Source of the DNA: Pyrinomonadaceae bacterium
GTDB lineage: Bacteria > Acidobacteriota > Blastocatellia > Pyrinomonadales > Pyrinomonadaceae
Direction of reading: 5' to 3'
Length of the DNA stretch: 64,000 nucleotides
NCBI GenBank assembly: GCA_021228405.1
Contig: JAJQRF010000001.1
Coordinates: 558,001-622,000, forward strand
The position numbers and the translations under genes are program-made. Positions 1 through 64,000 of this stretch are shown piece after piece. The notes under the pieces are model-generated. The model made no database searches, was not told where the DNA came from, and saw only the letters and a program-made list of their open reading frames with translations. Position 1 is the stretch's first letter. Every line of letters begins with the position of its first letter.

Positions 1-125
1 TGATAAGCAGTGGCACCGTCGACCAGATTTTTTCTGGCAATAATTTGATTATAATAAGAACAATTCGTTCCGAACAGAACGGTTAATGTTAATAAAACCA
101 ATATCCCTAAACGAGAGAATCTCAT
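1..125 (-). CDS. N-terminal part of a secreted or lipoprotein-like protein (cut by window edge)
   Basis: Only the first 41 codons lie in the window; the gene runs off the left edge on the minus strand. ATG is at 125-123. The translation starts MRFSRLGILVLLTLTVLF, a basic N-terminus followed by a hydrophobic stretch, then Cys22 in the context FGTNC. That context is a poor lipobox, so either a signal peptide or a lipoprotein is possible. After it comes SYYNQIIARKNLVDGATAY, which resembles the start of acidobacterial TPR-type lipoproteins, but this is a weak resemblance. It is separated from the upstream exbD operon by a strong terminator, so it is probably transcribed on its own. Confidence 0.55.
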   Translation of the reverse strand, partial: MRFSRLGILVLLTLTVLFGTNCSYYNQIIARKNLVDGATAY

Positions 126-148
126 TTTTTGACTCCATATAACTACTC

Positions 149-192
149 AAAAAATAACAGAAACAAGTGATTTTAAGTTTCTGTTATTTTTT
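149..192 (-). terminator. Rho-independent terminator of the tonB-exbB-exbD-exbD operon
   Basis: Perfect 16-bp stem: AAAAAATAACAGAAAC at 149-164 pairs with GTTTCTGTTATTTTTT at 177-192, leaving a 12-nt loop. Read on the minus strand it ends in a T run, directly downstream of the second exbD stop. Confidence 0.85.
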
Positions 193-201
193 GAGATGAA
201 T

Positions 202-681
202 TTAATTTGCTAAATCATCAATCTGCAATCCGATCGGTTGCGCTCCGGCTGTTTTGGCGGCATCGATAACTCTAACAACTTCACCATATTTTGCCGAACG
301 CGGGGCTTTGACGAAAACCGTCTTTTCCACCTCGTTCGTTCCTTCGCGGAAAGTTCCGTTGTTGGTACGTTCCGTAAAAACCTGATTCAATTTATTGGTC
401 AAATCTTCGGTATTCGTTACGTCGCCATACTTTTCGTTGTTCAAGGTAACTGATTTATCGGTATTATTGATAGCAATTACCAAGGTCAACGGGTTCGGTT
501 TTACAATCGCGTCTTTTTCTTCCGGTTTCGGTTCCGCCGGTACTTTTGCCTCAAATCGGCTCGGCTTTAATGGCGTGATGACCATAAAGATGATTAAAAG
601 CACCAACAAAACGTCAATCAATGGTGTTACGTTAATAGAAGGTGTTGCTCCGCCTTTCGAGCCACCTGTTGACATTCCCAT
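202..681 (-). CDS. exbD: ExbD/TolR biopolymer transport protein (second copy of operon)
   Basis: 159 aa. Inner-membrane subunit of the ExbB/ExbD proton channel that energises TonB for uptake through outer-membrane receptors. A short Gly/Ser-rich cytoplasmic N-terminus is followed by one membrane helix containing INVTPLIDVLLVLLIIF (about residues 16-32). Asp23 is the conserved proton-relay aspartate. A periplasmic domain follows, ending in the usual VKAPRSAKYGEVVRVIDAAK-type segment. It lies 41 nt downstream of another exbD; two unlike exbD copies after one exbB is common in Gram-negative operons with several TonB systems. ExbD and TolR cannot be told apart by sequence alone, but the TonB neighbour favours ExbD. 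Confidence 0.9.
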   Translation of the reverse strand: MGMSTGGSKGGATPSINVTPLIDVLLVLLIIFMVITPLKPSRFEAKVPAEPKPEEKDAIVKPNPLTLVIAINNTDKSVTLNNEKYGDVTNTEDLTNKLNQVFTERTNNGTFREGTNEVEKTVFVKAPRSAKYGEVVRVIDAAKTAGAQPIGLQIDDLAN

Positions 682-722
682 ATTTACACACTCCCAACAC
701 TAAATATTTCAAGTGTCCAAGG

Positions 723-1166
723 TTATTTTGCTGCTGCCGCTCCCTTTTTCTTGTCGGCAACTAACCCGATTTTATCAATGTCCTGTTTACGGATCGTGTC
801 GATCGCTTCGACCACTTTTCCGTAATCAACATCAATTCCGCTTTTGATGTAAACAATTCTCTTTTCGGGAGTTTTGTCTTTCATCAGAGTTTGGACTTTT
901 TCCCCTAAGGTCGAAAGCGGATACGGGTCTTTTCCTATGTAGAAATTGTTGTTATCGGGTATTGCAATAATCACGGATGTGTCTTTTGCAATATCTGCGT
1001 CCTCATCCGGGCTTACCATATCCCGCGGAAGATTTACCGAAACCCCTTGTTGAAGAAGCGGTGTGACGATCATGAAGATGATCAAAAGCACCAGCATCAC
1101 ATCAACCATCGGAGTTACGTTAATTTCCGAATTATACTCATCGGTTCCCCCGACTGCCATTCCCAT
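723..1166 (-). CDS. exbD: ExbD/TolR biopolymer transport protein (first copy of operon)
   Basis: 147 aa. Same role as its downstream paralogue: stator-like ExbD subunit of the proton-motive-force transducer. One N-terminal membrane helix contains INVTPMVDVMLVLLIIFMIV with conserved Asp22; the periplasmic part has the family pattern VYIKSGIDVDYGKVVEAID. The C-terminus is Lys/Ala-rich. It sits between exbB (41 nt upstream) and the other exbD (41 nt downstream), all on the minus strand, so the genes are very likely cotranscribed. The two ExbD proteins differ clearly outside the helix, so this is an old duplication. Confidence 0.9.
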   Translation of the reverse strand: MGMAVGGTDEYNSEINVTPMVDVMLVLLIIFMIVTPLLQQGVSVNLPRDMVSPDEDADIAKDTSVIIAIPDNNNFYIGKDPYPLSTLGEKVQTLMKDKTPEKRIVYIKSGIDVDYGKVVEAIDTIRKQDIDKIGLVADKKKGAAAAK

Positions 1167-1207
1167 ATTAACTTTTCTCCTTTCCTAAAATGCAGGACTT
1201 TAAGGAA

Positions 1208-1948
1208 TTAACCTTTTAACTGTTTGGTTCTTTGTTTGATGAAATAGTCAACCAACTCCGAAGCCGAGTTTTCCATTTCAACGCTGAAGCTGGTTACTTT
1301 GTTCGTAAAATAGTTGAACAACCAAACTGCCGGAACCGCTACAGCGATACCGAAAGCCGTAGCTACGAGAGCTTCAGCGATAGCACCGCCGACCGCGCCG
1401 ATACCGGCTGTTTCATTCGATCTCAAAGCCTGGAAAGCACCGATAATACCGACGACCGTTCCGAACAATCCGACGAACGGAGCCGTTGAGCCAACCGTTG
1501 CAAGCCCCGACAAACCGCGTTTCAATTCGGCAGTTTTAACGGCGATCGCACGTTCCAAAGCACGTTTTGACGCTTCCATTTCGTCAGCCGAAATGTCGGA
1601 ATTACCCTGATGTGCATTAAACTCTTTCAAGCCGGAAGAAACAACCATCGCAAGGTGCGAGTCCTTATGTTTGTCGCTGATGCTGATTGCTTCATCAATA
1701 TTGCTGTTCTTCAATGCCTGAGCAACCTTCGGTGCATACTGACGTGATTGTTGTTTGGCTTTGTTGTAGGTCAACCAACGCTCGATACCGACCGCGATCA
1801 TATAAACTGATTCGATAATAAGCGTGATAATGACGACCCAACCGGGAATGGTCAAACTTTTGGCGATGTCATAGATACCGAAAGAAATTGCCTTTTCGCC
1901 TTCGGCAAATAATAAGAATAAGCCCAGAAGGCTAGCTAAAAATGTCAT
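1208..1948 (-). CDS. exbB: ExbB/TolQ/MotA-family proton channel protein
   Basis: 246 aa. Channel-forming partner of ExbD. It has an N-terminal hydrophobic segment, a second helix around residues 35-55 (VVIITLIIESVYMIAVGIER), a long cytoplasmic loop with many charged residues, and two C-terminal helices. The family signature region is GLATVGSTAPFVGLFGTVVGIIGAFQALR followed by AIAEALVATAFGIAVAVPAVWLFNYF (split here by a short linker). The length is normal. It is downstream of tonB (91-nt gap containing a stem-loop) and upstream of two exbD genes, giving a complete TonB-ExbB-ExbD module. TolQ is the alternative name, but no tolA, tolB or pal is nearby. Confidence 0.92.
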   Translation of the reverse strand: MTFLASLLGLFLLFAEGEKAISFGIYDIAKSLTIPGWVVIITLIIESVYMIAVGIERWLTYNKAKQQSRQYAPKVAQALKNSNIDEAISISDKHKDSHLAMVVSSGLKEFNAHQGNSDISADEMEASKRALERAIAVKTAELKRGLSGLATVGSTAPFVGLFGTVVGIIGAFQALRSNETAGIGAVGGAIAEALVATAFGIAVAVPAVWLFNYFTNKVTSFSVEMENSASELVDYFIKQRTKQLKG

Positions 1949-1996
1949 GATTTTTCCTCCAAAGAAATCAAAAAAAATTTATTATTGCAGATTTTT

Positions 1997-2031
1997 ATGA
2001 GGGAAACGCGGATATTATACGTTTCCCTCAT
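1997..2031 (-). promoter_or_regulatory. Stem-loop between tonB and exbB
   Basis: ATGAGGGAAACG (1997-2008) pairs perfectly with CGTTTCCCTCAT (2020-2031), starting 9 nt after the tonB stop. No T run follows on the minus strand, so it is more likely an RNA-stability or partial-attenuation element that sets a different level of exbBD relative to tonB than a full terminator. Confidence 0.5.
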
Positions 2032-2039
2032 TTTGTTCC

Positions 2040-2885
2040 TTAAGGAACGAAATTGTATGTAATAATCCCGGAAACCTTCACGGGTTGACCTGAAAGAACG
2101 GTCGGGCTGAATCTGGCTTGGCGTGCTGCCGCGACTGCCGCTTGTTGTAAAAGCGGATGTCCTGATGCCGCGCTTGCCGAAACGACTCTGCCTGTTTCAT
2201 CGATCAAAACCTGCACACTAACCGAACCTGCCGCACGAACTGCTCTCGCGGCTGCCGGATAGGGAGGCTTCGGCAAACTCGTTGCTTTACCGTTCACCAC
2301 TCCGCCCGAAATTGTCTTCGGCGGCGGCGGTTTGGTAGCGGACGGTGAAGGTTTAGCAGCGGGCGGCGGCGGCGGCGGCGGCGGCGCACCTGTGCCACCT
2401 CCCTCACCTGCGCCCGCAGGTCTTCCACCGATGCCGCTTTCATCAGCGTTTACCTGAGTTCTGGTATCATCAGACCGAATCGCATTTTTCGGGTCAAAAT
2501 CACTGTTACCTTGCTTGACCTTCAATCCCGGAGGCATTGTCTTTTGCGTCATTTGCGTGGTCTGGATTTTGTCCGGAGCTTTCGGAGTTGAATTAATGTC
2601 CAAAATCAACTCTTTACGAATAACCACGTTGGGTTCGACTTTCTGGTTTTGTTCCGGTTGTTTTTCCGGCGGCGGCGGCGGTTCCTCTTCGGGAACCGGC
2701 ACGGGCGCGACCAGCGTCGAAAGTTCGAGGTCGCTTCCGCCCATTGCATAATCTTTTGCAAATAGACTGTATACCCATGAGCCTACAAGCAGGCTGACCA
2801 TTAAGACAAAGGTTCCGAGCAGAAATTCACTGCGACGGGTATTCTCCTTTGAGTTGCTCTTCGATTCAACTAATTGATCTAACAT
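2040..2885 (-). CDS. tonB: TonB-family energy transducer
   Basis: 281 aa. Links the ExbB/ExbD channel to TonB-dependent outer-membrane receptors. It has a cytoplasmic N-terminus rich in Ser/Asn/Glu, one membrane helix at about residues 24-44 (LGTFVLMVSLLVGSWVYSLF), then a long Pro/Gly/Lys-rich periplasmic spacer with runs of proline (PVPVPEEEPPPPPEKQPEQ and a second run near residues 167-185). A C-terminal TonB domain covers about 200-281, with KPPYPAAARAVRAAGSV, a DETGRV turn, the GHPLLQQAA helix and a final ITYNFVP strand. It is first gene of the operon; the 437-bp gap upstream holds its promoter. Confidence 0.92.
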   Translation of the reverse strand: MLDQLVESKSNSKENTRRSEFLLGTFVLMVSLLVGSWVYSLFAKDYAMGGSDLELSTLVAPVPVPEEEPPPPPEKQPEQNQKVEPNVVIRKELILDINSTPKAPDKIQTTQMTQKTMPPGLKVKQGNSDFDPKNAIRSDDTRTQVNADESGIGGRPAGAGEGGGTGAPPPPPPPPAAKPSPSATKPPPPKTISGGVVNGKATSLPKPPYPAAARAVRAAGSVSVQVLIDETGRVVSASAASGHPLLQQAAVAAARQARFSPTVLSGQPVKVSGIITYNFVP

Positions 2886-3322
2886 ATTGTTTTTCTCCCT
2901 TTTCCGGTGCCATTAGGGTCCAGGATTACGAAATATTTATTATTGCCTTTAAGATGATATAAATTAACCCTCAAGTTGTAATCGCTTTTCTCGTAGCTTA
3001 ACGATACTACCTGCTCTTTTATTATTTACTTTTTCGTTTGAACTGCTATATTGTGCGGGATAGTCGGACTTTTGCCGGTCTAGCATACAAAAGTTCCACA
3101 AATTCCGCTCTTCTTCGCAACAGTAAACGGGAAAAAGCAGAGTTGAATTATTTAATTGACCAGCAACGTATTGAAGTCTAAAGTTTTACTCCAAGAAAGT
3201 CAAGAATAATTTCCCCGTTTTCTGTCGTTTTTGTAATTTTTAAGACTTTTTTCAAGATATTTTTAAAACGGCAGTTTATTGGTAACATTATCTTTAACCA
3301 ACAAACTGCCGTTTTCCGTAAC
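2886..3322. other. Intergenic region between secF and tonB
   Basis: No gene is visible in 437 bp. It must carry the tonB operon promoter (minus strand, near 2890-3060) and it ends with the secF terminator at 3265-3315. I see no riboswitch-like structure or clear operator in the rest. Confidence 0.6.
3265..3315 (-). terminator. Terminator of the tgt-yajC-secD-secF operon
   Basis: AAAACGGCAGTTT (3265-3277) pairs with AAACTGCCGTTTT (3303-3315), and an inner TTGGT/ACCAA stem (3279-3283 with 3297-3301) extends it. It starts 7 nt beyond the secF stop and has A/T ends on both sides. Confidence 0.8.
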
Positions 3323-4462
3323 TTAACGGGTTACAGGTCGGCGCGTAACCGATCGGCGCGATGCCGAAGCGAGTTTATCGCCGCCGCTTTGTGTCGTCCT
3401 TACTTCTTTTACTTTCGCCGCACCAAGCTTGTCCTGCCACCAAATTGCGATCGGGCTGGCAATCGCGATGGTCGAGTAGGTTCCCGTGATCGCACCGACA
3501 AATAGTGCGAGCGAGAATCCGCGCAAGACTTCGCCGCCGAATAAAACCAATGCCAGAACCGAGAGGAAAACAAGTCCGTTGGTCACGATCGTGCGCGACA
3601 TCGTCTGGTTAATGGAGTCGTTCGTCAGCTTATAAAGCGATTCGCCGCGATGGAGCGTCAAATTCTCACGGATACGGTCGAAGATAACGATCGAGTCGTT
3701 AACCGAGAATCCGACCAACGTTAAAAGTGCCGCCAAAACCGTCAGGCTGACTTCCCATTGGAAAACCGAGAAGAACGCAAGCGTAATCAAAACATCGTGG
3801 AAAACGGCGATAACCGCACCGGCGGCGTAGGTCCAGTCATAGCGGAACGCGATGAACAGCAGAATTCCGACCATTCCGAGCAAAGTGGCGATAACGGCTT
3901 GATTGCGGAGTTGCGCGCCTGCAACCGGACCGACCGAATCGGTTCCGACGATTTTATAAGCCGCCGATTCGTCTTCTGCTAAGGACTTTGTCGCTTCAGC
4001 CTCCTTGCCGAAAGTATCGAGTGCTTTTTTAACCGTTTCGCGTCCTTTGTTTACCTGTGTATTTTGATTTTCAGGAGAAAGCGCGGCAGGTTGATTTTGG
4101 GTATTGGCATTTACCGCAGGTTGATTTTCGGTCGCATTTTGTTCCACGTCGGAGAAAAGCGGAACTTTAATCAAAACTTCGTCCTGCTTATCGAGCGAAG
4201 CCTGAATCACAGGTTCCTGCACACCGGCATTGTTCAAAGCGGCGCGAATTTCGTCATCAGAGGGTTTTTGCTTAAATTTTGCCGTGACGACCGTTCCGCC
4301 CTGAAAATCGACTCCGAGATTGAAAGCGTTCGTTCCGCCCGGCGTAAGCTGACGACCGATCGCAGAAAACAAACCTGCCAAAAGGATCACGATGGACACC
4401 ATAATCAAAGGCTTGCGATAGCCCATCCAATCCACGTTAATATTCTTAAAAATTTCAAACAT
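3323..4462 (-). CDS. secF: Protein translocase subunit SecF
   Basis: 379 aa. With SecD it forms the proton-driven accessory complex that helps pull preproteins through SecYEG on the periplasmic side. First membrane helix is about residues 17-35; the P1-type motif LGVDFQGGT is at 49-57. Five C-terminal helices follow, with VNDSIVIFDRIRENL near residues 254-268 as the signature of transmembrane segment 4/5. Between residues about 105 and 140 the periplasmic domain carries an Asn/Gln-rich low-complexity insertion that makes it longer than E. coli SecF (about 320 aa). The C-terminal tail is Arg-rich. secD lies 65 nt upstream. Confidence 0.95.
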   Translation of the reverse strand: MFEIFKNINVDWMGYRKPLIMVSIVILLAGLFSAIGRQLTPGGTNAFNLGVDFQGGTVVTAKFKQKPSDDEIRAALNNAGVQEPVIQASLDKQDEVLIKVPLFSDVEQNATENQPAVNANTQNQPAALSPENQNTQVNKGRETVKKALDTFGKEAEATKSLAEDESAAYKIVGTDSVGPVAGAQLRNQAVIATLLGMVGILLFIAFRYDWTYAAGAVIAVFHDVLITLAFFSVFQWEVSLTVLAALLTLVGFSVNDSIVIFDRIRENLTLHRGESLYKLTNDSINQTMSRTIVTNGLVFLSVLALVLFGGEVLRGFSLALFVGAITGTYSTIAIASPIAIWWQDKLGAAKVKEVRTTQSGGDKLASASRRSVTRRPVTR

Positions 4463-4480
4463 TGCTTTAATTAAAGTCGA

Positions 4481-4526
4481 AAGTTATGAGTTTTGGATTA
4501 TTCTTAATGCCGAAAACTCATAACTT
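4481..4526 (-). promoter_or_regulatory. Perfect stem-loop between secD and secF
   Basis: AAGTTATGAGTTTT (4481-4494) pairs perfectly with AAAACTCATAACTT (4513-4526), immediately after the secD stop at 4528. Without a T run it is best read as an intercistronic RNA element, perhaps for mRNA processing or stability. Confidence 0.45.
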
Positions 4527-4527
4527 C

Positions 4528-6213
4528 TTAAATACTGAGTTTTTTCATTTCAGGATTGCGCTCAAGCAACCACATAAAGATCGTGCGCGACACGAAAACC
4601 GCTGAGAATAAGTTAATCAGCAATCCCAAAATCAAAGTTACGGCAAATCCGCGAATCGGTCCCGAACCATACATATAAAGAATTACCGCCGAAAGAATCG
4701 TCGTGATGTGCGTATCGATGATCGTAATGAACGCGCGGTCAAAGCCGATCTCGACGGATTTGGCGACCGTGTGTCCGGCGCGAAGTTCTTCACGCATTCT
4801 TTCAAAGATAAGCACGTTCGAGTCCACCGCCATTCCGATTCCGAGAATCAAACCGGCAATACCGGGCAAGGTCAGCGTCGAATCGACGACGATCAATGCC
4901 GCCATCGTCAGAAGCATATTCAGGATCAAGGCAACGACCGCATTTACGCCCGCACCGCGATAATAGAACAGCATAAAGATGATAACGAAAACCAATCCGC
5001 CGACCGAAGCCTGAACGCCGGCACGAATCGAATCAGCCCCGAGGCTCGGTCCGACCGTTCTTTCTTCCTGATATTCGATCTTCGCCGGAAGCGCGCCCGA
5101 TTTCAGCGTCAGAGCGAGATCGTCTGCGGTCGCTTTGGTAAATCTGCCGGAAATTTCGCCCGAATCGAAAATCTGCGATTTGATATATGCCGCCGATTTG
5201 ACTTCGTTGTTCAAAACGACCGCCATATAATTGTTGATATTTTTACCCGTCCATTCGCCGAATTTCTGTGCGCCGTTCGGTTTGAATGAAAAAGTGATCT
5301 GATAATCGCTTTCGTTTCCGGTGCGCGAAACGGCTGATGCGTCACGTAATTCGCTGCCGTCAACCACCGGCGGATATTCGACCACGACGAACTGTTTCGG
5401 CTTATCCTGCGGATTCTGCGGGTTTGCAGTCGGCGCGGCATCACGGTCTGCATAAAGCAAAACCTTGCGGTTTGTCGGAACGGTTCCGCCCAGAGATTGG
5501 CGCGCCGCTTCTTCGGTCGGGTATGTCTGAACAGGCGACGGGCTCGGCGGGCTGACGATTTTCATCAGCGCGAGATTCGATTCCGCACCGATTAATTGCT
5601 TAACGCGTTCGGGATCGTCAACACCGGGCATTTGTAAAAGAATTTGTCCCGAAGATTCGGCACCGTGTCTTTGCAGAGTCGGTTCTTTCACGCCGAAAGC
5701 GTTGATGCGGCTTTCGATGATCTTCAAAGCCTGTTCGACCGCCTGATTTTTCAGGGTCGTCTGAATCTGTCCGGGCAGTGACCACGAAACGACACTTCCG
5801 CTCGTGCTTTGAGTCCATTGCGAAAAATCGACCTTCTTTTTGACTTCATCGACCACGGCTTGCGCTTGCGAAGCGTCCGAAAGATTAAGCGTCACCGAAT
5901 AAGTTCCGCCGTCTGCAACGACCGCATTTCCCGTCACGGGCAACTTCGCGTCCTGTGCGGCGGTCAAAGCCGCCTGCGCGTTGTTTTCCGTCAGGGTTTT
6001 CAGATAATCGTCCGTTTTGACGCGCATCACGAGATGCGAACCGCCTTTCAGGTCAAGACCGAGATTGATGTTTTCGGCGAGATTATTTTTGATGCCCGTC
6101 CACGTAAAATCGCTTCCGACCGGCACTCTTCGAGGTCCGAAAACCAGATAAATTCCTACCAGCGTAATCACGATAATGATCGCTGTTCTAATCAACAAAC
6201 TGCTGTTTTTCAT
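4528..6213 (-). CDS. secD: Protein translocase subunit SecD
   Basis: 561 aa. Partner of SecF in the RND-like translocase motor. Membrane helix 1 at about residues 8-25, then NLGLDLKGGSHLVMRV (residues 50-65), the conserved D/LKGG motif at the start of the large periplasmic P1 domain. The head contains the usual IESRINAFGVKEP and ILLQMPGVDDPERVK motifs. The C-terminal block of five helices has ILGIGMAVDSNVLIFERMRE. The length is in the normal range for SecD of Gram-negative bacteria. It lies 63 nt downstream of yajC and is part of the tgt-yajC-secD-secF order well known from many genomes. Confidence 0.96.
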   Translation of the reverse strand: MKNSSLLIRTAIIIVITLVGIYLVFGPRRVPVGSDFTWTGIKNNLAENINLGLDLKGGSHLVMRVKTDDYLKTLTENNAQAALTAAQDAKLPVTGNAVVADGGTYSVTLNLSDASQAQAVVDEVKKKVDFSQWTQSTSGSVVSWSLPGQIQTTLKNQAVEQALKIIESRINAFGVKEPTLQRHGAESSGQILLQMPGVDDPERVKQLIGAESNLALMKIVSPPSPSPVQTYPTEEAARQSLGGTVPTNRKVLLYADRDAAPTANPQNPQDKPKQFVVVEYPPVVDGSELRDASAVSRTGNESDYQITFSFKPNGAQKFGEWTGKNINNYMAVVLNNEVKSAAYIKSQIFDSGEISGRFTKATADDLALTLKSGALPAKIEYQEERTVGPSLGADSIRAGVQASVGGLVFVIIFMLFYYRGAGVNAVVALILNMLLTMAALIVVDSTLTLPGIAGLILGIGMAVDSNVLIFERMREELRAGHTVAKSVEIGFDRAFITIIDTHITTILSAVILYMYGSGPIRGFAVTLILGLLINLFSAVFVSRTIFMWLLERNPEMKKLSI

Positions 6214-6276
6214 CTTAAAAAGTTAGTAGCTGGAAAGGACACACGAAGTTGTCCCGCAAAACTACCGAATCTATTT

Positions 6277-6588
6277 TTACTTCGTATCTTCCGCTTTTCT
6301 TCCGATCACGGCTTGCTTGCCGACTTCCAGAAAAGTCTTATCCGCACTTACAATTATGAAACTCGTTTCTCTGACTTCCTTAATTTTGCCGATGATGCCG
6401 CCGTTCGTCACGACTTCGTCGTTGATCTTGAGTTCGGCGATCATATCCTTTAACTGCTGCTGCTGTTTTTTTTGCGGCAGAATTACCAGAAAATAAAAGA
6501 TGGCGAAAATCGCGACAAAAGGAAGTAAAGTAAAAATCAAACTTCCGCCGCCGCCTTCGCCTTGCAAAAATAATAGAATTATAGTCAT
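6277..6588 (-). CDS. yajC: Preprotein translocase subunit YajC
   Basis: 103 aa. Small accessory membrane protein of the SecDF complex. It has one N-terminal membrane helix, about residues 17-40 (IFTLLPFVAIFAIFYFLVIL), immediately followed by the family hallmark PQKKQQQQLKDMIAELK. A short soluble domain with INDEVVTNGGIIGKIKEV follows and the tail is charged. The position between tgt and secD is the classic arrangement. Confidence 0.95.
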   Translation of the reverse strand: MTIILLFLQGEGGGGSLIFTLLPFVAIFAIFYFLVILPQKKQQQQLKDMIAELKINDEVVTNGGIIGKIKEVRETSFIIVSADKTFLEVGKQAVIGRKAEDTK

Positions 6589-6642
6589 TTGTTTTTAATG
6601 CAGAAAAGAAAAAGACAATGATATACATTTACAAACGCTTTA

Positions 6643-8124
6643 TCAAACGTCTGTTTGCTCATTTTCCTGCAATTTTCTTAGAAAATCCTTTCTGAACTGA
6701 TTGAATCTGCCAAGTTTGATAGATTGCCTAACCTTTCGCATCGTGTCAAGGAAGAAAGCGAGATTGTGATGAGAAATCAGCATCGCCGCGAGCATTTCTC
6801 CCGTCTGATACAAATGACGAATATACGAACGCGAATATCTTCTGCAAACCGAGCACGGGCATTCTTCGTCCAGAGGCGCAGAATCACGCGCAAATTTCGC
6901 ATTTCTGATGTTGATCTTTCCGCGTGAAGTAAACGCACTTCCCGTCCGCCCGTTGCGCGTCGGCATCACGCAGTCAAACATATCCACGCCGCGATGAACC
7001 GCTTCGATCAAATCTTCGGGCGTTCCGACACCCATCAGATAACGCGGCGCGTCCTGCGGCATTTTATGCGCGAGAAATTCAAGCACTTCATACATCACCG
7101 ATTTTTCTTCGCCGACGCTCAAACCGCCGATCGCGTAGCCGTCAAACCCGATCTCGGTCGTCAATTCTAAACTTTGCCGACGCAGATCGAGATGTCCTGC
7201 GCCTTGAATAATGCCGAATAAAGCCTGCCGTCCGCTGAGTTCAACTGTCGACTGTTTTTCTTCAACTGTCAGTTGTTTTTTCATAGCTGACAGTTGTTTT
7301 TTCATAGCTGACAGTTGTTTTTTTGTATCTAACAGTTGTTTTTCCCGATCTATCAACTGTTTTTCTGTGTCTAACAGTTGTTTTTCTTCATCTGATAGTT
7401 GTTTTTTTGAATCTGTCGCCTGTTTTTCTCGATCTGTCAGTTGTTTTTTTCTGTCTGATAGTTGTTTTTCCGCATCTGACAATTGTTTTTCTCTGTCTGT
7501 CAGTTGTTTGTGCGCATCTGCTAACTGTTTTTGCGCTTCTGACAACGGATTTTCGATAAATCCCGTGTCCATTCCCGCGTCTTGCAGTTCATTGAAACGG
7601 TCTTTCGAGCGTTTTGCCCAACGTGCGGTCATTTCCAGACTCTTTTTCGTTTGCTCATAACCTGCGTCGCCCGGCGGACATTCGTCGAAAACCATCACGA
7701 TTTCCGAACCTAACGCGGCTTGTATTTCCATCGAAACTTCGGGCGAAAGAAACTTTTTACTGCCGTCGATGTGCGAACGAAATTCAACGCCTTCTTCGGT
7801 CAATTTTCGCAAATCCGTCAGCGAAAAAACCTGAAATCCGCCCGAATCCGTCAGAAGCGAACGATTCCACGTCGAGAATCGATGAAGTCCGCCCATTTCG
7901 CGGATTATCTCTGCCCCCGGACGCAAAAAAAGATGATACGTATTTCCGAGAATGATGCGCGCATCCATCTCGTCTTCGAGAAATTCGTAACGCACGCCTT
8001 TCACCGTGCCCTGCGTTCCGACCGGCATAAAAACAGGCGTTTCGATCACCGAACGCCGCGTCCGCAAAATTCCCGTCCGCGCTTCACCTTCCTGCGCGGT
8101 CACTGTCCATTCAATTGGCTGCAT
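6643..8124 (-). CDS. tgt: Queuine tRNA-ribosyltransferase with an internal heptad-repeat insertion
   Basis: 493 aa from ATG 8124 (MQPIEWTV); an in-frame TTG lies 9 nt upstream. Exchanges the wobble guanine of GUN tRNAs (Asp, Asn, His, Tyr) for preQ1. Seen: LLTDSGGFQVFSL with the general-base Asp, DMFDCVMPTRNGR with the nucleophile Asp, and a zinc site CPCSVC plus the later ISHHN histidine. Usual length is about 375 aa. The excess is about 100 residues at about 194-296, between the KDRFNEL helix and ALFGIIQGA, made of roughly 14 heptads of the type EKQLSDR. All catalytic and zinc residues are kept, so the enzyme is probably active with a long charged helix protruding. No Shine-Dalgarno is seen; the leader is the AATTCGTA repeat. 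Confidence 0.93.
   Translation of the reverse strand: MQPIEWTVTAQEGEARTGILRTRRSVIETPVFMPVGTQGTVKGVRYEFLEDEMDARIILGNTYHLFLRPGAEIIREMGGLHRFSTWNRSLLTDSGGFQVFSLTDLRKLTEEGVEFRSHIDGSKKFLSPEVSMEIQAALGSEIVMVFDECPPGDAGYEQTKKSLEMTARWAKRSKDRFNELQDAGMDTGFIENPLSEAQKQLADAHKQLTDREKQLSDAEKQLSDRKKQLTDREKQATDSKKQLSDEEKQLLDTEKQLIDREKQLLDTKKQLSAMKKQLSAMKKQLTVEEKQSTVELSGRQALFGIIQGAGHLDLRRQSLELTTEIGFDGYAIGGLSVGEEKSVMYEVLEFLAHKMPQDAPRYLMGVGTPEDLIEAVHRGVDMFDCVMPTRNGRTGSAFTSRGKINIRNAKFARDSAPLDEECPCSVCRRYSRSYIRHLYQTGEMLAAMLISHHNLAFFLDTMRKVRQSIKLGRFNQFRKDFLRKLQENEQTDV
7240..7539 (-). repeat. In-frame 21-bp tandem array inside tgt (about 14 units)
   Basis: The plus strand shows CAGTTGTTTTT recurring every 21 bp, with a variable 10-bp remainder. 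In some units the core is CAACTG, the reverse complement. The junction CAACTGTCAGTTG near 7266-7278 is a local dyad. On the coding strand each unit is one heptad (K-Q-L-x-D-x-E). Two neighbouring units near 7275-7316 are identical, which indicates recent duplication. Confidence 0.9.
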
Positions 8125-8130
8125 TTGTTT

Positions 8131-8166
8131 CAATTACGAATTACGAATTACGAATTACGAAATTCA
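8131..8166 (+). repeat. AATTACGA tandem repeat (left flank of four-helix gene)
   Basis: Four consecutive AATTACGA units at 8132-8163, ending AATTCAT. The repeat ends 7 nt from the tgt start codon, so it forms the whole tgt leader. The inverted counterpart lies at 8552-8590. Confidence 0.8.
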
Positions 8167-8196
8167 TTTTATAAATTGTGAAATTCAAATTATTAA

Positions 8197-8550
8197 TTAC
8201 GAGTTAGCTTTTGTTGTAATTTGAATTTTGCCGATAATTTTTAGAATTTCCTCCAGATCGGCTAATAAACTGTTTGCTTGTGTTTCGTCAAAATAATCGG
8301 TTGCTCTGAGTAATCTTATCCAATATTTTGTTTCTCTAGCTTCTTTATAAGCAATGCTCAATTTTGCGATAAAATCGGCTTTTGACTGTCCTCCGACGGA
8401 TTCTTCGACATTCGCGCCGATAGATGTTCCACTTCTCAAAAACTGCTTTGAAATTACGAATTCCTTCTTTTCTTCGACCAAATATTTGTAAGCCTTCACG
8501 ACACGAATAGCAAAAGCAAAACTTTTGTCAAGTAAAACATTATCCTTCAT
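8197..8550 (-). CDS. Four-helix bundle protein (S23/IVP family)
   Basis: 117 aa. Matches the free-standing four-helix-bundle family named after proteins encoded in 23S rRNA intervening sequences. Typical segments are AFAIRVVKAYKYL, KQFLRSGTSIGANVEESVGG and FIAKLSIAYKEARETKYWIRLL. The cellular role of the family is not established. The ATG (8550) directly follows an AT-rich repeat and no Shine-Dalgarno is visible. The gene sits between tgt and the redoxin gene and is flanked by inverted copies of the same AATTCGTA-type repeat, so it looks like a small inserted cassette rather than a member of the neighbouring operons. Confidence 0.85.
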   Translation of the reverse strand: MKDNVLLDKSFAFAIRVVKAYKYLVEEKKEFVISKQFLRSGTSIGANVEESVGGQSKADFIAKLSIAYKEARETKYWIRLLRATDYFDETQANSLLADLEEILKIIGKIQITTKANS

Positions 8551-8551
8551 A

Positions 8552-8590
8552 TAATTCGTAATTCGTAATTTGAAATTCGTAATTGACTAC
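8552..8590 (-). repeat. AATTCGTA repeat (right flank, inverted relative to 8131-8166)
   Basis: Reads TAATTCGTAATTCGTAATT then TGAAATTCGTAATTG, the reverse complement of the repeat on the other side of the four-helix gene. It overlaps the stop codon of the downstream redoxin gene (8587-8589). Confidence 0.75.
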
Positions 8591-10050
8591 ATTTTTTTTC
8601 CGAGCAAAGCCCAAATATTCTGTGCACCGACGGCGATTTCGGAAACTATTTTTCCTTCTTCGTCGATCAGCACGGCGGACGGCGTTGCGTCCATTTTCAA
8701 GCTTGTCGGCAAGGCTTTTTCATCATCGAGCAAAACCGTCCCGCGAAAACCCAGTTCACGGTTTCTTTGCGCGTCGCCCGACGAAACGAGTAACAAGTTC
8801 GGCTCGTCCAAACCGCGCGTTTTGTCCCATTCGCGCAGTTCGCCCAACATTTGCCCGCACCAGCCGCACGTCAGACTCCAATATGTCAACAGCGTTCTTT
8901 TTCCTTTCAAATCTTCGGACGAAATGCTTTTGCCCGAAACGTCGTTTGCCGCAAACGGAGGAATTTCCGCGCCGAGCTGTTCGGCATTTGCAATTTCGTC
9001 GGTCGCGGCATACATCATACCGCCGTTGTTACGGGCTGATTTTATAATATTTACGAGTTCACGAATGCCCGCGTCGCCGATGGCAAGACGGCTGGCAATC
9101 GTGCCGTCGGCATTTACCAAAACCGCTGTCGGTGTCCATAATGCGCCGAAAATCGCGCCGATTTCCCTTTCTTTTTGAAGCAGAACTTCGCGGTTTTCTC
9201 CGAATTTTGCAACGTTTTCCTTCGCCGTTCCGTGACTGACGAAAACGATATTGAGTTTTTCCTTCAACTCATTTTGCCAATCATCGATTTCAGGCAAAAG
9301 CGCGGTGCACGAAGGACAGTTCGGACCGACAAAGAAAAACAAAATCGGTTTGCCGAGCATTAACAAATGCTCGAATTCAGTCGTTCTTCCTTTCAGATTT
9401 TCACCTGCAAAATCGGGAACGGGCGCACCGATCGGCAAACCTTCGGTCGGAAACTGCACGTCTTCGCGCTTCGTTTCGCCGCCTTCGTGCGAAATGATTT
9501 CGAGCATTTCGACGCGGCGCATAATCTGGTTTTGCTGTTCGGAAATCTTTTTCAGATAAAAGATCACCGCCCCGAATAAACCGATAAATGCCAAACCGAA
9601 AATCAACTGAATCGCCAGCTCATTCGTCAAATCCCCAAAGCTCAAGCCCTGCTTTTTCCAGCTAACTACAAGAAAAAGCGCAAGTATCGCAAAAACGATG
9701 TTGCGAATCAAACTCTTCGCCGAAACAGGTTCGCTGTGAATCGCGCCGAAACAATGACAATCGGGCGCATTTCCCTGCTTCATCTGCCGGAGCATTCCGC
9801 CGATAAAAACCGCCAAAAGCAAAAATGCTCCGAGCGCGCCAAACCACGAAACGCTCGTAAACAAAAGCAAAAAGCCGAGTAAAATCTCCGCGATCGGCAA
9901 AAGAATCGAAAAAGGTTTCGCCACATTTTCGGGCACTCCGAAATCCTTGACCGCCCTTTCCGAACCTTCCAGATCGAGCAGTTTCCCGATTCCCGCCGTG
10001 ATGAAAACTGCGAAGAGAAAGATTCTGATTAAAAGTAAAATTGCTTCCAT
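8587..10050 (-). CDS. MauE/DoxX-type membrane protein fused to two thioredoxin-like domains
   Basis: 487 aa. Residues 1-170 hold about five membrane helices of the MauE/DoxX type, with a DCHCFG motif (Cys98, Cys100) typical of MauE/VKOR-like redox membrane proteins. Residues about 205-345 form a first redoxin domain with NCPSCTALL (Cys245/Cys248), and about 355-487 a second TlpA-like domain with TCGWCGQML (Cys395/Cys398). I infer a membrane-tethered disulfide exchange relay facing the periplasm; the natural partner is unknown. It is monocistronic or at most loosely linked to der, from which it is separated by a hairpin repeat at 10062-10149. Confidence 0.85.
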   Translation of the reverse strand: MEAILLLIRIFLFAVFITAGIGKLLDLEGSERAVKDFGVPENVAKPFSILLPIAEILLGFLLLFTSVSWFGALGAFLLLAVFIGGMLRQMKQGNAPDCHCFGAIHSEPVSAKSLIRNIVFAILALFLVVSWKKQGLSFGDLTNELAIQLIFGLAFIGLFGAVIFYLKKISEQQNQIMRRVEMLEIISHEGGETKREDVQFPTEGLPIGAPVPDFAGENLKGRTTEFEHLLMLGKPILFFFVGPNCPSCTALLPEIDDWQNELKEKLNIVFVSHGTAKENVAKFGENREVLLQKEREIGAIFGALWTPTAVLVNADGTIASRLAIGDAGIRELVNIIKSARNNGGMMYAATDEIANAEQLGAEIPPFAANDVSGKSISSEDLKGKRTLLTYWSLTCGWCGQMLGELREWDKTRGLDEPNLLLVSSGDAQRNRELGFRGTVLLDDEKALPTSLKMDATPSAVLIDEEGKIVSEIAVGAQNIWALLGKKM

Positions 10051-10061
10051 TTTCGATAAAT

Positions 10062-10149
10062 TTTAACGCAAAGACGCAAAGACGCGAAGAAGCAGAGATT
10101 ATTTTTATAATTTCTTTGCGGCTCTGCATCTGTGCGTCTTTGCGTTAAA
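10062..10149. repeat. Hairpin repeat of the AACGCAAAGACGC type
   Basis: TTTAACGCAAAGACGCA at 10062-10078 pairs with TGTGCGTCTTTGCGTTAAA at 10131-10149, with further partial pairing inside. It fills the gap between der and the redoxin gene. This A/C-rich pattern is widespread as an intergenic palindrome in many bacterial phyla. Confidence 0.75.
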
Positions 10150-11505
10150 TCAATCTTTCTTTCCTTTAGTTTTATGCTTCTCTTTCAGTCGAATCGGCGT
10201 TGCAAAAAACTCGAATTCTTCGCGCAGGCGGTTTTCGATATATCTCAAATACGAAAAATGCAGACCGCCTTTGTCGCCGCCGGACGTGAACAAAACGAAA
10301 AGCGGCGGACGCAAACCGCCCTGCGTGAGAAACTGCACTTTCAGACGCGAAAAACCGCCTTTGACGGGCGCGGGCGCGGTTCCGCCTTTCGGCTGCGACA
10401 CGTTTTCTTCAAAAAATCTGTTCAATTTCGACGTTTGAATTCTCAAATTCCGCGCTTCGTTCGCTTTCACGACGAGCGGCAAAATGTTTGTCACGCGCTG
10501 ACCTGTCAACGCGGAGATCGTGACCATCGGAGCCCAATGAAGAAACTTCATTTTCTGGCGCAGATCGTCTTCAAAACGATAGATCGTGTTCGTTTCCTTT
10601 TCGGGGATGATGTCCCATTTATTGACGACCAGAATCACCGAACAGCCCGATTCGACCGCGTAACCCGCGATATTTGCGTCGAGCGCGGTCACGCCTTCAA
10701 CCGCATCGATCACCATTAACGCAACGTCGGCGCGTTCGAGCGATTTTTTCGCCATAATGACCGACAGCTTTTCCGCCATTTCGGTCGTTTTTCCTTTTCG
10801 GCGGATTCCAGCCGTGTCGATTATCAAAAACTTTTGCCCGTCAACCGTCAAATGCGTGTCAACCGCATCGCGTGTCGTGCCGGCGATCGGCGAAACGATG
10901 ACGCGTTCTTCGCCCAAAATTTTATTTAATAATGAGGACTTGCCGACGTTCGGGCGACCGATGATCGCCAGTTTTATTTCGTCCGACGGCTCTTCTTCCT
11001 GCTCTTCTTCAAACGTCAAAACGTCGAAAACCGCGTCCAAAAGATCGCCGACCGAAGTTCCGTGTTCGGCGGAAAGCGGAATCAGTTCAAAACCGAATTG
11101 ATGAAATTCGGCGGCTTCTTCCTCGACCTTGCGCGTTTCGGCTTTGTTTGCCGCGATGAAAACGGGCTTGCCGATGTTTCGCAAAAAGACGGAAATTTCT
11201 TCATCGAGCGGTGTCACACCGGCGCGCGCATCAACGACCCAGATGATCGCTTCGGCTTTTGAAATGGCAAACGAAGCCTGTTTGAAAATATTCGCCGGAA
11301 TGATCGCTTCGTCGTCCGGCACGATTCCGCCCGTGTCAACGAGCTCAAAGGTTTTCGATTTCCATTCGACCTCGCCGTAAATGCGGTCGCGCGTGATGCC
11401 CGGTTCGTCGCCGACGATGGATTTTCGCGTTCCCGTCAAACGATTAAAAAGTGTGGATTTCCCGACGTTCGGGCGACCGATGATTGCAACTAAAGGTAAA
11501 TTCAT
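10150..11505 (-). CDS. der: Ribosome-associated GTPase Der (EngA)
   Basis: 451 aa. Double GTPase needed for 50S subunit maturation. First G domain has GRPNVGKST (residues 10-18) and DTGG; second has GRPNVGKSS (183-191), DTAGIRRKGK and NKWD. The C-terminal KH-like domain follows from about residue 355. It contains a Gly/Pro-rich stretch (PKGGTAPAPVKGG and FTSGGDKGG) that lengthens the domain compared with E. coli Der. Divergent from the DinB-like gene with only about 50 bp between the starts. Confidence 0.96.
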   Translation of the reverse strand: MNLPLVAIIGRPNVGKSTLFNRLTGTRKSIVGDEPGITRDRIYGEVEWKSKTFELVDTGGIVPDDEAIIPANIFKQASFAISKAEAIIWVVDARAGVTPLDEEISVFLRNIGKPVFIAANKAETRKVEEEAAEFHQFGFELIPLSAEHGTSVGDLLDAVFDVLTFEEEQEEEPSDEIKLAIIGRPNVGKSSLLNKILGEERVIVSPIAGTTRDAVDTHLTVDGQKFLIIDTAGIRRKGKTTEMAEKLSVIMAKKSLERADVALMVIDAVEGVTALDANIAGYAVESGCSVILVVNKWDIIPEKETNTIYRFEDDLRQKMKFLHWAPMVTISALTGQRVTNILPLVVKANEARNLRIQTSKLNRFFEENVSQPKGGTAPAPVKGGFSRLKVQFLTQGGLRPPLFVLFTSGGDKGGLHFSYLRYIENRLREEFEFFATPIRLKEKHKTKGKKD

Positions 11506-11555
11506 AACTACAAAACTAAAATATTAGCAAATAAATTGTATAATTGCCGAAAGTT

Positions 11556-12077
11556 ATGAAATTTGAAATCAATCAAGCCGTCGAAATTCTGGAAAATACG
11601 CCTTTGGTTTTGAAGTCTTTGCTCGGAAATTTGTCTGAAGATTGGACGAAAAGCGAGCATAATAAAGAAGATTGGAGCGCGTTCGATATTGTCGGGCATT
11701 ACATACACGCCGAAGAAACCGATTGGATTCCGCGTGCCGAAATTATTTTAAGGCAAGGCGAAAATCGAACGTTTGAACCGTTTGACCGTTACGCGCAATT
11801 TGAAGTATCGAAAGATAAAACGCTCGATGATTTGCTCGAAACTTTTGCGGAAAAGCGTAGGGAAAGTATTAAAACGTTGAAATTGTGGAATTTGACCGAA
11901 GAACAATTGAATTTAAAAGGAAATCATCCCGATTTGGGCGAAGTCACGCTCGAAAATCTGCTCTCGACCTGGCTAGTTCACGATCTTACGCATATTCGGC
12001 AGATCGTCACGAATCTCGCGAAAAAATATTCCGTGAACGTCGGCGTTTGGAAGGAATATCTCTCGATTTTGAAATAG
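11556..12077 (+). CDS. DinB-like four-helix metal-binding protein
   Basis: 173 aa from ATG 11556; an in-frame TTG is 12 nt upstream. DinB/YfiT-like fold with the expected three histidine positions: one in DIVGHYIHAEETDW and two in VHDLTHIRQI, which would bind a divalent metal. Family members include thiol transferases and DNA-damage-induced proteins; nothing here narrows the substrate. It ends in a strong terminator shared with the convergent gene. Confidence 0.85.
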   Translation: MKFEINQAVEILENTPLVLKSLLGNLSEDWTKSEHNKEDWSAFDIVGHYIHAEETDWIPRAEIILRQGENRTFEPFDRYAQFEVSKDKTLDDLLETFAEKRRESIKTLKLWNLTEEQLNLKGNHPDLGEVTLENLLSTWLVHDLTHIRQIVTNLAKKYSVNVGVWKEYLSILK

Positions 12078-12085
12078 AAACAAAA

Positions 12086-12119
12086 AAGGCTTCATCCGAA
12101 AATGAAGCCTTTCGTTTTT
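12086..12119. terminator. Bidirectional terminator
   Basis: AAGGCTTCAT (12086-12095) pairs with ATGAAGCCTT (12102-12111), with A run on the left and T run on the right. It lies between the convergent DinB-like and Q/R/N-rich genes. Confidence 0.85.
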
Positions 12120-12134
12120 GTTTTCAAAGGATTC

Positions 12135-13313
12135 TTAATCGTTGAAAAGAATCGCGCTGAAAATTCCCTGCAAAATGTTGCCTAAGATGCTGTAATTTCC
12201 GTTGTTGTAACGTCCGTAACGACTGCGGCTGTAATATCCGTCTTCGTAACCCCGGCGGAAACCTTCGCGGAAATAATATTGATATTCGCCGTAATCGACA
12301 TAATATCCGTCATAACCGTAGCTTGCATCGTCGTAGCCGTATGCGCTCTGATAATCGTAATCCCAGTTGTCTTCGCGGTCGGCTAAACCTGCGCGGTAGC
12401 CTTCGTCGTAACCGTATTCGACGGCTTGGCGCAGCATCTGCGCGCCGTATTGATTGGTGTAATAATAACTTCCGCCGCGATTATAACGGTAATTATTTTC
12501 CCAGTATTGCTGATCGCGCCATTGTTGCAAACGGATTTGGTCACGGCGCAGTCTTTCCAGGTATCTCTGCTGATAACGGTATTGATTTATGCGTCGCTGG
12601 CGTTCCAGATCGCGCTGCCATTGCAAAGCGCGGCGTTGCTGTTCGGCGCGTGCCCGGTTGATCTGTTCGATGCGTCGGTTTTGCGCTTCACGCCACTGTT
12701 CACGACTGCGGTCGTTGCGGTTATTGCGGTTGTTTTGCCAATCGTTGTTGCGGTTGTTGCGATTTCGATCGTCGTTGCGTTCACGGTTCTTCTGCTGATT
12801 GCGCCAATCATTATTGCGGTCGTTGTCGCGTTGACGGTTGCGTTCGATCTCTGCCTGACGCTGTTGTTCGGCGCGGCGTTGCGCTTCCTGCTGACGCTGT
12901 TGCTCGTTGCGCCGTTGATCGTTCTGGCGTTGATTCTGCCATTCCTGCTGACGGCGGACTTCCTCGCGGCGTTGCGATTCCTGCTCACGACGCTGCGCTT
13001 CCATCTGATCGCGGCGTTGCTGTTCGTTGCGGCGTTGATCGTTCTGACGCTGTTCTTCCTGCCGTCTTTGTTGTTCCTGACGGCGGCGTTCCTGCTCCTG
13101 ATTACGGCTTTGATCTTGTTCCTGGCGGCGTTGATTCTGCCAGACGCGGCGCGATTCTTCCTGCTGTTTGGAATCGTCGCGTTCCGTTTTTTGCTGATCT
13201 CTTTCGGGGCGGCGGTTGTCTCTTTGCGCGTTGACGGTTTCGCCCGTGCCGAGCAAAAGCGCAGACCCGACGATGGCGGAAAAGGTCAGTCCTTTAATAA
13301 ATTTGCGTTTCAT
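12135..13313 (-). CDS. Secreted, highly charged Gln/Arg/Asn-rich protein
   Basis: 392 aa from ATG 13313, chosen because GAGG lies about 8 nt upstream; another in-frame ATG is at 13325. A signal peptide (KFIKGLTFSAIVGSALLLGTG, split by the basic start, ending near VNAQ) is followed by about 250 residues built almost only from Q, R, N, E and D, including a near-exact internal duplication of QNDQRRNEQQR. The C-terminal 110 residues are Tyr/Gly/Asp-rich with two similar segments, EYGYDEGYRAGLADRED and YFREGFRRGYEDGYYSR. No enzyme signature is seen. It is likely a disordered envelope or polymer-binding protein; similar Y-D-E-G-Y-R-x-G tails recur in Acidobacteriota by my recollection. Confidence 0.75.
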   Translation of the reverse strand: MKRKFIKGLTFSAIVGSALLLGTGETVNAQRDNRRPERDQQKTERDDSKQQEESRRVWQNQRRQEQDQSRNQEQERRRQEQQRRQEEQRQNDQRRNEQQRRDQMEAQRREQESQRREEVRRQQEWQNQRQNDQRRNEQQRQQEAQRRAEQQRQAEIERNRQRDNDRNNDWRNQQKNRERNDDRNRNNRNNDWQNNRNNRNDRSREQWREAQNRRIEQINRARAEQQRRALQWQRDLERQRRINQYRYQQRYLERLRRDQIRLQQWRDQQYWENNYRYNRGGSYYYTNQYGAQMLRQAVEYGYDEGYRAGLADREDNWDYDYQSAYGYDDASYGYDGYYVDYGEYQYYFREGFRRGYEDGYYSRSRYGRYNNGNYSILGNILQGIFSAILFND

Positions 13314-13644
13314 AGTAAACCTCATCTGAATAGTTAATTTGAAACCCTTCTCGTTTCTATGAAATTACCTGAGCAATTGGCGTTCCGTAACCGTAACTCC
13401 AATGTTACAAAACAAACTCACCGCAAACGAACACTATTTCAGACACGAGTAGCGTATATCGTTCGCCGCAAACGCTCCCCGGAGGAAGAATCGAACAGGC
13501 AAAATACTTATCATTTTAATCGGTTTTTACCTATTTCATTCGGCTTTCGGACATTCGTTTATTTTTCCCGGACTTTATTGATTCAATGATGGTTTTAATA
13601 TATATTTTTCAATTACAACCAATATAAATAAAGGAGGAAAAACA
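13314..13644. other. Intergenic region with divergent promoters
   Basis: 331 bp between divergent starts at 13313 (minus) and 13645 (plus). A 76-codon frame at 13359-13589 has no Shine-Dalgarno and no family look, so I do not call it. The region must hold both promoters; no clear operator dyad was found. Confidence 0.5.
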
Positions 13645-14370
13645 ATGAGAATAATTGTGCAGGGAACAAATAGTTTCGGAAATAATCGTCAGCTCGGACC
13701 TAATCATAATTCAAAAGCGGTCGGTCCGATCTGGATCGATTACGAATCGATTCAGGAAAATGGTGTCATCGTTGCGGCAGGTTTTGCCAACGGCGTTCAA
13801 AGACATTACCATAATCGCCCGGTGTGGGTGCGGGGCATTATTGTCGCTTCGGGCGGTAAGCGCGGACCGCATACGCCGGAACCCGCCGTCGGACATTTGC
13901 CGCACGGTTATGCGGGCGACGTGCATCGCGGACACGTTTTTGCGATTCATAACGGCGGGGTCGATGATTCGATGAATATCGTCCCGCAATGGGGCGCGTG
14001 GCAGGCGCACGGAATCTGGCGCAGAATGGAACGCCGCGTTCACAATTATGCGGTTGACGTTCACGAAGATGAAATGGAAAACGGTTACGCGGCAAACTCC
14101 GACTGTGTTTATTTCAGCGTCAAACTCCAGTATCCTTATGCTTCGTATGATGCGGGCTGGAATTTGCTTCCCAATAACCGTCAGGTCGATCCGCTTCCGG
14201 CTTTCGATAAATGGGGATTTCCGAGTAAATTCCGAATCGATTGTTATTTGACCGCCGGTTTGATGGCAAACAATAACGGCGCGGCTCCGGCAAGCAAAGG
14301 TTCTCTTTATTTTGAAGGAAACGAGCTGAACGGCTACGTTATGCAAGGCGCACCGCAAGGTATTCAATAA
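13645..14370 (+). CDS. Putative DNA/RNA non-specific endonuclease-like protein
   Basis: 241 aa, strong Shine-Dalgarno AAAGGAGG 7 nt before ATG. The central part resembles the beta-beta-alpha-metal nuclease family Endonuclea_NS_2. A D/HRGH-type motif is present in GDVHRGHVFAIHNGG (His-containing catalytic motif), followed by the Asn-x-Pro-Gln motif in MNIVPQWGAWQ and then GIWRRMERR, in the family order and spacing (N..PQ...W..ME). There is no signal peptide, no toxin delivery domain and no obvious immunity gene next to it. It could be an intracellular nuclease or an inactive relative. Active-site assignment is by eye, so function is inference. Confidence 0.55.
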   Translation: MRIIVQGTNSFGNNRQLGPNHNSKAVGPIWIDYESIQENGVIVAAGFANGVQRHYHNRPVWVRGIIVASGGKRGPHTPEPAVGHLPHGYAGDVHRGHVFAIHNGGVDDSMNIVPQWGAWQAHGIWRRMERRVHNYAVDVHEDEMENGYAANSDCVYFSVKLQYPYASYDAGWNLLPNNRQVDPLPAFDKWGFPSKFRIDCYLTAGLMANNNGAAPASKGSLYFEGNELNGYVMQGAPQGIQ

Positions 14371-14395
14371 ACATCCGCTCCATTTTCCCGAACGA

Positions 14396-14440
14396 AAAAA
14401 ACACGCGCCTTTTTTCGACTGAAAGACGTGTGTTTTTATT
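14396..14440. terminator. Bidirectional terminator
   Basis: AAAAACACGCG (14396-14406) pairs with CGTGTGTTTTT (14427-14437) with one G-T wobble; it lies between the convergent nuclease-like gene and the secreted unknown. Confidence 0.7.
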
Positions 14441-14466
14441 CTCCTTTTCGGGTTTTCAGCCGGATA

Positions 14467-15177
14467 TTATTGAAACTGGTAGGAGATGAAGACGTTGAGC
14501 GCGCCGTTTGCGATTTCGTGGCGCATCCCGACGGCTTTCATTTTTAAGGTTGCGGAGTTTTGCACGGGCACGGCGAACGAAACTTTGTCCATCTGGAGAA
14601 TCTGAAGAGGATTTATCTTTTTGTCGATGGAATTTTGCACCAGTTTCGTGACCAGACCGCTCCCGATCCCGCCCGTTCCGCTTAACTGAACGTTCGTAAC
14701 TTTGGCGCGACCGACCAGACTTTGCTTTTCGTTATCGAATTCGAGCGTGATGATCGATTCCGCCCAGCCCGAAAATTCGATACAGCCGATGAACGGCGGG
14801 TTGTAATTGCCGCGAAACGCGATCGGCGCGTAAATCTGCCCGTCGCGGAAACGGACGGCAGTTCTCACGCCGTCGATCTCGCGTTGTAATTTGATCGACT
14901 CGTCACAGTAATTTTGGATTTTGGATTTTGGATTTTGGATTTTATTTTCTTCGTTAAAACTAACCTTTGCGAAAACGTTCTCCCCGTCACCTTTTCCCCC
15001 TTTGACACCTTCGTCTTTCAATGCCAACGGAAATTTCGGTTCGCCCGCCTTAAAAAGCGCGTCGAGAAGCGAATCGAAAAACTGTTCATTCAAAGAGATC
15101 ATCACCTCCGCCTGCTGTGCCTTTGAAACCGACGCACACAGCACCAACGCCAACACCAAAACCGCCATTTTTTTCAT
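14467..15177 (-). CDS. Secreted protein of unknown function with an in-frame repeat insertion
   Basis: 236 aa. Signal peptide MAVLVLALVLCASVSKA is followed by QQAEVMISLNEQFFDSLLDALF. The rest is a beta-rich domain in which residues about 95-236 alternate strands (VRFRDGQIYAPIAFRGNY, GCIEFSGWAESIITLEFD). The pattern (membrane-facing strands, conserved CDES and SLVGRAKVTNVQL) suggests an envelope lipid-binding or LPS-type scaffold, but I recognise no family with certainty. Residues about 79-89 (KIQNPKSKIQN) come from an inserted DNA repeat; the same peptide occurs in the alpha-2-macroglobulin gene. Confidence 0.7.
   Translation of the reverse strand: MKKMAVLVLALVLCASVSKAQQAEVMISLNEQFFDSLLDALFKAGEPKFPLALKDEGVKGGKGDGENVFAKVSFNEENKIQNPKSKIQNYCDESIKLQREIDGVRTAVRFRDGQIYAPIAFRGNYNPPFIGCIEFSGWAESIITLEFDNEKQSLVGRAKVTNVQLSGTGGIGSGLVTKLVQNSIDKKINPLQILQMDKVSFAVPVQNSATLKMKAVGMRHEIANGALNVFISYQFQ
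14911..14943 (-). repeat. TTTTGGA repeat inside a coding sequence
   Basis: Four GGATTTT-type units in 33 bp; on the coding strand they give the peptide NPKSKIQN. They keep the reading frame of the surrounding gene. Confidence 0.8.
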
Positions 15178-15282
15178 ATCTTTCTACCCTTGCGAAAAGC
15201 CTTTCAAGAATTTACCTGTGAATAGATACGAACACAACCCCGAACGTTGCCGAAAAAACCTGCCGACGCGATAAAAGACCCC

Positions 15283-15639
15283 CTTCGAGTTGCTTGCCAA
15301 CTATTCCGAGTTACGTTTCAACTACTTCGAGTTGCTTGTCAACTACTCCGAGTTGCTTGTCAACTCCTTCGAGTTACGTTTTAACTATTTCGAGTTGCTT
15401 GCCAACTACTTTGAGTTACGTTTCAACGCCTTTGAGTTAGCTTTCAACGCCTTTGAGTTGCGATTTAACCCGTTCAAGTCAGCTTTCAACCCGTTCAAGT
15501 AGGCTTTCCGCGTATTCAAGTTGCGTTTTCACCCGTTCGAGTGACGATTTAACGCCTTCGAGTCGAAAAATAACCCGTTTGAGTAGCGTTTCAACCGATT
15601 CGAGTAGGCTTTCAATGCGTTCGAGTAATGATTCCGCGC
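15283..15639. repeat. Tandem array of 17 units, exactly 21 bp each
   Basis: Every unit has the shape CTTCGAGTTGCTTG..CAACT, with AGTTG and CAACT able to pair inside the unit. The first nine units are well conserved; the last eight drift (GTTCAAGTAGGCTTT.., GTTCGAGTAATGATT..), yet there is no insertion or deletion across 357 bp. Confidence 0.95.
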
Positions 15640-15696
15640 TTCGTGGAAAGACTGTTTATGAGCTTTGGAAAATAAACCTAACAATAAGTTCTGAAA

Positions 15697-15866
15697 GGGC
15701 TTTGCCCGCTGATGTGCGGAAAGGCTTTGCCCGCTGATATACGGAAAGGCTTTGCCCGCTGATATGCGGAAAGGGCTTTGCCCGCTGATATGCGGAAAGG
15801 GCTTTGCCCGCTGATATGCGGAAAGGGCTTTGCCCGCTGATGTGCGGAAAGGCTTTGCCTTTCCGT
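15697..15866. repeat. Tandem palindromic repeat, 25-26 bp unit, about six and a half copies
   Basis: Units contain GGGCTTTGCCC (a dyad) followed by GCTGATATGCGGAAA. Length alternates between 25 and 26 bp through one G. The last partial unit ends GGCTTTGCCTTTCCG, which is itself palindromic with GGCAAAGCC later at 15950. Confidence 0.9.
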
Positions 15867-15883
15867 AAATCGTTTTCTAATGA

Positions 15884-15927
15884 TTTGAGGCTCTGCCTCC
15901 GCATCAAAACGGAGGCAGAGCCTCAAA
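15884..15927. repeat. Perfect 18-bp inverted repeat
   Basis: TTTGAGGCTCTGCCTCCG (15884-15901) and CGGAGGCAGAGCCTCAAA (15910-15927) pair perfectly around an 8-nt loop. It directly follows the 26-bp array. Confidence 0.9.
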
Positions 15928-15982
15928 AATCGGGGAAGAATCTCTCGAAAAGGCAAAGCCTTTCCGCACATCGGGCGGCAGA

Positions 15983-16090
15983 GCCGCGATTGTTAGATTT
16001 ATCTTGAACAGACTATAATCGTCTGTAAAAACTGTAACCGCGTTTCTGTTTCTAGCCGCGATTGTCAGATTTATCTTGAACAGACCATAA
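15983..16090. repeat. Direct repeat of 36 bp in two copies
   Basis: GCCGCGATTGTTAGATTTAT.. at 15983-16018 and GCCGCGATTGTCAGATTTAT.. at 16055-16090 differ at two positions. Copies start 72 bp apart. Confidence 0.8.
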
Positions 16091-16231
16091 ACAGGCTGAA
16101 AGAAATGGTATTGGAAACTGAATTATCAAATCTTTCCGCCTTTCCTTTTCGATTCCTTTAATCTTGTTTAGATAAAAATGCTTTGCTATTTGCCTTCTTT
16201 ATCCATATACTGACCAATAACTGCCGTTTTT

Positions 16232-16351
16232 GTGAAAAAATCACAAAGAGCGATCAGGTTAGCCGACCGAATCGAAAGAGATTTTCTGGAAAAATACAGC
16301 AATCCGAGCACCGAAATTCACCTTTTAGTTAAAAGATTATTTAAATTGTAA
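16232..16351 (+). CDS. Possible 39-residue protein or remnant of a larger gene
   Basis: GTG at 16232 opens a frame starting VKKSQRAIRLADRIERDF and ending LLVKRLFKL before TAA at 16349-16351. The sequence looks amphipathic and protein-like rather than random, and codon use fits the genome. The upstream in-frame stop is at 16211. No Shine-Dalgarno is seen, so it may be the end of a decayed gene. Confidence 0.35.
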   Translation: MKKSQRAIRLADRIERDFLEKYSNPSTEIHLLVKRLFKL

Positions 16352-16360
16352 TTTGGGAAT

Positions 16361-16431
16361 CGCGTTCAGAGTCCCGTCTTGAGAAGGCTTTTATTACGGT
16401 AAAGCCGCCTGAAGACGGGACTCTGAACGCG
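16361..16431 (-). repeat. Hairpin element, copy 1 (also serves as terminator)
   Basis: CGCGTTCAGAGTCCCGTCTT (16361-16380) pairs with AGACGGGACTCTGAACGCG (16413-16431), enclosing an inner AAGGCTTT/AAAGCC stem. It lies 4 nt beyond the stop of the following minus-strand gene. A second diverged copy is at 17531-17600. Confidence 0.85.
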
Positions 16432-16435
16432 TTTT

Positions 16436-17206
16436 TTATGGTTTTATCTTGATGAAATTTATCTCGTTGACCATTTTGAATTCGGGGCTGTTTGCGCCGT
16501 ATACGCCTTTGACGAGGGCTTTGTAGCGTTTGGCGAGGTCGCAGATATTGTCGGGGTCTAAATAGAAATCTTTGTTGCGTTCGTTGCGGGCGGCGGTTAG
16601 TGAAGCGGCGGCGGTGATCGAGGCGGTATGGTCGGTTTGGGTGCCTTCAACGAAGGTGCGCATCGCCGGGATGGTCAGTTTAGCGGTGCGGACTTGGGCG
16701 TAGAGCGGTTGGGCTTCGAGAAAATCGAGCAGTTCGTTCATCGTCGTAAGCTGTGCCGCCGCGCTTTGCTGTGAAGCGGAAACGCCTTTTTCGGATTCGT
16801 CGAGTTCGGGCGTTTCGGGATTGTCGCCCGCTTTCGGTTTGGCGCGTTTGCCGTGCAGTTTGCGGACGTAGGAACGTGCGTCCTTCAATGTTTCGGGCGA
16901 TGCACCGCGAGCTTCAAGGGCGGCGACGGCTTCGACGGCGAGCGGGGCAAATTTGCCGATGCCGGTTGCCCGCACGAGCGCGATCGTCCGCCAACCGGCG
17001 CGGGCGTTGCCGACGCTCTCCTGCAATGCCGTGCCGTTAGCGTGACGCGCCTGCAACGCCGCAACGGTCAGATCGGCGGGCGGATCGAGCCGCGCCTGAT
17101 CGAGCGTCTGCGCGGCGGCGATCAAGCGGTCGAGCGATTCGAGCAATTTGGCGTGTCCGGTTTCATATTGTTTTTTGACTTTATTATTCGATTCTTCAGT
17201 AGGCAT
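16436..17206 (-). CDS. Unknown helical protein, 256 aa
   Basis: Strong GGAGG Shine-Dalgarno about 11 nt before ATG 17206. Almost entirely alpha-helical and Ala-rich: two helical regions (about 1-120 and 145-230) separated by a charged linker around residues 117-140 (KRAKPKAGDNPETPELDE). It ends with GANSPEFKMVNEINFIKIKP. This end resembles a tail seen in large paralogous families of unknown function in several environmental phyla. No signal peptide, no membrane helix. The protein of 227 aa at 41177-41860 has a similar helical N-terminus and the same strong ribosome-binding site, so they may be distant relatives. Confidence 0.7.
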   Translation of the reverse strand: MPTEESNNKVKKQYETGHAKLLESLDRLIAAAQTLDQARLDPPADLTVAALQARHANGTALQESVGNARAGWRTIALVRATGIGKFAPLAVEAVAALEARGASPETLKDARSYVRKLHGKRAKPKAGDNPETPELDESEKGVSASQQSAAAQLTTMNELLDFLEAQPLYAQVRTAKLTIPAMRTFVEGTQTDHTASITAAASLTAARNERNKDFYLDPDNICDLAKRYKALVKGVYGANSPEFKMVNEINFIKIKP

Positions 17207-17864
17207 TTGATAGTTTCCTCCATTTCTAAGATTTAAGATTTAAGACCCGGAACCTGTCCTTAAACTCTCGGGAAATGCGGAAACCGAACCTTTTTTTGAA
17301 CGCGGATCGAAATGATCGGGAAGATCGGCGCGGATGGCTTCAGATTATAAAAATCCTGTTAACTCCGCTTAATGCGCTGAATTCGCGTTTCAACTTACGA
17401 AAGGCTTTACCGCTTTTCCGTTGTTTAGACATTTCCCGGGACTCGTGGTTTAAGATTCAGTGTAATAGGCAAGAAGCCGAAGATCGGAGATCGAATTTCG
17501 CGTTTAAGACGGCGGGCAGGAGAAATTCAACGTTCGGAGTGCCCTCTTCAGAAGACTTTTCGCAACGGTCAAGCCGCCTGAAGGCGGGACTCCGAACGCG
17601 GTTACGAATTTTTAACTTTGTCCGAATACTTAAACATAGCGAACAAATAAAACAACACTTCGCGCATCGTTTTATGAAAAGAAAAAATAAATAACTGAAC
17701 AAAGACGTTATAAGCGCGTTTAACGCAAAAGTCAAGAGTTGAAGTGAGCCGTGAGGGGTGAGCCGTGAGCAGTTTTTGTTGAGAGTTCAAATCTTAGCTT
17801 GGACACGCCCGGTTATGGACTCATCGGTCAAAAACATTTCGAGATAGTTGAGATCGAAAGCTGA
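17207..17864. other. 658-bp intergenic region with two hairpin elements
   Basis: Holds an imperfect hairpin with GAACGCGGAT at 17297 and a matching TTCGCGTT end near 17388, flanked by an outer CGGGAAATG/CATTTCCCG pair (about 17270 and 17430), and the second copy of the 70-bp hairpin element at 17531-17600. No coding sequence supported. Confidence 0.6.
17531..17600. repeat. Hairpin element, copy 2
   Basis: CGTTCGGAGTGCCC at 17531 pairs with GGCGGGACTCCGAACG ending near 17599; the centre (CTTTTCGCAACGGTCAAGCC) matches copy 1 at 16361-16431 in order. Same size (70-71 bp) and same layout in both copies. Confidence 0.8.
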
Positions 17865-18572
17865 TTATTCGGGAAATTCTTCCCGTAAAAGTCTTTCCAC
17901 CACGCCGTCGCGGGTGGGATTTTTTTTGAGGTGATTGCGGAGTTCGGCGAGTTCTTTTTTGCTTCCCGTTTTGAGGAGTTTGCGGAAACCGTCCTCGTAT
18001 TGTTTGCGTTTTTGAAACCGTTCGTATTCGACGGCAAAGGCTTCTTCGCCTTCGTTGATGACGCTGTCCATTTCGGCGATCATCTTTTGATATTCGGCGC
18101 GTTTTTCGGGCAAAACGAGCTTCATCCGCGCGATAAATTCGTCGCGGCGTTCGACCAACTCCATAAATGTCTGCAAGCTTTCGTTATACCACACGGGCAT
18201 TTCGTATTCGGGCGGTTTGAGTTTTCGCGCCAATTCGGGCGAGCGTTCGGCGGCTTCTTTGCGGATTTTGTCGATCCGTTCGCGGGTGCGGTCGATGATT
18301 GCGGCAAAGGCGTTGGCGATCAATTCCTTGTCGGAATCGGCGGAATCGTGCAGACGGTTGCGAATCTGCTGAAGTGAATCGATCGAGGCATCGATAAATT
18401 CGTTGTTCTGCGGATGCAAAATCCTTTCGTCCGGCGCGTTTTCAAACAGTCCGACAATATAATCGGCGGCTTCCTGAATTTTCTCGACCAATTGCGTCAC
18501 AGTTACTTTTTCTTTGACAGTTCCGGTCTTTGAATTCTTTTTCGTTTCGCTTTTTGATTCTTTCCTTTTCAT
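17865..18572 (-). CDS. Unknown coiled-coil protein
   Basis: 235 aa from ATG 18572 (MKRKESKSETKK); a TTG 18 nt upstream is in frame. A Lys/Ser-rich N-terminus is followed by helices with many charged residues. Visible segments include TVTQLVEKIQEAADYIVGLF, IRNRLHDSADSDKELIANAF, a proline-containing stretch PPEYEMPVWYNES, and a C-terminal coiled coil ending RDGVVERLLREEFPE. No known domain recognised and no signal peptide. It follows the isomerase gene on the same strand about 120 bp downstream, but nothing ties their functions. Confidence 0.65.
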   Translation of the reverse strand: MKRKESKSETKKNSKTGTVKEKVTVTQLVEKIQEAADYIVGLFENAPDERILHPQNNEFIDASIDSLQQIRNRLHDSADSDKELIANAFAAIIDRTRERIDKIRKEAAERSPELARKLKPPEYEMPVWYNESLQTFMELVERRDEFIARMKLVLPEKRAEYQKMIAEMDSVINEGEEAFAVEYERFQKRKQYEDGFRKLLKTGSKKELAELRNHLKKNPTRDGVVERLLREEFPE

Positions 18573-18692
18573 CGCATCGGGATTCGGCAATTAACTTAAA
18601 AATTGCCTGTTTCTGAAAAAAAGTCAATCTTCGTTCCGAAAAAATCTTCGGGCAAAGATTCGCCGCAGGTTCGGACATATGTTTTCCGAATG

Positions 18693-19658
18693 TCATAAAC
18701 CGATCCTCACGATGTCGTGCAGTCTGAGCAGACCGACGCATTTTCCGTCTTTGACAACGGGCAGAACGGAGATTTGCGACGGGCGGTTTTCCATCAACCC
18801 GAGCGCATCGAAGGCGAGCATTTCGGGCGCGGCGGAAATCGGCGAGCGCGTCATCATTTTTTCGGCGGTCAAAGCGGAAAAGTTTTCGGGCAAAGTTTTT
18901 TCGATGGTGCGGCGCAAATCGCCGTCGGTGATGATGCCGATCAGATTTTCGTCCTGATCGACAACATTGACCGCGCCGAGCGCGAATTTTGAAATGTTTT
19001 TGACGACTTCGAGCCAGCCTGCTCCGGGAGCGATGTTCGGGCTTTCGTGCATCAGATTCACAACTTTGAGCGTCAGGCGTTTGCCCAAACGTCCTGCCGG
19101 GTGATTGGCGGCAAAGTCTTTTTCGGTCAGATTTTTGACCTGCATCAAGGTCATCGCGAGCGCGTCGCCGATCGCCAGCGCGACAGTCGTCGAAGTGGTC
19201 GGCGCGAGATTGAGCGGGCAGGCTTCCTTATCGACCGAAGCATCGAGCGCAACGTCGGAATTTCGTGCAAGCGTCGAGTTCAGGTTGCCGACAATGGAAA
19301 TGATCTTTACGCCTCTTTGCTGTATCGCGGGAAGAATCAAAAGAAGTTCGTCCGTTTCGCCCGAATTTGAAAGCGCGATGACGACATCGCCCGCCGCGAC
19401 CACGCCGAGGCTCCCGTGAAGCGCGTCCGACGGGTGGACGAAAACGGAAATGGTTCCCGTCGAAACGAGCGTTTGCGCGATCTTTTGTGCGATCACGCCC
19501 GATTTCCCAACGCCCGTCACGATCACCTTGCTTTCACAGCAGGATAAAATTTCGACGGCTTTTTCGACGGCTTTTTCGTCCAAAATCTGCGCCGTTCGTT
19601 CGATCGCGGCGGCTTCCAATTTCAATAATTCGACAACTTTTGCAAAATTTGAGCTCAC
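18693..19658 (-). CDS. kdsD: Arabinose-5-phosphate isomerase (KdsD/KpsF/GutQ family)
   Basis: 321 aa when started at GTG 19658, matching the usual 320-330 aa; the frame also allows starts at ATG 19742 or GTG 19748, but the extra 30 residues look unlike the family. Interconverts ribulose 5-phosphate and arabinose 5-phosphate, the first step to KDO for lipopolysaccharide. SIS domain: VIVTGVGKSGVIAQKIAQT, HPSDALHGSLG, ALSNSGETDELL and KEACPLNLAPTTSTTVALAIGDALA. Two CBS domains follow (GIITDGDLRRTIE in the first). No kdsA/B/C neighbours are in the window. Confidence 0.92.
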   Translation of the reverse strand: MSSNFAKVVELLKLEAAAIERTAQILDEKAVEKAVEILSCCESKVIVTGVGKSGVIAQKIAQTLVSTGTISVFVHPSDALHGSLGVVAAGDVVIALSNSGETDELLLILPAIQQRGVKIISIVGNLNSTLARNSDVALDASVDKEACPLNLAPTTSTTVALAIGDALAMTLMQVKNLTEKDFAANHPAGRLGKRLTLKVVNLMHESPNIAPGAGWLEVVKNISKFALGAVNVVDQDENLIGIITDGDLRRTIEKTLPENFSALTAEKMMTRSPISAAPEMLAFDALGLMENRPSQISVLPVVKDGKCVGLLRLHDIVRIGL

Positions 19659-19828
19659 GTTGAAAAGTTTGCGTGGAAATTCGCTTTTTCGCAAGTTTGG
19701 GGAAGAAGATGCAGAGAAAAAGGAACAACGATCAGCACGCATTTTCACGGATTTATTTCTTATAAAATCCGGCGAAAATCTGCTTTAACCATTGTTCTTT
19801 TTTCCCTTGAAAGATTTGTTACTTTTCT

Positions 19829-20671
19829 CTATTTATCCGACGGCAGAAAGATGTCGAAAGCGATCTGCCATTTGCCGTTTTGCAGTTTCCAGACCTGCAC
19901 AAAATTGCCGTTTTCGGTCGTTTTATCGGGCTTGACGGCGGAATAGGCGTTGGTCGTGTAGGCAAAATCCGCCGCGCCGAAAAACGAAGCGCGTTTCCTG
20001 ATCGTCACTTTCGATTTGTCCTTTTTGAGTTCGGCAAGCCACGCCGCTTTCCCGACAAAAGGCATCTTTCCTTCGCGCAACACTCTCACATCGTCCGCCG
20101 CGTAGTTTTTGTAGGCTTTCTGGATTCCCTGTTTCGTGAGAGTTTCAAAAAACGCCGCCGCCGTGTCGCCCGCGTAACCGCTCTGTGCGGTTTGCGAAGC
20201 GTTCGACACGGCGGCGGTTTTCCATTCAGCTGCGATCTTTTCAGGCTTTTCGTGCGAAATTCCGATGTCAACGACGGCTTTGTATGAATTGTCGGGCTGT
20301 TTCTGCCAGACCGTTAAATATTCGCCGTAAAAAGCGTTCGCGTCGTCCTTTCCCTTTGCGCGATAAACCGAATTTCCGGTCGAAGCCGCAAAAAGCCCGT
20401 TTGACGAAACATCGATATAGGTCGGATTCCAGGTTAAAAAAGCGGGCGAAGCGGGTAAACTTCCCCAAAACTCGCGGCAGTTTGACGGCGCACCGCTTAG
20501 AAAACAAACACCGTCTGGCGCAGTAAATTCGATAAAAGCCTGATTGATTCCCTTTTCGGCTGATGCGCGTTCAAACGCCTTTTCGGTTTCGTAAATCTTT
20601 TGCGCTTCGGTTTGCGCCGAAATACTAAACGAAAAAATAGCGACGATAAATAATAAGACTACTTTTTTCAT
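19829..20671 (-). CDS. Secreted protein with two SnoaL/DUF4440-like domains
   Basis: 280 aa. Signal peptide MKKVVLLFIVAIFSFSISA. Two tandem cone-shaped alpha+beta domains of the NTF2/SnoaL kind: about residues 20-145, ending EYLTVWQKQPDNSYKAVVDIG, and about 165-280, ending NFVQVWKLQNGKWQIAFDIF. Both halves show the same order (helix with AFIEF/AYKNYAADDV, then YLTVWQ/FVQVWK strands), indicating an internal duplication. Catalytic role unknown; the family includes isomerases and ligand-binding proteins. Confidence 0.75.
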   Translation of the reverse strand: MKKVVLLFIVAIFSFSISAQTEAQKIYETEKAFERASAEKGINQAFIEFTAPDGVCFLSGAPSNCREFWGSLPASPAFLTWNPTYIDVSSNGLFAASTGNSVYRAKGKDDANAFYGEYLTVWQKQPDNSYKAVVDIGISHEKPEKIAAEWKTAAVSNASQTAQSGYAGDTAAAFFETLTKQGIQKAYKNYAADDVRVLREGKMPFVGKAAWLAELKKDKSKVTIRKRASFFGAADFAYTTNAYSAVKPDKTTENGNFVQVWKLQNGKWQIAFDIFLPSDK

Positions 20672-20773
20672 ACCTTTATAAATAAATCTAAAACGGCGGA
20701 TTGTCTATTAAAATTTTTGTTTTTGTAAAAATCGAAAGGATAATTCACAATAAACTACGAAAAATCACGAACT

Positions 20774-22525
20774 TTGAATTTAACCGAAAATACTAAAATC
20801 TTGAACCCTGAAAATCCCGAAATCGAACTTATCAAACCTTTCGGCGGAAAACTTATTAATTTGCTCGTTTTCGACGATGAACGCGAAGAATTGACCGCCG
20901 AAGCCAATCGTCTGCCTTCGTTGCAAATCTCGAACCGCGCCGTTTGCGATCTCGAATTGCTGGCAACCGGAGCGTTTTCGCCGCTCGAAACTTTTCACGG
21001 AAAAGCCGATTACGAAAGAGTTTTAGAAGAAATGCGCCTTGCCAACGGTCTGCTCTTCCCGATTCCGATAACTTTACCCGTCAATCATTTCGACGGTTTG
21101 GAGTTGGACAAAAAAATCGCTCTCCGCGATGCGAAAAACGATCTTTTGGCGATAATGCGCGTCGATGAAATTTACGAATGGTCACGCGAGGATTTTGCAC
21201 GGAAAATTCCCGGCACGAACGATCTTTTTCATCCGCTTGTAACGGAAATCGAACACTGGGGAAAATTCAATGTTTCGGGCAAGCTCCAAGTTTTAAATCT
21301 GCCGAAGCACTTCGATTTTAAGGATTTAAGACTTTCGCCGGAGCAAACGCGGGTGAAATTGACCGAGATCGGGAACGAAAACGTCGTCGCCTTTCAAACG
21401 CGGAACCCGATTCACCGCGCGCACGAAGAAATGACGAAACGCGCCGCCGAATCGATCGACGGAACGTTGTTTTTGCATCCCGTGGTCGGGATGACGAAGC
21501 CGAACGATGTCGATCATTTTACGCGTGTCCGCGTCTATCGAAAGCTGATCGAAAATTATTATGATAAAAGCAAAACTCGGCTCTCGCTGTTGCCGCTTGC
21601 GATGCGGATGGCGGGACCGCGCGAAGCGATATTTCACGCGATAATCCGCCGCAATTACGGTGCAAATCATTTTATCGTCGGACGCGATCACGCCAGCCCG
21701 GGAATCGATTCGCACGGAAAACCGTTCTACGAACCGTTTGCGGCGCAGGAACTTTTTTCTCGATTTGAAGCGGAACTGGGTGTCAGAATGCTCGCTTTCG
21801 GCGAAATGGTTTTTCTGCCCGAAGAAGACCGTTACGAGGAAATAAATAAAATCGAAAACGGCACGAAAACCGTTTCGCTTTCGGGAACGCAGATTCGTGA
21901 AGAATTCCTATATAAAGGAAAACCGCTTCCCGCGTGGTTTACGCGCAAGGAAACGGCGGAAATTTTGGCGGAAAGTTATCCGCCGCGTTCTAAACAGGGC
22001 GTTTGTCTGTGGTTTACGGGTTTGAGCGGCGCGGGAAAATCGACGACTGCCGAAATTTTGATGAATCTTTTGCACGAAAAAGGTCGGCGCGTAACGATGC
22101 TCGACGGCGATGTGGTGCGCACGCATCTGTCGAAAGGTTTAGGATTTTCCAAAGCAGACCGCGACACGAATATTTTGCGCATCGGTTTTGTCGCCGCCGA
22201 GATCGTCCGTCACGGCGGCGTTGCGATCTGTGCGGCAGTTTCACCCTATCGGGCGGCGCGAAACGAAGTCAGAAATCTGGTCGGCAAAGATAATTTCATC
22301 GAAATTTTCGTCGATACGCCGCTCGAAATCTGCGAACGGCGCGACACAAAAGGAATGTATGCAAAAGCGCGGCGCGGTGAAATAAAAGATTTTACGGGAA
22401 TCGACGACGTTTACGAAATGCCCGAAAATGCCGAAATTACGCTCGATACGGTCAATATTCCGGTCGAAGAAAATGCGGCGAAGATATTGCAGGTTTTGAC
22501 CGGATACGGTTTTGTTGCAAATTAA
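20774..22525 (+). CDS. sat-cysC: Bifunctional sulfate adenylyltransferase / adenylylsulfate kinase
   Basis: 583 aa from TTG 20774; no in-frame ATG or GTG precedes the conserved N-terminus. Makes APS from sulfate and ATP, then phosphorylates it to PAPS. ATP-sulfurylase part: N-terminal PUA-like region, QTRNPIHRAHEEM (residues 208-220, HxxH-type nucleotide motif), GRDHASPG and LSGTQIREEFL. APS-kinase part begins about residue 405: P-loop GLSGAGKST (416-424), DGDVVR and KARRGEIKDFTGIDDVYE. The domain order Sat then CysC matches the fungal-like bacterial fusion. No PAPS reductase or transporter in the window. Confidence 0.95.
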   Translation: MNLTENTKILNPENPEIELIKPFGGKLINLLVFDDEREELTAEANRLPSLQISNRAVCDLELLATGAFSPLETFHGKADYERVLEEMRLANGLLFPIPITLPVNHFDGLELDKKIALRDAKNDLLAIMRVDEIYEWSREDFARKIPGTNDLFHPLVTEIEHWGKFNVSGKLQVLNLPKHFDFKDLRLSPEQTRVKLTEIGNENVVAFQTRNPIHRAHEEMTKRAAESIDGTLFLHPVVGMTKPNDVDHFTRVRVYRKLIENYYDKSKTRLSLLPLAMRMAGPREAIFHAIIRRNYGANHFIVGRDHASPGIDSHGKPFYEPFAAQELFSRFEAELGVRMLAFGEMVFLPEEDRYEEINKIENGTKTVSLSGTQIREEFLYKGKPLPAWFTRKETAEILAESYPPRSKQGVCLWFTGLSGAGKSTTAEILMNLLHEKGRRVTMLDGDVVRTHLSKGLGFSKADRDTNILRIGFVAAEIVRHGGVAICAAVSPYRAARNEVRNLVGKDNFIEIFVDTPLEICERRDTKGMYAKARRGEIKDFTGIDDVYEMPENAEITLDTVNIPVEENAAKILQVLTGYGFVAN

Positions 22526-22588
22526 AAACCGAAAGCGGTAAATCGTTAATTCATCGCCTTCGGTTCGGGAAAATCAGGATTTGAATTT

Positions 22589-23545
22589 TTAGTTATGCGT
22601 TGAATCAACCATACACAACCAGCTGCTGCCGGATTTCCAGAGATTTCGCTGAATCAGCCAGTTACGTCCGCCAAAGGTCATATTCGCCCACGCACCGTTT
22701 GCCGTTTGAAATTGAAAATGTCCGAATGTCCAGGCGCATTTGTCGGCATTTTCCGCGCCGCTCGAATCATACCAGGCGTTCAGGTCGGGATCGGAATTCG
22801 CTTCTTCCAATTCGTGCGTCAAAACCGAAATTGCGCCGTCAATCCCGGGATTGCCGTTCGGACTGACCGTGCCTTGCGCGGCGCACGAACTCAAACAACG
22901 TTTTGCGTTTCCGACGAATGAATAGCGAACCTTTCCGCTCGTCAAAGTTGCCGAAGTGTGCCAGCCGCAATATTGCGTGCAAAAGCCCGAACTTGCCGTA
23001 ACGTTCGACGAAGTAATGACAAAATAAACGCCGTTCGCGTTATACGGCAATCTGCCGCTCGTAATGGCATTATTCACAACCGTCCGAATTTGGTTATCGG
23101 TCAGGCTCGTTCTCGTGCCCGTGTCGGTCGTTTCGCCGCCGTAAAGCACGTTGCCGGAAATCGGTTTCGTGGTCGAATAACTCGAATTTATCTGATAATG
23201 CGGGGTTCCGCCGATGCTGTTCGCCCAATCGCGAATGATCTGTTGACCTGCCGGAGTATCAGAGCCGTTCGCCTGATTCCAATTGCCATACCAGATCAGA
23301 TAGATCGTCGGCGTATTAATGACCGGTCCGCCGTGATCGATCAAGGCGGTCGTCGAAGTCGTTCCGCCCGTCGTCAAAGCCGCTCTGATCCGACCGCTTT
23401 CGGTGATCGAAGTTTCCGGTATGATGCCTTCCGGCAAAGGTTTCGGATTGACCGGAAAAATGACCTTTCCGTTTTGGGCAAAAACGTTTGCTGTCAACAA
23501 AACAGACCAAATAACAATAATTCCGATGCACAGGAATTTTTTCAT
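22589..23545 (-). CDS. EXORDIUM (phosphate-induced protein 1)-like secreted protein
   Basis: 318 aa from ATG 23545; a TTG 18 nt upstream is in frame. Signal peptide MKKFLCIGIIVIWSVLL..ANVFAQ. Core motifs match the EXORDIUM/PHI-1 family best known in plants: YLIWYGNW, LTDNQIRTVVNNAI, NGVYFVITSSNV, FCTQYCGWH, KRCLSSCAAQ, GIDGAISVLTHELEEA and NAWYDSSGAENADKCAW. Six to eight cysteines suggest disulfides. Bacterial members are secreted; the biochemical role is unknown, but the conserved HELEE pattern looks like a metal-site motif. No neighbouring gene suggests a pathway. Confidence 0.85.
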   Translation of the reverse strand: MKKFLCIGIIVIWSVLLTANVFAQNGKVIFPVNPKPLPEGIIPETSITESGRIRAALTTGGTTSTTALIDHGGPVINTPTIYLIWYGNWNQANGSDTPAGQQIIRDWANSIGGTPHYQINSSYSTTKPISGNVLYGGETTDTGTRTSLTDNQIRTVVNNAITSGRLPYNANGVYFVITSSNVTASSGFCTQYCGWHTSATLTSGKVRYSFVGNAKRCLSSCAAQGTVSPNGNPGIDGAISVLTHELEEANSDPDLNAWYDSSGAENADKCAWTFGHFQFQTANGAWANMTFGGRNWLIQRNLWKSGSSWLCMVDSTHN

Positions 23546-23855
23546 ATTCTTTTCTAGCTCCAAGTGGTAGATTGATGCCTAAACATCCTTTATTCAATAA
23601 AATAAAGCGAAAAAGATATTTCCTGCCGATGGTTCGATATTTTATTTTTTTAAGTATTTCGGGAATACGGGAAGCGATAACAAATGATTTATAGACCTGT
23701 TTACGTTTTGAGTCAAGCCGATATTGAAAACCTGAACATTTTTTTTGAAATTACTCAAAACAGGAATAGCCCGACGCTAAAAATAAATCGATTATTCCTC
23801 ACTGTCGGTGATTGATAATTATTATCTGCCGATCCTAAAGCAAAATCAGCGTAGA

Positions 23856-24092
23856 CTATATACAGGTTTTGGTTTCAGGGTCCCAGACCGTTCCCTTCGG
23901 GCATTGTCTGCCGCTCGAATAAGCGAGAGCGGCTTTTAATCTGGAAGTCAGTGATTTCGCCCGTCTTATTGCGTTCGCTTCGCTGACGGCATTGGCAATA
24001 AACTTCTCTGAAGCTTTACTAAAATCGGCTATTTCTTTTTTAAAGGCTTTCATTTCGTAAGATTCTTCAATATTATTTAGATCAATCGCCAT
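23856..24092 (-). CDS. Small two-cysteine protein downstream of a PD40 regulator
   Basis: 78 aa from ATG 24092, preceded by AGGAGA 7 nt upstream. The start overlaps the end of the upstream regulator gene by 11 nt, so translation is probably coupled. Residues 1-60 are helical and charged (MKAFKKEIADFSKASEKFI); the C-terminus is QCPKGTVWDPETKTC plus one Ile, with two cysteines 13 residues apart around a Trp-Asp-Pro core. That tail is like the Cys-x-x-G-x-x-W-D modules found on many secreted proteins. There is no signal peptide. A leader-plus-core precursor peptide is possible but no modification enzyme is nearby. Confidence 0.65.
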   Translation of the reverse strand: MAIDLNNIEESYEMKAFKKEIADFSKASEKFIANAVSEANAIRRAKSLTSRLKAALAYSSGRQCPKGTVWDPETKTCI

Positions 24093-26493
24093 AATTTTTC
24101 TCCTGTTTTTTATCGAAAATTTCAAACATCGAAATCGTATTAACCCGTTCCTGCCTGTCAAAATATACGGTTTTACTGTCGGGCGACCACGCCAAACTAC
24201 CGAAAAGGGTATAAGAGTATGTATTGTCGGTCAATTTTTTTACATTATTTTTATTCAATTCGGCTAAATAGATATTGTCTTTGCCGCCCTCTTCCTTGAC
24301 GAAAACGACATTTTTTTTGTCAGGCGAAAGAGCCATCGAAAGAGCTGAAATTTTCTCGAAGGAATTGACGATCTTTGTTTCGCCGTTGATCGAAATTTCT
24401 AAAAGTTTGATGTCGATCGGGTCGGACAACATCGCGCCATCGTGCGCTTCAAAAAGCAGTTTGTCGTTCGATTCCGCCCAACCGAGAAAACGCAGGCTGG
24501 CATCGGTCGAAAAAATCTCTCTCGCTTGCCCGTTTTCAAATATTTGAACGCTCCATTTACCTTTTCCGCCCGACGCAGACTGTTTCGTTTCAGAAACATA
24601 AGCGATTTTGCCGTTGTCCGCCGACCAGAGCGGACAGTGAAAAATGCGGTTCGGATCAACGTTATTCGTAATATTTGCCGTTTCCCCGCGATCGGCGGAA
24701 AAAAGAAAAATATTTTGCCGTTTTACGCCCGTGTAAACAAAATTATTGCCGTCATTCGACCAGTTGAAATCTTTTACCTGAGTGCGGTTATAAGGAAATG
24801 TAGCAGTTCCCGGCGCGGTAATTCCGTCGGTCGTAATTTGCTGTTCTTCACCGTTTGCAAGATCGAACACCCATAAATCGTATCTCTGCTTCGTTTCTTC
24901 ATAACGCAAGAAAGCGATCCTGCGGCTGTCAGGCAACCATCTTTGATTGGAACCTCGAAACGAGATCAACTTGTTTTTTTCCGCAAGCGGTCTGACGATC
25001 ACGACGGAATCGGTCAAACGCTTGATCGCTTGTTTGGAAGAATTCGACTGATATGCGAGCGATTTCCCGTCAGGCGAAACATCCGCCCAAAACTCGGAAT
25101 CGGTTTCATTCGACACTTCAAACTCTCTGCCGGTGCTGAGGTCGACCCCGCCAATGTCGGAGTTGTCTTCTGAAACCGAGTAGAAAAGTTTCGTTCCGTC
25201 GGGCGAAAGATTCATCAATTGCGGGTCGCTGTCGCCGCGTGTAACCTGAACGGGTTCGCGCCCGTCAGCGTAGGCAAGGTTGATCTGAAAGTTTTTATTG
25301 CGGTAAACGCTGTAAAATAAACGGTTGTTGTCGGGATGCCAACTGATCTCGGTTTCAATGCCGGCATCGTTGGTCAAACGCTTTCTGTTTTCGCCCGACG
25401 TTTCCATCAACCAAATATCGGTTTGCCCGTCGATTTTGTCGCAAAATGCGATTTTGTCTTCGTTTGGCGAAAAACTGAAAAATTTGCCGTTTGCCGCACT
25501 CTGCTCAAAATCCGTCAGTTGTCCGATTTCCTTACTTTCAATGTCGAGTTTGAAGAGATTGCCTTTGTATTCATAAAAAATCCGCGCACCGTCTTTCGAC
25601 CAGCCGCGCAGAAACACACTTCCTTCGCCGATCTGTTTAAGCAAAACGGGCGTTCCGCCTAACGAAGGGCAAACGTAAATCGCGGTTTTGCGCTCACGTA
25701 CCGAAACGAACGCAAGCTGTTGATCGTCAGGCGACCAGATCGGGTTGAAATTGTCCCATTCGTTGCCCGCGATACGGATTTCCTCGCCGCCGGTGATCTG
25801 CTTGATAAAAATTCCCGCATTTCCTTCTTTGGTCGAAGAATAAGCGATCATATTTCCGTTGTGCGAAGAGCGATAATCGCCGTATTCGTTACTGCGGGTT
25901 GATTTCCAGGAGGCGAGCTTGACGGGTTTCAGGGAGTCGAACAAGCGTGATTCGTCCTTTTTTTGTCCCTGAAAATAGAAGAAACCGAAAATTATTAAAG
26001 CCGAAGAAAAAATTGCGATCGGGATGTAAATCCTTGAAGAGATTCCGGCTGAATTCAATAAAGGCGGTTCGGCGGAACTTTCGCTGATTATTTCCTCGAT
26101 AATCAATTCCTGCGTTTGGTATTTTTCGTAAACAATTTCGTTTTCGATAGCGGATTTTATCTCGGCGACGGCGGCACTGAAGCGAAAACCTCGTTTGGGA
26201 ATGGTTTCGACAAAAACGGTTTGCCGGTCATATGCAGCAAGTGCTTTTCTGAGTTGTGAAATATTGAAGGAAAGCGCATTGTCCTCGACAAAAGTATCCG
26301 TCCAGACATTATCGAAAAGTTCTTCCTTGGAAATTATCCGACCTTGATTTTCGACCAGAAAAACTAAAGTTTGAAGCACCTTCGGAGCGAGTTTAACAGG
26401 CTTGCCGTCGGCAAAAAGTCCTTCTTTGGTATCTAAACTAAAAACGCTGAATGCAAATAAGCGTCTATTTTTCAATAATTTAGAATCGCTCAT
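24082..26493 (-). CDS. Winged-helix regulator with membrane helix and PD40 beta-propeller
   Basis: 803 aa. Residues about 10-105 form an OmpR/CadC-type winged helix (KLAPKVLQTLVFLVENQGR, FVEDNALSFNISQLRKAL, FVETIPKRGFRFSA). One membrane helix lies at about 153-173, then a long C-terminal beta-propeller of TolB/WD40-like PD40 repeats (SPDDQQLAFVS, SWHPDNNRLFYSV, SPDGTKLFYSV, WSPDSKTVYFD). This makes a membrane-bound one-component transcription factor that senses something outside the cell, an architecture abundant in Acidobacteriota. It is divergent from a run of three small genes. Direct repeats at 26488-26520 overlap its start codon, suggesting autoregulation. Confidence 0.9.
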   Translation of the reverse strand: MSDSKLLKNRRLFAFSVFSLDTKEGLFADGKPVKLAPKVLQTLVFLVENQGRIISKEELFDNVWTDTFVEDNALSFNISQLRKALAAYDRQTVFVETIPKRGFRFSAAVAEIKSAIENEIVYEKYQTQELIIEEIISESSAEPPLLNSAGISSRIYIPIAIFSSALIIFGFFYFQGQKKDESRLFDSLKPVKLASWKSTRSNEYGDYRSSHNGNMIAYSSTKEGNAGIFIKQITGGEEIRIAGNEWDNFNPIWSPDDQQLAFVSVRERKTAIYVCPSLGGTPVLLKQIGEGSVFLRGWSKDGARIFYEYKGNLFKLDIESKEIGQLTDFEQSAANGKFFSFSPNEDKIAFCDKIDGQTDIWLMETSGENRKRLTNDAGIETEISWHPDNNRLFYSVYRNKNFQINLAYADGREPVQVTRGDSDPQLMNLSPDGTKLFYSVSEDNSDIGGVDLSTGREFEVSNETDSEFWADVSPDGKSLAYQSNSSKQAIKRLTDSVVIVRPLAEKNKLISFRGSNQRWLPDSRRIAFLRYEETKQRYDLWVFDLANGEEQQITTDGITAPGTATFPYNRTQVKDFNWSNDGNNFVYTGVKRQNIFLFSADRGETANITNNVDPNRIFHCPLWSADNGKIAYVSETKQSASGGKGKWSVQIFENGQAREIFSTDASLRFLGWAESNDKLLFEAHDGAMLSDPIDIKLLEISINGETKIVNSFEKISALSMALSPDKKNVVFVKEEGGKDNIYLAELNKNNVKKLTDNTYSYTLFGSLAWSPDSKTVYFDRQERVNTISMFEIFDKKQEKNYGD

Positions 26494-26520
26494 AGTTTAC
26501 TTACTTTTTGCTCATAGTTT
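26488..26520. promoter_or_regulatory. Direct-repeat operator candidate at the regulator start
   Basis: GCTCATAGTTT occurs at 26488-26498 and 26510-26520, start to start 22 bp (two helical turns, as for OmpR/PhoB-type sites made of 11-bp units). The first copy overlaps the ATG of the winged-helix gene (26493-26491). On the minus strand the second copy creates a four-codon mini-frame (ATG AGC AAA AAG TAA) just upstream of the true start. Confidence 0.6.
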
Positions 26521-26597
26521 GCTCAAGACTTTTTTTTTCATTGCCCAGATAATACGCCTTGTTGTTTGAAGTTTCAAGATATTTTCAAAACAAAACG

Positions 26598-26828
26598 ATG
26601 GGAAAAATACGAAGAATTATTTTACAAACGGAAACTTTCGAGCGGATAAGCCTTCGTAAAAATTCAAAAGTAATTAAAAGCCGGGTATTCTGCGGCGGGT
26701 TTTACAAACTCGAAATCAGCATTGCCGACCAAAACGGCAAACAGATTATTTTTGAAACGGAATTTCACGGTTTGATCGAAATCGAAGAAACAAACAACAC
26801 AATCAGACTTACAAGTCGAAAAAAATAA
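26598..26828 (+). CDS. Small unknown protein, 76 aa
   Basis: ATG 26598 is chosen over a frame opening 39 nt earlier because its protein starts MGKIRRIILQTETFERISL; no clear Shine-Dalgarno. Beta-rich pattern (FYKLEISIADQNGKQIIFET, then EIEETNNTIRLTSRKK) with a basic end. It is the first of three short plus-strand genes divergent from the PD40 regulator. No family recognised. Confidence 0.6.
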   Translation: MGKIRRIILQTETFERISLRKNSKVIKSRVFCGGFYKLEISIADQNGKQIIFETEFHGLIEIEETNNTIRLTSRKK

Positions 26829-26848
26829 AAATTAAGGAGATATATAAA

Positions 26849-27334
26849 ATGTCTAAAATAACCTTTTGGTGTGATGAAGAAACAAGCGAGATCGGACCGT
26901 CCGACAGTCCGTATTTTTTGGTCTATGCCGGCGATGCGCAAAAATTGAAATCCGTCGTCAAACGGGTTCGCAAATCGGAGTGGGACGATAACGTAGATGC
27001 GTGCGAACCGCCGCGTTCGGCGGCTGTCAGCTTTCCCGAGCTTACCAGTCTCGATCTGGTGATGGTCGCCCTGCTCGAAGAAGACTGGGATGCGGACGAA
27101 AATTTGGCGGGCAAAGTTCACAAATGGATGGGCAGCCTCGATCCTTCACTACAGGTTTTCAGAACGGGAAACGGCGGAAACGTCGCCACAATTTTCCGCG
27201 AAGAATTTATCAAAGCGATCAAAAACAGATCGGATAATGACGATCTGGTAAATGCACATCGCTTTTTCCCGAACAGCGGGGTCAAACACTATTTCGGCGA
27301 CGGCGGACATTACCGCGTCAAATTCGATTTCTAG
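26849..27334 (+). CDS. Unknown protein, 161 aa
   Basis: Strong AAGGAGATATATAAA before ATG. Starts MSKITFWCDEETSEIGPSDS and has an acidic helix LDLVMVALLEEDWDADENL, a Gly-rich NGGNVATIF and an end HYFGDGGHYRVKFDF. Mixed alpha/beta, no signal peptide or membrane segment. The strong ribosome-binding site and the 20-nt gap from the preceding gene suggest an operon with high expression. I do not recognise the family. Confidence 0.65.
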   Translation: MSKITFWCDEETSEIGPSDSPYFLVYAGDAQKLKSVVKRVRKSEWDDNVDACEPPRSAAVSFPELTSLDLVMVALLEEDWDADENLAGKVHKWMGSLDPSLQVFRTGNGGNVATIFREEFIKAIKNRSDNDDLVNAHRFFPNSGVKHYFGDGGHYRVKFDF

Positions 27335-27374
27335 GATTATCAATTTCTAAAATTATTACAAGGAGCAAAATAAA

Positions 27375-27635
27375 ATGATTGAAACAAAAATACTTGTAGC
27401 TACATACGTATCGCCCGGCGTTGCCAATGACGGCGGCGGGATCGTTATTGTCGGTGGTAAAGTGATACGTGTTCCGCCGCGTTCGCCGTTGTATAAAGAG
27501 CTTTTAGCTTCGCTTCAGCTCTTGAATCAAACGGATCAGATCGCCGACAAAAGAGCACGTGCGCAGGTTTCCGGCGTGGTCGAACCTTTGATCGCGAAAA
27601 ACGTCGAAGCAGTCATCGCCGAAGTCAGCAAGTAA
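27375..27635 (+). CDS. Small unknown protein, 86 aa
   Basis: Strong AAGGAGCAAAATAAA before ATG. Sequence begins MIETKILVATYVSPGVANDG, then a Gly-rich turn, VIRVPPRSPLYKELLASLQL and a C-terminal helix with VVEPLIAKNVEAVIAEVSK. No signal peptide. Last gene of the three-gene run, 40 nt after the previous one; a strong terminator follows. Confidence 0.65.
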   Translation: MIETKILVATYVSPGVANDGGGIVIVGGKVIRVPPRSPLYKELLASLQLLNQTDQIADKRARAQVSGVVEPLIAKNVEAVIAEVSK

Positions 27636-27677
27636 AAGACGCGGCTGAAAGGTCAAAACTTTAACAATTAGATAGAC

Positions 27678-27717
27678 AAAAGGCTCGAAACTGAAAATAG
27701 TTTCGAGCCTTTTGCTT
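27678..27717. terminator. Bidirectional terminator
   Basis: AAAAGGCTCGAAACT (27678-27692) pairs with AGTTTCGAGCCTTTT (27699-27713), perfect 15-bp stem between convergent transcription units. Confidence 0.9.
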
Positions 27718-27730
27718 TGCTTACGAACGT

Positions 27731-30700
27731 TTATTCGACGTTGACGAAATCCGTTCCCGTTCGTCCGAAGGTTTCGGGATGATACATTTCTTCGGCTTTT
27801 GCGGGCGGAACGACGAATTTTCCGGGCGTTGTCGCGCGTGCAACGTAGGAATAGTTGTAAACGCCTTCCCAGAGCAATGAAGCAAAAGCTTCGGCGCGTT
27901 CGTCGCGGAAATTCTGGTGTTCATACCAGTTTTGCCGCCACCACCAATAACCGCCGAAACTGCGGCTTCCGAATTCGACGACACTCGTCTGTTGCGTATC
28001 CGCCGGAATTTCTTCCGTGACCGCCAGACCCGGATTCAGGATTTCCAGACCTGCGGGCAGATTATCGACCAGCGCAACGTGGTAACGGCGAGCCTGTGCA
28101 ACCATCGTCAAACGAACGCGAACGCGTGCACCTGATTTGATCGTCCAGCTTCCGTCGGCATTTTGTTTCACGTCGTCGGCGTTGTCAACCGCTTCATATT
28201 TACGCAGAACCTCGAAACCGTAATCGGCAGGTTTCAGATTCAGGTTTTTCGGCGCGTATTTCATTCCGATTCGATAATAAAGCCGTCCCGCGCCTTGTTT
28301 ATCGAGAATCAGGTTTGAAGTTCCGCCTTGTTCGATCAGGTAATTCATCGGAATATTCAGCAGATTTGAATCGACCGAACGACCGACGAATTTCTGTTCG
28401 CCCGCGTAAACGCTTCCGAGCCAAACTTTCGTAATGAAATTCGGCGTGACTTTTTCATACGCCTGAAAATATTTGTCTAAAGCCAGAAGGATAAAGACAT
28501 TTTCCTGCGTATTCGCCCACGCGCCTTTCGTGCGTTGAGCGAGCAAGCCGCGCACCAGTTTCGGCACGAGATCGTTATTCGGCTCGGCTTTCAAAACCGC
28601 TTCGAGCAAAACGCCGTCGGCGCGACGATTTGAATACATAATGAGCCACGCACCGTCGCCGTAATCGGTGACAAAATTGGCAGTTGCGGCAGTTTCGGTC
28701 GTGCGGTTCATCAGGAAACGCATAATGTTTGCAACCTCGGCTTGCGAATTTTTGCTGTCAACGAAAACCGTCAAAAGCCAACCCAATGCTTCAAAAGGCA
28801 TTTTTTCGATGGTCGCTTCGGCAAGCAGTTTTTTCGCTTTCGCCGCGTCGTTGTCGCCCATCAGATTGCGGACATAGAGCGCGTAAGCCGAAATCGTCCA
28901 GCGAATTTGCGGATACTGATGCCATTTGTCGTAATGACTTTCGACATTTTTCAGATAAGGCTTGACCTTTGTCAGCATTTCTTCGGGCACTTTGTAGCCT
29001 TTCGCCTTGGCAAGCATCAACGCGTGTGCCGCGTGAACCGTCACGAACGGATATTTATAACGTTCGCCGTCGCGCCGCCACAGCCCGAAATAGCCGTTGT
29101 CGTTCTGACGCGACTGGAGAATTTCCAGATCACGCGCAAAACGTTTCTTCAACGCTTCCTCAGACGGCATATCCTTTGCTTTGAACGCTTTCAAAACGTC
29201 TTGAAGCGCGGCAACCGAAATCATTCTCGACGAAACCTGCTCCGAACACTCGAACGGATAAGTTTGCAGAGAAATGAACGCGTCGGTCAATTCCTGCAAC
29301 TGCGTCGAACTCGTCGTTACTTCCAAACCGCCGAACTGCGGGAAAACGTCGTTCGGAGCCTGAACGGGTTGGAAGATCGCGCCATTCTGGTCGGTCGTGC
29401 CGTAAGTCGCAAACGCTTCGGTCGTCGCTGGAGTCCAGACAGGCAGAGAAATTTCCGCCGCGTCGTTGAATTTTCCTGAAGAAACGGCGATCTGGAATCG
29501 CGCCGTTCCCGCTTTGTCAGCCGAAACGGGGAAACGGATTTCCGAACGGTCGTTGGCTTTGATGACGACGCGTTTTCCGTTGCCGTCGGTCAAAGTCGCG
29601 TTCGTCGCACGAACCGCAACGTCAACCGCCATATCTTTGTCCGTTTGATTTTGGATAACGATGGGCAATTCGATCTGGTCGCCGAAATTCATAAAGCGCG
29701 GGGCACTTGGGCGAACCATCAGAGGCTGTTTCGCCGTGATGTTCGATTCCGATTTGCCGAACCGTTTGCCCGTATCGACCGAAACTGCCGTGATGCGGTA
29801 ACGCGTCAGATTGTCGGGCAATTTCACGTTGACGACCGCTTTTCCGTTTGAATCGGTGCGAACCGAAGCCGAGAAATTAGCCAGTGCGTCGAAATTTTGA
29901 CGAACATTGATCGACGTGTCGGGCGAGGCGTTGCCATCGTCGCGTTCGGCTTCCGAAACCATATCAGCCGCCATTTTATTTTCCGATCTGGACATTTCAT
30001 TTTTCGATTTCATTGCCATTCTCGCTCCGCCAACTGCGGAGGTATTCGCGGCAGACATTGCGACAGGCGCGGGCGGAGGCGGCGGCGGTTGTTTCTTAAT
30101 ATCGTCGGGATTTCCCAAAAGAACGTCCTTCCGAATATGAAAATCGCGCACGCCCGTTCCGCGTTGGGTATAGAAAATTCCCATCGGATTGGCAATCGAA
30201 TAATTCGACAACGCAAGCACCGATTCATCGACGATCACGACCGCAACTTCCGAATTTGCAACAGGTTCGCCGCGATAATCTTTGACCTCGACATTGACCT
30301 TCGTTTCGCCGCCCGGCTGTAAGGTTTTATCCTGCGGTTCGGCTGAAACCGTCAATTCACGCGATTTCGTCGTGATTGAAAGGTTCAAACTTCCCGACGC
30401 AAACGCGGGACGTTTGGCAAGTTTCGTGTCGATTTCGCCCTTGTCGTTCGTCCGGTTTGCCGCGCCGACCAGATCGACCTGCGCGTAAATGTTCGGCAGA
30501 TATTTTTCTTCCAAAGGAATCCGCAAAACGATCGAAGATTCCTTGATCGAAAATCTTTCGGTTTTCACCAATCCGTCGCGTCTTAAAGTCAAAACGCCTT
30601 CGGCATTCGGAAACGGCGACATCACGAGAAGCTCGGCAACGTCGTTCGGCGCAAATTCTTTTTTGTTCGGAATGAGTTGGACTTCTTCCTGTTCGACGTT

Positions 30701-33700
30701 GCGTTTCGGCGGCGTTTTACCGCCCGCAACCCAGATCGTGATCTCGGTTTCGTTCAAACGTTCGCGGTCGTCCATCACTTTCGCGGTGATGGTGTAGCGT
30801 CCGCCCTGTTTGGCGACGAACGAACATTTTTGCGCTTCATTAGCTGATTTCACTTCGCAAAGCTGTTCGTCGAGCGTGACTTCCTTCCAGCTTCCTTTTT
30901 CAAACGCCCAATCCTTCAAAACTGCTTTGATTTCGATGTCTTGTCCCGCAACGAGTTTTCCGTCGATGTCGGAAACAATCGTTTCGAGATTGATATTTTC
31001 GCCTTTATTGACGAAATATCTGTCCATTTTCAAACCGACATAGAGCGACGAAGGATGGACGAGCAGATTTGTCGTGGAAGACCAAGTTTGACGGTTTACG
31101 TCCTGAACCGCCGCCGAAGCCGAAACCGAAAAGGGGCGCGCCGGACTGACCGATTCAAAATCGATCTTCAAAATGTGTTTTCCGCCCGCATCGGTCACGC
31201 CTTTGAAGGTTTGCGTGTTGCCGCCGTAATAATCGCCGTCATAACCGCCGCGCCACCACGGAACCCAGGTTCCGAACGTAAAATCTCCGCGATTCGGCGG
31301 CGTATAATTCGTCGGCGTGGCGCGAACCGTCCAGTTTACATCGGCGTTCGCCAGTCCGCCGCCCGCGTAATATTTCGCTTCGACCGAAACGTTCGCCGAT
31401 TGTTTGACGAAATACGGTGCTTCGGTTTCATTTTTTGCCGATACTTCAAATTCGGGACGGCGAAATTCCTGAATCTGGAAACCGTGCGAAGTCGTCGCAC
31501 CCGAAATCGATGAAGTCGTCGAAATATCGACTCGCGAGTAACCGAGATTGGCATTGTCGGGAAGTTTGAATTTGAAATCGAATGCGCCGAAAGCGTTCAG
31601 ATTTCCCTTTCCGTTCGCAATTTCGTTGTTGCGCGAATCGTAAACTTTATAACTGAATCCCGTCGCCGAATCGCCCAAACCTTCGACATCGCCGAATTTT
31701 CCGGCAGTGATCTTGCGAATGTAGCCCTTGATCGTCACTTCTTCCTTCGGGCGATACATTCCGCGATCATCGAAAACCTGCCAGCGCAGATACGGCGCGT
31801 AGCCCTGTTTATACCAGGTTCCGCCTTCCTGCCAGTAATAATCGGTATTTTCGGGCAAGAATGCGACATCGTTGCCGCGTTTGGCAATCAGCATATTCGG
31901 CTGATTTGCCGCCGTCGGAGGCAGTGAAAGCCGCAAAATTCCGTTTTCGCCCGTGCGGTTCGTCTGCGCTTCTTCGATGGTTTCCGCTTCCGAAGTTTCA
32001 CCGTTTTCGTCAACCGTTTCGACTTCCTTGATCGACTCTTCCGAACTTCCCCAACTTGTCAGCCATTCCCACCAACTCGATTTCGGATTTTGGATTTCGG
32101 ATTGCGGATTATTTTCAGCGACGGCTTTTCCGTTCGGATAGATCGAAAGGTCAACGCCCGAAAGCGGTTTTCCCGTTTTCAGGTCGGTCGCCCAACCGAC
32201 CAATTCTTCATTATCAACAAACGCATCGAGTCCGATCTGTGTCGATTGAATCCACGTAAAGATGCGTGTCCGGTCGTATTTATCGCGTTTGACGGTCGGT
32301 TCGATGTCAACGATGACGCTTCCGAAACCGCCGTTTAGAGCTTCCGAAAGATCAATGCGCGTTTCGACCATTTCATCCGTTTTTGAAGCGATGGGCACGA
32401 CTTTATCGGAAACCAGTCTGCCCGGAATCGTCGGTCTTTTTGTGCTGTCGTCATAGTTTATCCGGCGTAAATATTCCTGAAACTGTTTCCAGTTTTGCGG
32501 TTGGACAGCGTAAAGACGCACCTTGACGCTGTTGTGATTGGTCGAAAAGATCGAAAAATTCGGTTTTGCGGTCGGGTCGATCAAAACCATATTTCCGCCT
32601 TGTGTGTAAAGGTTTTGATCGGCTTTTCCGACCTTGATGCTGGCAACGACAGGTTGTCCGAGCTTTTGCCCGTAAATATCCTGCAATTCGCCGTCAACCG
32701 TGACTTTATAAGTCGTGCTTCCTTTTTTGTAGCCTGTAATGTAGATGTAATTTCCGCTCGGATAAATGTTCAAACCTTCGACGGCGGGCTCGATCTTGAC
32801 CATTTCCTTGGCAAATTTGCTTGCATCGATCGCGTTGTTAAATTCCAAATACCACGACTCGAAAGGCGAACAATTTTTATTTTCGCGCCAGCCGCAATAT
32901 CCGCCCGAAAATTTGAAAGGGCTGTAAGTTTGAAAATTAAAAACCTGCGGCGCGGTCGTCGTCAAAGGACCTTCGGCGGACGGCGTTCCTTTATCGACTA
33001 CGACCGAGATCGCGCTCGCGCCGGGCAGAGCGTTTTCGGTCAGACCATCGGAATTTAAAGCGCGAAAAGCCAGCCAACGTCCGGGCTGTGCCTGTTTTGC
33101 GTAATATGAAATACTGCCGTCTTTGTCGATCTCTTCCTGCGTAGCCAGCCGAATCGGGACCGTCTTCCCGCCGCCCGAAACTTTGATGAACTTGATAACT
33201 TCCTGCGGATTAATCGCCTGATCGAACGAAAGATACATCAACACGTCGCGCCGTGTGATCTGCCCGTTCGGAATCATCGTTTCGACCTTCGGCGGCGGCG
33301 TGGTAAATGTCCACGTGAAATCTTTTTGCAAAACCTGTCCGGTCGCGGATTTCGTTCCCGCCGGAATCTTTACCGTGAATTTCGTCGCCATCGGGAAACG
33401 GTTTTTCGTGTCGAACATCAGCGTTTTCGTGCCGAGCCAACGCCATTTTCCCTCGACCTGCGGCGACATTTGAACGGGAACGGTTTCGGAAGCTTGTTCC
33501 TGCGAAGTGACGGCGACCATCGGCTGTGAAAATGTCACGGTCAGATCGGGCGCGAGCTTGACTTCGCCTTCGGGCGAAAAACGCACAATTTCCAGAGCCT
33601 GTTTTGAATTATCGTAATTCGGTAAAGCGCGTTGTTCGTCCGCCGGAAATTTTACGGGAATCTTTTCGCCCGTTTTCGGTGCGGGCAGACTTCCGGCGCG

Positions 33701-33997
33701 TTTGGCGAAATCCGTCTGGTCGTCGATTTGAGTTTTAATTCCGGGAATGCGTTTGAGCAGATTTCCCGTTTCGCTTTCGGAAAGCGGATCACCTTTGACG
33801 GGTGGCTGTTTTTGGCGGTTTTCCGCGCCTTCAACGCCTTCGGACAGGCGAAACTGTAAACCGTTCTGTAAATCCATATTAATATTATTTTGTTTGGCTC
33901 GACCGCTCACTTTTTGCGCTTGGACGCGCAAAACGATGGGCGAAATCATTCCGAAATAAATGGCACAAATCAACAAAAAAGAAACTGTTTTTTTCAT
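27731..33997 (-). CDS. Bacterial alpha-2-macroglobulin family protein with thioester motif
   Basis: 2088 aa, the largest gene here. Signal peptide of about 28 residues (MKKTVSFLLICAIYFGMIS..VQAQ); no lipobox Cys. The N-terminal half is a chain of macroglobulin beta-sandwich domains; about residues 1290-1380 hold a Pro/Met/Ala-rich bait-like linker (KKQPPPPPPAPVAMSA). The thioester motif CSEQ starts at Cys1584 in PFECSEQVSSRM, inside the alpha/alpha TED domain. The family traps proteases or defends the periplasm, often with penicillin-binding protein 1C; no pbpC gene is adjacent here. A repeat-derived peptide (SEIQNPKS) is inserted near residues 630-639. The gene stands alone between terminators. 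Confidence 0.93.
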   Translation of the reverse strand: MKKTVSFLLICAIYFGMISPIVLRVQAQKVSGRAKQNNINMDLQNGLQFRLSEGVEGAENRQKQPPVKGDPLSESETGNLLKRIPGIKTQIDDQTDFAKRAGSLPAPKTGEKIPVKFPADEQRALPNYDNSKQALEIVRFSPEGEVKLAPDLTVTFSQPMVAVTSQEQASETVPVQMSPQVEGKWRWLGTKTLMFDTKNRFPMATKFTVKIPAGTKSATGQVLQKDFTWTFTTPPPKVETMIPNGQITRRDVLMYLSFDQAINPQEVIKFIKVSGGGKTVPIRLATQEEIDKDGSISYYAKQAQPGRWLAFRALNSDGLTENALPGASAISVVVDKGTPSAEGPLTTTAPQVFNFQTYSPFKFSGGYCGWRENKNCSPFESWYLEFNNAIDASKFAKEMVKIEPAVEGLNIYPSGNYIYITGYKKGSTTYKVTVDGELQDIYGQKLGQPVVASIKVGKADQNLYTQGGNMVLIDPTAKPNFSIFSTNHNSVKVRLYAVQPQNWKQFQEYLRRINYDDSTKRPTIPGRLVSDKVVPIASKTDEMVETRIDLSEALNGGFGSVIVDIEPTVKRDKYDRTRIFTWIQSTQIGLDAFVDNEELVGWATDLKTGKPLSGVDLSIYPNGKAVAENNPQSEIQNPKSSWWEWLTSWGSSEESIKEVETVDENGETSEAETIEEAQTNRTGENGILRLSLPPTAANQPNMLIAKRGNDVAFLPENTDYYWQEGGTWYKQGYAPYLRWQVFDDRGMYRPKEEVTIKGYIRKITAGKFGDVEGLGDSATGFSYKVYDSRNNEIANGKGNLNAFGAFDFKFKLPDNANLGYSRVDISTTSSISGATTSHGFQIQEFRRPEFEVSAKNETEAPYFVKQSANVSVEAKYYAGGGLANADVNWTVRATPTNYTPPNRGDFTFGTWVPWWRGGYDGDYYGGNTQTFKGVTDAGGKHILKIDFESVSPARPFSVSASAAVQDVNRQTWSSTTNLLVHPSSLYVGLKMDRYFVNKGENINLETIVSDIDGKLVAGQDIEIKAVLKDWAFEKGSWKEVTLDEQLCEVKSANEAQKCSFVAKQGGRYTITAKVMDDRERLNETEITIWVAGGKTPPKRNVEQEEVQLIPNKKEFAPNDVAELLVMSPFPNAEGVLTLRRDGLVKTERFSIKESSIVLRIPLEEKYLPNIYAQVDLVGAANRTNDKGEIDTKLAKRPAFASGSLNLSITTKSRELTVSAEPQDKTLQPGGETKVNVEVKDYRGEPVANSEVAVVIVDESVLALSNYSIANPMGIFYTQRGTGVRDFHIRKDVLLGNPDDIKKQPPPPPPAPVAMSAANTSAVGGARMAMKSKNEMSRSENKMAADMVSEAERDDGNASPDTSINVRQNFDALANFSASVRTDSNGKAVVNVKLPDNLTRYRITAVSVDTGKRFGKSESNITAKQPLMVRPSAPRFMNFGDQIELPIVIQNQTDKDMAVDVAVRATNATLTDGNGKRVVIKANDRSEIRFPVSADKAGTARFQIAVSSGKFNDAAEISLPVWTPATTEAFATYGTTDQNGAIFQPVQAPNDVFPQFGGLEVTTSSTQLQELTDAFISLQTYPFECSEQVSSRMISVAALQDVLKAFKAKDMPSEEALKKRFARDLEILQSRQNDNGYFGLWRRDGERYKYPFVTVHAAHALMLAKAKGYKVPEEMLTKVKPYLKNVESHYDKWHQYPQIRWTISAYALYVRNLMGDNDAAKAKKLLAEATIEKMPFEALGWLLTVFVDSKNSQAEVANIMRFLMNRTTETAATANFVTDYGDGAWLIMYSNRRADGVLLEAVLKAEPNNDLVPKLVRGLLAQRTKGAWANTQENVFILLALDKYFQAYEKVTPNFITKVWLGSVYAGEQKFVGRSVDSNLLNIPMNYLIEQGGTSNLILDKQGAGRLYYRIGMKYAPKNLNLKPADYGFEVLRKYEAVDNADDVKQNADGSWTIKSGARVRVRLTMVAQARRYHVALVDNLPAGLEILNPGLAVTEEIPADTQQTSVVEFGSRSFGGYWWWRQNWYEHQNFRDERAEAFASLLWEGVYNYSYVARATTPGKFVVPPAKAEEMYHPETFGRTGTDFVNVE
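32084..32110 (-). repeat. GGATTTT-type repeat inside the alpha-2-macroglobulin gene
   Basis: TCGGATTTTGGATTTCGGAT and a further GCGGATT; same repeat kind as at 14911-14943 and in the same coding orientation, producing the peptide SEIQNPKS. Confidence 0.75.
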
Positions 33998-34148
33998 ATT
34001 TTCACGACAGGCGCGTTTGCGGGGAAAGGAGATTTCCGCGCCTATCTTACTCTAAATTTCAATTTCAAACTAGCCTTGAAAAACTAATTGCTGACTGCTG
34101 AACGAATAGAAACCAAAAAACTTGCAGGATAGAAACGGAAATAATTTT

Positions 34149-34241
34149 CGGAACGCGGATTGGACGGATGCGGCAGATTTACGAAGATAACTTTAATGTA
34201 AATCCGTCGCAATCCGCCTGATTTGTTCGATTCGCGTTCCG
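34149..34241. repeat. Imperfect hairpin repeat of the AACGCGGATT type
   Basis: CGGAACGCGGATTGGACGGA at 34149 and the complementary end TTCGATTCGCGTTCCG at 34226-34241, with AGATTTAC/GTAAATC pairing inside. It lies just downstream of the ATP-grasp gene stop, and a related element is at 17297-17388. Confidence 0.7.
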
Positions 34242-34249
34242 ATTTAAGT

Positions 34250-35602
34250 TTAAAAATCTTCCAGAACGACGAGCGCGGTTTCGCCGCCGCCTTGCGTGAT
34301 GTTTACGAGAGATTGCGAAGCCAGACGAACCATTCCGCCTTCCATTTTGCCAAGGAAAAGAAACGGGTCGAAATCGATGTTCATATTCTGCATCGCAGCT
34401 TCCGTTTCGGTAAAAGCCGGAATCGAAATCTTATTCGTCCCGGCACGTTCCTGCACGATAAAACAATCTTTCAAAGCATTTTCCAAAACGTCGTCCCATT
34501 CCGATGCGGAACTTTCCCAACCGATCTGAATGCCGTGACCGCCGTAATCGTCGTGCGGTTTCAGGATAAATCGCTCACGTTCGCGGCGTAAAAATTCCAA
34601 CAATTCGATTTCCTTTCCCTCAAACGTCGTGCGCGAATCGCGGACGCGGCGCGTCCAAGGGATGTGTTTGCGAATCATTTCGCGTTGTTCGTTTGTAAAA
34701 ATCCGTGCGTATTTTTCGTCCGTCGCAATTGCAAAACTCGTCTTTTTGTGCGGAATCTTGACGCGGAAATTGTTTGCCATACAAATATTTCCGTCCATAT
34801 AAGCCCGCGTAAACGGGTGATCTTCGTCGAATTTTTCGAGAAATTCGTGAATGATAACGCGTTTATAAAAAATATCGATCTCGAAATCACCCGAACGCAG
34901 GATTTTTCCGTCATATTCGAGTTCGTAGGGGCTTGTGACCAGAGTTTTACAGCCCTGCGATTCAAAATAATCCTGCAAAAGATAAAATTCGGGTGCAGTC
35001 GAAACGCCTTCCCAATCGACGATGACGATGTTCGGTTTTTCCTTTTTTCCGCCGAAATCGCGGTAGGCATCGATCAACGAATCGAGCAAATTTTTATGCG
35101 GCTGAGGTTTGTAATGTGCGTTTTCAGCCAGAAATTTCTGAACTTCGGGCACTTTTTCAAAGACCTTTTCAAACGATTTCTGATCGCCGACCCCGGCGGG
35201 CGTTTCGGCGTTGTATTCGAGAAACTTAAAATCGTCGCCGCAGAGAAAAGTGTCGAAACGGCTCGACGCGCACAAACCGTCGTAGAGCGGATCGATCCGC
35301 GCCATTCTTTCTTCCTTTTCCGTGAGGTTTATTTCCGCCAGAATCTCGTCGTTTTCGAGCGCGGCTTCGGTCAAACGGATGAAGGCGGGATGAAGCGTTT
35401 CGACGGCATTTCCGATGCGTTCATACATAGTTCTCGAAATAAAATGCGGTCGCAGAAACGGGCAGATCGGGCGGTCGCCGTGCAGGATTCCGTTTTGTTT
35501 TTGCATCTCACGCAATTCGGCGAAAAGTCCGGTGTCAAAGCGATGCTTTTCGAGCAGTTTTTCGTCCAGAGCCTGAATCGATTTTTCGAGTTTGTCGTTC
35601 AT
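34250..35602 (-). CDS. ATP-grasp family protein (glutathionylspermidine-synthase-like, possibly circularly permuted)
   Basis: 450 aa. Features of ATP-grasp amide ligases: an acidic CGDDFKFLEYNAETPAGVGDQ block (residues about 122-142), NIVIVDWEGV, and the phosphate-loop-like segment FILKPHDDYGGHGIQIGWE near residue 345, followed by CFIVQERAG and a final Gly-rich QGGGETALVVLEDF. Order of elements suggests the permuted ATP-grasp group seen with many environmental bacteria. Substrate unknown. It is divergent from the pspA gene with 210 bp between the starts, so both may share a control region. Confidence 0.7.
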   Translation of the reverse strand: MNDKLEKSIQALDEKLLEKHRFDTGLFAELREMQKQNGILHGDRPICPFLRPHFISRTMYERIGNAVETLHPAFIRLTEAALENDEILAEINLTEKEERMARIDPLYDGLCASSRFDTFLCGDDFKFLEYNAETPAGVGDQKSFEKVFEKVPEVQKFLAENAHYKPQPHKNLLDSLIDAYRDFGGKKEKPNIVIVDWEGVSTAPEFYLLQDYFESQGCKTLVTSPYELEYDGKILRSGDFEIDIFYKRVIIHEFLEKFDEDHPFTRAYMDGNICMANNFRVKIPHKKTSFAIATDEKYARIFTNEQREMIRKHIPWTRRVRDSRTTFEGKEIELLEFLRRERERFILKPHDDYGGHGIQIGWESSASEWDDVLENALKDCFIVQERAGTNKISIPAFTETEAAMQNMNIDFDPFLFLGKMEGGMVRLASQSLVNITQGGGETALVVLEDF

Positions 35603-35812
35603 ATTTTTTTCATCCGTCGTTTATTTATCATTAATGTAGCCGATATATAAGGATAACCCAATTTTTATTTAACTCTAATTTTTCTTTCCGCTATTCAACA
35701 ATTCGGTTTTCCTGTTATACTTGAAACGGAATTTGCAACTTTGCGGAAAGTGCTGTCGTAAGGGATTTGGCAAAAGTTATTTAGTATAATTTTTTAGGAG
35801 CAGGTTAGAAAA

Positions 35813-36565
35813 ATGGGATTGTGGGCAAGATTAACTAGAATATTTCGCGCAAGCACAGGCGCGGCTTTGGACAAAATGGAAAACCCCGAATTGGTTCTTC
35901 AACAAACGATTCGGGATATGCGCGACCGTGTGCCTGAACTCAACAACTCCGTGGCGCAGGTGATGGCGACCGAACGGCTTTTGGCAAAGAACAAGGATAA
36001 TCTCGAAAAGCAAGTCGTCGATCTCGACTCGAAAATCAAAGCTTCGGTCAAAATGGGACGCGACGACATTGCGACGGCATATATCGGACAGCTTCAGCAG
36101 GCGCAGATCGATCTGGAACGCACCAACGTTCAGCACGAACACGCACAGGTCGCCTCAAAACAGGCTTTGAAGGCACGCGACAATTACGTGCTGAATATGA
36201 AAAAGCGCACCGCCGAAGCGATGCAGCTCATCAGCGCGGCAAAACAGGCGAAATTGCAGGAACAGCTCGCGCAGACGATGGAAACCTTCAACATCGGCGA
36301 CGATGCTTCGACCTTTAACGAGATGCGTGAAAAGATCGACCGCCGCGTTGCCGCCGCCGAAGCCAAACTCCAACTCGGCTCAAGTTCGGTCGATTCGCAG
36401 ATGCAGGACATCGAACGCGAAGCGATGGACATTCAGCTTCACGACAAACTGCTCGAATATAAACAATCGATGGGACTGCTCGGACAGGGCAGCGGAAACG
36501 CGACCGGAAAACAGATCGGAGCCGGAACGAATGGGCAGAAAAGCGAAGAAGATATTTTGAACTAA
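35813..36565 (+). CDS. pspA: PspA/IM30 family membrane-remodelling protein
   Basis: 250 aa with TAGGAGCAGG about 9 nt before ATG. ESCRT-III-like helical protein that coats stressed inner membranes. It begins MGLWARLTRIFRASTGAAL (amphipathic membrane-binding helix), then NPELVLQQTIRDMRDRVPEL and a long coiled coil to about residue 220, with a Gly/Asn-rich tail. No PspF-type regulator or sigma-54 site identified. It is followed by a membrane-anchored coiled-coil gene 87 nt downstream. Confidence 0.93.
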   Translation: MGLWARLTRIFRASTGAALDKMENPELVLQQTIRDMRDRVPELNNSVAQVMATERLLAKNKDNLEKQVVDLDSKIKASVKMGRDDIATAYIGQLQQAQIDLERTNVQHEHAQVASKQALKARDNYVLNMKKRTAEAMQLISAAKQAKLQEQLAQTMETFNIGDDASTFNEMREKIDRRVAAAEAKLQLGSSSVDSQMQDIEREAMDIQLHDKLLEYKQSMGLLGQGSGNATGKQIGAGTNGQKSEEDILN

Positions 36566-36652
36566 GTATTACCGAATGAAACTATTCAAAATAATCAGCC
36601 GAAACGAACAATCGGCAAAACTTAAACGGCGAAATTAGCATCTACAATATTT

Positions 36653-37504
36653 ATGGCTGACTTAGCAAAGTATCAACAGGAATTCAATAGATTTAACACC
36701 AAATATGTTAAGGAAGCGGTCAAAGAGCCGGTCAACTTTTGGGGTTTGGCGGGTTTTGCCGTTGCCGCCGCTTACACCGGAAGTGTCATTCCTCTGCTCG
36801 TCGCGCTCATTTTTGAAGCAATTTACGTCGTCGTCCTGCCGATGGTCCCGGCGTATCGTCAACTCGTCAACAATCGTGAAAAAGACCGTGCGCGCGCGCT
36901 GAACAGAGCGAACCGCGACAAATTAATTAAAAGTTTTACGCTGCGCGAACGCGAAGCGGTCGAATATCTGCGTTGGCAGAAGGATAAGATTCAGGAAAAC
37001 TATCATAAATTTACGGGTGCGCGTGAATTGCCGACCAATCTTCGTTCGCTCGAACAGCGTTGGGAAGATTTCGTCGATCTGCTGGACGTTTACCGCCGCC
37101 GCAAACAGCATCTGAAATCGATCAACCGCCAAGCGGTTCACAATCAGCTGGCACAGGCTTTTCGCGCCGCCGAAAATGCGCCCGACGAAAAAACGCGCCG
37201 TATTCAGCAAACGAACGTCGAAATCTTAAAACGCCGTCTGGCTTCGTTCGACGAACTCGAAAATTCGGTCAAGCTCGTCGAAGGTCAGCTTCAATCGATC
37301 GAAAACTTTTTCGGCTACTTAAACGATGAGATCGTCACGATGTCAACGCCCGAAAAATTCTCTCTGCTCGATTTTGAACAGCTTTCCGATTCGATCGCGA
37401 TGACCAAACAGATGCTCGACGCAACCGCCGATTCGGTCGGCGCGCTCGATTCATACAACCGCGAAATGGGCAACTACGAACTTTTGCCCGAAGCAAACAG
37501 GTAA
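36653..37504 (+). CDS. Membrane-anchored coiled-coil protein, partner of PspA
   Basis: 283 aa. A short amphipathic N-terminus is followed by a hydrophobic region at about residues 28-67 (WGLAGFAVAAAYTGSVIPLL and IFEAIYVVVLPMVPAY, likely two membrane helices), then a purely helical, basic, cytoplasmic part with TLREREAVEYLRWQKDKIQ and a C-terminal helical hairpin. Immediately downstream of pspA in the same orientation. No named family recognised; the context suggests a role in envelope-stress response together with PspA. Confidence 0.75.
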   Translation: MADLAKYQQEFNRFNTKYVKEAVKEPVNFWGLAGFAVAAAYTGSVIPLLVALIFEAIYVVVLPMVPAYRQLVNNREKDRARALNRANRDKLIKSFTLREREAVEYLRWQKDKIQENYHKFTGARELPTNLRSLEQRWEDFVDLLDVYRRRKQHLKSINRQAVHNQLAQAFRAAENAPDEKTRRIQQTNVEILKRRLASFDELENSVKLVEGQLQSIENFFGYLNDEIVTMSTPEKFSLLDFEQLSDSIAMTKQMLDATADSVGALDSYNREMGNYELLPEANR

Positions 37505-37505
37505 A

Positions 37506-37748
37506 ATGCAAAATCTCGGTTTGATCGAAAAAATTCAAAGTCTTCCGCCTGAAACTGTCAACGAGGTGGAAGACTTTGTTGATTTTCTGACTGAAAAGCA
37601 GAAAAGGTCTGCCAAACAAAAACGTCACGCAGAACTGAGTGCTTTTGCAAACGAATTCGGCGGAACCGATCTGGATATTGACGCGGATTTGGAAAACGCT
37701 TCCGCTGAATATTTATTGGAAACTACGAAAGATGACGAAGCGCGGTGA
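37506..37748 (+). CDS. MazE/VapB-like antitoxin (DUF2281 type)
   Basis: 80 aa. N-terminus LIEKIQSLPPETVNEVEDFV is the typical short helical domain of DUF2281 antitoxins, followed by a Lys-rich middle and an acidic toxin-binding tail. Starts 2 nt after the previous stop; its end overlaps the downstream toxin start by 17 nt, a classic toxin-antitoxin layout. Confidence 0.8.
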   Translation: MQNLGLIEKIQSLPPETVNEVEDFVDFLTEKQKRSAKQKRHAELSAFANEFGGTDLDIDADLENASAEYLLETTKDDEAR

Positions 37749-38082
37749 TATTTTTTGGGCAAATATCGCACCGCGTTCAGGCTCCGAACAGCAAGGTCGC
37801 CGTCCCGTCATCGTTATCTCTCACGACGCATTCAATCAAGTTCAAAATTGGCGGTCGATCATCGTCATTCCTATTTCAACTTCAAATTCTCAAGCCAGAC
37901 GCAGTTTGACAGTCGTGCCGATTCCGCAAGGCATCGGTAATTTATCGCAAAACAGTTTTGCCTTGTGTCATCAAGTTACTACTTTAGACCGTTCAAAATT
38001 TGAGCGTCAGATCGGTAGTTTGCCTGAAACGACAATGCAGGAAATCGAAGAAGGATTAAAGGCGGCAATGGATTTATCGTGA
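37732..38082 (+). CDS. mazF: MazF/PemK-family mRNA interferase toxin
   Basis: 116 aa from ATG 37732. It contains the family landmarks KRGDIFWANIAPRSGSEQQG, RRPVIVISHDAFNQ, SIIVIPISTS and the C-terminal helix with VTTLDRSKFERQIGSL. MazF-type toxins cleave single-stranded mRNA at short sequences. Overlaps the antitoxin gene by 17 nt. Confidence 0.9.
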   Translation: MTKRGDIFWANIAPRSGSEQQGRRPVIVISHDAFNQVQNWRSIIVIPISTSNSQARRSLTVVPIPQGIGNLSQNSFALCHQVTTLDRSKFERQIGSLPETTMQEIEEGLKAAMDLS

Positions 38083-38244
38083 TCGTTTTCGTTAAATCGT
38101 CCTTAAATTCACCTGCTAAGTTGTTATCCGCCTTGCGCCTCTTTTTTCTATCAATTAAAATTAGGAATTTCAGTTTTACTGAATGAAACACGCAATTATT
38201 TACAAACTATATAAAGACTAGGAAATTTAATAAAAAACAAATAT

Positions 38245-39354
38245 ATGAAAAGAGTAGGTATTTTGGCAGGGCGCGAGATTACGTTTCCCGAATCGATTAT
38301 CAAAGCTATCAACGAACGCGGCAACGGCGAAGTCGTTGCGGAAATGGTCAAAGTCGGCGGCATCCGGATGGATGAAGAAAAGCGTTACGACGTTATCATC
38401 GACCGCATTTCGCACGAAGTTCCCTATTACCGCGCCACTTTGAAGCGTTTCGCGCTTGAAGGCACATACATTATCAACAACCCGTTCTGGTGGTCGGCTG
38501 ACGATAAATTCTTTAATTTCAGCCTCGCGCAGAAGATCGGCGTGGCAATTCCGAAAACGGTTCTGCTCCCGCAGGAAAAATATATCCAGGACATCACGAG
38601 CGAGAGCTTACGCAATCTCGAATTCCCGATCGACTGGGAAGGCATCGTTAATTATGTCGGCTTTCCCGCGTTCCTGAAACCGCACGACGGCGGCGGCTGG
38701 AAAAACGTTTCCAAAATCTGGAGTCTCGAAGAACTCTGGCACGTTTACAACCAGACGGGCACGCTCTGTATGACTTTGCAGGAAGGCATCGAATACGATC
38801 AGTTCGTCCGCTGTTACTGCGTCGGCAAGGAAAAAGTCCTGATTATGCCGTATGACCCGTCGAAACCGTATTTGTCGGGTATGCAGTATGTCAACGTTGA
38901 CGATTACTTAACGCCCGAATTACACGCAAGAGTCGAGAAAGACTGCATCACCATCTGCGAAGCGTTGAGCTATGACCTGAACACCATCGAATTTGCGATC
39001 AAGGACGGCATTCCTTACGCCATCGACTTTATGAATCCCGCGCCCGATGCCGAACTCGCTTCAGTCGGCGAATACAATCACAACTGGATTGTGAACACGA
39101 TGACCGACTTCATCTTCAAAAAGATCGAAGCCGGACTGGAAACGCCCGAATATCGCTGGTCAGCAATGCTAAACGCACCTGCTGACGCAAAAAAAAAAAT
39201 AACGGCTAAACCGAAAGCCGGAAAAGCGGTCAAGGAAGTAAAAGCGGAAAAAACGGTCAAGGCAGAAAAAGCGGTCAAAGAAGTAAAAGCGACCGCCAAA
39301 AAGAAAGCCGAACCGAAAGCCGCCAAAGCCAAAAAAGCGGGAAGCGCGGAATAG
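38245..39354 (+). CDS. ATP-grasp family protein with a histone-H1-like Lys/Ala tail
   Basis: 369 aa. Residues 1-310 look like an ATP-grasp fold: N-terminal KRVGILAGREITFPE, a central FPAFLKPHDGGGWKNV with the ATP-contacting Lys, LQEGIEYDQFVRCYCVG and NTIEFAIKDGIPYAIDFMNP (metal-binding Glu/Asn region). Residues about 311-369 are low-complexity Lys/Ala/Val/Glu, with KAVKEVKAEKTVKAEKA repeated, resembling histone H1 tails. Such a tail would bind nucleic acid or acidic polymers. Substrate of the enzyme is unknown. Ends in a clear terminator. Confidence 0.75.
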   Translation: MKRVGILAGREITFPESIIKAINERGNGEVVAEMVKVGGIRMDEEKRYDVIIDRISHEVPYYRATLKRFALEGTYIINNPFWWSADDKFFNFSLAQKIGVAIPKTVLLPQEKYIQDITSESLRNLEFPIDWEGIVNYVGFPAFLKPHDGGGWKNVSKIWSLEELWHVYNQTGTLCMTLQEGIEYDQFVRCYCVGKEKVLIMPYDPSKPYLSGMQYVNVDDYLTPELHARVEKDCITICEALSYDLNTIEFAIKDGIPYAIDFMNPAPDAELASVGEYNHNWIVNTMTDFIFKKIEAGLETPEYRWSAMLNAPADAKKKITAKPKAGKAVKEVKAEKTVKAEKAVKEVKATAKKKAEPKAAKAKKAGSAE

Positions 39355-39375
39355 TTTTCCGACCAATCAAAACCG

Positions 39376-39407
39376 AAAACGCGGGCAGAAATGTCCGCGT
39401 TTTTTTA
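39376..39407 (+). terminator. Terminator of the ATP-grasp gene
   Basis: AAAACGCGGGCA (39376-39387) pairs with TGTCCGCGTTTT (39392-39403) with one G-T, followed by further T residues. Confidence 0.85.
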
Positions 39408-39465
39408 TTTAAAATCTTTGTGTTATTATGCTTGGCTGTTATTTTATTAGGAGATTTTGATATGT

Positions 39466-40800
39466 ATGAAAAAAGTAACTTCACAATGGTTAGAGGACAC
39501 AAACGCAGAATTGAAATTACAAGGCATCACAGACGGCGAGCAAAAAATGAAACTTGCAGAAAAGAAGTGGCGACAAGAAAATGTTTCGACGTTAATAAAT
39601 GATAAAAACTTATCTCATCAAGAAATTGCTTCTTTGATTGATAATGAAGTTACTCAAATACGAGCTTACTTCTTAACGCAAACACAAAAAGATCAAGGTT
39701 ATATCAATCCACAATTTGAAGGCGTATTTTACTTTTTCGGGGGGTTCTGGAAAATCGTAATACCTTTCGGATTTGGAAGATTTAGTGTTAGATTCTTCGA
39801 TCATTTGGAAATGCCTGCCGATTTGAAAAGTCAACTTATTTCCAATGAAAGCTCGTTAGAAGAATTTTCGTCAATTTATGCTGATTCTATAGACTACGGT
39901 TATGGAATTGATAGAGTAAATTCTATATGCAAAACAGATTTTTCTAAGGAGTTATTTAGAAGTGCAGATAAACACTTAAAAGCTACCATATCCCTTCTTC
40001 GTCACGAGAAAGCAAGTTCTAAGGCTATTGAAGATGCGCGAATGTCTATAGAGATTTTTCTCAAAGCATTTCTATCAGTTCAAGAAAATTTAACTGATAC
40101 GGACTTGAGAAAAAAATATGGGCATGACATTGAAAAGGCTATTGAACGCTGTATAGGACATGGAATATCTGATTTAGTTCCAATAAAGGGTAAACTAGCA
40201 TTGTTTCCAAATGTCCAAGCAAGATATGAGGCACCTGAACTTACATTTGGGGAGCTTTGGACTTCTTATCGAACTGCGCTTCAAACAGGAACTGCCATTC
40301 TACGAAACTTAACAGGGTTAGATAGTCGAAAATCTATCAAAACGAAAAAATTGCCGAAAGGAAATTTTCTTTCTACAGGACAATTTTCAAATACTTTTGC
40401 AACTCGAATTGGATTAAAAGGCATACATTTCACCGAACTATATAGAGATGTTCTTTTAGATGTTTCTCCTTTAACACTTGAAGAAATTATCATTAACACA
40501 ATAGGAAGTGAAATTTCAAAATATGAAATATTAATCGTAAATCAAATTGTATTCAGAACATATAACACAAATGCTGATGATTCAACACCTTCACTAGAAA
40601 AACATTTAACTCTTGAGTTTGAATTTAAGACTTATTCAAACTTTGTCTATTGGTTACAGTCAGATACATCTCGAAAAAGTTATCGACAAAAAGATTTTCA
40701 TGCCAATGAATTAGGATATACCGAAATTAATGAGTTAAATGATGGTTTAGGAATAAAAATCTATATCGACCATAAGTATGTTCCCGAACTTTGGAAATGA
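39466..40800 (+). CDS. AT-rich gene of unknown function, possible HEPN-like domain
   Basis: 444 aa from ATG 39466 (AGGAG 12 nt upstream; TTG 39457 is also in frame but too near the ribosome-binding site). Base composition and codon use (many AAA, ATA, TTA) are clearly more AT-rich than the neighbours, suggesting acquisition. The middle (AIEDARMSIEIFLKAFLSVQ, then KKYGHDIEKAIERC) has the look of a HEPN-type helical domain; no intact R-x4-6-H RNase motif was found. The C-terminus is beta-rich. A 21-bp tandem array starts right at its stop codon. Confidence 0.7.
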   Translation: MKKVTSQWLEDTNAELKLQGITDGEQKMKLAEKKWRQENVSTLINDKNLSHQEIASLIDNEVTQIRAYFLTQTQKDQGYINPQFEGVFYFFGGFWKIVIPFGFGRFSVRFFDHLEMPADLKSQLISNESSLEEFSSIYADSIDYGYGIDRVNSICKTDFSKELFRSADKHLKATISLLRHEKASSKAIEDARMSIEIFLKAFLSVQENLTDTDLRKKYGHDIEKAIERCIGHGISDLVPIKGKLALFPNVQARYEAPELTFGELWTSYRTALQTGTAILRNLTGLDSRKSIKTKKLPKGNFLSTGQFSNTFATRIGLKGIHFTELYRDVLLDVSPLTLEEIIINTIGSEISKYEILIVNQIVFRTYNTNADDSTPSLEKHLTLEFEFKTYSNFVYWLQSDTSRKSYRQKDFHANELGYTEINELNDGLGIKIYIDHKYVPELWK

Positions 40801-41176
40801 TTTCCCGAACTTAGGTTTTCTTTACCTCAATTGAGGTTTTCAATACCTAAGTGTAGGTTTAAAGAACCTAAGTGTAGGTTTTAAATACCTAGACTTAGGT
40901 TTTCTTCACCTACACTTAGGTTCTTTAAACCTAGGTCTAGGTTCTTTAAACCTACACTTAGGTTTTAAATACCTAGACTTAGGTTCTTTAAACCTAGACC
41001 TAGGTTTTAAATACCTGAACTTAGGTTTTTTATACCTAAAAAAAAATCTTGCAATTTTATTTATTTTTTCTTAAAATCTGCAAATCGCATAAACAAATAT
41101 TTTTCGACTCTTTAAAAGCCTTATTTTGTATGCGGTTATTCCATTTCTAGACATTCTGTAAAAAGGAGATAAAAAG
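40801..41176. other. Intergenic region holding a 21-bp array
   Basis: 376 bp: an 11-unit tandem array (40809-41039) followed by AT-rich sequence carrying the promoter and AAAAAGGAG ribosome-binding site of the next gene. Confidence 0.7.
40809..41039. repeat. Tandem array of 11 units, exactly 21 bp each, fully dyad-symmetric
   Basis: Units look like ACTTAGGTTCTTTAAACCTA, each carrying AGGT...ACCT that can pair. Junctions such as CCTAGACTTAGG and CCTAAGTGTAGG vary and come in both orientations (ACACTTAGG versus CCTAAGTGT). Eleven units, no indel. The sequence CCCGAACTT lies 21 bp apart at the 3' end of the preceding gene (40783) and in the first array segment (40804), so the period begins inside the gene end. 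Confidence 0.95.
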
Positions 41177-41860
41177 ATGTTATTCGATACCTACGAAAAA
41201 CTTTTGAATATGTATCTCAAACAAAAGGCTAATTTGGATACATATAAAGCGCAGGTCGGAGCGACGGCGGCGGACATTACGGCAGTTTCGCAAGCGGCTG
41301 ATACGATGTTGTATATGAAAAATTATGCGGAACTGGTCGATACGGCGAAAAAAGCCGTATTTAAGATAAAAAATGATCTTTACAAAGGCGATAAGGACGA
41401 GCCGATTGTCGAATTCGGCGGCTTTCCCGATTTTTCGCCGCCTTTTCCGCTCGAAGCGGGTTTGCTCGAACAGGCTTTGGAAAGAAATCGGCAGTTTAAG
41501 GCGGCTGAAGATTATACGAAGGCAATCGGCATCGAACTCGGCATCGAGGAAGAAAGTGCGTCGCTATCGCCCGATGACGCGAAGCCGACGGCGGAATTTA
41601 CGGCGGCTTCCGAAGGCTTTATGTTTGCGGCGGTCGTCAGCAATCGCGCTAAAGCGGACAGTTGGGACGTGCTGTTTCAGCGCGACGGCGAAACGGGTTG
41701 GACGCTTGCCAGGACCGCGACGGGCAAATCGGTTGATGTCACGATCACGCCGACCAATCCCGCCAAACCCGAACGCGTCAAGGTTAAAATCCAACTCAAA
41801 AAGAACAACCAAAACTACGGTCAAGCGTCGGCGATTACTGAAATAACACTAAATCCGTAA
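41177..41860 (+). CDS. Unknown protein with helical N-terminus and C-terminal beta domain
   Basis: 227 aa, strong AAAAAGGAGATAAAAAG before ATG. Residues 1-135 are helical (TYEKLLNMYLKQKANLDTYK, MKNYAELVDTAKKAVFKIKN). Residues about 148-227 look like a fibronectin-III-type or similar beta-sandwich, as in SWDVLFQRDGETGW and KPERVKVKIQLKKNNQNYG. No signal peptide. Downstream of the 21-bp array; convergent with a TPR gene across a long inverted repeat. The family is not recognised. Confidence 0.65.
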   Translation: MLFDTYEKLLNMYLKQKANLDTYKAQVGATAADITAVSQAADTMLYMKNYAELVDTAKKAVFKIKNDLYKGDKDEPIVEFGGFPDFSPPFPLEAGLLEQALERNRQFKAAEDYTKAIGIELGIEEESASLSPDDAKPTAEFTAASEGFMFAAVVSNRAKADSWDVLFQRDGETGWTLARTATGKSVDVTITPTNPAKPERVKVKIQLKKNNQNYGQASAITEITLNP

Positions 41861-41863
41861 TTA

Positions 41864-42023
41864 AAAGAAAAAAAACTCCCCTCCTTTTGAAGGAGGGGTG
41901 GACGCGCTTCGCGGACGGGGTGGTTTCTTTTCAAGTTTAATCAGTTGAATTTCTAAACTTTAACCAACCACCCCGCCGCTTCGCGCCACCCCTCCTTAGA
42001 AAAGGAGGGGAGTTTTTTTCTTT
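41864..42023. terminator. Long inverted repeat between convergent genes (repetitive element acting as terminator)
   Basis: AAAGAAAAAAACTCCCCTCC at 41864 pairs with GGAGGGGAGTTTTTTTCTTT ending 42023. The arms also hold CGCTTCGCGGACGGGGTGGT and ACCACCCCGCCGCTTCGCG, i.e. nearly 55 bp per arm, with smaller hairpins (CCCTCCTTTTGAAGGAGGGG) in each. The pattern is a widely distributed mobile palindromic repeat. Confidence 0.85.
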
Positions 42024-42034
42024 ATTAATCCAGT

Positions 42035-43450
42035 CTAATCTTCTGTTTCGATTAAATCATAAGGAATGCGGTCGGCGAAGAGTTTGATGCTGGCGGAAAG
42101 TCCTGCCCAGATTAGCAGTGAAACGGCGGAAACTGCCCAGCCGATGTTGGCAATTAATGATTCGTCGAAGATGATGCCGACGAGAATGGCGGGAAAGCCG
42201 AACAGCGCGAGCTTGAGCGTCGTGCGTTTTGAGTTTTCGAGCGTTTCGAGCATATTGATGCGGCTGATCTCCAAATCCATATATTCTTCGTCGTCGTTGA
42301 GGCGCGAAAAATATTCGGTTTCGCCCTGTGTCCAACGGCGCAAAGCAGGTGTTTCGGCGACGCGGTTGGCGGTCGAGAAATGGTGGATGACGTGCGCGAT
42401 CTTGCCTTCACGCAACGCGATCTCCGCCAAGCCTCGTGCCGAACGAAAGCTCGTTTCGGCGATGCCGACGGCTTTCTGAAAGACGCTTTTTGCGCGTTCC
42501 AATTCGCCGAACTGGAAATAACTTTCGCCCAGACGCGAAAGAAGCGTGCTGTCGCCGTCCGCGTGTTTTTCAGAAAGCTGCATCATCGCAATTGCCTTTC
42601 GTTCGAGCTTGCGGTTCTTTTCCGAACCCGCGAACGAATGCAGACAGCGTGCCGACTCGAACAAAAGCCAGCCGTCCTGCGGGGTCAAAAGCAAGGCGCG
42701 GCGGAACGATTCCAAAGCCTGTAAAAGGTAGCCCGAAAGCCGCAGTTCGTTGGCGAGTCGGCGCAGATATTCGGATTTTTCGACGGCATCGGCGGTCAAA
42801 CTGTAATTATTGCGTTTCTGTTTGAAATCGAAATCGCCGATCGAATTTTCCAAGACTTCCGCCGACGGGATGTGGTTGAATTCCGCCTTCATCAAGGTTT
42901 CCTTCGGTTCGGAAAGATAGTCGCGCAGTTCGATCGAACGGTTGTCGAGCACGTTTTCCGAAAGCGACGGGAAAATCCGCGCGATCATCTGCCGATAATC
43001 TTCGCCACCCGACGCGAAGGCGAAATGCGCGTCTTTCCCGCGAATCGCGGTGCGGTAGCGGTAAAAAACGTTGCCGCCGCGTTTCAGGGCGCGGAGGGAT
43101 TGCGTTTCGACCTGTTCGATGTCGGAAAGTTTGAGCGACATACGCGAAGCATTCAGAAAAGACCAGACGTTCGGCAAAATGCCCGTCCGTGCGATGCGCT
43201 TGCCGTCAAAGGCGATGCGGTCTGTCCAGTAAAAGATCGGGAGAAAGACCAGCCCGACGGTCATCAGCGAAAGTGCAAGCCAGTCGAGTTCGAGATAGAT
43301 GAAAAAGCCCGAAAAAAATGCCGCCAGAAACAGCGCGATAAAATAACTGTTCGGCGACACGCGAATGCTCGTCGTTGATTTGGTAAGTGTTTTGACTGCG
43401 GAACCGCTGACCGCCGTTTCCGCAATTTTTGCCGGTGCCGTTTTGCCCAC
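42035..43450 (-). CDS. Membrane protein with PH-like and TPR regions
   Basis: 471 aa from GTG 43450. Two N-terminal membrane helices (SYFIALFLAAFFSGFFIYL and WLALSLMTVGLVFLPIFYW), a beta-rich PH-like part around residues 75-170 and TPR-type helices from about 225 to 385 (LSGYLLQALESFRRALLLTP, GESYFQFGELERAKSVFQKA). Two more membrane helices follow near the C-terminus (LALFGFPAILVGIIF and IGWAVSAVSLLIWAGLSAS). Unknown role; presumably an envelope scaffold. Confidence 0.7.
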   Translation of the reverse strand: MGKTAPAKIAETAVSGSAVKTLTKSTTSIRVSPNSYFIALFLAAFFSGFFIYLELDWLALSLMTVGLVFLPIFYWTDRIAFDGKRIARTGILPNVWSFLNASRMSLKLSDIEQVETQSLRALKRGGNVFYRYRTAIRGKDAHFAFASGGEDYRQMIARIFPSLSENVLDNRSIELRDYLSEPKETLMKAEFNHIPSAEVLENSIGDFDFKQKRNNYSLTADAVEKSEYLRRLANELRLSGYLLQALESFRRALLLTPQDGWLLFESARCLHSFAGSEKNRKLERKAIAMMQLSEKHADGDSTLLSRLGESYFQFGELERAKSVFQKAVGIAETSFRSARGLAEIALREGKIAHVIHHFSTANRVAETPALRRWTQGETEYFSRLNDDEEYMDLEISRINMLETLENSKRTTLKLALFGFPAILVGIIFDESLIANIGWAVSAVSLLIWAGLSASIKLFADRIPYDLIETED

Positions 43451-43527
43451 GCGAAAAATTTCCTCTTTTAATTTTCGTTACGCTTTAACAAATAACTAAT
43501 CCGGCGGAATTTTTCAAATTATTTTTA

Positions 43528-43600
43528 GAATAACGGATAACTGATAACGGATAACTGATAACTTTTCTTTTCACTATCCGTTATCAGTTATCCGTTATTC
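43528..43600. repeat. Perfect 25-bp inverted repeat
   Basis: GAATAACGGATAACTGATAA..GGAT (43528-43552) and its exact complement at 43576-43600, built from GGATAACTGATAAC units. It follows the stop of the TPR gene and may work as its terminator. Confidence 0.9.
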
Positions 43601-43606
43601 GTTGTT

Positions 43607-44464
43607 TTACTGTCCGAAATTAAAACCGGTCGGTGCTTCGGGAGTCGGTTCGGGAATCGTCTTCGCTTTTTCGGGGTCGAGCGCGGTCAGTTTGTCCTTG
43701 GCTTCGCGCGCCGTTTGCGACAAAGGAATCGCTTTGCCGTCCGCGTCTTTGGCTTCGGCGGCGGCTTTCGCGATGTTGAAATAAATATCGGCGGCTTCCG
43801 TTTTCTTGCCCTGTTTTTCCAAAATCTGCGCGAGATCGAAATTGACCGTGTCTTTCGAGATGATCGGGTCGCTCATTTTCGCTAAATCCTGGTAAAGCGT
43901 CACGGCTTCGTCTAGTTTTCCGTCGCCCGCTTTTGCCTGTGCAAGCGCAAATTTTGAAAGCGTTCCGACTTCGCCGCTTCCCTTTGCCAAACCTTCGAGT
44001 TCGGTCACGGCGGCAGGACGGTCAACCGACAAACGATTGACGGCAATAAAATATTTCGCCTTTTCGCCGACATCGCCGCCGAATTTATCGACAACTGCCT
44101 GAAATTCCGCAATCGCGGCTTCGGCGCGTTCCTTTTCGGTTTTGAACGTTTTGATCGTCGAACCGGCGGGCAACGGCTGATCGGTCACTTGCGCCTGCGA
44201 AGTTTCGATCGCCTTGCCGAGCGCGGTTTGCGCGGTTGCGTTTGAACGGCGGTTGTAAGACATAAAAATGCCGATCAAAATCGCCAGAACGACAATTGCC
44301 GCAATCGCGTAAAGGATCGTTTTGCCTTTGCCTTCAAACACTCTACTGCTTTCTTCGAGGCGGCGGTTGACGTTTGATTGAAACGCGTCTTGATAAGCGA
44401 CCTTTTCTTTCGGTTCATTGGTCGGCAGCGCGGGTTGTTCTACTAATCTCTTCTTTCTTGCCAT
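43607..44464 (-). CDS. Membrane-anchored TPR protein (YfgM-like)
   Basis: 285 aa. Cytoplasmic basic N-terminus, one membrane helix at about residues 48-68 (KTILYAIAAIVVLAILIGIF), and a periplasmic helical TPR region (RAEAAIAEFQAVVDKFGG, KFALAQAKAGDGKLDEAVTL, KTEAADIYFNIAKAA). This single-pass plus TPR architecture matches YfgM/TPR_21, which assists the Sec periplasmic chaperone network. Ends with a Pro-rich tail. About 155 bp upstream of the next same-strand gene, so probably its own transcript. Confidence 0.75.
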   Translation of the reverse strand: MARKKRLVEQPALPTNEPKEKVAYQDAFQSNVNRRLEESSRVFEGKGKTILYAIAAIVVLAILIGIFMSYNRRSNATAQTALGKAIETSQAQVTDQPLPAGSTIKTFKTEKERAEAAIAEFQAVVDKFGGDVGEKAKYFIAVNRLSVDRPAAVTELEGLAKGSGEVGTLSKFALAQAKAGDGKLDEAVTLYQDLAKMSDPIISKDTVNFDLAQILEKQGKKTEAADIYFNIAKAAAEAKDADGKAIPLSQTAREAKDKLTALDPEKAKTIPEPTPEAPTGFNFGQ

Positions 44465-44712
44465 TGGTTAAAAAAACTTGCAATTTATTATTGCCTATTC
44501 GTTATATAATTGTCTAAAAGGGATTTTTTCCAAAAGATTCAATCTATCGTAAATCGGCAATAAGAGCAAGGTAAGAGTAAGGATGAGGGCTGAAGGATAA
44601 GGTATGAACGGCAGTTTTCATCGAGATTTTCACTTTTTGAAAAAAAATTTTACTTTTTCGGGAACAAATGCCGAAATTCGGTGTCTAATAAAACAGTTCG
44701 CGGGAAAAGCGG

Positions 44713-45414
44713 ATGAGCATTTTGAAATTTGCCCTGAGCGGGAAGGAAAAAGGACGAGAGATGTTCTTCAGCAAGTCGATCACAATTGACGAAGAAGACT
44801 TGGGACAAGTTGCATTGGCGGCGCGTTCGATCTCCGTCGGCTCATCAGCCGAAGCCGAGTTCATTGAAAAATTAAAGGCAGGCGATGCAAACGCGTTCGA
44901 TACGTTTGTGACGCGCTATTCAGCCGATATTTACGCGCTGTTGTTTCGTTTGACGGAAGATGCGGAAGAAGCGAGCGATCTGACGCAGGAAACATTTTTG
45001 AGCGCGTTAAAGGCGATTCAGAAGTTTCGCGGCGAAGCCGATCTGAAAACGTGGCTTTTCAGGATCGCGGTCAACGAATCGCGCAATCGTTTTCGCTGGT
45101 GGAAACGCCGCAACCGCGAGAAAACCTTCTCGCTCGATGCGCCCGTCGGCGAAAGCGAAACGCCGATTCACGAAACGATGTCGGGAAATTCGGAAAGCCC
45201 CGAAGAAAACACGCTCCGGCTCGAACGCGAACATCGTTTGAAAAAGGCTCTCGCCGCTCTGCCCGACATTTTCCGTGAAGTCATCGTTTTATGCGACATC
45301 GAAGGCTTAAGCTACGAGGAAATCGCCAAAACGCTGGAAATAAACATCGGCACGGTAAAATCGCGCATCGCCCGCGGACGTGAAGAATTAAGACGCAAAT
45401 TGGAAGATATTTGA
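44713..45414 (+). CDS. ECF-type RNA polymerase sigma factor
   Basis: 233 aa from ATG 44713. An internal ATG at 44761 (MFFSKSITIDEED) has the better ribosome-binding site, AAAGGACGAG, and may be the real start. Sigma-2 region: FDTFVTRYSADIYALLFRLT, DLTQETFLSALKAIQKFRG and WLFRIAVNESRNRFRWWKRR. Sigma-4 region: PDIFREVIVLCDIEGLSYEE and GTVKSRIARGREELRRKL. SigE/RpoE-like group. Followed after 407 bp by a zinc-finger anti-sigma gene. Confidence 0.92.
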   Translation: MSILKFALSGKEKGREMFFSKSITIDEEDLGQVALAARSISVGSSAEAEFIEKLKAGDANAFDTFVTRYSADIYALLFRLTEDAEEASDLTQETFLSALKAIQKFRGEADLKTWLFRIAVNESRNRFRWWKRRNREKTFSLDAPVGESETPIHETMSGNSESPEENTLRLEREHRLKKALAALPDIFREVIVLCDIEGLSYEEIAKTLEINIGTVKSRIARGREELRRKLEDI

Positions 45415-45821
45415 AAATTGGTTCGTTGTTCGTCGTTCGTTGCTCGTTGCTGATTGAGTGAAAATGCGATTGCAGATTAAACTCAACTTGCAACGAACAA
45501 CCAACAACGAACGACGAACAAAACTTGAGTGAATAATTGACTCGCCCCGGTTCAAATCTTGAAAATAAAAAATCGGTGCCAAACGAAAAGGGTCAAGAGA
45601 TTGCAAAAGGTTCGGAAAGAGTTTTGAGAAATGATTTTTCGTAGAATTTTGAAAACAGACCAGCAACAAACTGTAATCAAACGAAGAATCGCCGATCGAA
45701 TCGCAAACCGCAACCGAAGCGTTGTTTTCCGCGTTATGGGAAACAGCCGGGGTCAGTCAGTTATTCACTCCAAACTAAAAATAATCGCTGATGAATGAAT
45801 CATTAACGATTAAACAAAGCA
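45415..45821. other. Intergenic region between sigma factor and anti-sigma genes
   Basis: 407 bp. Holds an inverted repeat: GTTCGTTGTTCGTCGTTCGT at 45421 and ACGAACAACCAACAACGAAC near 45493, arms of about 30 bp (45421-45450 and 45490-45519). A 55-codon basic frame at 45631-45798 (starts MIFRRILKTDQQQ) has only a weak ribosome-binding site; it could be a small protein but I do not call it. The anti-sigma gene therefore probably has its own promoter. Confidence 0.55.
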
Positions 45822-46631
45822 ATGAAATGCGAAGACTTACAATTTAATATAGCGGTTTATCTCGACGATATTTTGTCGGAAGATGAGATCGCGCAAACCG
45901 ACGAACACCTGCGCCAGTGCCCTTTGTGCCGTCAGAAGCTGGCGGATTATCAAGGCGTTAAAAACAATCTGCGCGTGATGGCGCGTCCCGAAATTTCGAC
46001 TGAACTGCTCAATTCCGTGCGAAGTGCGGTTGCCGCGGAGCTTCGTCCCGTTCAAAAACAAAAATCATTCTTCTCGGAACAAATGCTCGAATGGCTGCAA
46101 ATGCGTCTGATGCCTTACAGCGTCGGCGTTTTCGCGTCCGTGACGCTCGGTTCTCTGCTTTTATGGAATTTGATGACGGCGGTTTACGAACCGAACGCGC
46201 GGGAAGTTGCCGAAACCAACGTTTCGGATGCGCCCGTGATGCTTCCGCGAATGGTAAATCCGCCCAACGATCCGCTCATTTCGCCCGATCAATTCGCAAA
46301 TTCGCGGTTGTCGATCTCCTCCGAATCGCCGAGCGTTAATCCGCAGGGCGCGCTCGTTGCGCTGACGAAATCGCTCGTGCGCGGCGATATGAAGGATGAA
46401 GAAGTCGTCGTGATCGCCGATGTTTTCGGCGACGGTTTGGCGCAGATCGAAGAAGTTATCGAACCCTCGAACAATCGCCTAGCCGTTCAGGAACTCGAAA
46501 AAGCTTTGAAAAAAGATTCCGCTTATGCTCCTTTCGTGCCTGCCAATCTCGACCAACGCGCCGAAATGGTGCGCGTCGTCCTGAAAATTCAGAGTGTTAA
46601 CGTCAAAACAAATCTGAACTCCGTTCATTAA
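45822..46631 (+). CDS. Zinc-finger anti-sigma factor
   Basis: 269 aa. N-terminal ZAS-type motif H-x3-C-x2-C: His29, Cys33, Cys36 in DEHLRQCPLCRQKL. A membrane helix lies at about residues 97-120 (MPYSVGVFASVTLGSLLLWN). The remaining periplasmic part is acidic and has VVIADVFGDGLAQIEEVIEP. The likely partner is the ECF sigma factor encoded upstream. Strong terminator follows. Confidence 0.85.
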   Translation: MKCEDLQFNIAVYLDDILSEDEIAQTDEHLRQCPLCRQKLADYQGVKNNLRVMARPEISTELLNSVRSAVAAELRPVQKQKSFFSEQMLEWLQMRLMPYSVGVFASVTLGSLLLWNLMTAVYEPNAREVAETNVSDAPVMLPRMVNPPNDPLISPDQFANSRLSISSESPSVNPQGALVALTKSLVRGDMKDEEVVVIADVFGDGLAQIEEVIEPSNNRLAVQELEKALKKDSAYAPFVPANLDQRAEMVRVVLKIQSVNVKTNLNSVH

Positions 46632-46665
46632 TCAGACATTCAAAAAATCGACCTACCTCACTTTT

Positions 46666-46705
46666 TAGAACTCTGAAAACCTTTTCCGGAGTTCTATTTT
46701 TATTT
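46666..46705 (+). terminator. Terminator of the anti-sigma gene
   Basis: TAGAACTCTG (46666-46675) pairs with CGGAGTTCTA (46687-46696) with one wobble; TTTTTATTT follows. Confidence 0.8.
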
Positions 46706-46801
46706 CCAATAATTTAATTACCAACCCGCATTTGATTTTCGTCGTCTGAAATTGTTATAGCTTATTTATAGACATATTTTTTATAAGGAAATGTAACAAT
46801 T

Positions 46802-47995
46802 ATGAGTGAACCGAAAACTTTTGAAGATAATTTTCAGGAATTTGTTAAAAGTATCGAGAAAAATACGGCAAGTTTCTTTGAAGGCGTTGCCGATACGTTT
46901 GTCGGAAAAGCCGAATCTTTGCGCGACGGGACGGAATTCGAGCCGGTCGAATTGCCGCGCGATCTGGCGGCGCATAAAAATTCGCAAACCGAATGGTGGT
47001 ATTACACGGGACACGGCAAAACCGATTCGGGCAAAGAATTCGGGTTTGAGCTCGTCTTTTTCAAACGTCGGACGGACGAAGACAAATTTTCGCTCGTTCC
47101 GCTTCGTCTTTTCGGCAATCCGCTCTATTTCGCGCATTTTGCGCTGACCGACGTGACCGAAAAGAAATTTCGCTACGCACACCGTAAAAGCGCGAACGGC
47201 ATTTTCGATCTGCCCGCCTCCGCAAGCGAAAAACATTTTCATCTGCGGCTCGGTGATTGGTCTTTGCGCGAATCGCACGGCACGCATATTCTGCGCGCGA
47301 CGGCGAACAATATCGTCTGGGAAGCAAACCTGAAACCGACGAAGCCGCCCGTTTTGAACGGCAAGGAAAAGCTCGGCGTTTCATACAAGGACGAAGGACA
47401 GGCTTCGCGCTATTTTTCATATACGCGGATGGAAATGGAAGGCGATATGATTATCAACGGTGAACCCGAACATTTTACCGGCTCGGCGTGGATGGATCGC
47501 GAATTCGGAACTTGGACCCCGACCGAACGCCAGAAAGGTTGGGATTGGTTTTCGATCCAGCTCGACAACAACTGCGAAATTATGTGTTACCAGCTTCGGG
47601 ACAGTGAAGGCAACCCGTCGCCTTTTTCGAGCGGAACTTATGTCAACGAAAACGGCGATTTTGAACCGCTTTCAAATAAAGATTTCAAGATCGAACCGAC
47701 CGGATTCTGGAAAAGCGCGAAAACGAACGCGACCTATCCGAGCGGCTGGAAGGTAAAATGCGAAAGATTCGGTCTGGATTTGACGGTTACGCCCGTCATC
47801 GAAGATCAGGAACTCGACACCCGCGGCACGACGATGATCGTCTACTGGGAAGGCGCGTGCGAAGTGCAGGGAAAAGCGGGCGAATTCGATGTCGGCGGGC
47901 GCGCCTACGTCGAGCTGGTCGGCTACGACCGTTCGCACGATCAGCCGAATCTGGCTTACTTTTTGATGGGAAATCAATTTGAGTTCGTATCATAA
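46802..47995 (+). CDS. AttH/CrtC-like lipocalin-fold protein
   Basis: 397 aa. Contains the family hallmark QTEWWYYTGHGKTDSGKEFG and a beta-barrel pattern with GDWSLRESHG, GSAWMDREFGTWTPTERQKG and MIVYWEGACEVQG. Carotenoid 1,2-hydratase (CrtC) and AttH proteins share this fold and bind hydrophobic ligands. There are no carotenoid genes nearby, so hydratase activity is not implied. No signal peptide is seen, unlike typical AttH. Ends in a very strong bidirectional terminator. Confidence 0.85.
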   Translation: MSEPKTFEDNFQEFVKSIEKNTASFFEGVADTFVGKAESLRDGTEFEPVELPRDLAAHKNSQTEWWYYTGHGKTDSGKEFGFELVFFKRRTDEDKFSLVPLRLFGNPLYFAHFALTDVTEKKFRYAHRKSANGIFDLPASASEKHFHLRLGDWSLRESHGTHILRATANNIVWEANLKPTKPPVLNGKEKLGVSYKDEGQASRYFSYTRMEMEGDMIINGEPEHFTGSAWMDREFGTWTPTERQKGWDWFSIQLDNNCEIMCYQLRDSEGNPSPFSSGTYVNENGDFEPLSNKDFKIEPTGFWKSAKTNATYPSGWKVKCERFGLDLTVTPVIEDQELDTRGTTMIVYWEGACEVQGKAGEFDVGGRAYVELVGYDRSHDQPNLAYFLMGNQFEFVS

Positions 47996-48009
47996 AACTC
48001 ATCAGGCTG

Positions 48010-48056
48010 AAAAAAGGAGAAGCCGCTCAATTTTCGAGCGGCTTCTCCTTTTTTCA
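48010..48056. terminator. Bidirectional terminator
   Basis: AAAAAAGGAGAAGCCGCTC (48010-48028) pairs with GAGCGGCTTCTCCTTTTTT (48036-48054), perfect 19-bp stem between convergent genes. Confidence 0.95.
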
Positions 48057-48069
48057 ACTTTTCAAAGAA

Positions 48070-49464
48070 TTACTTTTTATCGATTTCGGCTTTCAGTTTT
48101 CCAGCTAAATCCTTATCGAGATTAAGCAGTGCGTTATATTGCTCGGTTGCCGCTGCTTTATCCTTTCTCAACACGTAAATGATGCCGAGATTGAATCTCG
48201 CTTTTGAAAATTTCGGGCTGAGTTCGAGGCATTTCTGATAGGCTTCGATTGCTTTCACCTGCTGATTGTCGGCAAAATATGCGTTTCCGAGCAGATAGAA
48301 ACCGTCCGAATAATCGGGATTACTTTTTGTAAATTCAACCAAGCCATTAACGGCTTTATCATAATATTTCGTCGCTTCGACCGGTTTGCCGACCAGATCA
48401 TAAGCGCGACCGAGATAAAAATTCGTTTCGCCGTCGTTCGGGTTTATCGCCAAAGCCTTGTTGCAAGCCGAAATCGCCAGTTGATATTGCTTCGTATCAT
48501 TGTAGGCGCGACACAAATTCGTGTATGCCAGACTTTGATCGGGCAGAAACCTAATCGCGGCAAGCGCGGCTTGGATCGCGTCTTCGTGACGATTAGCCAG
48601 ACTGTAAAACCAGCTTAGGTCCGTGTAGATATTGCCGTCGTTCGGAAAAGTCCGCAGACCTTTGCGCGAAATGTCGATCGCATCCTGAAAACGATTCTGA
48701 CTGCGATAAATGTCCGCTAAACTGCGGTAAACCGCATAGTTATCTTCCTTTGCCGTCAGCGAACTGAGATAAGCGTCAATCGCCTCGTTATATTTCTTGG
48801 CTCTCTGCATCGCTTCACCGAGCAAAGCATAGGATTCGCCGATGAATTTTGTATTTTTCTTGATCGCTTCCGAAGCGGCAACGCCTTGTTCGCTGATCTC
48901 ACCAAGATTGGAATGACTGATCGCGATCAGATAATAAAGATCACCGCTGTTCGGATTAACCTGTGCGGCGCGTTCATACGCTACCAGAGCTTCGCGGAAA
49001 TTACCCTTTGAGCGGTTTATATCGCCCGAAGCCATTATCAGGGTCAGATTGCCCGGCTCCGCCTGCAAACCTTTCTGAACGTCCTCAAAAGCCGCATCCA
49101 GGTTTTTCTTCTGGTAGTTCAGATACCAGCGGATTTTATAGATTTCGATCGGTTTATTGAAATTTAAATCTTCAGCCTTATTGATCTCGGTTAAAGCTTC
49201 GTCGTATTCGGTCAGATAATAATGGGCATAGCCCTTCCAAAAATGAGATTCGGGAAGATTCGGCGCGAGCACGATGGATTGGGCGTATTTGTCGATTGCG
49301 CCGCGGTAATTTTTTTGGTTGAACAATTTATTACCTTCATCGATCAACTTTTTGGCTTGCTTTAGGTCTTTCGGCTTTTGCGCGTTAACTTCAACGGTCA
49401 AAGCCGTAAAAGCCGTCAGCATCAGACAATATGTTATTAATCCAAAAATAATTTTCTTTGTCAT
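48070..49464 (-). CDS. Secreted TPR protein
   Basis: 464 aa. Signal peptide (MTKKIIFGLITYCLMLTAFT..VNAQ) and about ten tetratricopeptide repeats, e.g. YRGAIDKYAQSIVLAPNLPE, NEAIDAYLSSLTAKEDNYAV, ISACNKALAINPNDGETNFY. Acts as a periplasmic protein-interaction scaffold. It lies 17 nt downstream of the protein kinase gene, so they are cotranscribed and possibly function together. Confidence 0.85.
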   Translation of the reverse strand: MTKKIIFGLITYCLMLTAFTALTVEVNAQKPKDLKQAKKLIDEGNKLFNQKNYRGAIDKYAQSIVLAPNLPESHFWKGYAHYYLTEYDEALTEINKAEDLNFNKPIEIYKIRWYLNYQKKNLDAAFEDVQKGLQAEPGNLTLIMASGDINRSKGNFREALVAYERAAQVNPNSGDLYYLIAISHSNLGEISEQGVAASEAIKKNTKFIGESYALLGEAMQRAKKYNEAIDAYLSSLTAKEDNYAVYRSLADIYRSQNRFQDAIDISRKGLRTFPNDGNIYTDLSWFYSLANRHEDAIQAALAAIRFLPDQSLAYTNLCRAYNDTKQYQLAISACNKALAINPNDGETNFYLGRAYDLVGKPVEATKYYDKAVNGLVEFTKSNPDYSDGFYLLGNAYFADNQQVKAIEAYQKCLELSPKFSKARFNLGIIYVLRKDKAAATEQYNALLNLDKDLAGKLKAEIDKK

Positions 49465-49481
49465 TCGTTCAATCTCCTAGA

Positions 49482-51554
49482 CTACTGAAGAATTACCGTT
49501 CGATTGCTTCCGCCCGAATTTTTCGGCGGAGTTTTGGGTGGTGTCGTCGGCGGTTTCACCTGCGTCGGCTTTGGCGTGCCCGTCACTGCCGTGGGTCGCG
49601 GCGTTGCCGTTTGCGGTGTCGGTCGCTGTGTTTGCGGTTTATCTATTCCGACATTCGACGGGTTCGTGTTCAAATTCGTTTCCGTATTTGAATTTACATC
49701 CGTGTTTGAATTATCCGAAAGATTCGCATCTCCCGAAGAATTGGTATCTGTTGTAATGACCACTTCAGGAGTGGCAAGCGGTGTCGGTGAAACTTCCAGG
49801 CTCGGAGCGACCGACGGTGTCGGGTTTGCCGTCAATCCCGGCAAATAATAGTTCGTGTAGTAATACCAACCGCCGCCGGCAACTCCGGCAAGCAAAACCA
49901 ACAGTGCGCCGAGTCCGGCGACCAGAGCCAATATTTTCGTCCCCGACTTCTTTTTAACGGGCGGCGGTGTCTGCACCTGTGGTCTTGAATCTAACTTCTG
50001 CGGCGCAACAGGAGCAAAACTTTGATGTTTCTGTTCTTCGGCTTGCGAAAAATCTTCCCGCGCGTTTTCCGTCGGCGTAAAAGTGGCAAAAGCGTCCGTC
50101 CCGCCCTCAACGTTCGGAGTCGTGTAAAACTCACCGTCGTTCGGTGATGACGGCGGAGTTTGCTGGTTGTCGAAAGTAAATAGAGGAACCGTTGCTTCGG
50201 GAGCATAACCGCCGTTTCCCGTTTCGCCCGTTTTCTGTCCCAAATCTCCGGCAGTCGAAAAATTTTCGGTCGGTGCAAAGTTCTCCGTCTTTTGGACAAA
50301 ATTTTCTTCCGCCGTTTTTCCGCCTGTTTGATGAATACTTTCCTGCTGAACCTCACTGATAAGAGGCGTTGAACCTGCCAGAAAGACTTCCGTCTTGACA
50401 TCGGCTTGCTTCGGCGGAGCTTCACTGACGGGCGGTGCATCCATCCGCAAGGTCGCATCGAAATTCTGATCCTGATTGCTCGTCTGATTCGGAACGGACG
50501 CAAAATTCGGCGGGTTTGAATTGTATGTTGGCGGCTGACTTGTTGCGGGAGTTTCCGGCACCGGAGTCGGCAAAATCTCGGCAGGCGGAATGTTCAAAAC
50601 TTCCGTTTTTTCGTTTGAAGTCGAAATGACCGGCGGAATGGGCGGAGTCGGCAGTTCCTGCTCCTGAACGTTAAAAGCGACCGTCTGCGCGGACATCGCA
50701 TTCTGCATTTGCGAAAAGGCATCGCGCAAGGCTTTCTGCATCTCACGCGCGCTCGCAAATCGTCTGTCCTGACTGATCTCCATTCCCTTTAAGATCACGC
50801 CGGAAACGGTTTTCGGAATTTCGGTGTTCAGCTCGCTGATCGATTTGATCGGATCGGGCATATCGTTGAGCAAAGCATCGGCGCGGGTCAGAGCGTCAGC
50901 CGGAACAACGTTTGTCATCAATTGATAAAGCGTTGCGGAAAGCGAATAAATATCGCTTTTCGGATTCGTTCCGGTTCCGCGAATCTGCTCCATCGGCGCG
51001 TAATGCGGCGTGTAGCCGACGACGCTTCCCGTGCTTCCCGTCGAGATCGCGCGGGTGTCGCCCGTATTGTTCTTTGATAAGCCGAAATCGAGCAGAATAA
51101 TGTGATTTTCGTCCGTTAATTTTAAGTTTTGCGGCTTGATGTCGCGGTGAATGATCGGCGGTTCGTGGGCGTGCAGATACGCCAGCGCGTCGAGCAGATG
51201 ATCCGCCCAAAACAAAACCCAACTCAGCGGAAAAGGCTTCTGCATCGCTTCGAGCCGTTTAGAAAGATCGTCGCCCGAAATATGTTCCATCACGAGGAAC
51301 TGCTCTTCGTTTTCGGTAAAGTGGTCGCTCACCTTCGGCAAAACCGGATGCCGCAGACGCGCCAGAGTTTTCGCCTCGCGCTCGAATGCACTGCCGAGCA
51401 TTTCATCATCGGAAAAGAACGTGCGTTTCAAAGCGACCGCGCTGCCCAAACGCTGATCAACTGCCAGATAAACATCTCCCATTCCGCCTTTGCCGATCAG
51501 ATGAACGATCAAATAACGGTTTTGCAACAATGTATTCGGAGCCAAAGATTTCAT
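49482..51554 (-). CDS. Membrane Ser/Thr protein kinase (PknB-like) with long linker
   Basis: 690 aa. Kinase domain about residues 14-280: glycine loop GKGGMGDVYL (21-30), Lys43, HRDIKPQN (Asp138), LLDFGLS (156-158 DFG). A long low-complexity Pro/Thr/Glu/Asn linker (about 290-540) leads to a membrane helix near 555-577 (ILALVAGLGALLVLLAGVAG). A short periplasmic tail rich in Asn/Thr/Pro follows; it lacks PASTA domains. It phosphorylates unknown substrates; the TPR neighbour is a candidate partner. Confidence 0.92.
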   Translation of the reverse strand: MKSLAPNTLLQNRYLIVHLIGKGGMGDVYLAVDQRLGSAVALKRTFFSDDEMLGSAFEREAKTLARLRHPVLPKVSDHFTENEEQFLVMEHISGDDLSKRLEAMQKPFPLSWVLFWADHLLDALAYLHAHEPPIIHRDIKPQNLKLTDENHIILLDFGLSKNNTGDTRAISTGSTGSVVGYTPHYAPMEQIRGTGTNPKSDIYSLSATLYQLMTNVVPADALTRADALLNDMPDPIKSISELNTEIPKTVSGVILKGMEISQDRRFASAREMQKALRDAFSQMQNAMSAQTVAFNVQEQELPTPPIPPVISTSNEKTEVLNIPPAEILPTPVPETPATSQPPTYNSNPPNFASVPNQTSNQDQNFDATLRMDAPPVSEAPPKQADVKTEVFLAGSTPLISEVQQESIHQTGGKTAEENFVQKTENFAPTENFSTAGDLGQKTGETGNGGYAPEATVPLFTFDNQQTPPSSPNDGEFYTTPNVEGGTDAFATFTPTENAREDFSQAEEQKHQSFAPVAPQKLDSRPQVQTPPPVKKKSGTKILALVAGLGALLVLLAGVAGGGWYYYTNYYLPGLTANPTPSVAPSLEVSPTPLATPEVVITTDTNSSGDANLSDNSNTDVNSNTETNLNTNPSNVGIDKPQTQRPTPQTATPRPTAVTGTPKPTQVKPPTTPPKTPPKNSGGSNRTVILQ

Positions 51555-51728
51555 TTAGTGCTTCCTGATGACAAATTTATTTACTTAAAAAATTAATTCA
51601 GATGAATAAAATCAATACAATTTTCTTATAAATAGGATGAAACGGCAAAGCCTGAAACGGATTTTAGACCTTTTTTCACAAACCGACTTTAATGATTAGC
51701 CGTTTTTCTGAAAAGTTGCACTCGATTT

Positions 51729-52286
51729 TTACTTGATGGCGATCAATTTTTCAGGCGGTAAGATCGCCGCTTGTCCCTTATGCTGCCAACATCTTCCGCC
51801 GCCTTTTACTTTTCTCGAACAGGGCGTGCCTTTTTTCGTTTCTGCTCCACAGTAATACGTGGATTCTTCTTCAGAAGTTTGCGTTTCAACCTTCGCCTGT
51901 CTTGTCAGCGTCGGTCGAGCCGCATTAAGCGAATTTTGTCCCCGGTTTTCTTCCGCTTTTTTAATATTCGCCGCGTTTGTAATAACGGATTCGGGAACGT
52001 TTGCCAGAGTATTTTCGACTTTTTTAAGGTTTTTCCTGCTATCAGCCGAAGTTTCGGTAAACTGTCTGGAAGCCAGATTTAAAGGCTTTTCATCTTTTGA
52101 GAAGAAACTTCCCAAACCGAAAAGACCAAATACGAAGCACAAAAGCATAAATGCTCGCGGAATCCATTCCTGTCCTCTGAAATCCTGTTCGCACACATCA
52201 CAGAAACGAGTGTTTTTCCAGAATTTTCGACTCGTTCTTTCAATCTGCTGACCGCATCCGTTGCAATAATCCGGCTTATAGAACAT
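51729..52286 (-). CDS. Unknown zinc-ribbon/membrane protein
   Basis: 185 aa from ATG 52286 (MFYKPDYCNGCG); a longer frame opens 69 nt upstream. N-terminal CNGCGQQ and CDVC form a putative four-cysteine zinc ribbon, followed by one membrane helix (residues about 47-62, IPRAFMLLCFVFGLFGLGSF), a Ser/Lys-rich linker and a C-terminal cysteine-histidine motif CGAETKKGTPCSRKV..CWQH. That end resembles the small DUF5763-type zinc module common in bacterial and plant proteins. Function unknown. Confidence 0.65.
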   Translation of the reverse strand: MFYKPDYCNGCGQQIERTSRKFWKNTRFCDVCEQDFRGQEWIPRAFMLLCFVFGLFGLGSFFSKDEKPLNLASRQFTETSADSRKNLKKVENTLANVPESVITNAANIKKAEENRGQNSLNAARPTLTRQAKVETQTSEEESTYYCGAETKKGTPCSRKVKGGGRCWQHKGQAAILPPEKLIAIK

Positions 52287-52473
52287 CGCATTATACTTCC
52301 GAATTTTGAAGTTAAAAGCCGAAAACGGACTCGTAGTTCTAATGTCTATTTCCAACTTTTTTACTGCGATGCTAATTATAAACCATAAATCGTTTGATGT
52401 TAAGATTTTTTTAAATGAACGGCAGGTGCAACCGACTCTTTGGAAAATGCGTCTATTTGTTTAATATTTTAAT

Positions 52474-53460
52474 ATGCGTTACGCACAGGCTCTATTATTT
52501 ACGTTTTTACTTTTTCTCGGTTTTTTCAATGCTTCTGCACAGGATGACGACGTTATCAAAGTCGATTCTTCGATCGTCCGTCTTAATGTCGGCGTGGTCG
52601 ATCAAACCGGAAAGCCGATGAAATCTCTGACCAAAGATAATTTCACGCTTTACGAAAATGGCGTAAAACAGCAAATCATCAATTTTGAACCCGTCGCCGC
52701 ACCTTTCAGCGTCGTGATGATGCTCGATATGAGCGGCTCGACGAAAAGTTTCCGCCAAAACATTCAAATGTCCGCCTTGCGTTTTCTCGATGCGCTTTCT
52801 CCCGACGACCGCGTTGCCGTCATCGAATTTTACGACAAGGTAAATTTACTCAACGATTTTACGACCAACCGCAAAAGCGTCGTCAATTCGATCAGCGTTG
52901 CCAACGGCAGAGGCGGAACGAATTTTTATAAAGCCTTAAAACTTGCGATGCAGAAACTCTCAAAAGAAGGAAAACGCCGCAAAGCGATCGTCGTTTTAAC
53001 CGACGGCGTGGACACCGAAATGCAAAACAACGACCGCAGTTTGCTCGGCGGATTCAACGATTCACAATCAAAAACCGAAATTCCGCCCGAAAACAGCGAG
53101 ATCACGAAAATTCTCAATCAATCCGACGCGCTCGGCGTAACGATCTATCCGCTTGCTCTGCCGACCGGCGATCCGGCAAAGCTTGCCGACCCGACCCCGA
53201 AGCAATTCGCAATGTATTCCGCCGCCCGCGCCAGATTGCGGATTCTCGCCGAACGCAGTGGAGGAACGCTGAACGCGATCAATCGGCTGGAAGAAATGAG
53301 TCGTCTTTACGCCGAAGTCGCCGCCGATCTGCGCACTTTGTATACCATCGAATATCAACCGAGCGACGACAAACGCGACGGAAAATGGCGCGAAATAAAG
53401 ATCGAGGTCAACAACGCCGACCTCGTCACACGCACCCGACAAGGGTATTTCGCGAGGTAA
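52474..53460 (+). CDS. VWFA-related acidobacterial domain protein
   Basis: 328 aa. Signal peptide MRYAQALLFTFLLFLGFFNA, then SSIVRLNVGVVDQTGKPMKS and a von Willebrand A domain with the MIDAS motif LDMSGSTKS (D-x-S-x-S), AVIEFYDKV and LTDGVDTEM. This matches the family defined as a VWFA-related domain in Acidobacteria, secreted proteins of unknown function present in many copies per genome. Ends RTRQGYFAR, a typical tail. Followed by two tRNA genes. Confidence 0.9.
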   Translation: MRYAQALLFTFLLFLGFFNASAQDDDVIKVDSSIVRLNVGVVDQTGKPMKSLTKDNFTLYENGVKQQIINFEPVAAPFSVVMMLDMSGSTKSFRQNIQMSALRFLDALSPDDRVAVIEFYDKVNLLNDFTTNRKSVVNSISVANGRGGTNFYKALKLAMQKLSKEGKRRKAIVVLTDGVDTEMQNNDRSLLGGFNDSQSKTEIPPENSEITKILNQSDALGVTIYPLALPTGDPAKLADPTPKQFAMYSAARARLRILAERSGGTLNAINRLEEMSRLYAEVAADLRTLYTIEYQPSDDKRDGKWREIKIEVNNADLVTRTRQGYFAR

Positions 53461-53543
53461 ATTGTTGAAGGATTTTGAAATTATTGACAAATAAACTTGA
53501 CAGAAATGCTCAAGATTTGTAATCTAACAATTCGCTTTTTTAA

Positions 53544-53617
53544 GCACCCGTAGCTCAGCTGGATAGAGTACTTGACTACGAATCAAGGGGTCGCATGTTC
53601 GAATCATGCCGGGTGTA
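53544..53617 (+). tRNA. tRNA-Arg (anticodon ACG)
   Basis: 74-nt cloverleaf: acceptor GCACCCG pairs with CGGGTGT (one G-T), D arm GCTCAGCTGGATAGAGT, anticodon stem CTTGA/TCAAG with loop CTACGAA (anticodon ACG), T arm GCATGTTCGAATCATGC. CCA is not encoded. ACG is presumably edited to ICG by TadA. Confidence 0.95.
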
Positions 53618-53633
53618 TTCAGAAAATAAGACA

Positions 53634-53672
53634 AATTCAAGGCAATCAAAACGGTTGCCTTGAATTGTTTTT
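53634..53672 (+). terminator. Terminator after tRNA-Arg
   Basis: AATTCAAGGCAA (53634-53645) pairs perfectly with TTGCCTTGAATT (53655-53666), followed by GTTTTT. The two tRNAs are therefore separate transcripts. Confidence 0.85.
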
Positions 53673-53747
53673 CGATAGTTGAAACTCAACGCTTGACAAT
53701 CGCGTTTTCAAAATTTATATTTCTAAGTTCGGCTCTGCCGATTATTT

Positions 53748-53823
53748 GCCATCCTAGCTCAGCTGATAGAGCATTCGATTCGTAATCGAAAGGTCGTGGG
53801 TTTGAATCCCATGGATGGCTCCA
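53748..53823 (+). tRNA. tRNA-Thr (anticodon CGT)
   Basis: 76 nt with encoded CCA. Acceptor GCCATCC/GGATGGC, anticodon stem TTCGA/TCGAA with loop TTCGTAA (anticodon CGT), T arm GTGGGTTTGAATCCCAT. Reads ACG codons. Confidence 0.95.
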
Positions 53824-53833
53824 TTATTTTAGA

Positions 53834-53876
53834 AAAAAAGGAATTCGACTAATTAACCGTCGGATTCCTTTTTTCT
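53834..53876. terminator. Bidirectional terminator
   Basis: AAAAAAGGAATTCGAC (53834-53849) pairs with GTCGGATTCCTTTTTT (53859-53874) with one mismatch; shared by tRNA-Thr and the pectin operon. Confidence 0.9.
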
Positions 53877-53884
53877 TTTCTATT

Positions 53885-55429
53885 TTATCTTTTTCCGGCG
53901 GTCGGGTCGGGAAAATCGTCTGTCCGAAAGGGCGCAACGGGAATTTCCGAGTTATTTGTCAGATTCGGATTTTTCGGATTACTGTTGAAGGCGTAACGTA
54001 CGGCAACAGGATTCGGAACTTGTGACGAGTAAACTTCGATCTTATTTTTGGCGACAATTTTCGCTTCCGCCCAGACAAATTTCCGATCGAAACCGGCAAT
54101 TGCAAATTCGTTTAATTTTTCGCCGTTTTTTATTTTCAGACCGCTTCCGACGTTTTTAAAAGTCAGGATTATTTTCGAGTTTTTTATCAGGAAATTTTCC
54201 AGCGTCGGAGCACCGGTCAAATTTTTCCCGTAGACATTTCTTAAAGCCCAGACGGACATTCTTTTCCCGACATCGAATTTATTTTTCGGATGAATATCAT
54301 TTGCTTCGCCGATGTCGATGGTCACGATCAAGCCCGTATTTACAGTTTTTTCGACGGTTTTTCGCTGTGCTTCGCGGATAAAGCTCCACGGTGCGTTTTC
54401 GGGTTCGTCGGAATTTTTGCGGTAATTCGGAAGCTGGATTATTCCGAAAGGAAAATTTCCCTGCCGCCAGCGTTCGCGCCAACTGCGGATCATTGTCGGC
54501 AATAAAATATTATATTGCTCGGCTCGCGCTTCGTTCGATTCGCCCTGATACCAAGCCGCGCCGCGAATTGCAAAAGGGATCAGCGGTTCGATCATCCCGT
54601 CGTAGATCGAAGACGCGATTCGGTAATCGCGCAAAGCGTCGGGAACGGACGGCGAAGGCGAAGGCTTTACGCCTGAGGCTTTTTGTTTTTCGGATTCCGC
54701 CTTCCATTTTTCGATTGCTTCGGCATATTCCGCCTTCACGCGCGGGCGTTCTTCGTCCCAAATCTTTGTGCGTTCGACCGCTGCTTTCAGATCGGGATTT
54801 GCATTCAAATAATCGACCGGAGTCCAGGCTTCGGCTTGCGAACCGCCGTAAGATGAATTTATCAAACCGATCGGAACGTTCAAATTTTTCTGCAATTCAA
54901 CACCGAAATAATAGCCTGCGCCGGAAAAATCCTTGACTGATTCGGGGTTGCAAATCTTCCATTCGCCGAGTTTGCCTTGCTTTTTCCTGAATGCAACTTC
55001 ACGCGAAACGTTAAAAAGTCGAATGCTCGGATGATTTGCTTTAGCAACTTCCGCTTCGCCGTTATTCGATTGCAAAAGTGTCCACTGCATATTCGATTGT
55101 CCAGAAACCAGCCAAACTTCGCCGACCAGAATATTTTTCAGCTCGATTTTATTTTTGCCTTCGATCATCAAAATTTGCGGTGTAAAATCGGCTTTCAGCG
55201 GTTTTAGATCGACGCGCCAATTCCCTTTTTGATCGGCGATCGCGATGAGTTTTTGTTTCCCGAAACTGATTTTCACGGTTTCGCCCGCGTCCGCCTTTCC
55301 CCAGATCGGGACTTTCTGCTTTTGCTGTAACACCATCGAATCGCCCAGAACGTCGGGCAAAGTCACATCCGCAAAAGCTGTGCAGAAAAAAAGCAAAATT
55401 AAAATTAAAATTTGAAAACACGTTCGCAT
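53885..55429 (-). CDS. Sialate O-acetylesterase-type (SGNH) hydrolase
   Basis: 514 aa. Signal peptide (MRTCFQILILILLFFCTAF). SGNH hydrolase region with catalytic-Ser block VGEVWLVSGQSNMQW near residue 107, INSSYGGSQAEAW, GAAWYQGESNEARA, and a late DIHPKNKFDVG Asp-x-x-His pair. Close relatives remove O-acetyl groups from sialic acid; next to two GH28 genes an acetyl-pectin or rhamnogalacturonan substrate is more likely. Last gene of the operon, starting 5 nt after the preceding stop. Confidence 0.85.
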   Translation of the reverse strand: MRTCFQILILILLFFCTAFADVTLPDVLGDSMVLQQKQKVPIWGKADAGETVKISFGKQKLIAIADQKGNWRVDLKPLKADFTPQILMIEGKNKIELKNILVGEVWLVSGQSNMQWTLLQSNNGEAEVAKANHPSIRLFNVSREVAFRKKQGKLGEWKICNPESVKDFSGAGYYFGVELQKNLNVPIGLINSSYGGSQAEAWTPVDYLNANPDLKAAVERTKIWDEERPRVKAEYAEAIEKWKAESEKQKASGVKPSPSPSVPDALRDYRIASSIYDGMIEPLIPFAIRGAAWYQGESNEARAEQYNILLPTMIRSWRERWRQGNFPFGIIQLPNYRKNSDEPENAPWSFIREAQRKTVEKTVNTGLIVTIDIGEANDIHPKNKFDVGKRMSVWALRNVYGKNLTGAPTLENFLIKNSKIILTFKNVGSGLKIKNGEKLNEFAIAGFDRKFVWAEAKIVAKNKIEVYSSQVPNPVAVRYAFNSNPKNPNLTNNSEIPVAPFRTDDFPDPTAGKR

Positions 55430-55434
55430 AACTT

Positions 55435-57096
55435 CTAAAATTCTTCCTTTTCGACCTTTTCGAGTTTCTTGTCAACCGTTTTCCGGCTGTTCGCAACGCT
55501 GAAACCGGTGACATTCTTCAGCGAAAACATTTTCTGATTCGTCCAAATTTTCAAACGGTCAAACTCCGCACCGTGAACATTGTTCAGAACAAATGCGGGA
55601 CGAAAATCTTCCTTTTGAAACGTCACGCGAATATTGTCGAAAGTAACGTTTTTCGCGTGGCGAATGTAAAAAGCCGAAGCAGGCAAAACGCCGAACATAC
55701 TTGGTTCGGGATAATTTTTTTCGTTTTCGGGCGGTTCGCGCAAAGCCTCTTCCTTTGTTCCGCCGCCTTTGTATTCGATGTAAATGTTGCTGATATTCAC
55801 GTCTTCGATGAGGCTTTCCGCTAATCCTGCGATGATCGATGCAAACTCGGAATGCGCGTCGGAAACGACGACATTGCTTATGTTTACGCGTTTTATTTTA
55901 GCAATCGGCGAATTTGCGGGACCGCGTTGGCGTTTTCCCAAACGAATGAAAAACGGCGCGGTCGTAATGTCGCGCATCGTGATGTTAGTGATCGAAATGT
56001 CTTCGATGTTTCCGCCGTCAACGGTTTCAATCGCAAGTCCCCGGCAATGGACGAAGTTGACGTTCGAGATCGTGATATTTTTGAAACCGCCGTTCGATTC
56101 CGTCCCGAATTTTATGCGTCCTGTGACACGGTCTTTGTCGGGCGCAAATTCGGTTTTCGTTTGATAAGTTCCGTCGAGCATTGTGCCGAGATCGAAACCG
56201 CTGACTTGCGAATTTGTGATCGTCACGTTTTCCGTTGCGCGTGCAAATCCGAGCGCGTAACTGCTTTTCAGAACGATCGCGTCGTCGTTCGGCGAATTAA
56301 CGTGAACGTTTGAAATTCTGACGTTTCGGCAAGCGTCGATGTCGAAGCCGTCACGGTTCGTGTCAACTTTCAAACCGTCGATCGTGAGATTATCGACCCC
56401 GGTTGCAAGAAGCGCGAAATGTCCGCCTTGATAAACCGTAAAATCTTTCAAAGTCACGTTTTTACTGAGTTTTAAGGCAATTGCTTTCGTTCCCAAACCT
56501 TCCATTTCTGCGAGCGGCGACATCTCGCCGAGCGGTGAAACGTTATTTTTCATACTCACGGGAGTTTCGCCTTCGGTGCGCGGTCTTTGCGGTCCCGGAC
56601 TGCGTTTCGACAAACCTTTGCCGTCGATTTTTCCCTGCCCGACGATCGCTACGTTTTCGACTCCGATTCCCCAGATCAGCGAATTTTTCCAGTGCGAATG
56701 ACCGAAATCCTGATACATATCCCATTCGTTAGGCTCGAAACTGTCGTATTTTCCCTTGTGAATTGCCGGATCAGCCGCCAGGATCGTCGCGCCGTTGTCG
56801 AGGTGAAGCGTGATGTTGCTTTTCAGATGAATCGAAAACGAAAGATAAATTCCGGCAGGAAAAAAAACCGTTCCGCCGCCGTTTTTCGCGGCAGTTTCGA
56901 CGGCTGAATTGATCGCGTCGGTGTCAAGCGTTTTGCCGTCGCCTTTTGCGCCGTAATTCAAAACGTTATAAAAACCCTGAGTTTCAAACCGCGAACCAGA
57001 CGGCTTATTAAATGCAAGATCGCCTTCAAACTGTGCGAAAACGGCGAAATTGGCTTGCAGACAAAGCAAAACCAAAAAAGAAATTACTTTTTTCAT
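55435..57096 (-). CDS. GH28-family polygalacturonase-like protein (first of two)
   Basis: 553 aa. Signal peptide MKKVISFLVLLCLQANFAVFA. Right-handed parallel beta-helix of glycoside hydrolase family 28: NYGAKGDGKTLDTDAINSAV at the N-terminus, KNVTLKDFTVYQGGHFALL, DTNRDGFDIDACRNVRISNV, NSPNDDAIVLKSS (DD catalytic pair) and GTESNGGFKNITISNV. Hydrolyses the alpha-1,4-galacturonan backbone or related pectin. Ends 5 nt before the esterase gene and starts 3 nt after the second GH28 stop, so all four genes form one operon. Confidence 0.9.
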   Translation of the reverse strand: MKKVISFLVLLCLQANFAVFAQFEGDLAFNKPSGSRFETQGFYNVLNYGAKGDGKTLDTDAINSAVETAAKNGGGTVFFPAGIYLSFSIHLKSNITLHLDNGATILAADPAIHKGKYDSFEPNEWDMYQDFGHSHWKNSLIWGIGVENVAIVGQGKIDGKGLSKRSPGPQRPRTEGETPVSMKNNVSPLGEMSPLAEMEGLGTKAIALKLSKNVTLKDFTVYQGGHFALLATGVDNLTIDGLKVDTNRDGFDIDACRNVRISNVHVNSPNDDAIVLKSSYALGFARATENVTITNSQVSGFDLGTMLDGTYQTKTEFAPDKDRVTGRIKFGTESNGGFKNITISNVNFVHCRGLAIETVDGGNIEDISITNITMRDITTAPFFIRLGKRQRGPANSPIAKIKRVNISNVVVSDAHSEFASIIAGLAESLIEDVNISNIYIEYKGGGTKEEALREPPENEKNYPEPSMFGVLPASAFYIRHAKNVTFDNIRVTFQKEDFRPAFVLNNVHGAEFDRLKIWTNQKMFSLKNVTGFSVANSRKTVDKKLEKVEKEEF

Positions 57097-57099
57097 ACT

Positions 57100-58536
57100 T
57101 TATTTTTTTGAAACTTCGGGAGCGTCAACATTCAGGCTGTTGGAGATTTTCACAGGTTCGCCGTTCGGCGTTTTCAATTTCACGTTCTGCATCTTCCAGT
57201 CTTTTGCAAATTCGATCGCGCCCGCTTCCTGACCTTCGGCGAAAATATTGGAAAAAGTAACGTTTTGAATCAATTTACCGGGCAAACCGTCAGCCGTAAA
57301 AATCCGTTTCGCACCTGTCGCTTCGACATTTTCGATGCGGATGTTCCGAATGTCGCAATAGCCGCGCTCAACGGGTAAAACCTGCGTCGTCATCACCCTC
57401 CAGAAATCGGGATAAGTCGTTATTTCCTGCGGGATTGAAGCGTAGGAATAGCTCGGATTCCAGTTCAACGTAAAGCTGAACGGGTTGGCGACATTTTCGA
57501 GTTTTAAGCCGCGCACGAGCACATCTTTGATAAATCCGCCGCGTGTTTTTGCCGATTTCAGACGAACGGCGTTGCTCGTGCCGATGCCGCGATTGTTGAG
57601 CGCGACGACGTGTGCGATGCCGCCCGAAGTTTCGCTTCCGATCGAAACGATGCCCGAACCGCGTCGGATTACGTTGTCGCGGATGAAAACAAACTCGGTC
57701 GGACGATTGACGCGCAAACCGTCAAAATCGCGTCCGGCTTTCAGACAAATATCGTCGTCGTTGTTGTCGATGTCGCAATTTTGAATCAAAACGTAGCGCG
57801 AAGAATCGACATCAACGCCGTCGGTGCTCGGTCCGCCGTTGTCTGAAATCTTTAAGCCGTCGGTCGTGACATATTCCGAATAAAGGATTTGCACCGTCCA
57901 AAAACCCGAACGTTTTAAACTGATGTTTTCGACCGTGACATCTTTGGAAGTTGAGATCAACATCAAACGAACGCGTTCAGCATCGTAATCCGATGCCCAA
58001 CGCAAACCTTTCGGCTCGTATTCTTTTCGCAACGCCCAATATTTGTCCCACCATTTTTTGCCGTTGCCGTCGATCACGCCCGTCCCCGAAATTTTTACGT
58101 TTTGAGCATTTTCGACGTTTATCAACGCCGAAAGCCACGTCATTTCGATTCCCGCGATGCGCGTCGGCTTGCGCGGATATTCGGTTTCGTCGTGACTTGC
58201 GATCAAAGTTACGCCTTCGTCAACCCGAAAATGAACGTTACTTTTGATAAACAATGCGCCCGTCGAATATTCGCCTTTTTCAAATGTCACAACGCCGCCT
58301 TTTTTTGCGGCTTCGTCAATCGCCGATTGAATCGCTTTCGTCGAATCGAAATTCAGATCGGCTTTCGCGCCGAATGAATTCGCCGAAAAGACCTTTTTCG
58401 CTTTCGGCATTTTTCGCGCGCCCGTTTTGAGCGTCCACGACGGCAAATCCTTGTCGAAAGATTGCGTTTTTTTCTGAGCGAAAACGAAACCGAGCGAAAT
58501 AAATAGAATAATTAAACCTGCTGGCAGTAACTTCAT
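57100..58536 (-). CDS. GH28-family polygalacturonase-like protein (second of two)
   Basis: 478 aa. Signal peptide MKLLPAGLIILFISLGFVFA. Parallel beta-helix with NSFGAKADLNFDSTKAIQSA, GVIDGNGKKWWDKYW, STDGVDVDSSRYVLIQNCDI and NNDDDICLKAGRD (acidic pair), plus GSETSGGIAHV. Diverged from its neighbour, so different sub-specificity is likely (e.g. rhamnogalacturonan). The upstream galM stop overlaps this start codon as ATGA, which implies translational coupling. Confidence 0.9.
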   Translation of the reverse strand: MKLLPAGLIILFISLGFVFAQKKTQSFDKDLPSWTLKTGARKMPKAKKVFSANSFGAKADLNFDSTKAIQSAIDEAAKKGGVVTFEKGEYSTGALFIKSNVHFRVDEGVTLIASHDETEYPRKPTRIAGIEMTWLSALINVENAQNVKISGTGVIDGNGKKWWDKYWALRKEYEPKGLRWASDYDAERVRLMLISTSKDVTVENISLKRSGFWTVQILYSEYVTTDGLKISDNGGPSTDGVDVDSSRYVLIQNCDIDNNDDDICLKAGRDFDGLRVNRPTEFVFIRDNVIRRGSGIVSIGSETSGGIAHVVALNNRGIGTSNAVRLKSAKTRGGFIKDVLVRGLKLENVANPFSFTLNWNPSYSYASIPQEITTYPDFWRVMTTQVLPVERGYCDIRNIRIENVEATGAKRIFTADGLPGKLIQNVTFSNIFAEGQEAGAIEFAKDWKMQNVKLKTPNGEPVKISNSLNVDAPEVSKK

Positions 58537-59669
58537 TTTTTAACTGAAAATTTATAAATCGTGGTCGAGGCAAATTTTTGCCCTTTTTTCAAAATTGTCG
58601 TCGGAAAGCCCGGCTTGTTCGGCGAATCGGGAAAATGCTGTGTTTCCAGACAAAAACCTTCGCGTTTGTTGTAGATTTTTCCGCCTTTTCCTTTGCCGTC
58701 TGCCAGAAAATTGCCCGCGTAAAACTGAATTCCCGGTTCGGTCGTCAATACTTCCAAAATACGTCCGCTGTTGGGTTCGGTCACTTTTGCCGCAAAAGAC
58801 ATTTCGCCCTGCGTCTTGTTCAAAACCCAGTTGTGATCGTAGCCGTTACCGAATTTTAATTGCTCGTCCGCTTCATCTATCTGCTTGCCGATAGCCTTTC
58901 CGACACGAAAATCGAAAGGCGTTTTTTCGACTTTGCGAAGCTCGCCCGTCGGAATTGAAACGGCATCGGTCGGAGTAAATTCGTCCGCGTTTATTTCCAG
59001 AATGTGATCGAGGATCGTTCCCGAACCCGCAAGATTAAAATAAGCGTGATTCGTCAGATTTATCACCGTATCCTGATCAGTCGCGGCTGAATAATCCATT
59101 TTCAATTCGTCATTTTCCGTCAGCGTGTAAACAGCCCTGACCGACAGATTTCCCGGATAACCTTCTTCGCCGTCCTTGCTGAAATAGGTCAATTCGAGAA
59201 TCGCGCCGTCTTTGTTTGCCGAAGTTTTCGCCTTCCAAACTGCCGTGTCAAAACGCTTGATGCCGCCGTGCAGATGATTTTCGCCGTTGTTTCTGGCAAG
59301 CGTGAATTCTTTCCCGCTAAGCGAAAATTTGCCTTTGGCGATGCGGTTTGCATAACGACCGATGATGCCGCCGAAGAAAAAATTATCGTTCAGATAACCG
59401 TTCAGATCGTCGTAACCGAGAACCACGTCATCAAATTTGCCGTTTTTATCTGCGGATTTCAGCGAAATGATGCGTCCGCCGTAATTCGTAATTTTCGCTT
59501 CCGTGCCTTTGGAATTGGTCAAAGTAAAAATTTCGACAAATTTTCCGTTATTGGTTTTACCGAAAGCGGCTTTTTTCACTTTCGGTTTTGCTTGCGTCAT
59601 CATTACAAAAATACCGCAAAGCGCGGCGAACATTAGAATTTTCGGGAGAAATTTGTTTATTCCGAACAT
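58533..59669 (-). CDS. galM: Secreted aldose 1-epimerase (galactose mutarotase)
   Basis: 378 aa from ATG 59669 (MFGINKFLPKILMFAALCGI signal segment); the reading frame continues upstream but without sensible protein. Interconverts alpha and beta anomers of galactose and related sugars. Motifs: NYGGRIISLKSADKNGKFDD, FFGGIIGRYANRIAKGKFSL, NGENHLHGGIKRFDTAVWKA (catalytic His), INLTNHAYFNLAGSG and FCLETQHFPDSPNKPGFPTT (catalytic Glu). Export to the periplasm fits extracellular pectin breakdown. First gene of the pectin operon. Confidence 0.92.
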   Translation of the reverse strand: MFGINKFLPKILMFAALCGIFVMMTQAKPKVKKAAFGKTNNGKFVEIFTLTNSKGTEAKITNYGGRIISLKSADKNGKFDDVVLGYDDLNGYLNDNFFFGGIIGRYANRIAKGKFSLSGKEFTLARNNGENHLHGGIKRFDTAVWKAKTSANKDGAILELTYFSKDGEEGYPGNLSVRAVYTLTENDELKMDYSAATDQDTVINLTNHAYFNLAGSGTILDHILEINADEFTPTDAVSIPTGELRKVEKTPFDFRVGKAIGKQIDEADEQLKFGNGYDHNWVLNKTQGEMSFAAKVTEPNSGRILEVLTTEPGIQFYAGNFLADGKGKGGKIYNKREGFCLETQHFPDSPNKPGFPTTILKKGQKFASTTIYKFSVKK

Positions 59670-59896
59670 TTTTCGATAGTTTTGCTCCAACTCATAAATT
59701 TGTCGCAGTTTATCAGATTCCAAACTCAACCGATAAATTGGTTTAACCAATCTTTTCATAATCCTTATTTGATAAATGAACCGATTTTGGCTTATTTTAT
59801 TAATCAAGCTGTTTAGTTAAGCGGTTAAATACAATAGAAAGATAGCATATTAATCCGAATCTGCAAAAACTTTTTCGTTTTTTGCATTGATAATTT
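59670..59896. promoter_or_regulatory. Divergent promoter region of the pectin and galactose operons
   Basis: 227 bp between galM and galT starts; carries the perfect dyad at 59737-59751 and AT-rich -10-like stretches on both sides. Confidence 0.6.
59737..59751. promoter_or_regulatory. Perfect 15-bp dyad, operator candidate
   Basis: ATTGGTTTAACCAAT is a perfect inverted repeat around a central T. TTGGT-N-ACCAA-like half sites are typical for GntR/FadR-group regulators; hexuronate repressors of the UxuR/ExuR type bind TTGGTATACCAA-like sites. The placement 68 bp before galM and 146 bp before galT fits control of both operons. No regulator gene is in the window. Confidence 0.6.
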
Positions 59897-60922
59897 ATGA
59901 CCTGGGAAGAACGCTGGCATCCTTTGCGCGAAGAATGGGTAATCATCGCCGCACATCGTCAAAACCGACCTTGGAGCGGCGAAATACTTGATGCGCAGTT
60001 GAAAGCTGTTCCCGAATATGTCGAAGATTGCTATCTTTGCCCGCGAAATTTGCGCGTCAGTGGAAAAGTAAATCCCGATTACGAGCGGATTTTCGTTTTC
60101 GACAACGATCATCCGTCGGTCGCCGAAAATGCGCCCGAAAGTGATGTTCCGATTTTGCCGATCTATAAATCGAAACGCGCCAACGGAATCGCACGCGTAG
60201 TTTGCTATTCGCCGAAACATAATCTGACGCTGACCGAATTGGAAATCGGAGAAATCGTCGAATTATTAAAAACGTGGCAATCTCAATATCTGGACTTAGG
60301 CTCACGCGAAGAGATAAAGCACGTTTTGATCTTCGAGAACAAAGGCGAAGCGGTCGGCGTTTCAAATCCGCATCCGCATTGCCAGATATATGCGAACAAT
60401 TTCGTTTTCAAAACGATCGAAACGGAAGTCGAAGCTTCACAAAAACATTTCGCCGAAACGGGGAAAATTCTCTTTCAGGAAATTATCGAGGTTGAGAGAA
60501 AGGACGGTCGCCGAATAATCGCCGAAAACGACGATGCAATCGCGTTTCTTCCCTATTTTGCGCGTTATGCCTATGAAGTTTTCGTTGCGCCGAAGAAAAC
60601 GCATCCGAATATTTCGACGCTTTCCGAGGAAGAATTATATGATTTTGCCGCCGTGTTGAAACGTGTGCTGATAAAATTCGATAATCTCTGGAAAGTGGAA
60701 TTTCCGTATGTGATGGCTCTGCACCAATCGCCGACCGACGGCGGCGATTATGCGGCTTTTCATTTTCACATCGAATTTCATCCGCCGCTTCGCAAACCGA
60801 ATCTTTTGAAATATTTAGCCGGACCCGAGATCGGCGGCGGAAACTTTTTGAGCGACACTTCGCCCGAAGAAAAAGCGGCTGAACTGAAAGCGCAGTCCGA
60901 AATTCATTACAAAAATAAATGA
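59897..60922 (+). CDS. galT: Galactose-1-phosphate uridylyltransferase
   Basis: 341 aa. Leloir enzyme exchanging UMP between UDP-glucose and galactose 1-phosphate. HIT-superfamily active site NPHPHCQIY with catalytic His161, N-terminal [27 protein letters not shown] zinc-site cysteines, [12 protein letters not shown] and the C-terminal [20 protein letters not shown]. Its end overlaps the next start by ATGA (60919-60922). Begins the operon galT-IMPase-like-GHMP kinase. Confidence 0.95.
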
Positions 60923-61929
60923 ACGATATTCACGAATTTCTCGAACCGGTCAAACGTCTGCACGAAACGATTCGCGCACGGGTTGTCGAAGCGTGTGAAA
61001 ATTCCTCGTTAAATCAATTATCCGAAATAGTTGCAGACGACGAAGGCGACACGCTTTTCGCCATCGATAAAGTCAGCGAAGAAATTTTGATCGAGTTTTT
61101 CGAGCGCGAAATCGCACAAAAAGTTCCGATCGTTTTGATCGCTGAAGGGTTGGAAAACGGTCAGATCATTTTACCGGAAACCGCCAAAGAATCTGATTGC
61201 AAATGGATTATTATCGTCGATCCGATCGACGGCACGCGCGGTTTGATGTATCAAAAACGCGCCGCGTGGATTTTGACGGGAATTGCGCCAAACAAAGGCG
61301 AAAACACGAATCTTTCCGACATCGAATTCGCGATTCAGACCGAAATTCCGCTCGTCAAACAGCATCTTTCCGACACGCTCTGGGCGTTTCGCGGCGAAGG
61401 CGGAAAAGCGGAAAGATTTAATCGTTTGAGCGGTGAAACTTTCGAGCTAAAACCAAAACCTTCGCAAGCTCTGACCATCGCGCAAGGCTTTGCGCAGGTT
61501 TCAAGATTTTTTCCCGGTGTGCGCGACGTTTTGGCGGAAATCGACGAAGAAATTGTCAGAAATTCGCTCGGTTTTCCAGTTCAGGGAAAGGCGCAATGTT
61601 TTGAAGATCAATATATTTCGACCGGCGGACAGATTTACGAGCTTATCGCGGGACACGACCGATTTACGGCGGATTTGCGTCCGTTGATGCAGAAAATCAT
61701 CGACGAACGCGGAATCGATCTGAGCATTTGCTGTCATCCATACGATCTCTGCACCGAACTCATTGCGCGTGAATTCGGCGTAATTATCACGGACGGCAAC
61801 GGCGAAATGCCGAAATTCGGGCTGGATAATGGGATCGATGTCGCGTGGGTCGGTTATGCAAACAATTCGATTCGTGCCGAGATCGAACCGATCTTGCAGG
61901 AATCTTTAAGAAAACGCGGACTTTTGTAA
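60919..61929 (+). CDS. Inositol-monophosphatase-superfamily sugar-phosphatase-like protein
   Basis: 336 aa. Metal-binding motifs of the IMPase/FBPase group: EE-type acidic pair region near residue 40, [13 protein letters not shown] near residue 95, and a C-terminal block where W/GG-D would sit ([20 protein letters not shown]). Such enzymes remove phosphate from inositol, fructose bisphosphate or nucleotide bisphosphates. Placed between galT and a GHMP kinase with 4-bp overlap and 4-bp gap, so a role in galactose or arabinose phosphate turnover is inferred. Exact substrate unknown. Confidence 0.75.
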
Positions 61930-61933
61930 AGCT

Positions 61934-63379
61934 ATGTTCAGAATCATCGAAGGAAACCCGAAAAATCTGTCGGATGTTGAAGAATTTATTAAATTTATCA
62001 ATCGTCCTTCGGAAAATTTCCGTGATTTTTTCGATGATGAAAACGACATTTTTATCGGTCGTGTGCCGGGAAGATTGGACGTGATGGGCGGAATTGCCGA
62101 TTATTCCGGCTCGCTCGTTCTCGAAATGCCGACCGCCGAAGCGACTTTAACGGCTTTGCAGAAAACCGTCGAAAGAACGCTGAAAATCTTCAGTCTTTCC
62201 GATCACGGAAATTTGCTGTTTGAGATGAAGCTCGCCGAATTTGAAAGCGGAGGTGAACCGATTTTTTACGATAAAGCGCGTGAATATTTTTCGCAAAAAG
62301 CCGAAGATCACTGGGCTTCATACGTTGCAGGAGTTTTTCTCGTTTTGATGCGCGAAAAGAAATTTCGATTTTCTCAAGGCGCGAAGATTTTGATTTCTTC
62401 AAAAGTTCCGCGCGGCAAAGGCGTGAGTTCGTCTGCCGCGCTCGAAGTTTCGACGATGCAGGCGGTTGCGGCGGCTTTCGGTATCGAATTGAGCGGAAAG
62501 GAAACCGCGAACTTGTGTCAAAAGGTTGAAAATCTGATCGTCGGCGCGGCGTGCGGCGTGATGGACCAGATGACTTCGGCTTGCGGCGTAGAAAATCGTT
62601 TAATGGCAATGCTTTGCCAGCCTGCCGAATTGCAGGCACCGATAAAAATTCCCGACGAGATCGAATTCTGGGGAATCGACTCGGGCGTTCGTCACGCGGT
62701 TGTCGGAGCAGATTACGGCTCGGTTCGTGTCGGCGCGTTTATGGGTTTTCGGATAATTTCCGAAATCGCCGGATTGAAAATTGAAAATCTGGAAGAAAAC
62801 CGCGTAAAGATCGAAGATTTGCGTTGGAATAATTCGCTTTCAAATGTTATGCCTTCAGAATTTGAACAATATTTTGCCGATAAAATTCCCGAAAAGATAA
62901 GTGGTCGGGAGTTTCTGCAAAAATATCACGGCACGACCGACGCGGTGACGAAGATCGAACCTGAAAAAGTTTATTCTGTAAAAAAGCCGACCGCACACGC
63001 CGTTTATGAACATTTTCGTGTTCGTGCGTTTGCCGAAATTTTGAAAAGCGGACTGAACGAAAATAAATTAAATCTGCTCGGCGAATTGATGTTTCAGTCG
63101 CACGCAAGCTATGCGGCTTGCGGTTTGTGCGAAAGGGGAACGAATCTTTTGGTCGAACTCGTTCGGCAAGATAACGGGGAAAACCTGTTCGGAGCGAAGA
63201 TAACGGGCGGCGGAAGCGGCGGCACGGTCGCAGTTCTGGCAAGTCGCGGAAGCGAAAATGAAATAAAAAAAATCGTCGAAAGATACGAAGCGGAAACGAA
63301 TCTGAATTCTTATATCTTTAAGGATTCTTCGCCCGGTGCTTTTGAATTCGGCACTTTAAGATTGCGGAATATTTTGTGA
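61934..63379 (+). CDS. GHMP kinase of the galactokinase / L-arabinokinase type
   Basis: 481 aa. GHMP motif 1 reads GRVPGRLDVMGGIADYSGSL, like the kinase domain of plant L-arabinokinase (DVMGGIADYSGS) and unlike classic galactokinase (GRVNLIGEHTDYN). Motif 2 VPRGKGVSSSAALEV and motif 3 AKITGGGSGGTVAV are intact. Substrate-pocket residues seem to be arabinokinase-like. It is next to galT and an IMPase-like gene, where galactokinase normally sits, so it may phosphorylate galactose, L-arabinose or both. Confidence 0.85.
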   Translation: MFRIIEGNPKNLSDVEEFIKFINRPSENFRDFFDDENDIFIGRVPGRLDVMGGIADYSGSLVLEMPTAEATLTALQKTVERTLKIFSLSDHGNLLFEMKLAEFESGGEPIFYDKAREYFSQKAEDHWASYVAGVFLVLMREKKFRFSQGAKILISSKVPRGKGVSSSAALEVSTMQAVAAAFGIELSGKETANLCQKVENLIVGAACGVMDQMTSACGVENRLMAMLCQPAELQAPIKIPDEIEFWGIDSGVRHAVVGADYGSVRVGAFMGFRIISEIAGLKIENLEENRVKIEDLRWNNSLSNVMPSEFEQYFADKIPEKISGREFLQKYHGTTDAVTKIEPEKVYSVKKPTAHAVYEHFRVRAFAEILKSGLNENKLNLLGELMFQSHASYAACGLCERGTNLLVELVRQDNGENLFGAKITGGGSGGTVAVLASRGSENEIKKIVERYEAETNLNSYIFKDSSPGAFEFGTLRLRNIL

Positions 63380-63522
63380 ATTTTCCGAGTATTTGGCTTA
63401 AATGATCGGCTTTTTTGTTGGACTGCCGGTAAACGCCAAATACATTGTTTCTATAAATTTATGTGCTATCATTCGGTCATTCCGAGCGATCGAATTTAAT
63501 TACTTCTAAAACTGGTAAAATT

Positions 63523-64000
63523 ATGAAAAAAATTCAAATTGTAATTCTTTGTGCAACCGCTTGTTTCGGTTTGTTTTCCTTTTCATGCAAAAAACAAACG
63601 GCAGACGGTGGAAACAATGCGGCGAAAACCGACGGGAAAAATCTGAAGCTTGCTTTTGTAACTAACAATACTTCGGATTATTGGACGATTGCCCGAAAAG
63701 GCGTTGAAAAAGCCGACGCGGAGTTAAATAACGTGACGGTTGAATTCAAGCTTCCGGGCGAAGGAACCGCCGCCGATCAGAAACGCATTATCGACGATCT
63801 GGTTTCGACGGGTGTGAACGGAATTGCGATCTCACCCGTCGATCCCGACAATCAAACTCAACTCATCAATGAAACGGCAAAGAAAACGCTCGTTCTGACG
63901 CAGGATTCGGATGCTCCGAAAAGCGACCGCGCACTCTACATCGGCACGGACAACGTTGCCGCCGGTCGCCAAGCCGGGGAATTAATTAAAGAAGCGTTAC
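63523..64000 (+). CDS. Sugar-binding ABC transporter lipoprotein (partial, cut by window edge)
   Basis: First 159 codons from ATG 63523. Signal peptide MKKIQIVILCATACFGLFSF with Cys22 as likely lipid anchor, then a periplasmic-binding-protein-I domain of the RbsB type (KLAFVTNNTSDYWTIARKGV, NGIAISPVDPDNQTQL, YIGTDNVAAGRQAGELIKEA). Probably starts an import operon for a sugar released by the pectin enzymes; the permease genes would lie beyond the edge. Confidence 0.9.
   Translation, partial: MKKIQIVILCATACFGLFSFSCKKQTADGGNNAAKTDGKNLKLAFVTNNTSDYWTIARKGVEKADAELNNVTVEFKLPGEGTAADQKRIIDDLVSTGVNGIAISPVDPDNQTQLINETAKKTLVLTQDSDAPKSDRALYIGTDNVAAGRQAGELIKEAL

Follow-up and report, generated by a model that had tools for sequence, protein, structure and literature searches.

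In a bacterium of the family Pyrinomonadaceae, the gene for tRNA guanosine(34) transglycosylase (Tgt) carries within its reading frame an array of 21-bp tandem repeats that is read as heptads. This raises the question of whether the additional peptide is a working part of the enzyme, or repetitive DNA that the enzyme carries along. The locus lies in a stretch of 64,000 nucleotides (the window), for which a sequence-only reading had proposed that the heptads form a single long helix protruding from the barrel.

The tgt gene and its array

On the minus strand of the window, the gene belongs to the run tgt-yajC-secD-secF:

6643..8124, minus strand: tgt, tRNA guanosine(34) transglycosylase, 493 aa including the insert (profile match and relatives' alignment)
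6277..6588, minus strand: yajC, directly after tgt
4528..6213, minus strand: secD
3323..4462, minus strand: secF

The start of tgt was placed at the ATG at 8124 according to the starts of relatives, which gives a protein of 493 aa rather than 496 aa. The 496-aa version scored 509.2 bits against TIGR00430, where the cut-off is 306.75, and Tgt matched PF01702 with 515.1 bits (cut-off 26.3). With these scores and a frame that is unbroken across the array, the protein is indeed the otherwise complete Tgt with a heptad insertion that had been described from the sequence. It had also been claimed that the catalytic and zinc residues are intact, and residues D102, D280, C318, C320, C323, and H349 of Z. 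mobilis TGT (1ozm) all have identical counterparts in the aligned protein; the first two we take to be the catalytic Asp pair and the other four the zinc ligands (Z. mobilis TGT numbering). The five other matches of Tgt in its own genome are each confined to the repeat and, therefore, tgt is the sole Tgt gene found there. The genome also has one copy of queA, the queuosine pathway partner of tgt, and the protein presumably retains Tgt activity, that is, base exchange in the queuosine pathway.

The array itself was delimited as follows:

7234..7548, minus strand: in-frame tandem array of 21-bp units, 15 in number if the degenerate ends are counted (repeat finding and unit alignment)
7275..7316, minus strand: two neighbouring 21-bp units, identical

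Its core is CARYTGWCAGAYnnnGAAAAA, which encodes EKQLSDR-like heptads, and Tandem Repeats Finder reports it in rows with scores of 141-245 plus a partial row of 51. The units are spaced exactly 21 bp throughout and translate as Q-L-S/T-D-x-E/K-K heptads with zero stops, the Leu position being occupied by Leu in 13 of the 15 and by Ala and Ser in the remainder. Both the heptad array and the pair of adjacent identical DNA units noted in the sequence-only reading were thus recovered. The insertion point lies between the residues of Tgt that align to residues 190 and 191 of Z. mobilis TGT. No Rfam family matched over the array at gathering score, and the whole window gave two tRNAs only.

Predicted structure of the arm

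An AlphaFold2 model of Tgt, obtained with an alignment of 33 Tgts as input, has a mean pLDDT of 89.6 and a pTM of 0.78, and its core matches Z. mobilis TGT in Foldseek with a TM-score of 0.97 by target length. In this model the insert forms an antiparallel hairpin of two helices (194-238 and 243-292) with a short turn between them, with low confidence at 189-193 and 292-295. Repetitive helical sequences are often given high confidence in structure prediction and, for this reason, the hairpin stays a prediction only. The site points in the same direction: given that the residues on either side of the insert are adjacent in Z. mobilis TGT, its two ends are expected to be near each other, and it is difficult to see how one helix of some 100 residues would connect them. 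The helical protrusion proposed earlier is, therefore, also predicted by AlphaFold2, while the single long helix is supported neither by the model, in which two helices fold back on each other, nor by the geometry of the site. The arm is predicted to be a two-helix antiparallel hairpin rather than one helix.

The same repeat outside tgt

The 21-bp unit in tgt belongs to a DNA repeat family that also occurs outside genes. It recurs at two other places of the genome, G000:C9:117546 and G000:C7:861171, where no gene was recognised. At the former, the frame equivalent to that of Tgt is closed by stops on both sides, and the opposite strand has a TTG-started ORF of 165 aa that covers the array and is a candidate only. 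The latter contains stops and a frame break; its beginning overlaps the final codons of an upstream ORF, one with a zinc- or iron-chelating domain, and a topoisomerase ORF follows it.

When the 119 genomes of the family were searched with the DNA of the tgt array, with six candidates at most scored per genome, matches were obtained in at least four: the genome itself, G029, G034, and G020, the last with 29 bp only. In G034, which belongs to another genus, the array is noncoding, lying between ORFs with a longest open stretch of 87 aa over it. In G029, also of another genus, the arrays are overlapped by open stretches that reach 612 aa (C101) and 262 aa (C80), and may be translated too, which slightly lowers the confidence in reading the tgt insert as a stowaway. 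On average, units share an identity of 0.70 within the Tgt array, of 0.69 between Tgt and each of the two other arrays of its genome, and of 0.61-0.62 between Tgt and the arrays of other genera, values whose spread is narrowed by the choice of units according to their similarity to a consensus.

A Y1 transposase beside L002, an array of the same family outside tgt, was considered as a partner of the arrays and dismissed, given that tblastn with this protein, which divergent copies could escape, found no second one near the arrays searched.

Abundance of 21-bp arrays

The frequency of such arrays was estimated in 804 kb of the genome not chosen for arrays (the window and 37 stretches of 20 kb), counting as long clusters the tandem clusters of about 100 bp or more with a period of 9 or more. 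There are 27 long clusters in this sample, and period 21 is the commonest, with 11 of the 27; a period of 42, built from 21-bp units, is found in two more, and one of 19 or 20 in four. For comparison, 73 loci outside the family, a non-random sample retrieved around Tgt and amounting to 1.33 Mb, hold 33 long clusters; period 42 occurs in four of them and period 21 in none. In 0.10 Mb from seven loci of the family there are two long clusters, and neither has period 21. When clusters of any length are considered, period 21 is found 20 times in the 804 kb versus 8 times in the 1.33 Mb from outside. Extrapolation from the 13 arrays in 804 kb gives about 90 per genome, and the sequence of the unit differs between most array loci. 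Two of these arrays are found in the window:

15283..15627, plus strand: 21-bp array built from another unit (CTTCGAGTTGCTTGTCAACTA), most of it free of called ORFs of at least 100 aa
40809..41039, plus strand: 21-bp array built from yet another unit, a palindromic one (TAGGT-N7-ACCTA), most of it free of called ORFs of at least 100 aa

A Pfam scan of the seven ORFs that overlap sampled arrays gave no match at the curated cut-off; the ORF at L151:16230-16829 has coiled-coil matches below threshold. The array at L150:630-756 is in frame within an ORF of 252 aa, where it is read as HSQILDK heptads. A preference of the arrays for gene ends was dropped, because the crude gene calls are confounded by spurious ORFs.

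In relatives, arrays with period 21 and a length of about 100 bp or more number three in 180 kb of G034, one in 80 kb of G033, and four in 80 kb of G029, counts that come in part from contigs already known to hold a match. None was found in 60 kb of G111, nor in 400 kb taken together from G007, G112, G118, G056, and G020.

Repeats of other kinds were also observed. A 26-bp tandem repeat with 95% matches lies at 15693-15859. The heptamer run ATTTTGG at 14911-14943 falls within an ORF without Pfam match (14467-15177), and is a second repeat read inside an ORF. The run GATTTCG at 32079-32110 lies inside a 2088-aa alpha-2-macroglobulin ORF, and GACTCAG at L144:665-696 in a probable mfd ORF of 1214 aa with TRCF and UvrB-interaction domains.

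The Tgt loop in relatives

A Tgt match was present in 111 genomes of the family; 90 loci were examined and 87 parsed (G034, G115, and G108 were unparsed), the loop being measured between the W in the helix and the QG in the strand. The loop usually has 40-41 residues. It is enlarged to 48 or more in 24 of the 87, including the Tgt studied here, where it reaches 141 residues, and the heptad array is absent from all 86 other parsed Tgts.

By eye, the inserts of the relatives differ in kind. Inverted GTCAGAACC-type elements, which are dispersed in the genomes concerned, occupy the loops of G030 and G053, with variants in G032 and G055; inverted heptamer runs are seen in G047, G074, G018, G031, and G013, and CCCCTCC...GGAGGGG palindromes in G005 and G050, besides further kinds. 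All five inserts that were searched in their own genomes recur there, with 92 matches for G030, 11 for G047, 42 for G048, 20 for G018, and 32 for G005; these numbers include the Tgt copy, both strands in the case of palindromes, and many partial matches, and are lower bounds where 40 candidates were scored. Several enlarged loops have no obvious repeat (G089, G090, G091, G094, G080, G081, and G075). Outside the family, where six loci were unparsed, the stretch counted from the preceding R comprises 24-27 residues in most parsed loci, and is longer (30-54 residues) in four Acidobacteriota (L066, L067, L106, and L117). The Tgt loop is a recurrent landing site for unrelated repeat DNA.

Origin and status of the arm

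It is quite probable that the insert in tgt is a DNA repeat array tolerated in frame as a stowaway, with the arm most likely being a passenger. A degenerate 21-bp repeat would have lodged, or would have been seeded and have grown, in a permissive surface loop. With a unit length divisible by 3 and few stops in one of its frames, such a repeat is read through as heptads and adds about 100 residues, which would fold back as an antiparallel two-helix arm. With the ends of the arm meeting, the barrel, the active site, and the zinc site would be left alone. Selection would hold the frame of tgt open, given that the gene is single-copy and that its partner queA is present, while the arm itself would be tolerated. 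We infer both the insertion event and the neutrality of the arm. The occurrence of the repeat outside genes, together with the filling of the same loop by other repeats in relatives, makes the arm more likely a passenger than a designed part; the confidence with which it is predicted, as for a useful part, counts against a passenger. For the roles that the sequence-only reading had suggested, namely dimer spacing, tRNA recruitment, or membrane contact, no evidence was found.

The array may also have begun as a DNA repeat and have given rise to an arm that is now selected and contacts the tRNA, the ribosome, or a partner. This is unlikely, although the confidently predicted helical hairpin would agree with it. 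A working arm is expected to vary most at third codon positions, and there is no such excess: variability at positions 1, 2, and 3 is 0.36, 0.31, and 0.30 for the Tgt units (14 of the 15 were taken for this count and for that of stops and frame breaks, with the first or the last dropped), much as in copies outside genes (0.34, 0.29, and 0.36 in L002; 0.39, 0.25, and 0.33 in the six units of L003). Synonymous changes make up a share of 0.27 of the codon differences in Tgt, 0.22 in L002, and 0.23 in L003. In a second count, which dropped one duplicate Tgt unit and the stop-bearing units of L003, the share was 0.30 for the 13 distinct Tgt units versus 0.19 for 20 units of L002 and L003. This gap is reached by 30 of 500 label permutations, and weak selection at the protein level on the arm is thus possible. 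The open frame also speaks for selection, since neither a stop nor a frame break occurs in 14 units of the Tgt array, while a stop-bearing unit is present in four of the five related arrays outside tgt (all except L002) and a frame-breaking step likewise in four (all except G034). Given that L002 shows no stop in 12 units, this is weak evidence. Against a selected arm stand also its single Leu per heptad, the lack of the array in the other parsed Tgts of the family, and the unrelated peptides that occupy the same site in relatives.

Less probable is a role of the array as DNA or RNA, such as a hairpin barrier or an mRNA processing signal, with its translation being incidental. Folding of the + strand was compared for 19 arrays with 150 controls, either column-permuted or shuffled within columns, the latter of which removes covariation. 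The folding of 10 of the 19 arrays, Tgt included (2/150), is more stable than that of all but at most 2 of the 150 column-permuted controls. The other nine miss this level: L037 (5/150) and L147 (7/150) are intermediate, and seven have no signal (window 15283, L003, L006, L045:5180, L150:629, L151, and L144). Five of the 19 beat the within-column shuffles at 3/150 or fewer (window 40790, L002, L045:18491, L150:18886, and L158). The Tgt array is not among these, as no significant covariation was found on its + strand (18/150), which argues against such a role.

It is less probable still that the heptads arose inside tgt by slippage and were then copied outwards. The two identical adjacent units and a period that is a multiple of 3 would suit this origin, but arrays of the family elsewhere, in this genome and in other genera, are equally diverse in their units, and other 21-bp arrays with different units lie outside recognised genes. 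Moreover, none of 27 aligned relatives has a heptad seed, and G029 and G034 carry the repeat family yet have no array in tgt. An assembly artefact is hardly credible: tandem repeats are usual sites of misassembly, but here the units are degenerate, their spacing is exactly 21 bp, the frame is open, and the array sits inside a contig of 1.19 Mb.

Growth of the arrays

In the tgt array, which the sequence-only reading took to be still changing, neighbouring units are not more alike than distant ones, the observed value being reached in 394 of 1000 permutations. Local slippage was rejected as the main mode of growth, given that 13 of 16 arrays show no greater likeness between neighbours than chance at the level of 50/1000; such likeness does hold in window 15283 (16/1000), L006 (41/1000), and L147 (1/1000). 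The transfer of multi-unit blocks between arrays was also discarded, as no register stands out.

Two other observations were made on array structure. At L158:13948-14128, two units alternate and neighbours are partly reverse-complementary, which leads to a period of 42 bp, with an even-lag excess that is reached in 1 of 1000 permutations. The younger arrays of G029 (L262:5167-5402 and L261:6920-7219) seem, by eye, to swap short blocks rather than to gather scattered substitutions; in L262 the variants at one place are CTCC, TCGT, or ATGC.

More speculatively, part of the Pyrinomonadaceae might possess a so far undescribed class of arrays, often rich in hairpins and mostly of period 21, with the abundance extrapolated above and most loci having their own unit. 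These arrays would seem to come from one dedicated copying process that occasionally writes into genes such as tgt. A single process is suggested by units that differ as much within as between arrays, in the one family tested, and by the block swaps seen by eye. We know of no mechanism that favours period 21 while the unit varies by locus.

Comparison with known repeats

Coding minisatellites, or VNTRs, are tandem units of tens of bp that stand in frame in a gene, and the tgt units resemble them in both respects. They differ in that the unit family is shared with other places, with a diversity within the array equal to that between the arrays of the genome, and in that neighbouring units are not more alike; this comparison covers one genome of the genus.

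The palindromic elements of Rickettsia are described as dispersed DNA of about 150 bp, in ten families, that is found in frame in conserved genes and adds a peptide to a host protein that is otherwise complete (PMC10969869). The tgt repeat is alike in being dispersed, with three places in its own genome besides those in G029 and G034, and in standing in frame in a conserved gene. It differs in being a tandem array of 21-bp units, not a single element of about 150 bp, and in that one Tgt loop collects several unrelated kinds of repeat. On our best reading, the tgt insert would be comparable to the Rickettsia elements, but built as a tandem array.

PARCEL repeats likewise are DNA repeats in tandem that have dyad symmetry, code for amphipathic repeats, and are presumed to spread in genomes; their units encode 25 residues, and the ORFs concerned have no assigned function (PMC2996958). 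By contrast, the tgt units encode 7 residues and their host is a known enzyme, while the sampled 21-bp arrays are mostly outside recognised genes. The inverted GTCAGAACC-type ends in the loop elements of relatives recall REPINs and REP sequences; the array in tgt is tandem, and the form with two inverted REPs around a spacer is found only in inserts of relatives. Heptanucleotide repeats are reported to be the commonest repeat class in many bacteria (PMC4679880). Among the matches listed in the literature search, there was nothing on 21-bp arrays in Pyrinomonadaceae or on inserts in Tgt.

A loop with repeated uptake offers a set of natural variants in which to study how large a foreign peptide can be tolerated by a TIM-barrel enzyme, and at what point a passenger turns into a part. 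Given that a heptad pattern resembling a coiled coil can stem from the period of the DNA alone, caution is needed when inferring a function for such inserts. The insert in tgt also points to the 21-bp arrays as a class.

A neighbouring element

Next to tgt, at 8132-8584, inverted heptamer arrays (AATTACG and CGTAATT) flank a gene for a 23S rRNA intervening-sequence protein (PF05635, 8197-8550). The four copies of this gene in the genome look heptamer-flanked by eye, each with its own heptamer. Of 33 loci, 26 are long enough to test, and 18 of these have an inverted match of at least 12 bp between their flanks, versus 1 of 104 control positions. Three of the four copies of the genome have such a match; at L265 it has 11 bp.
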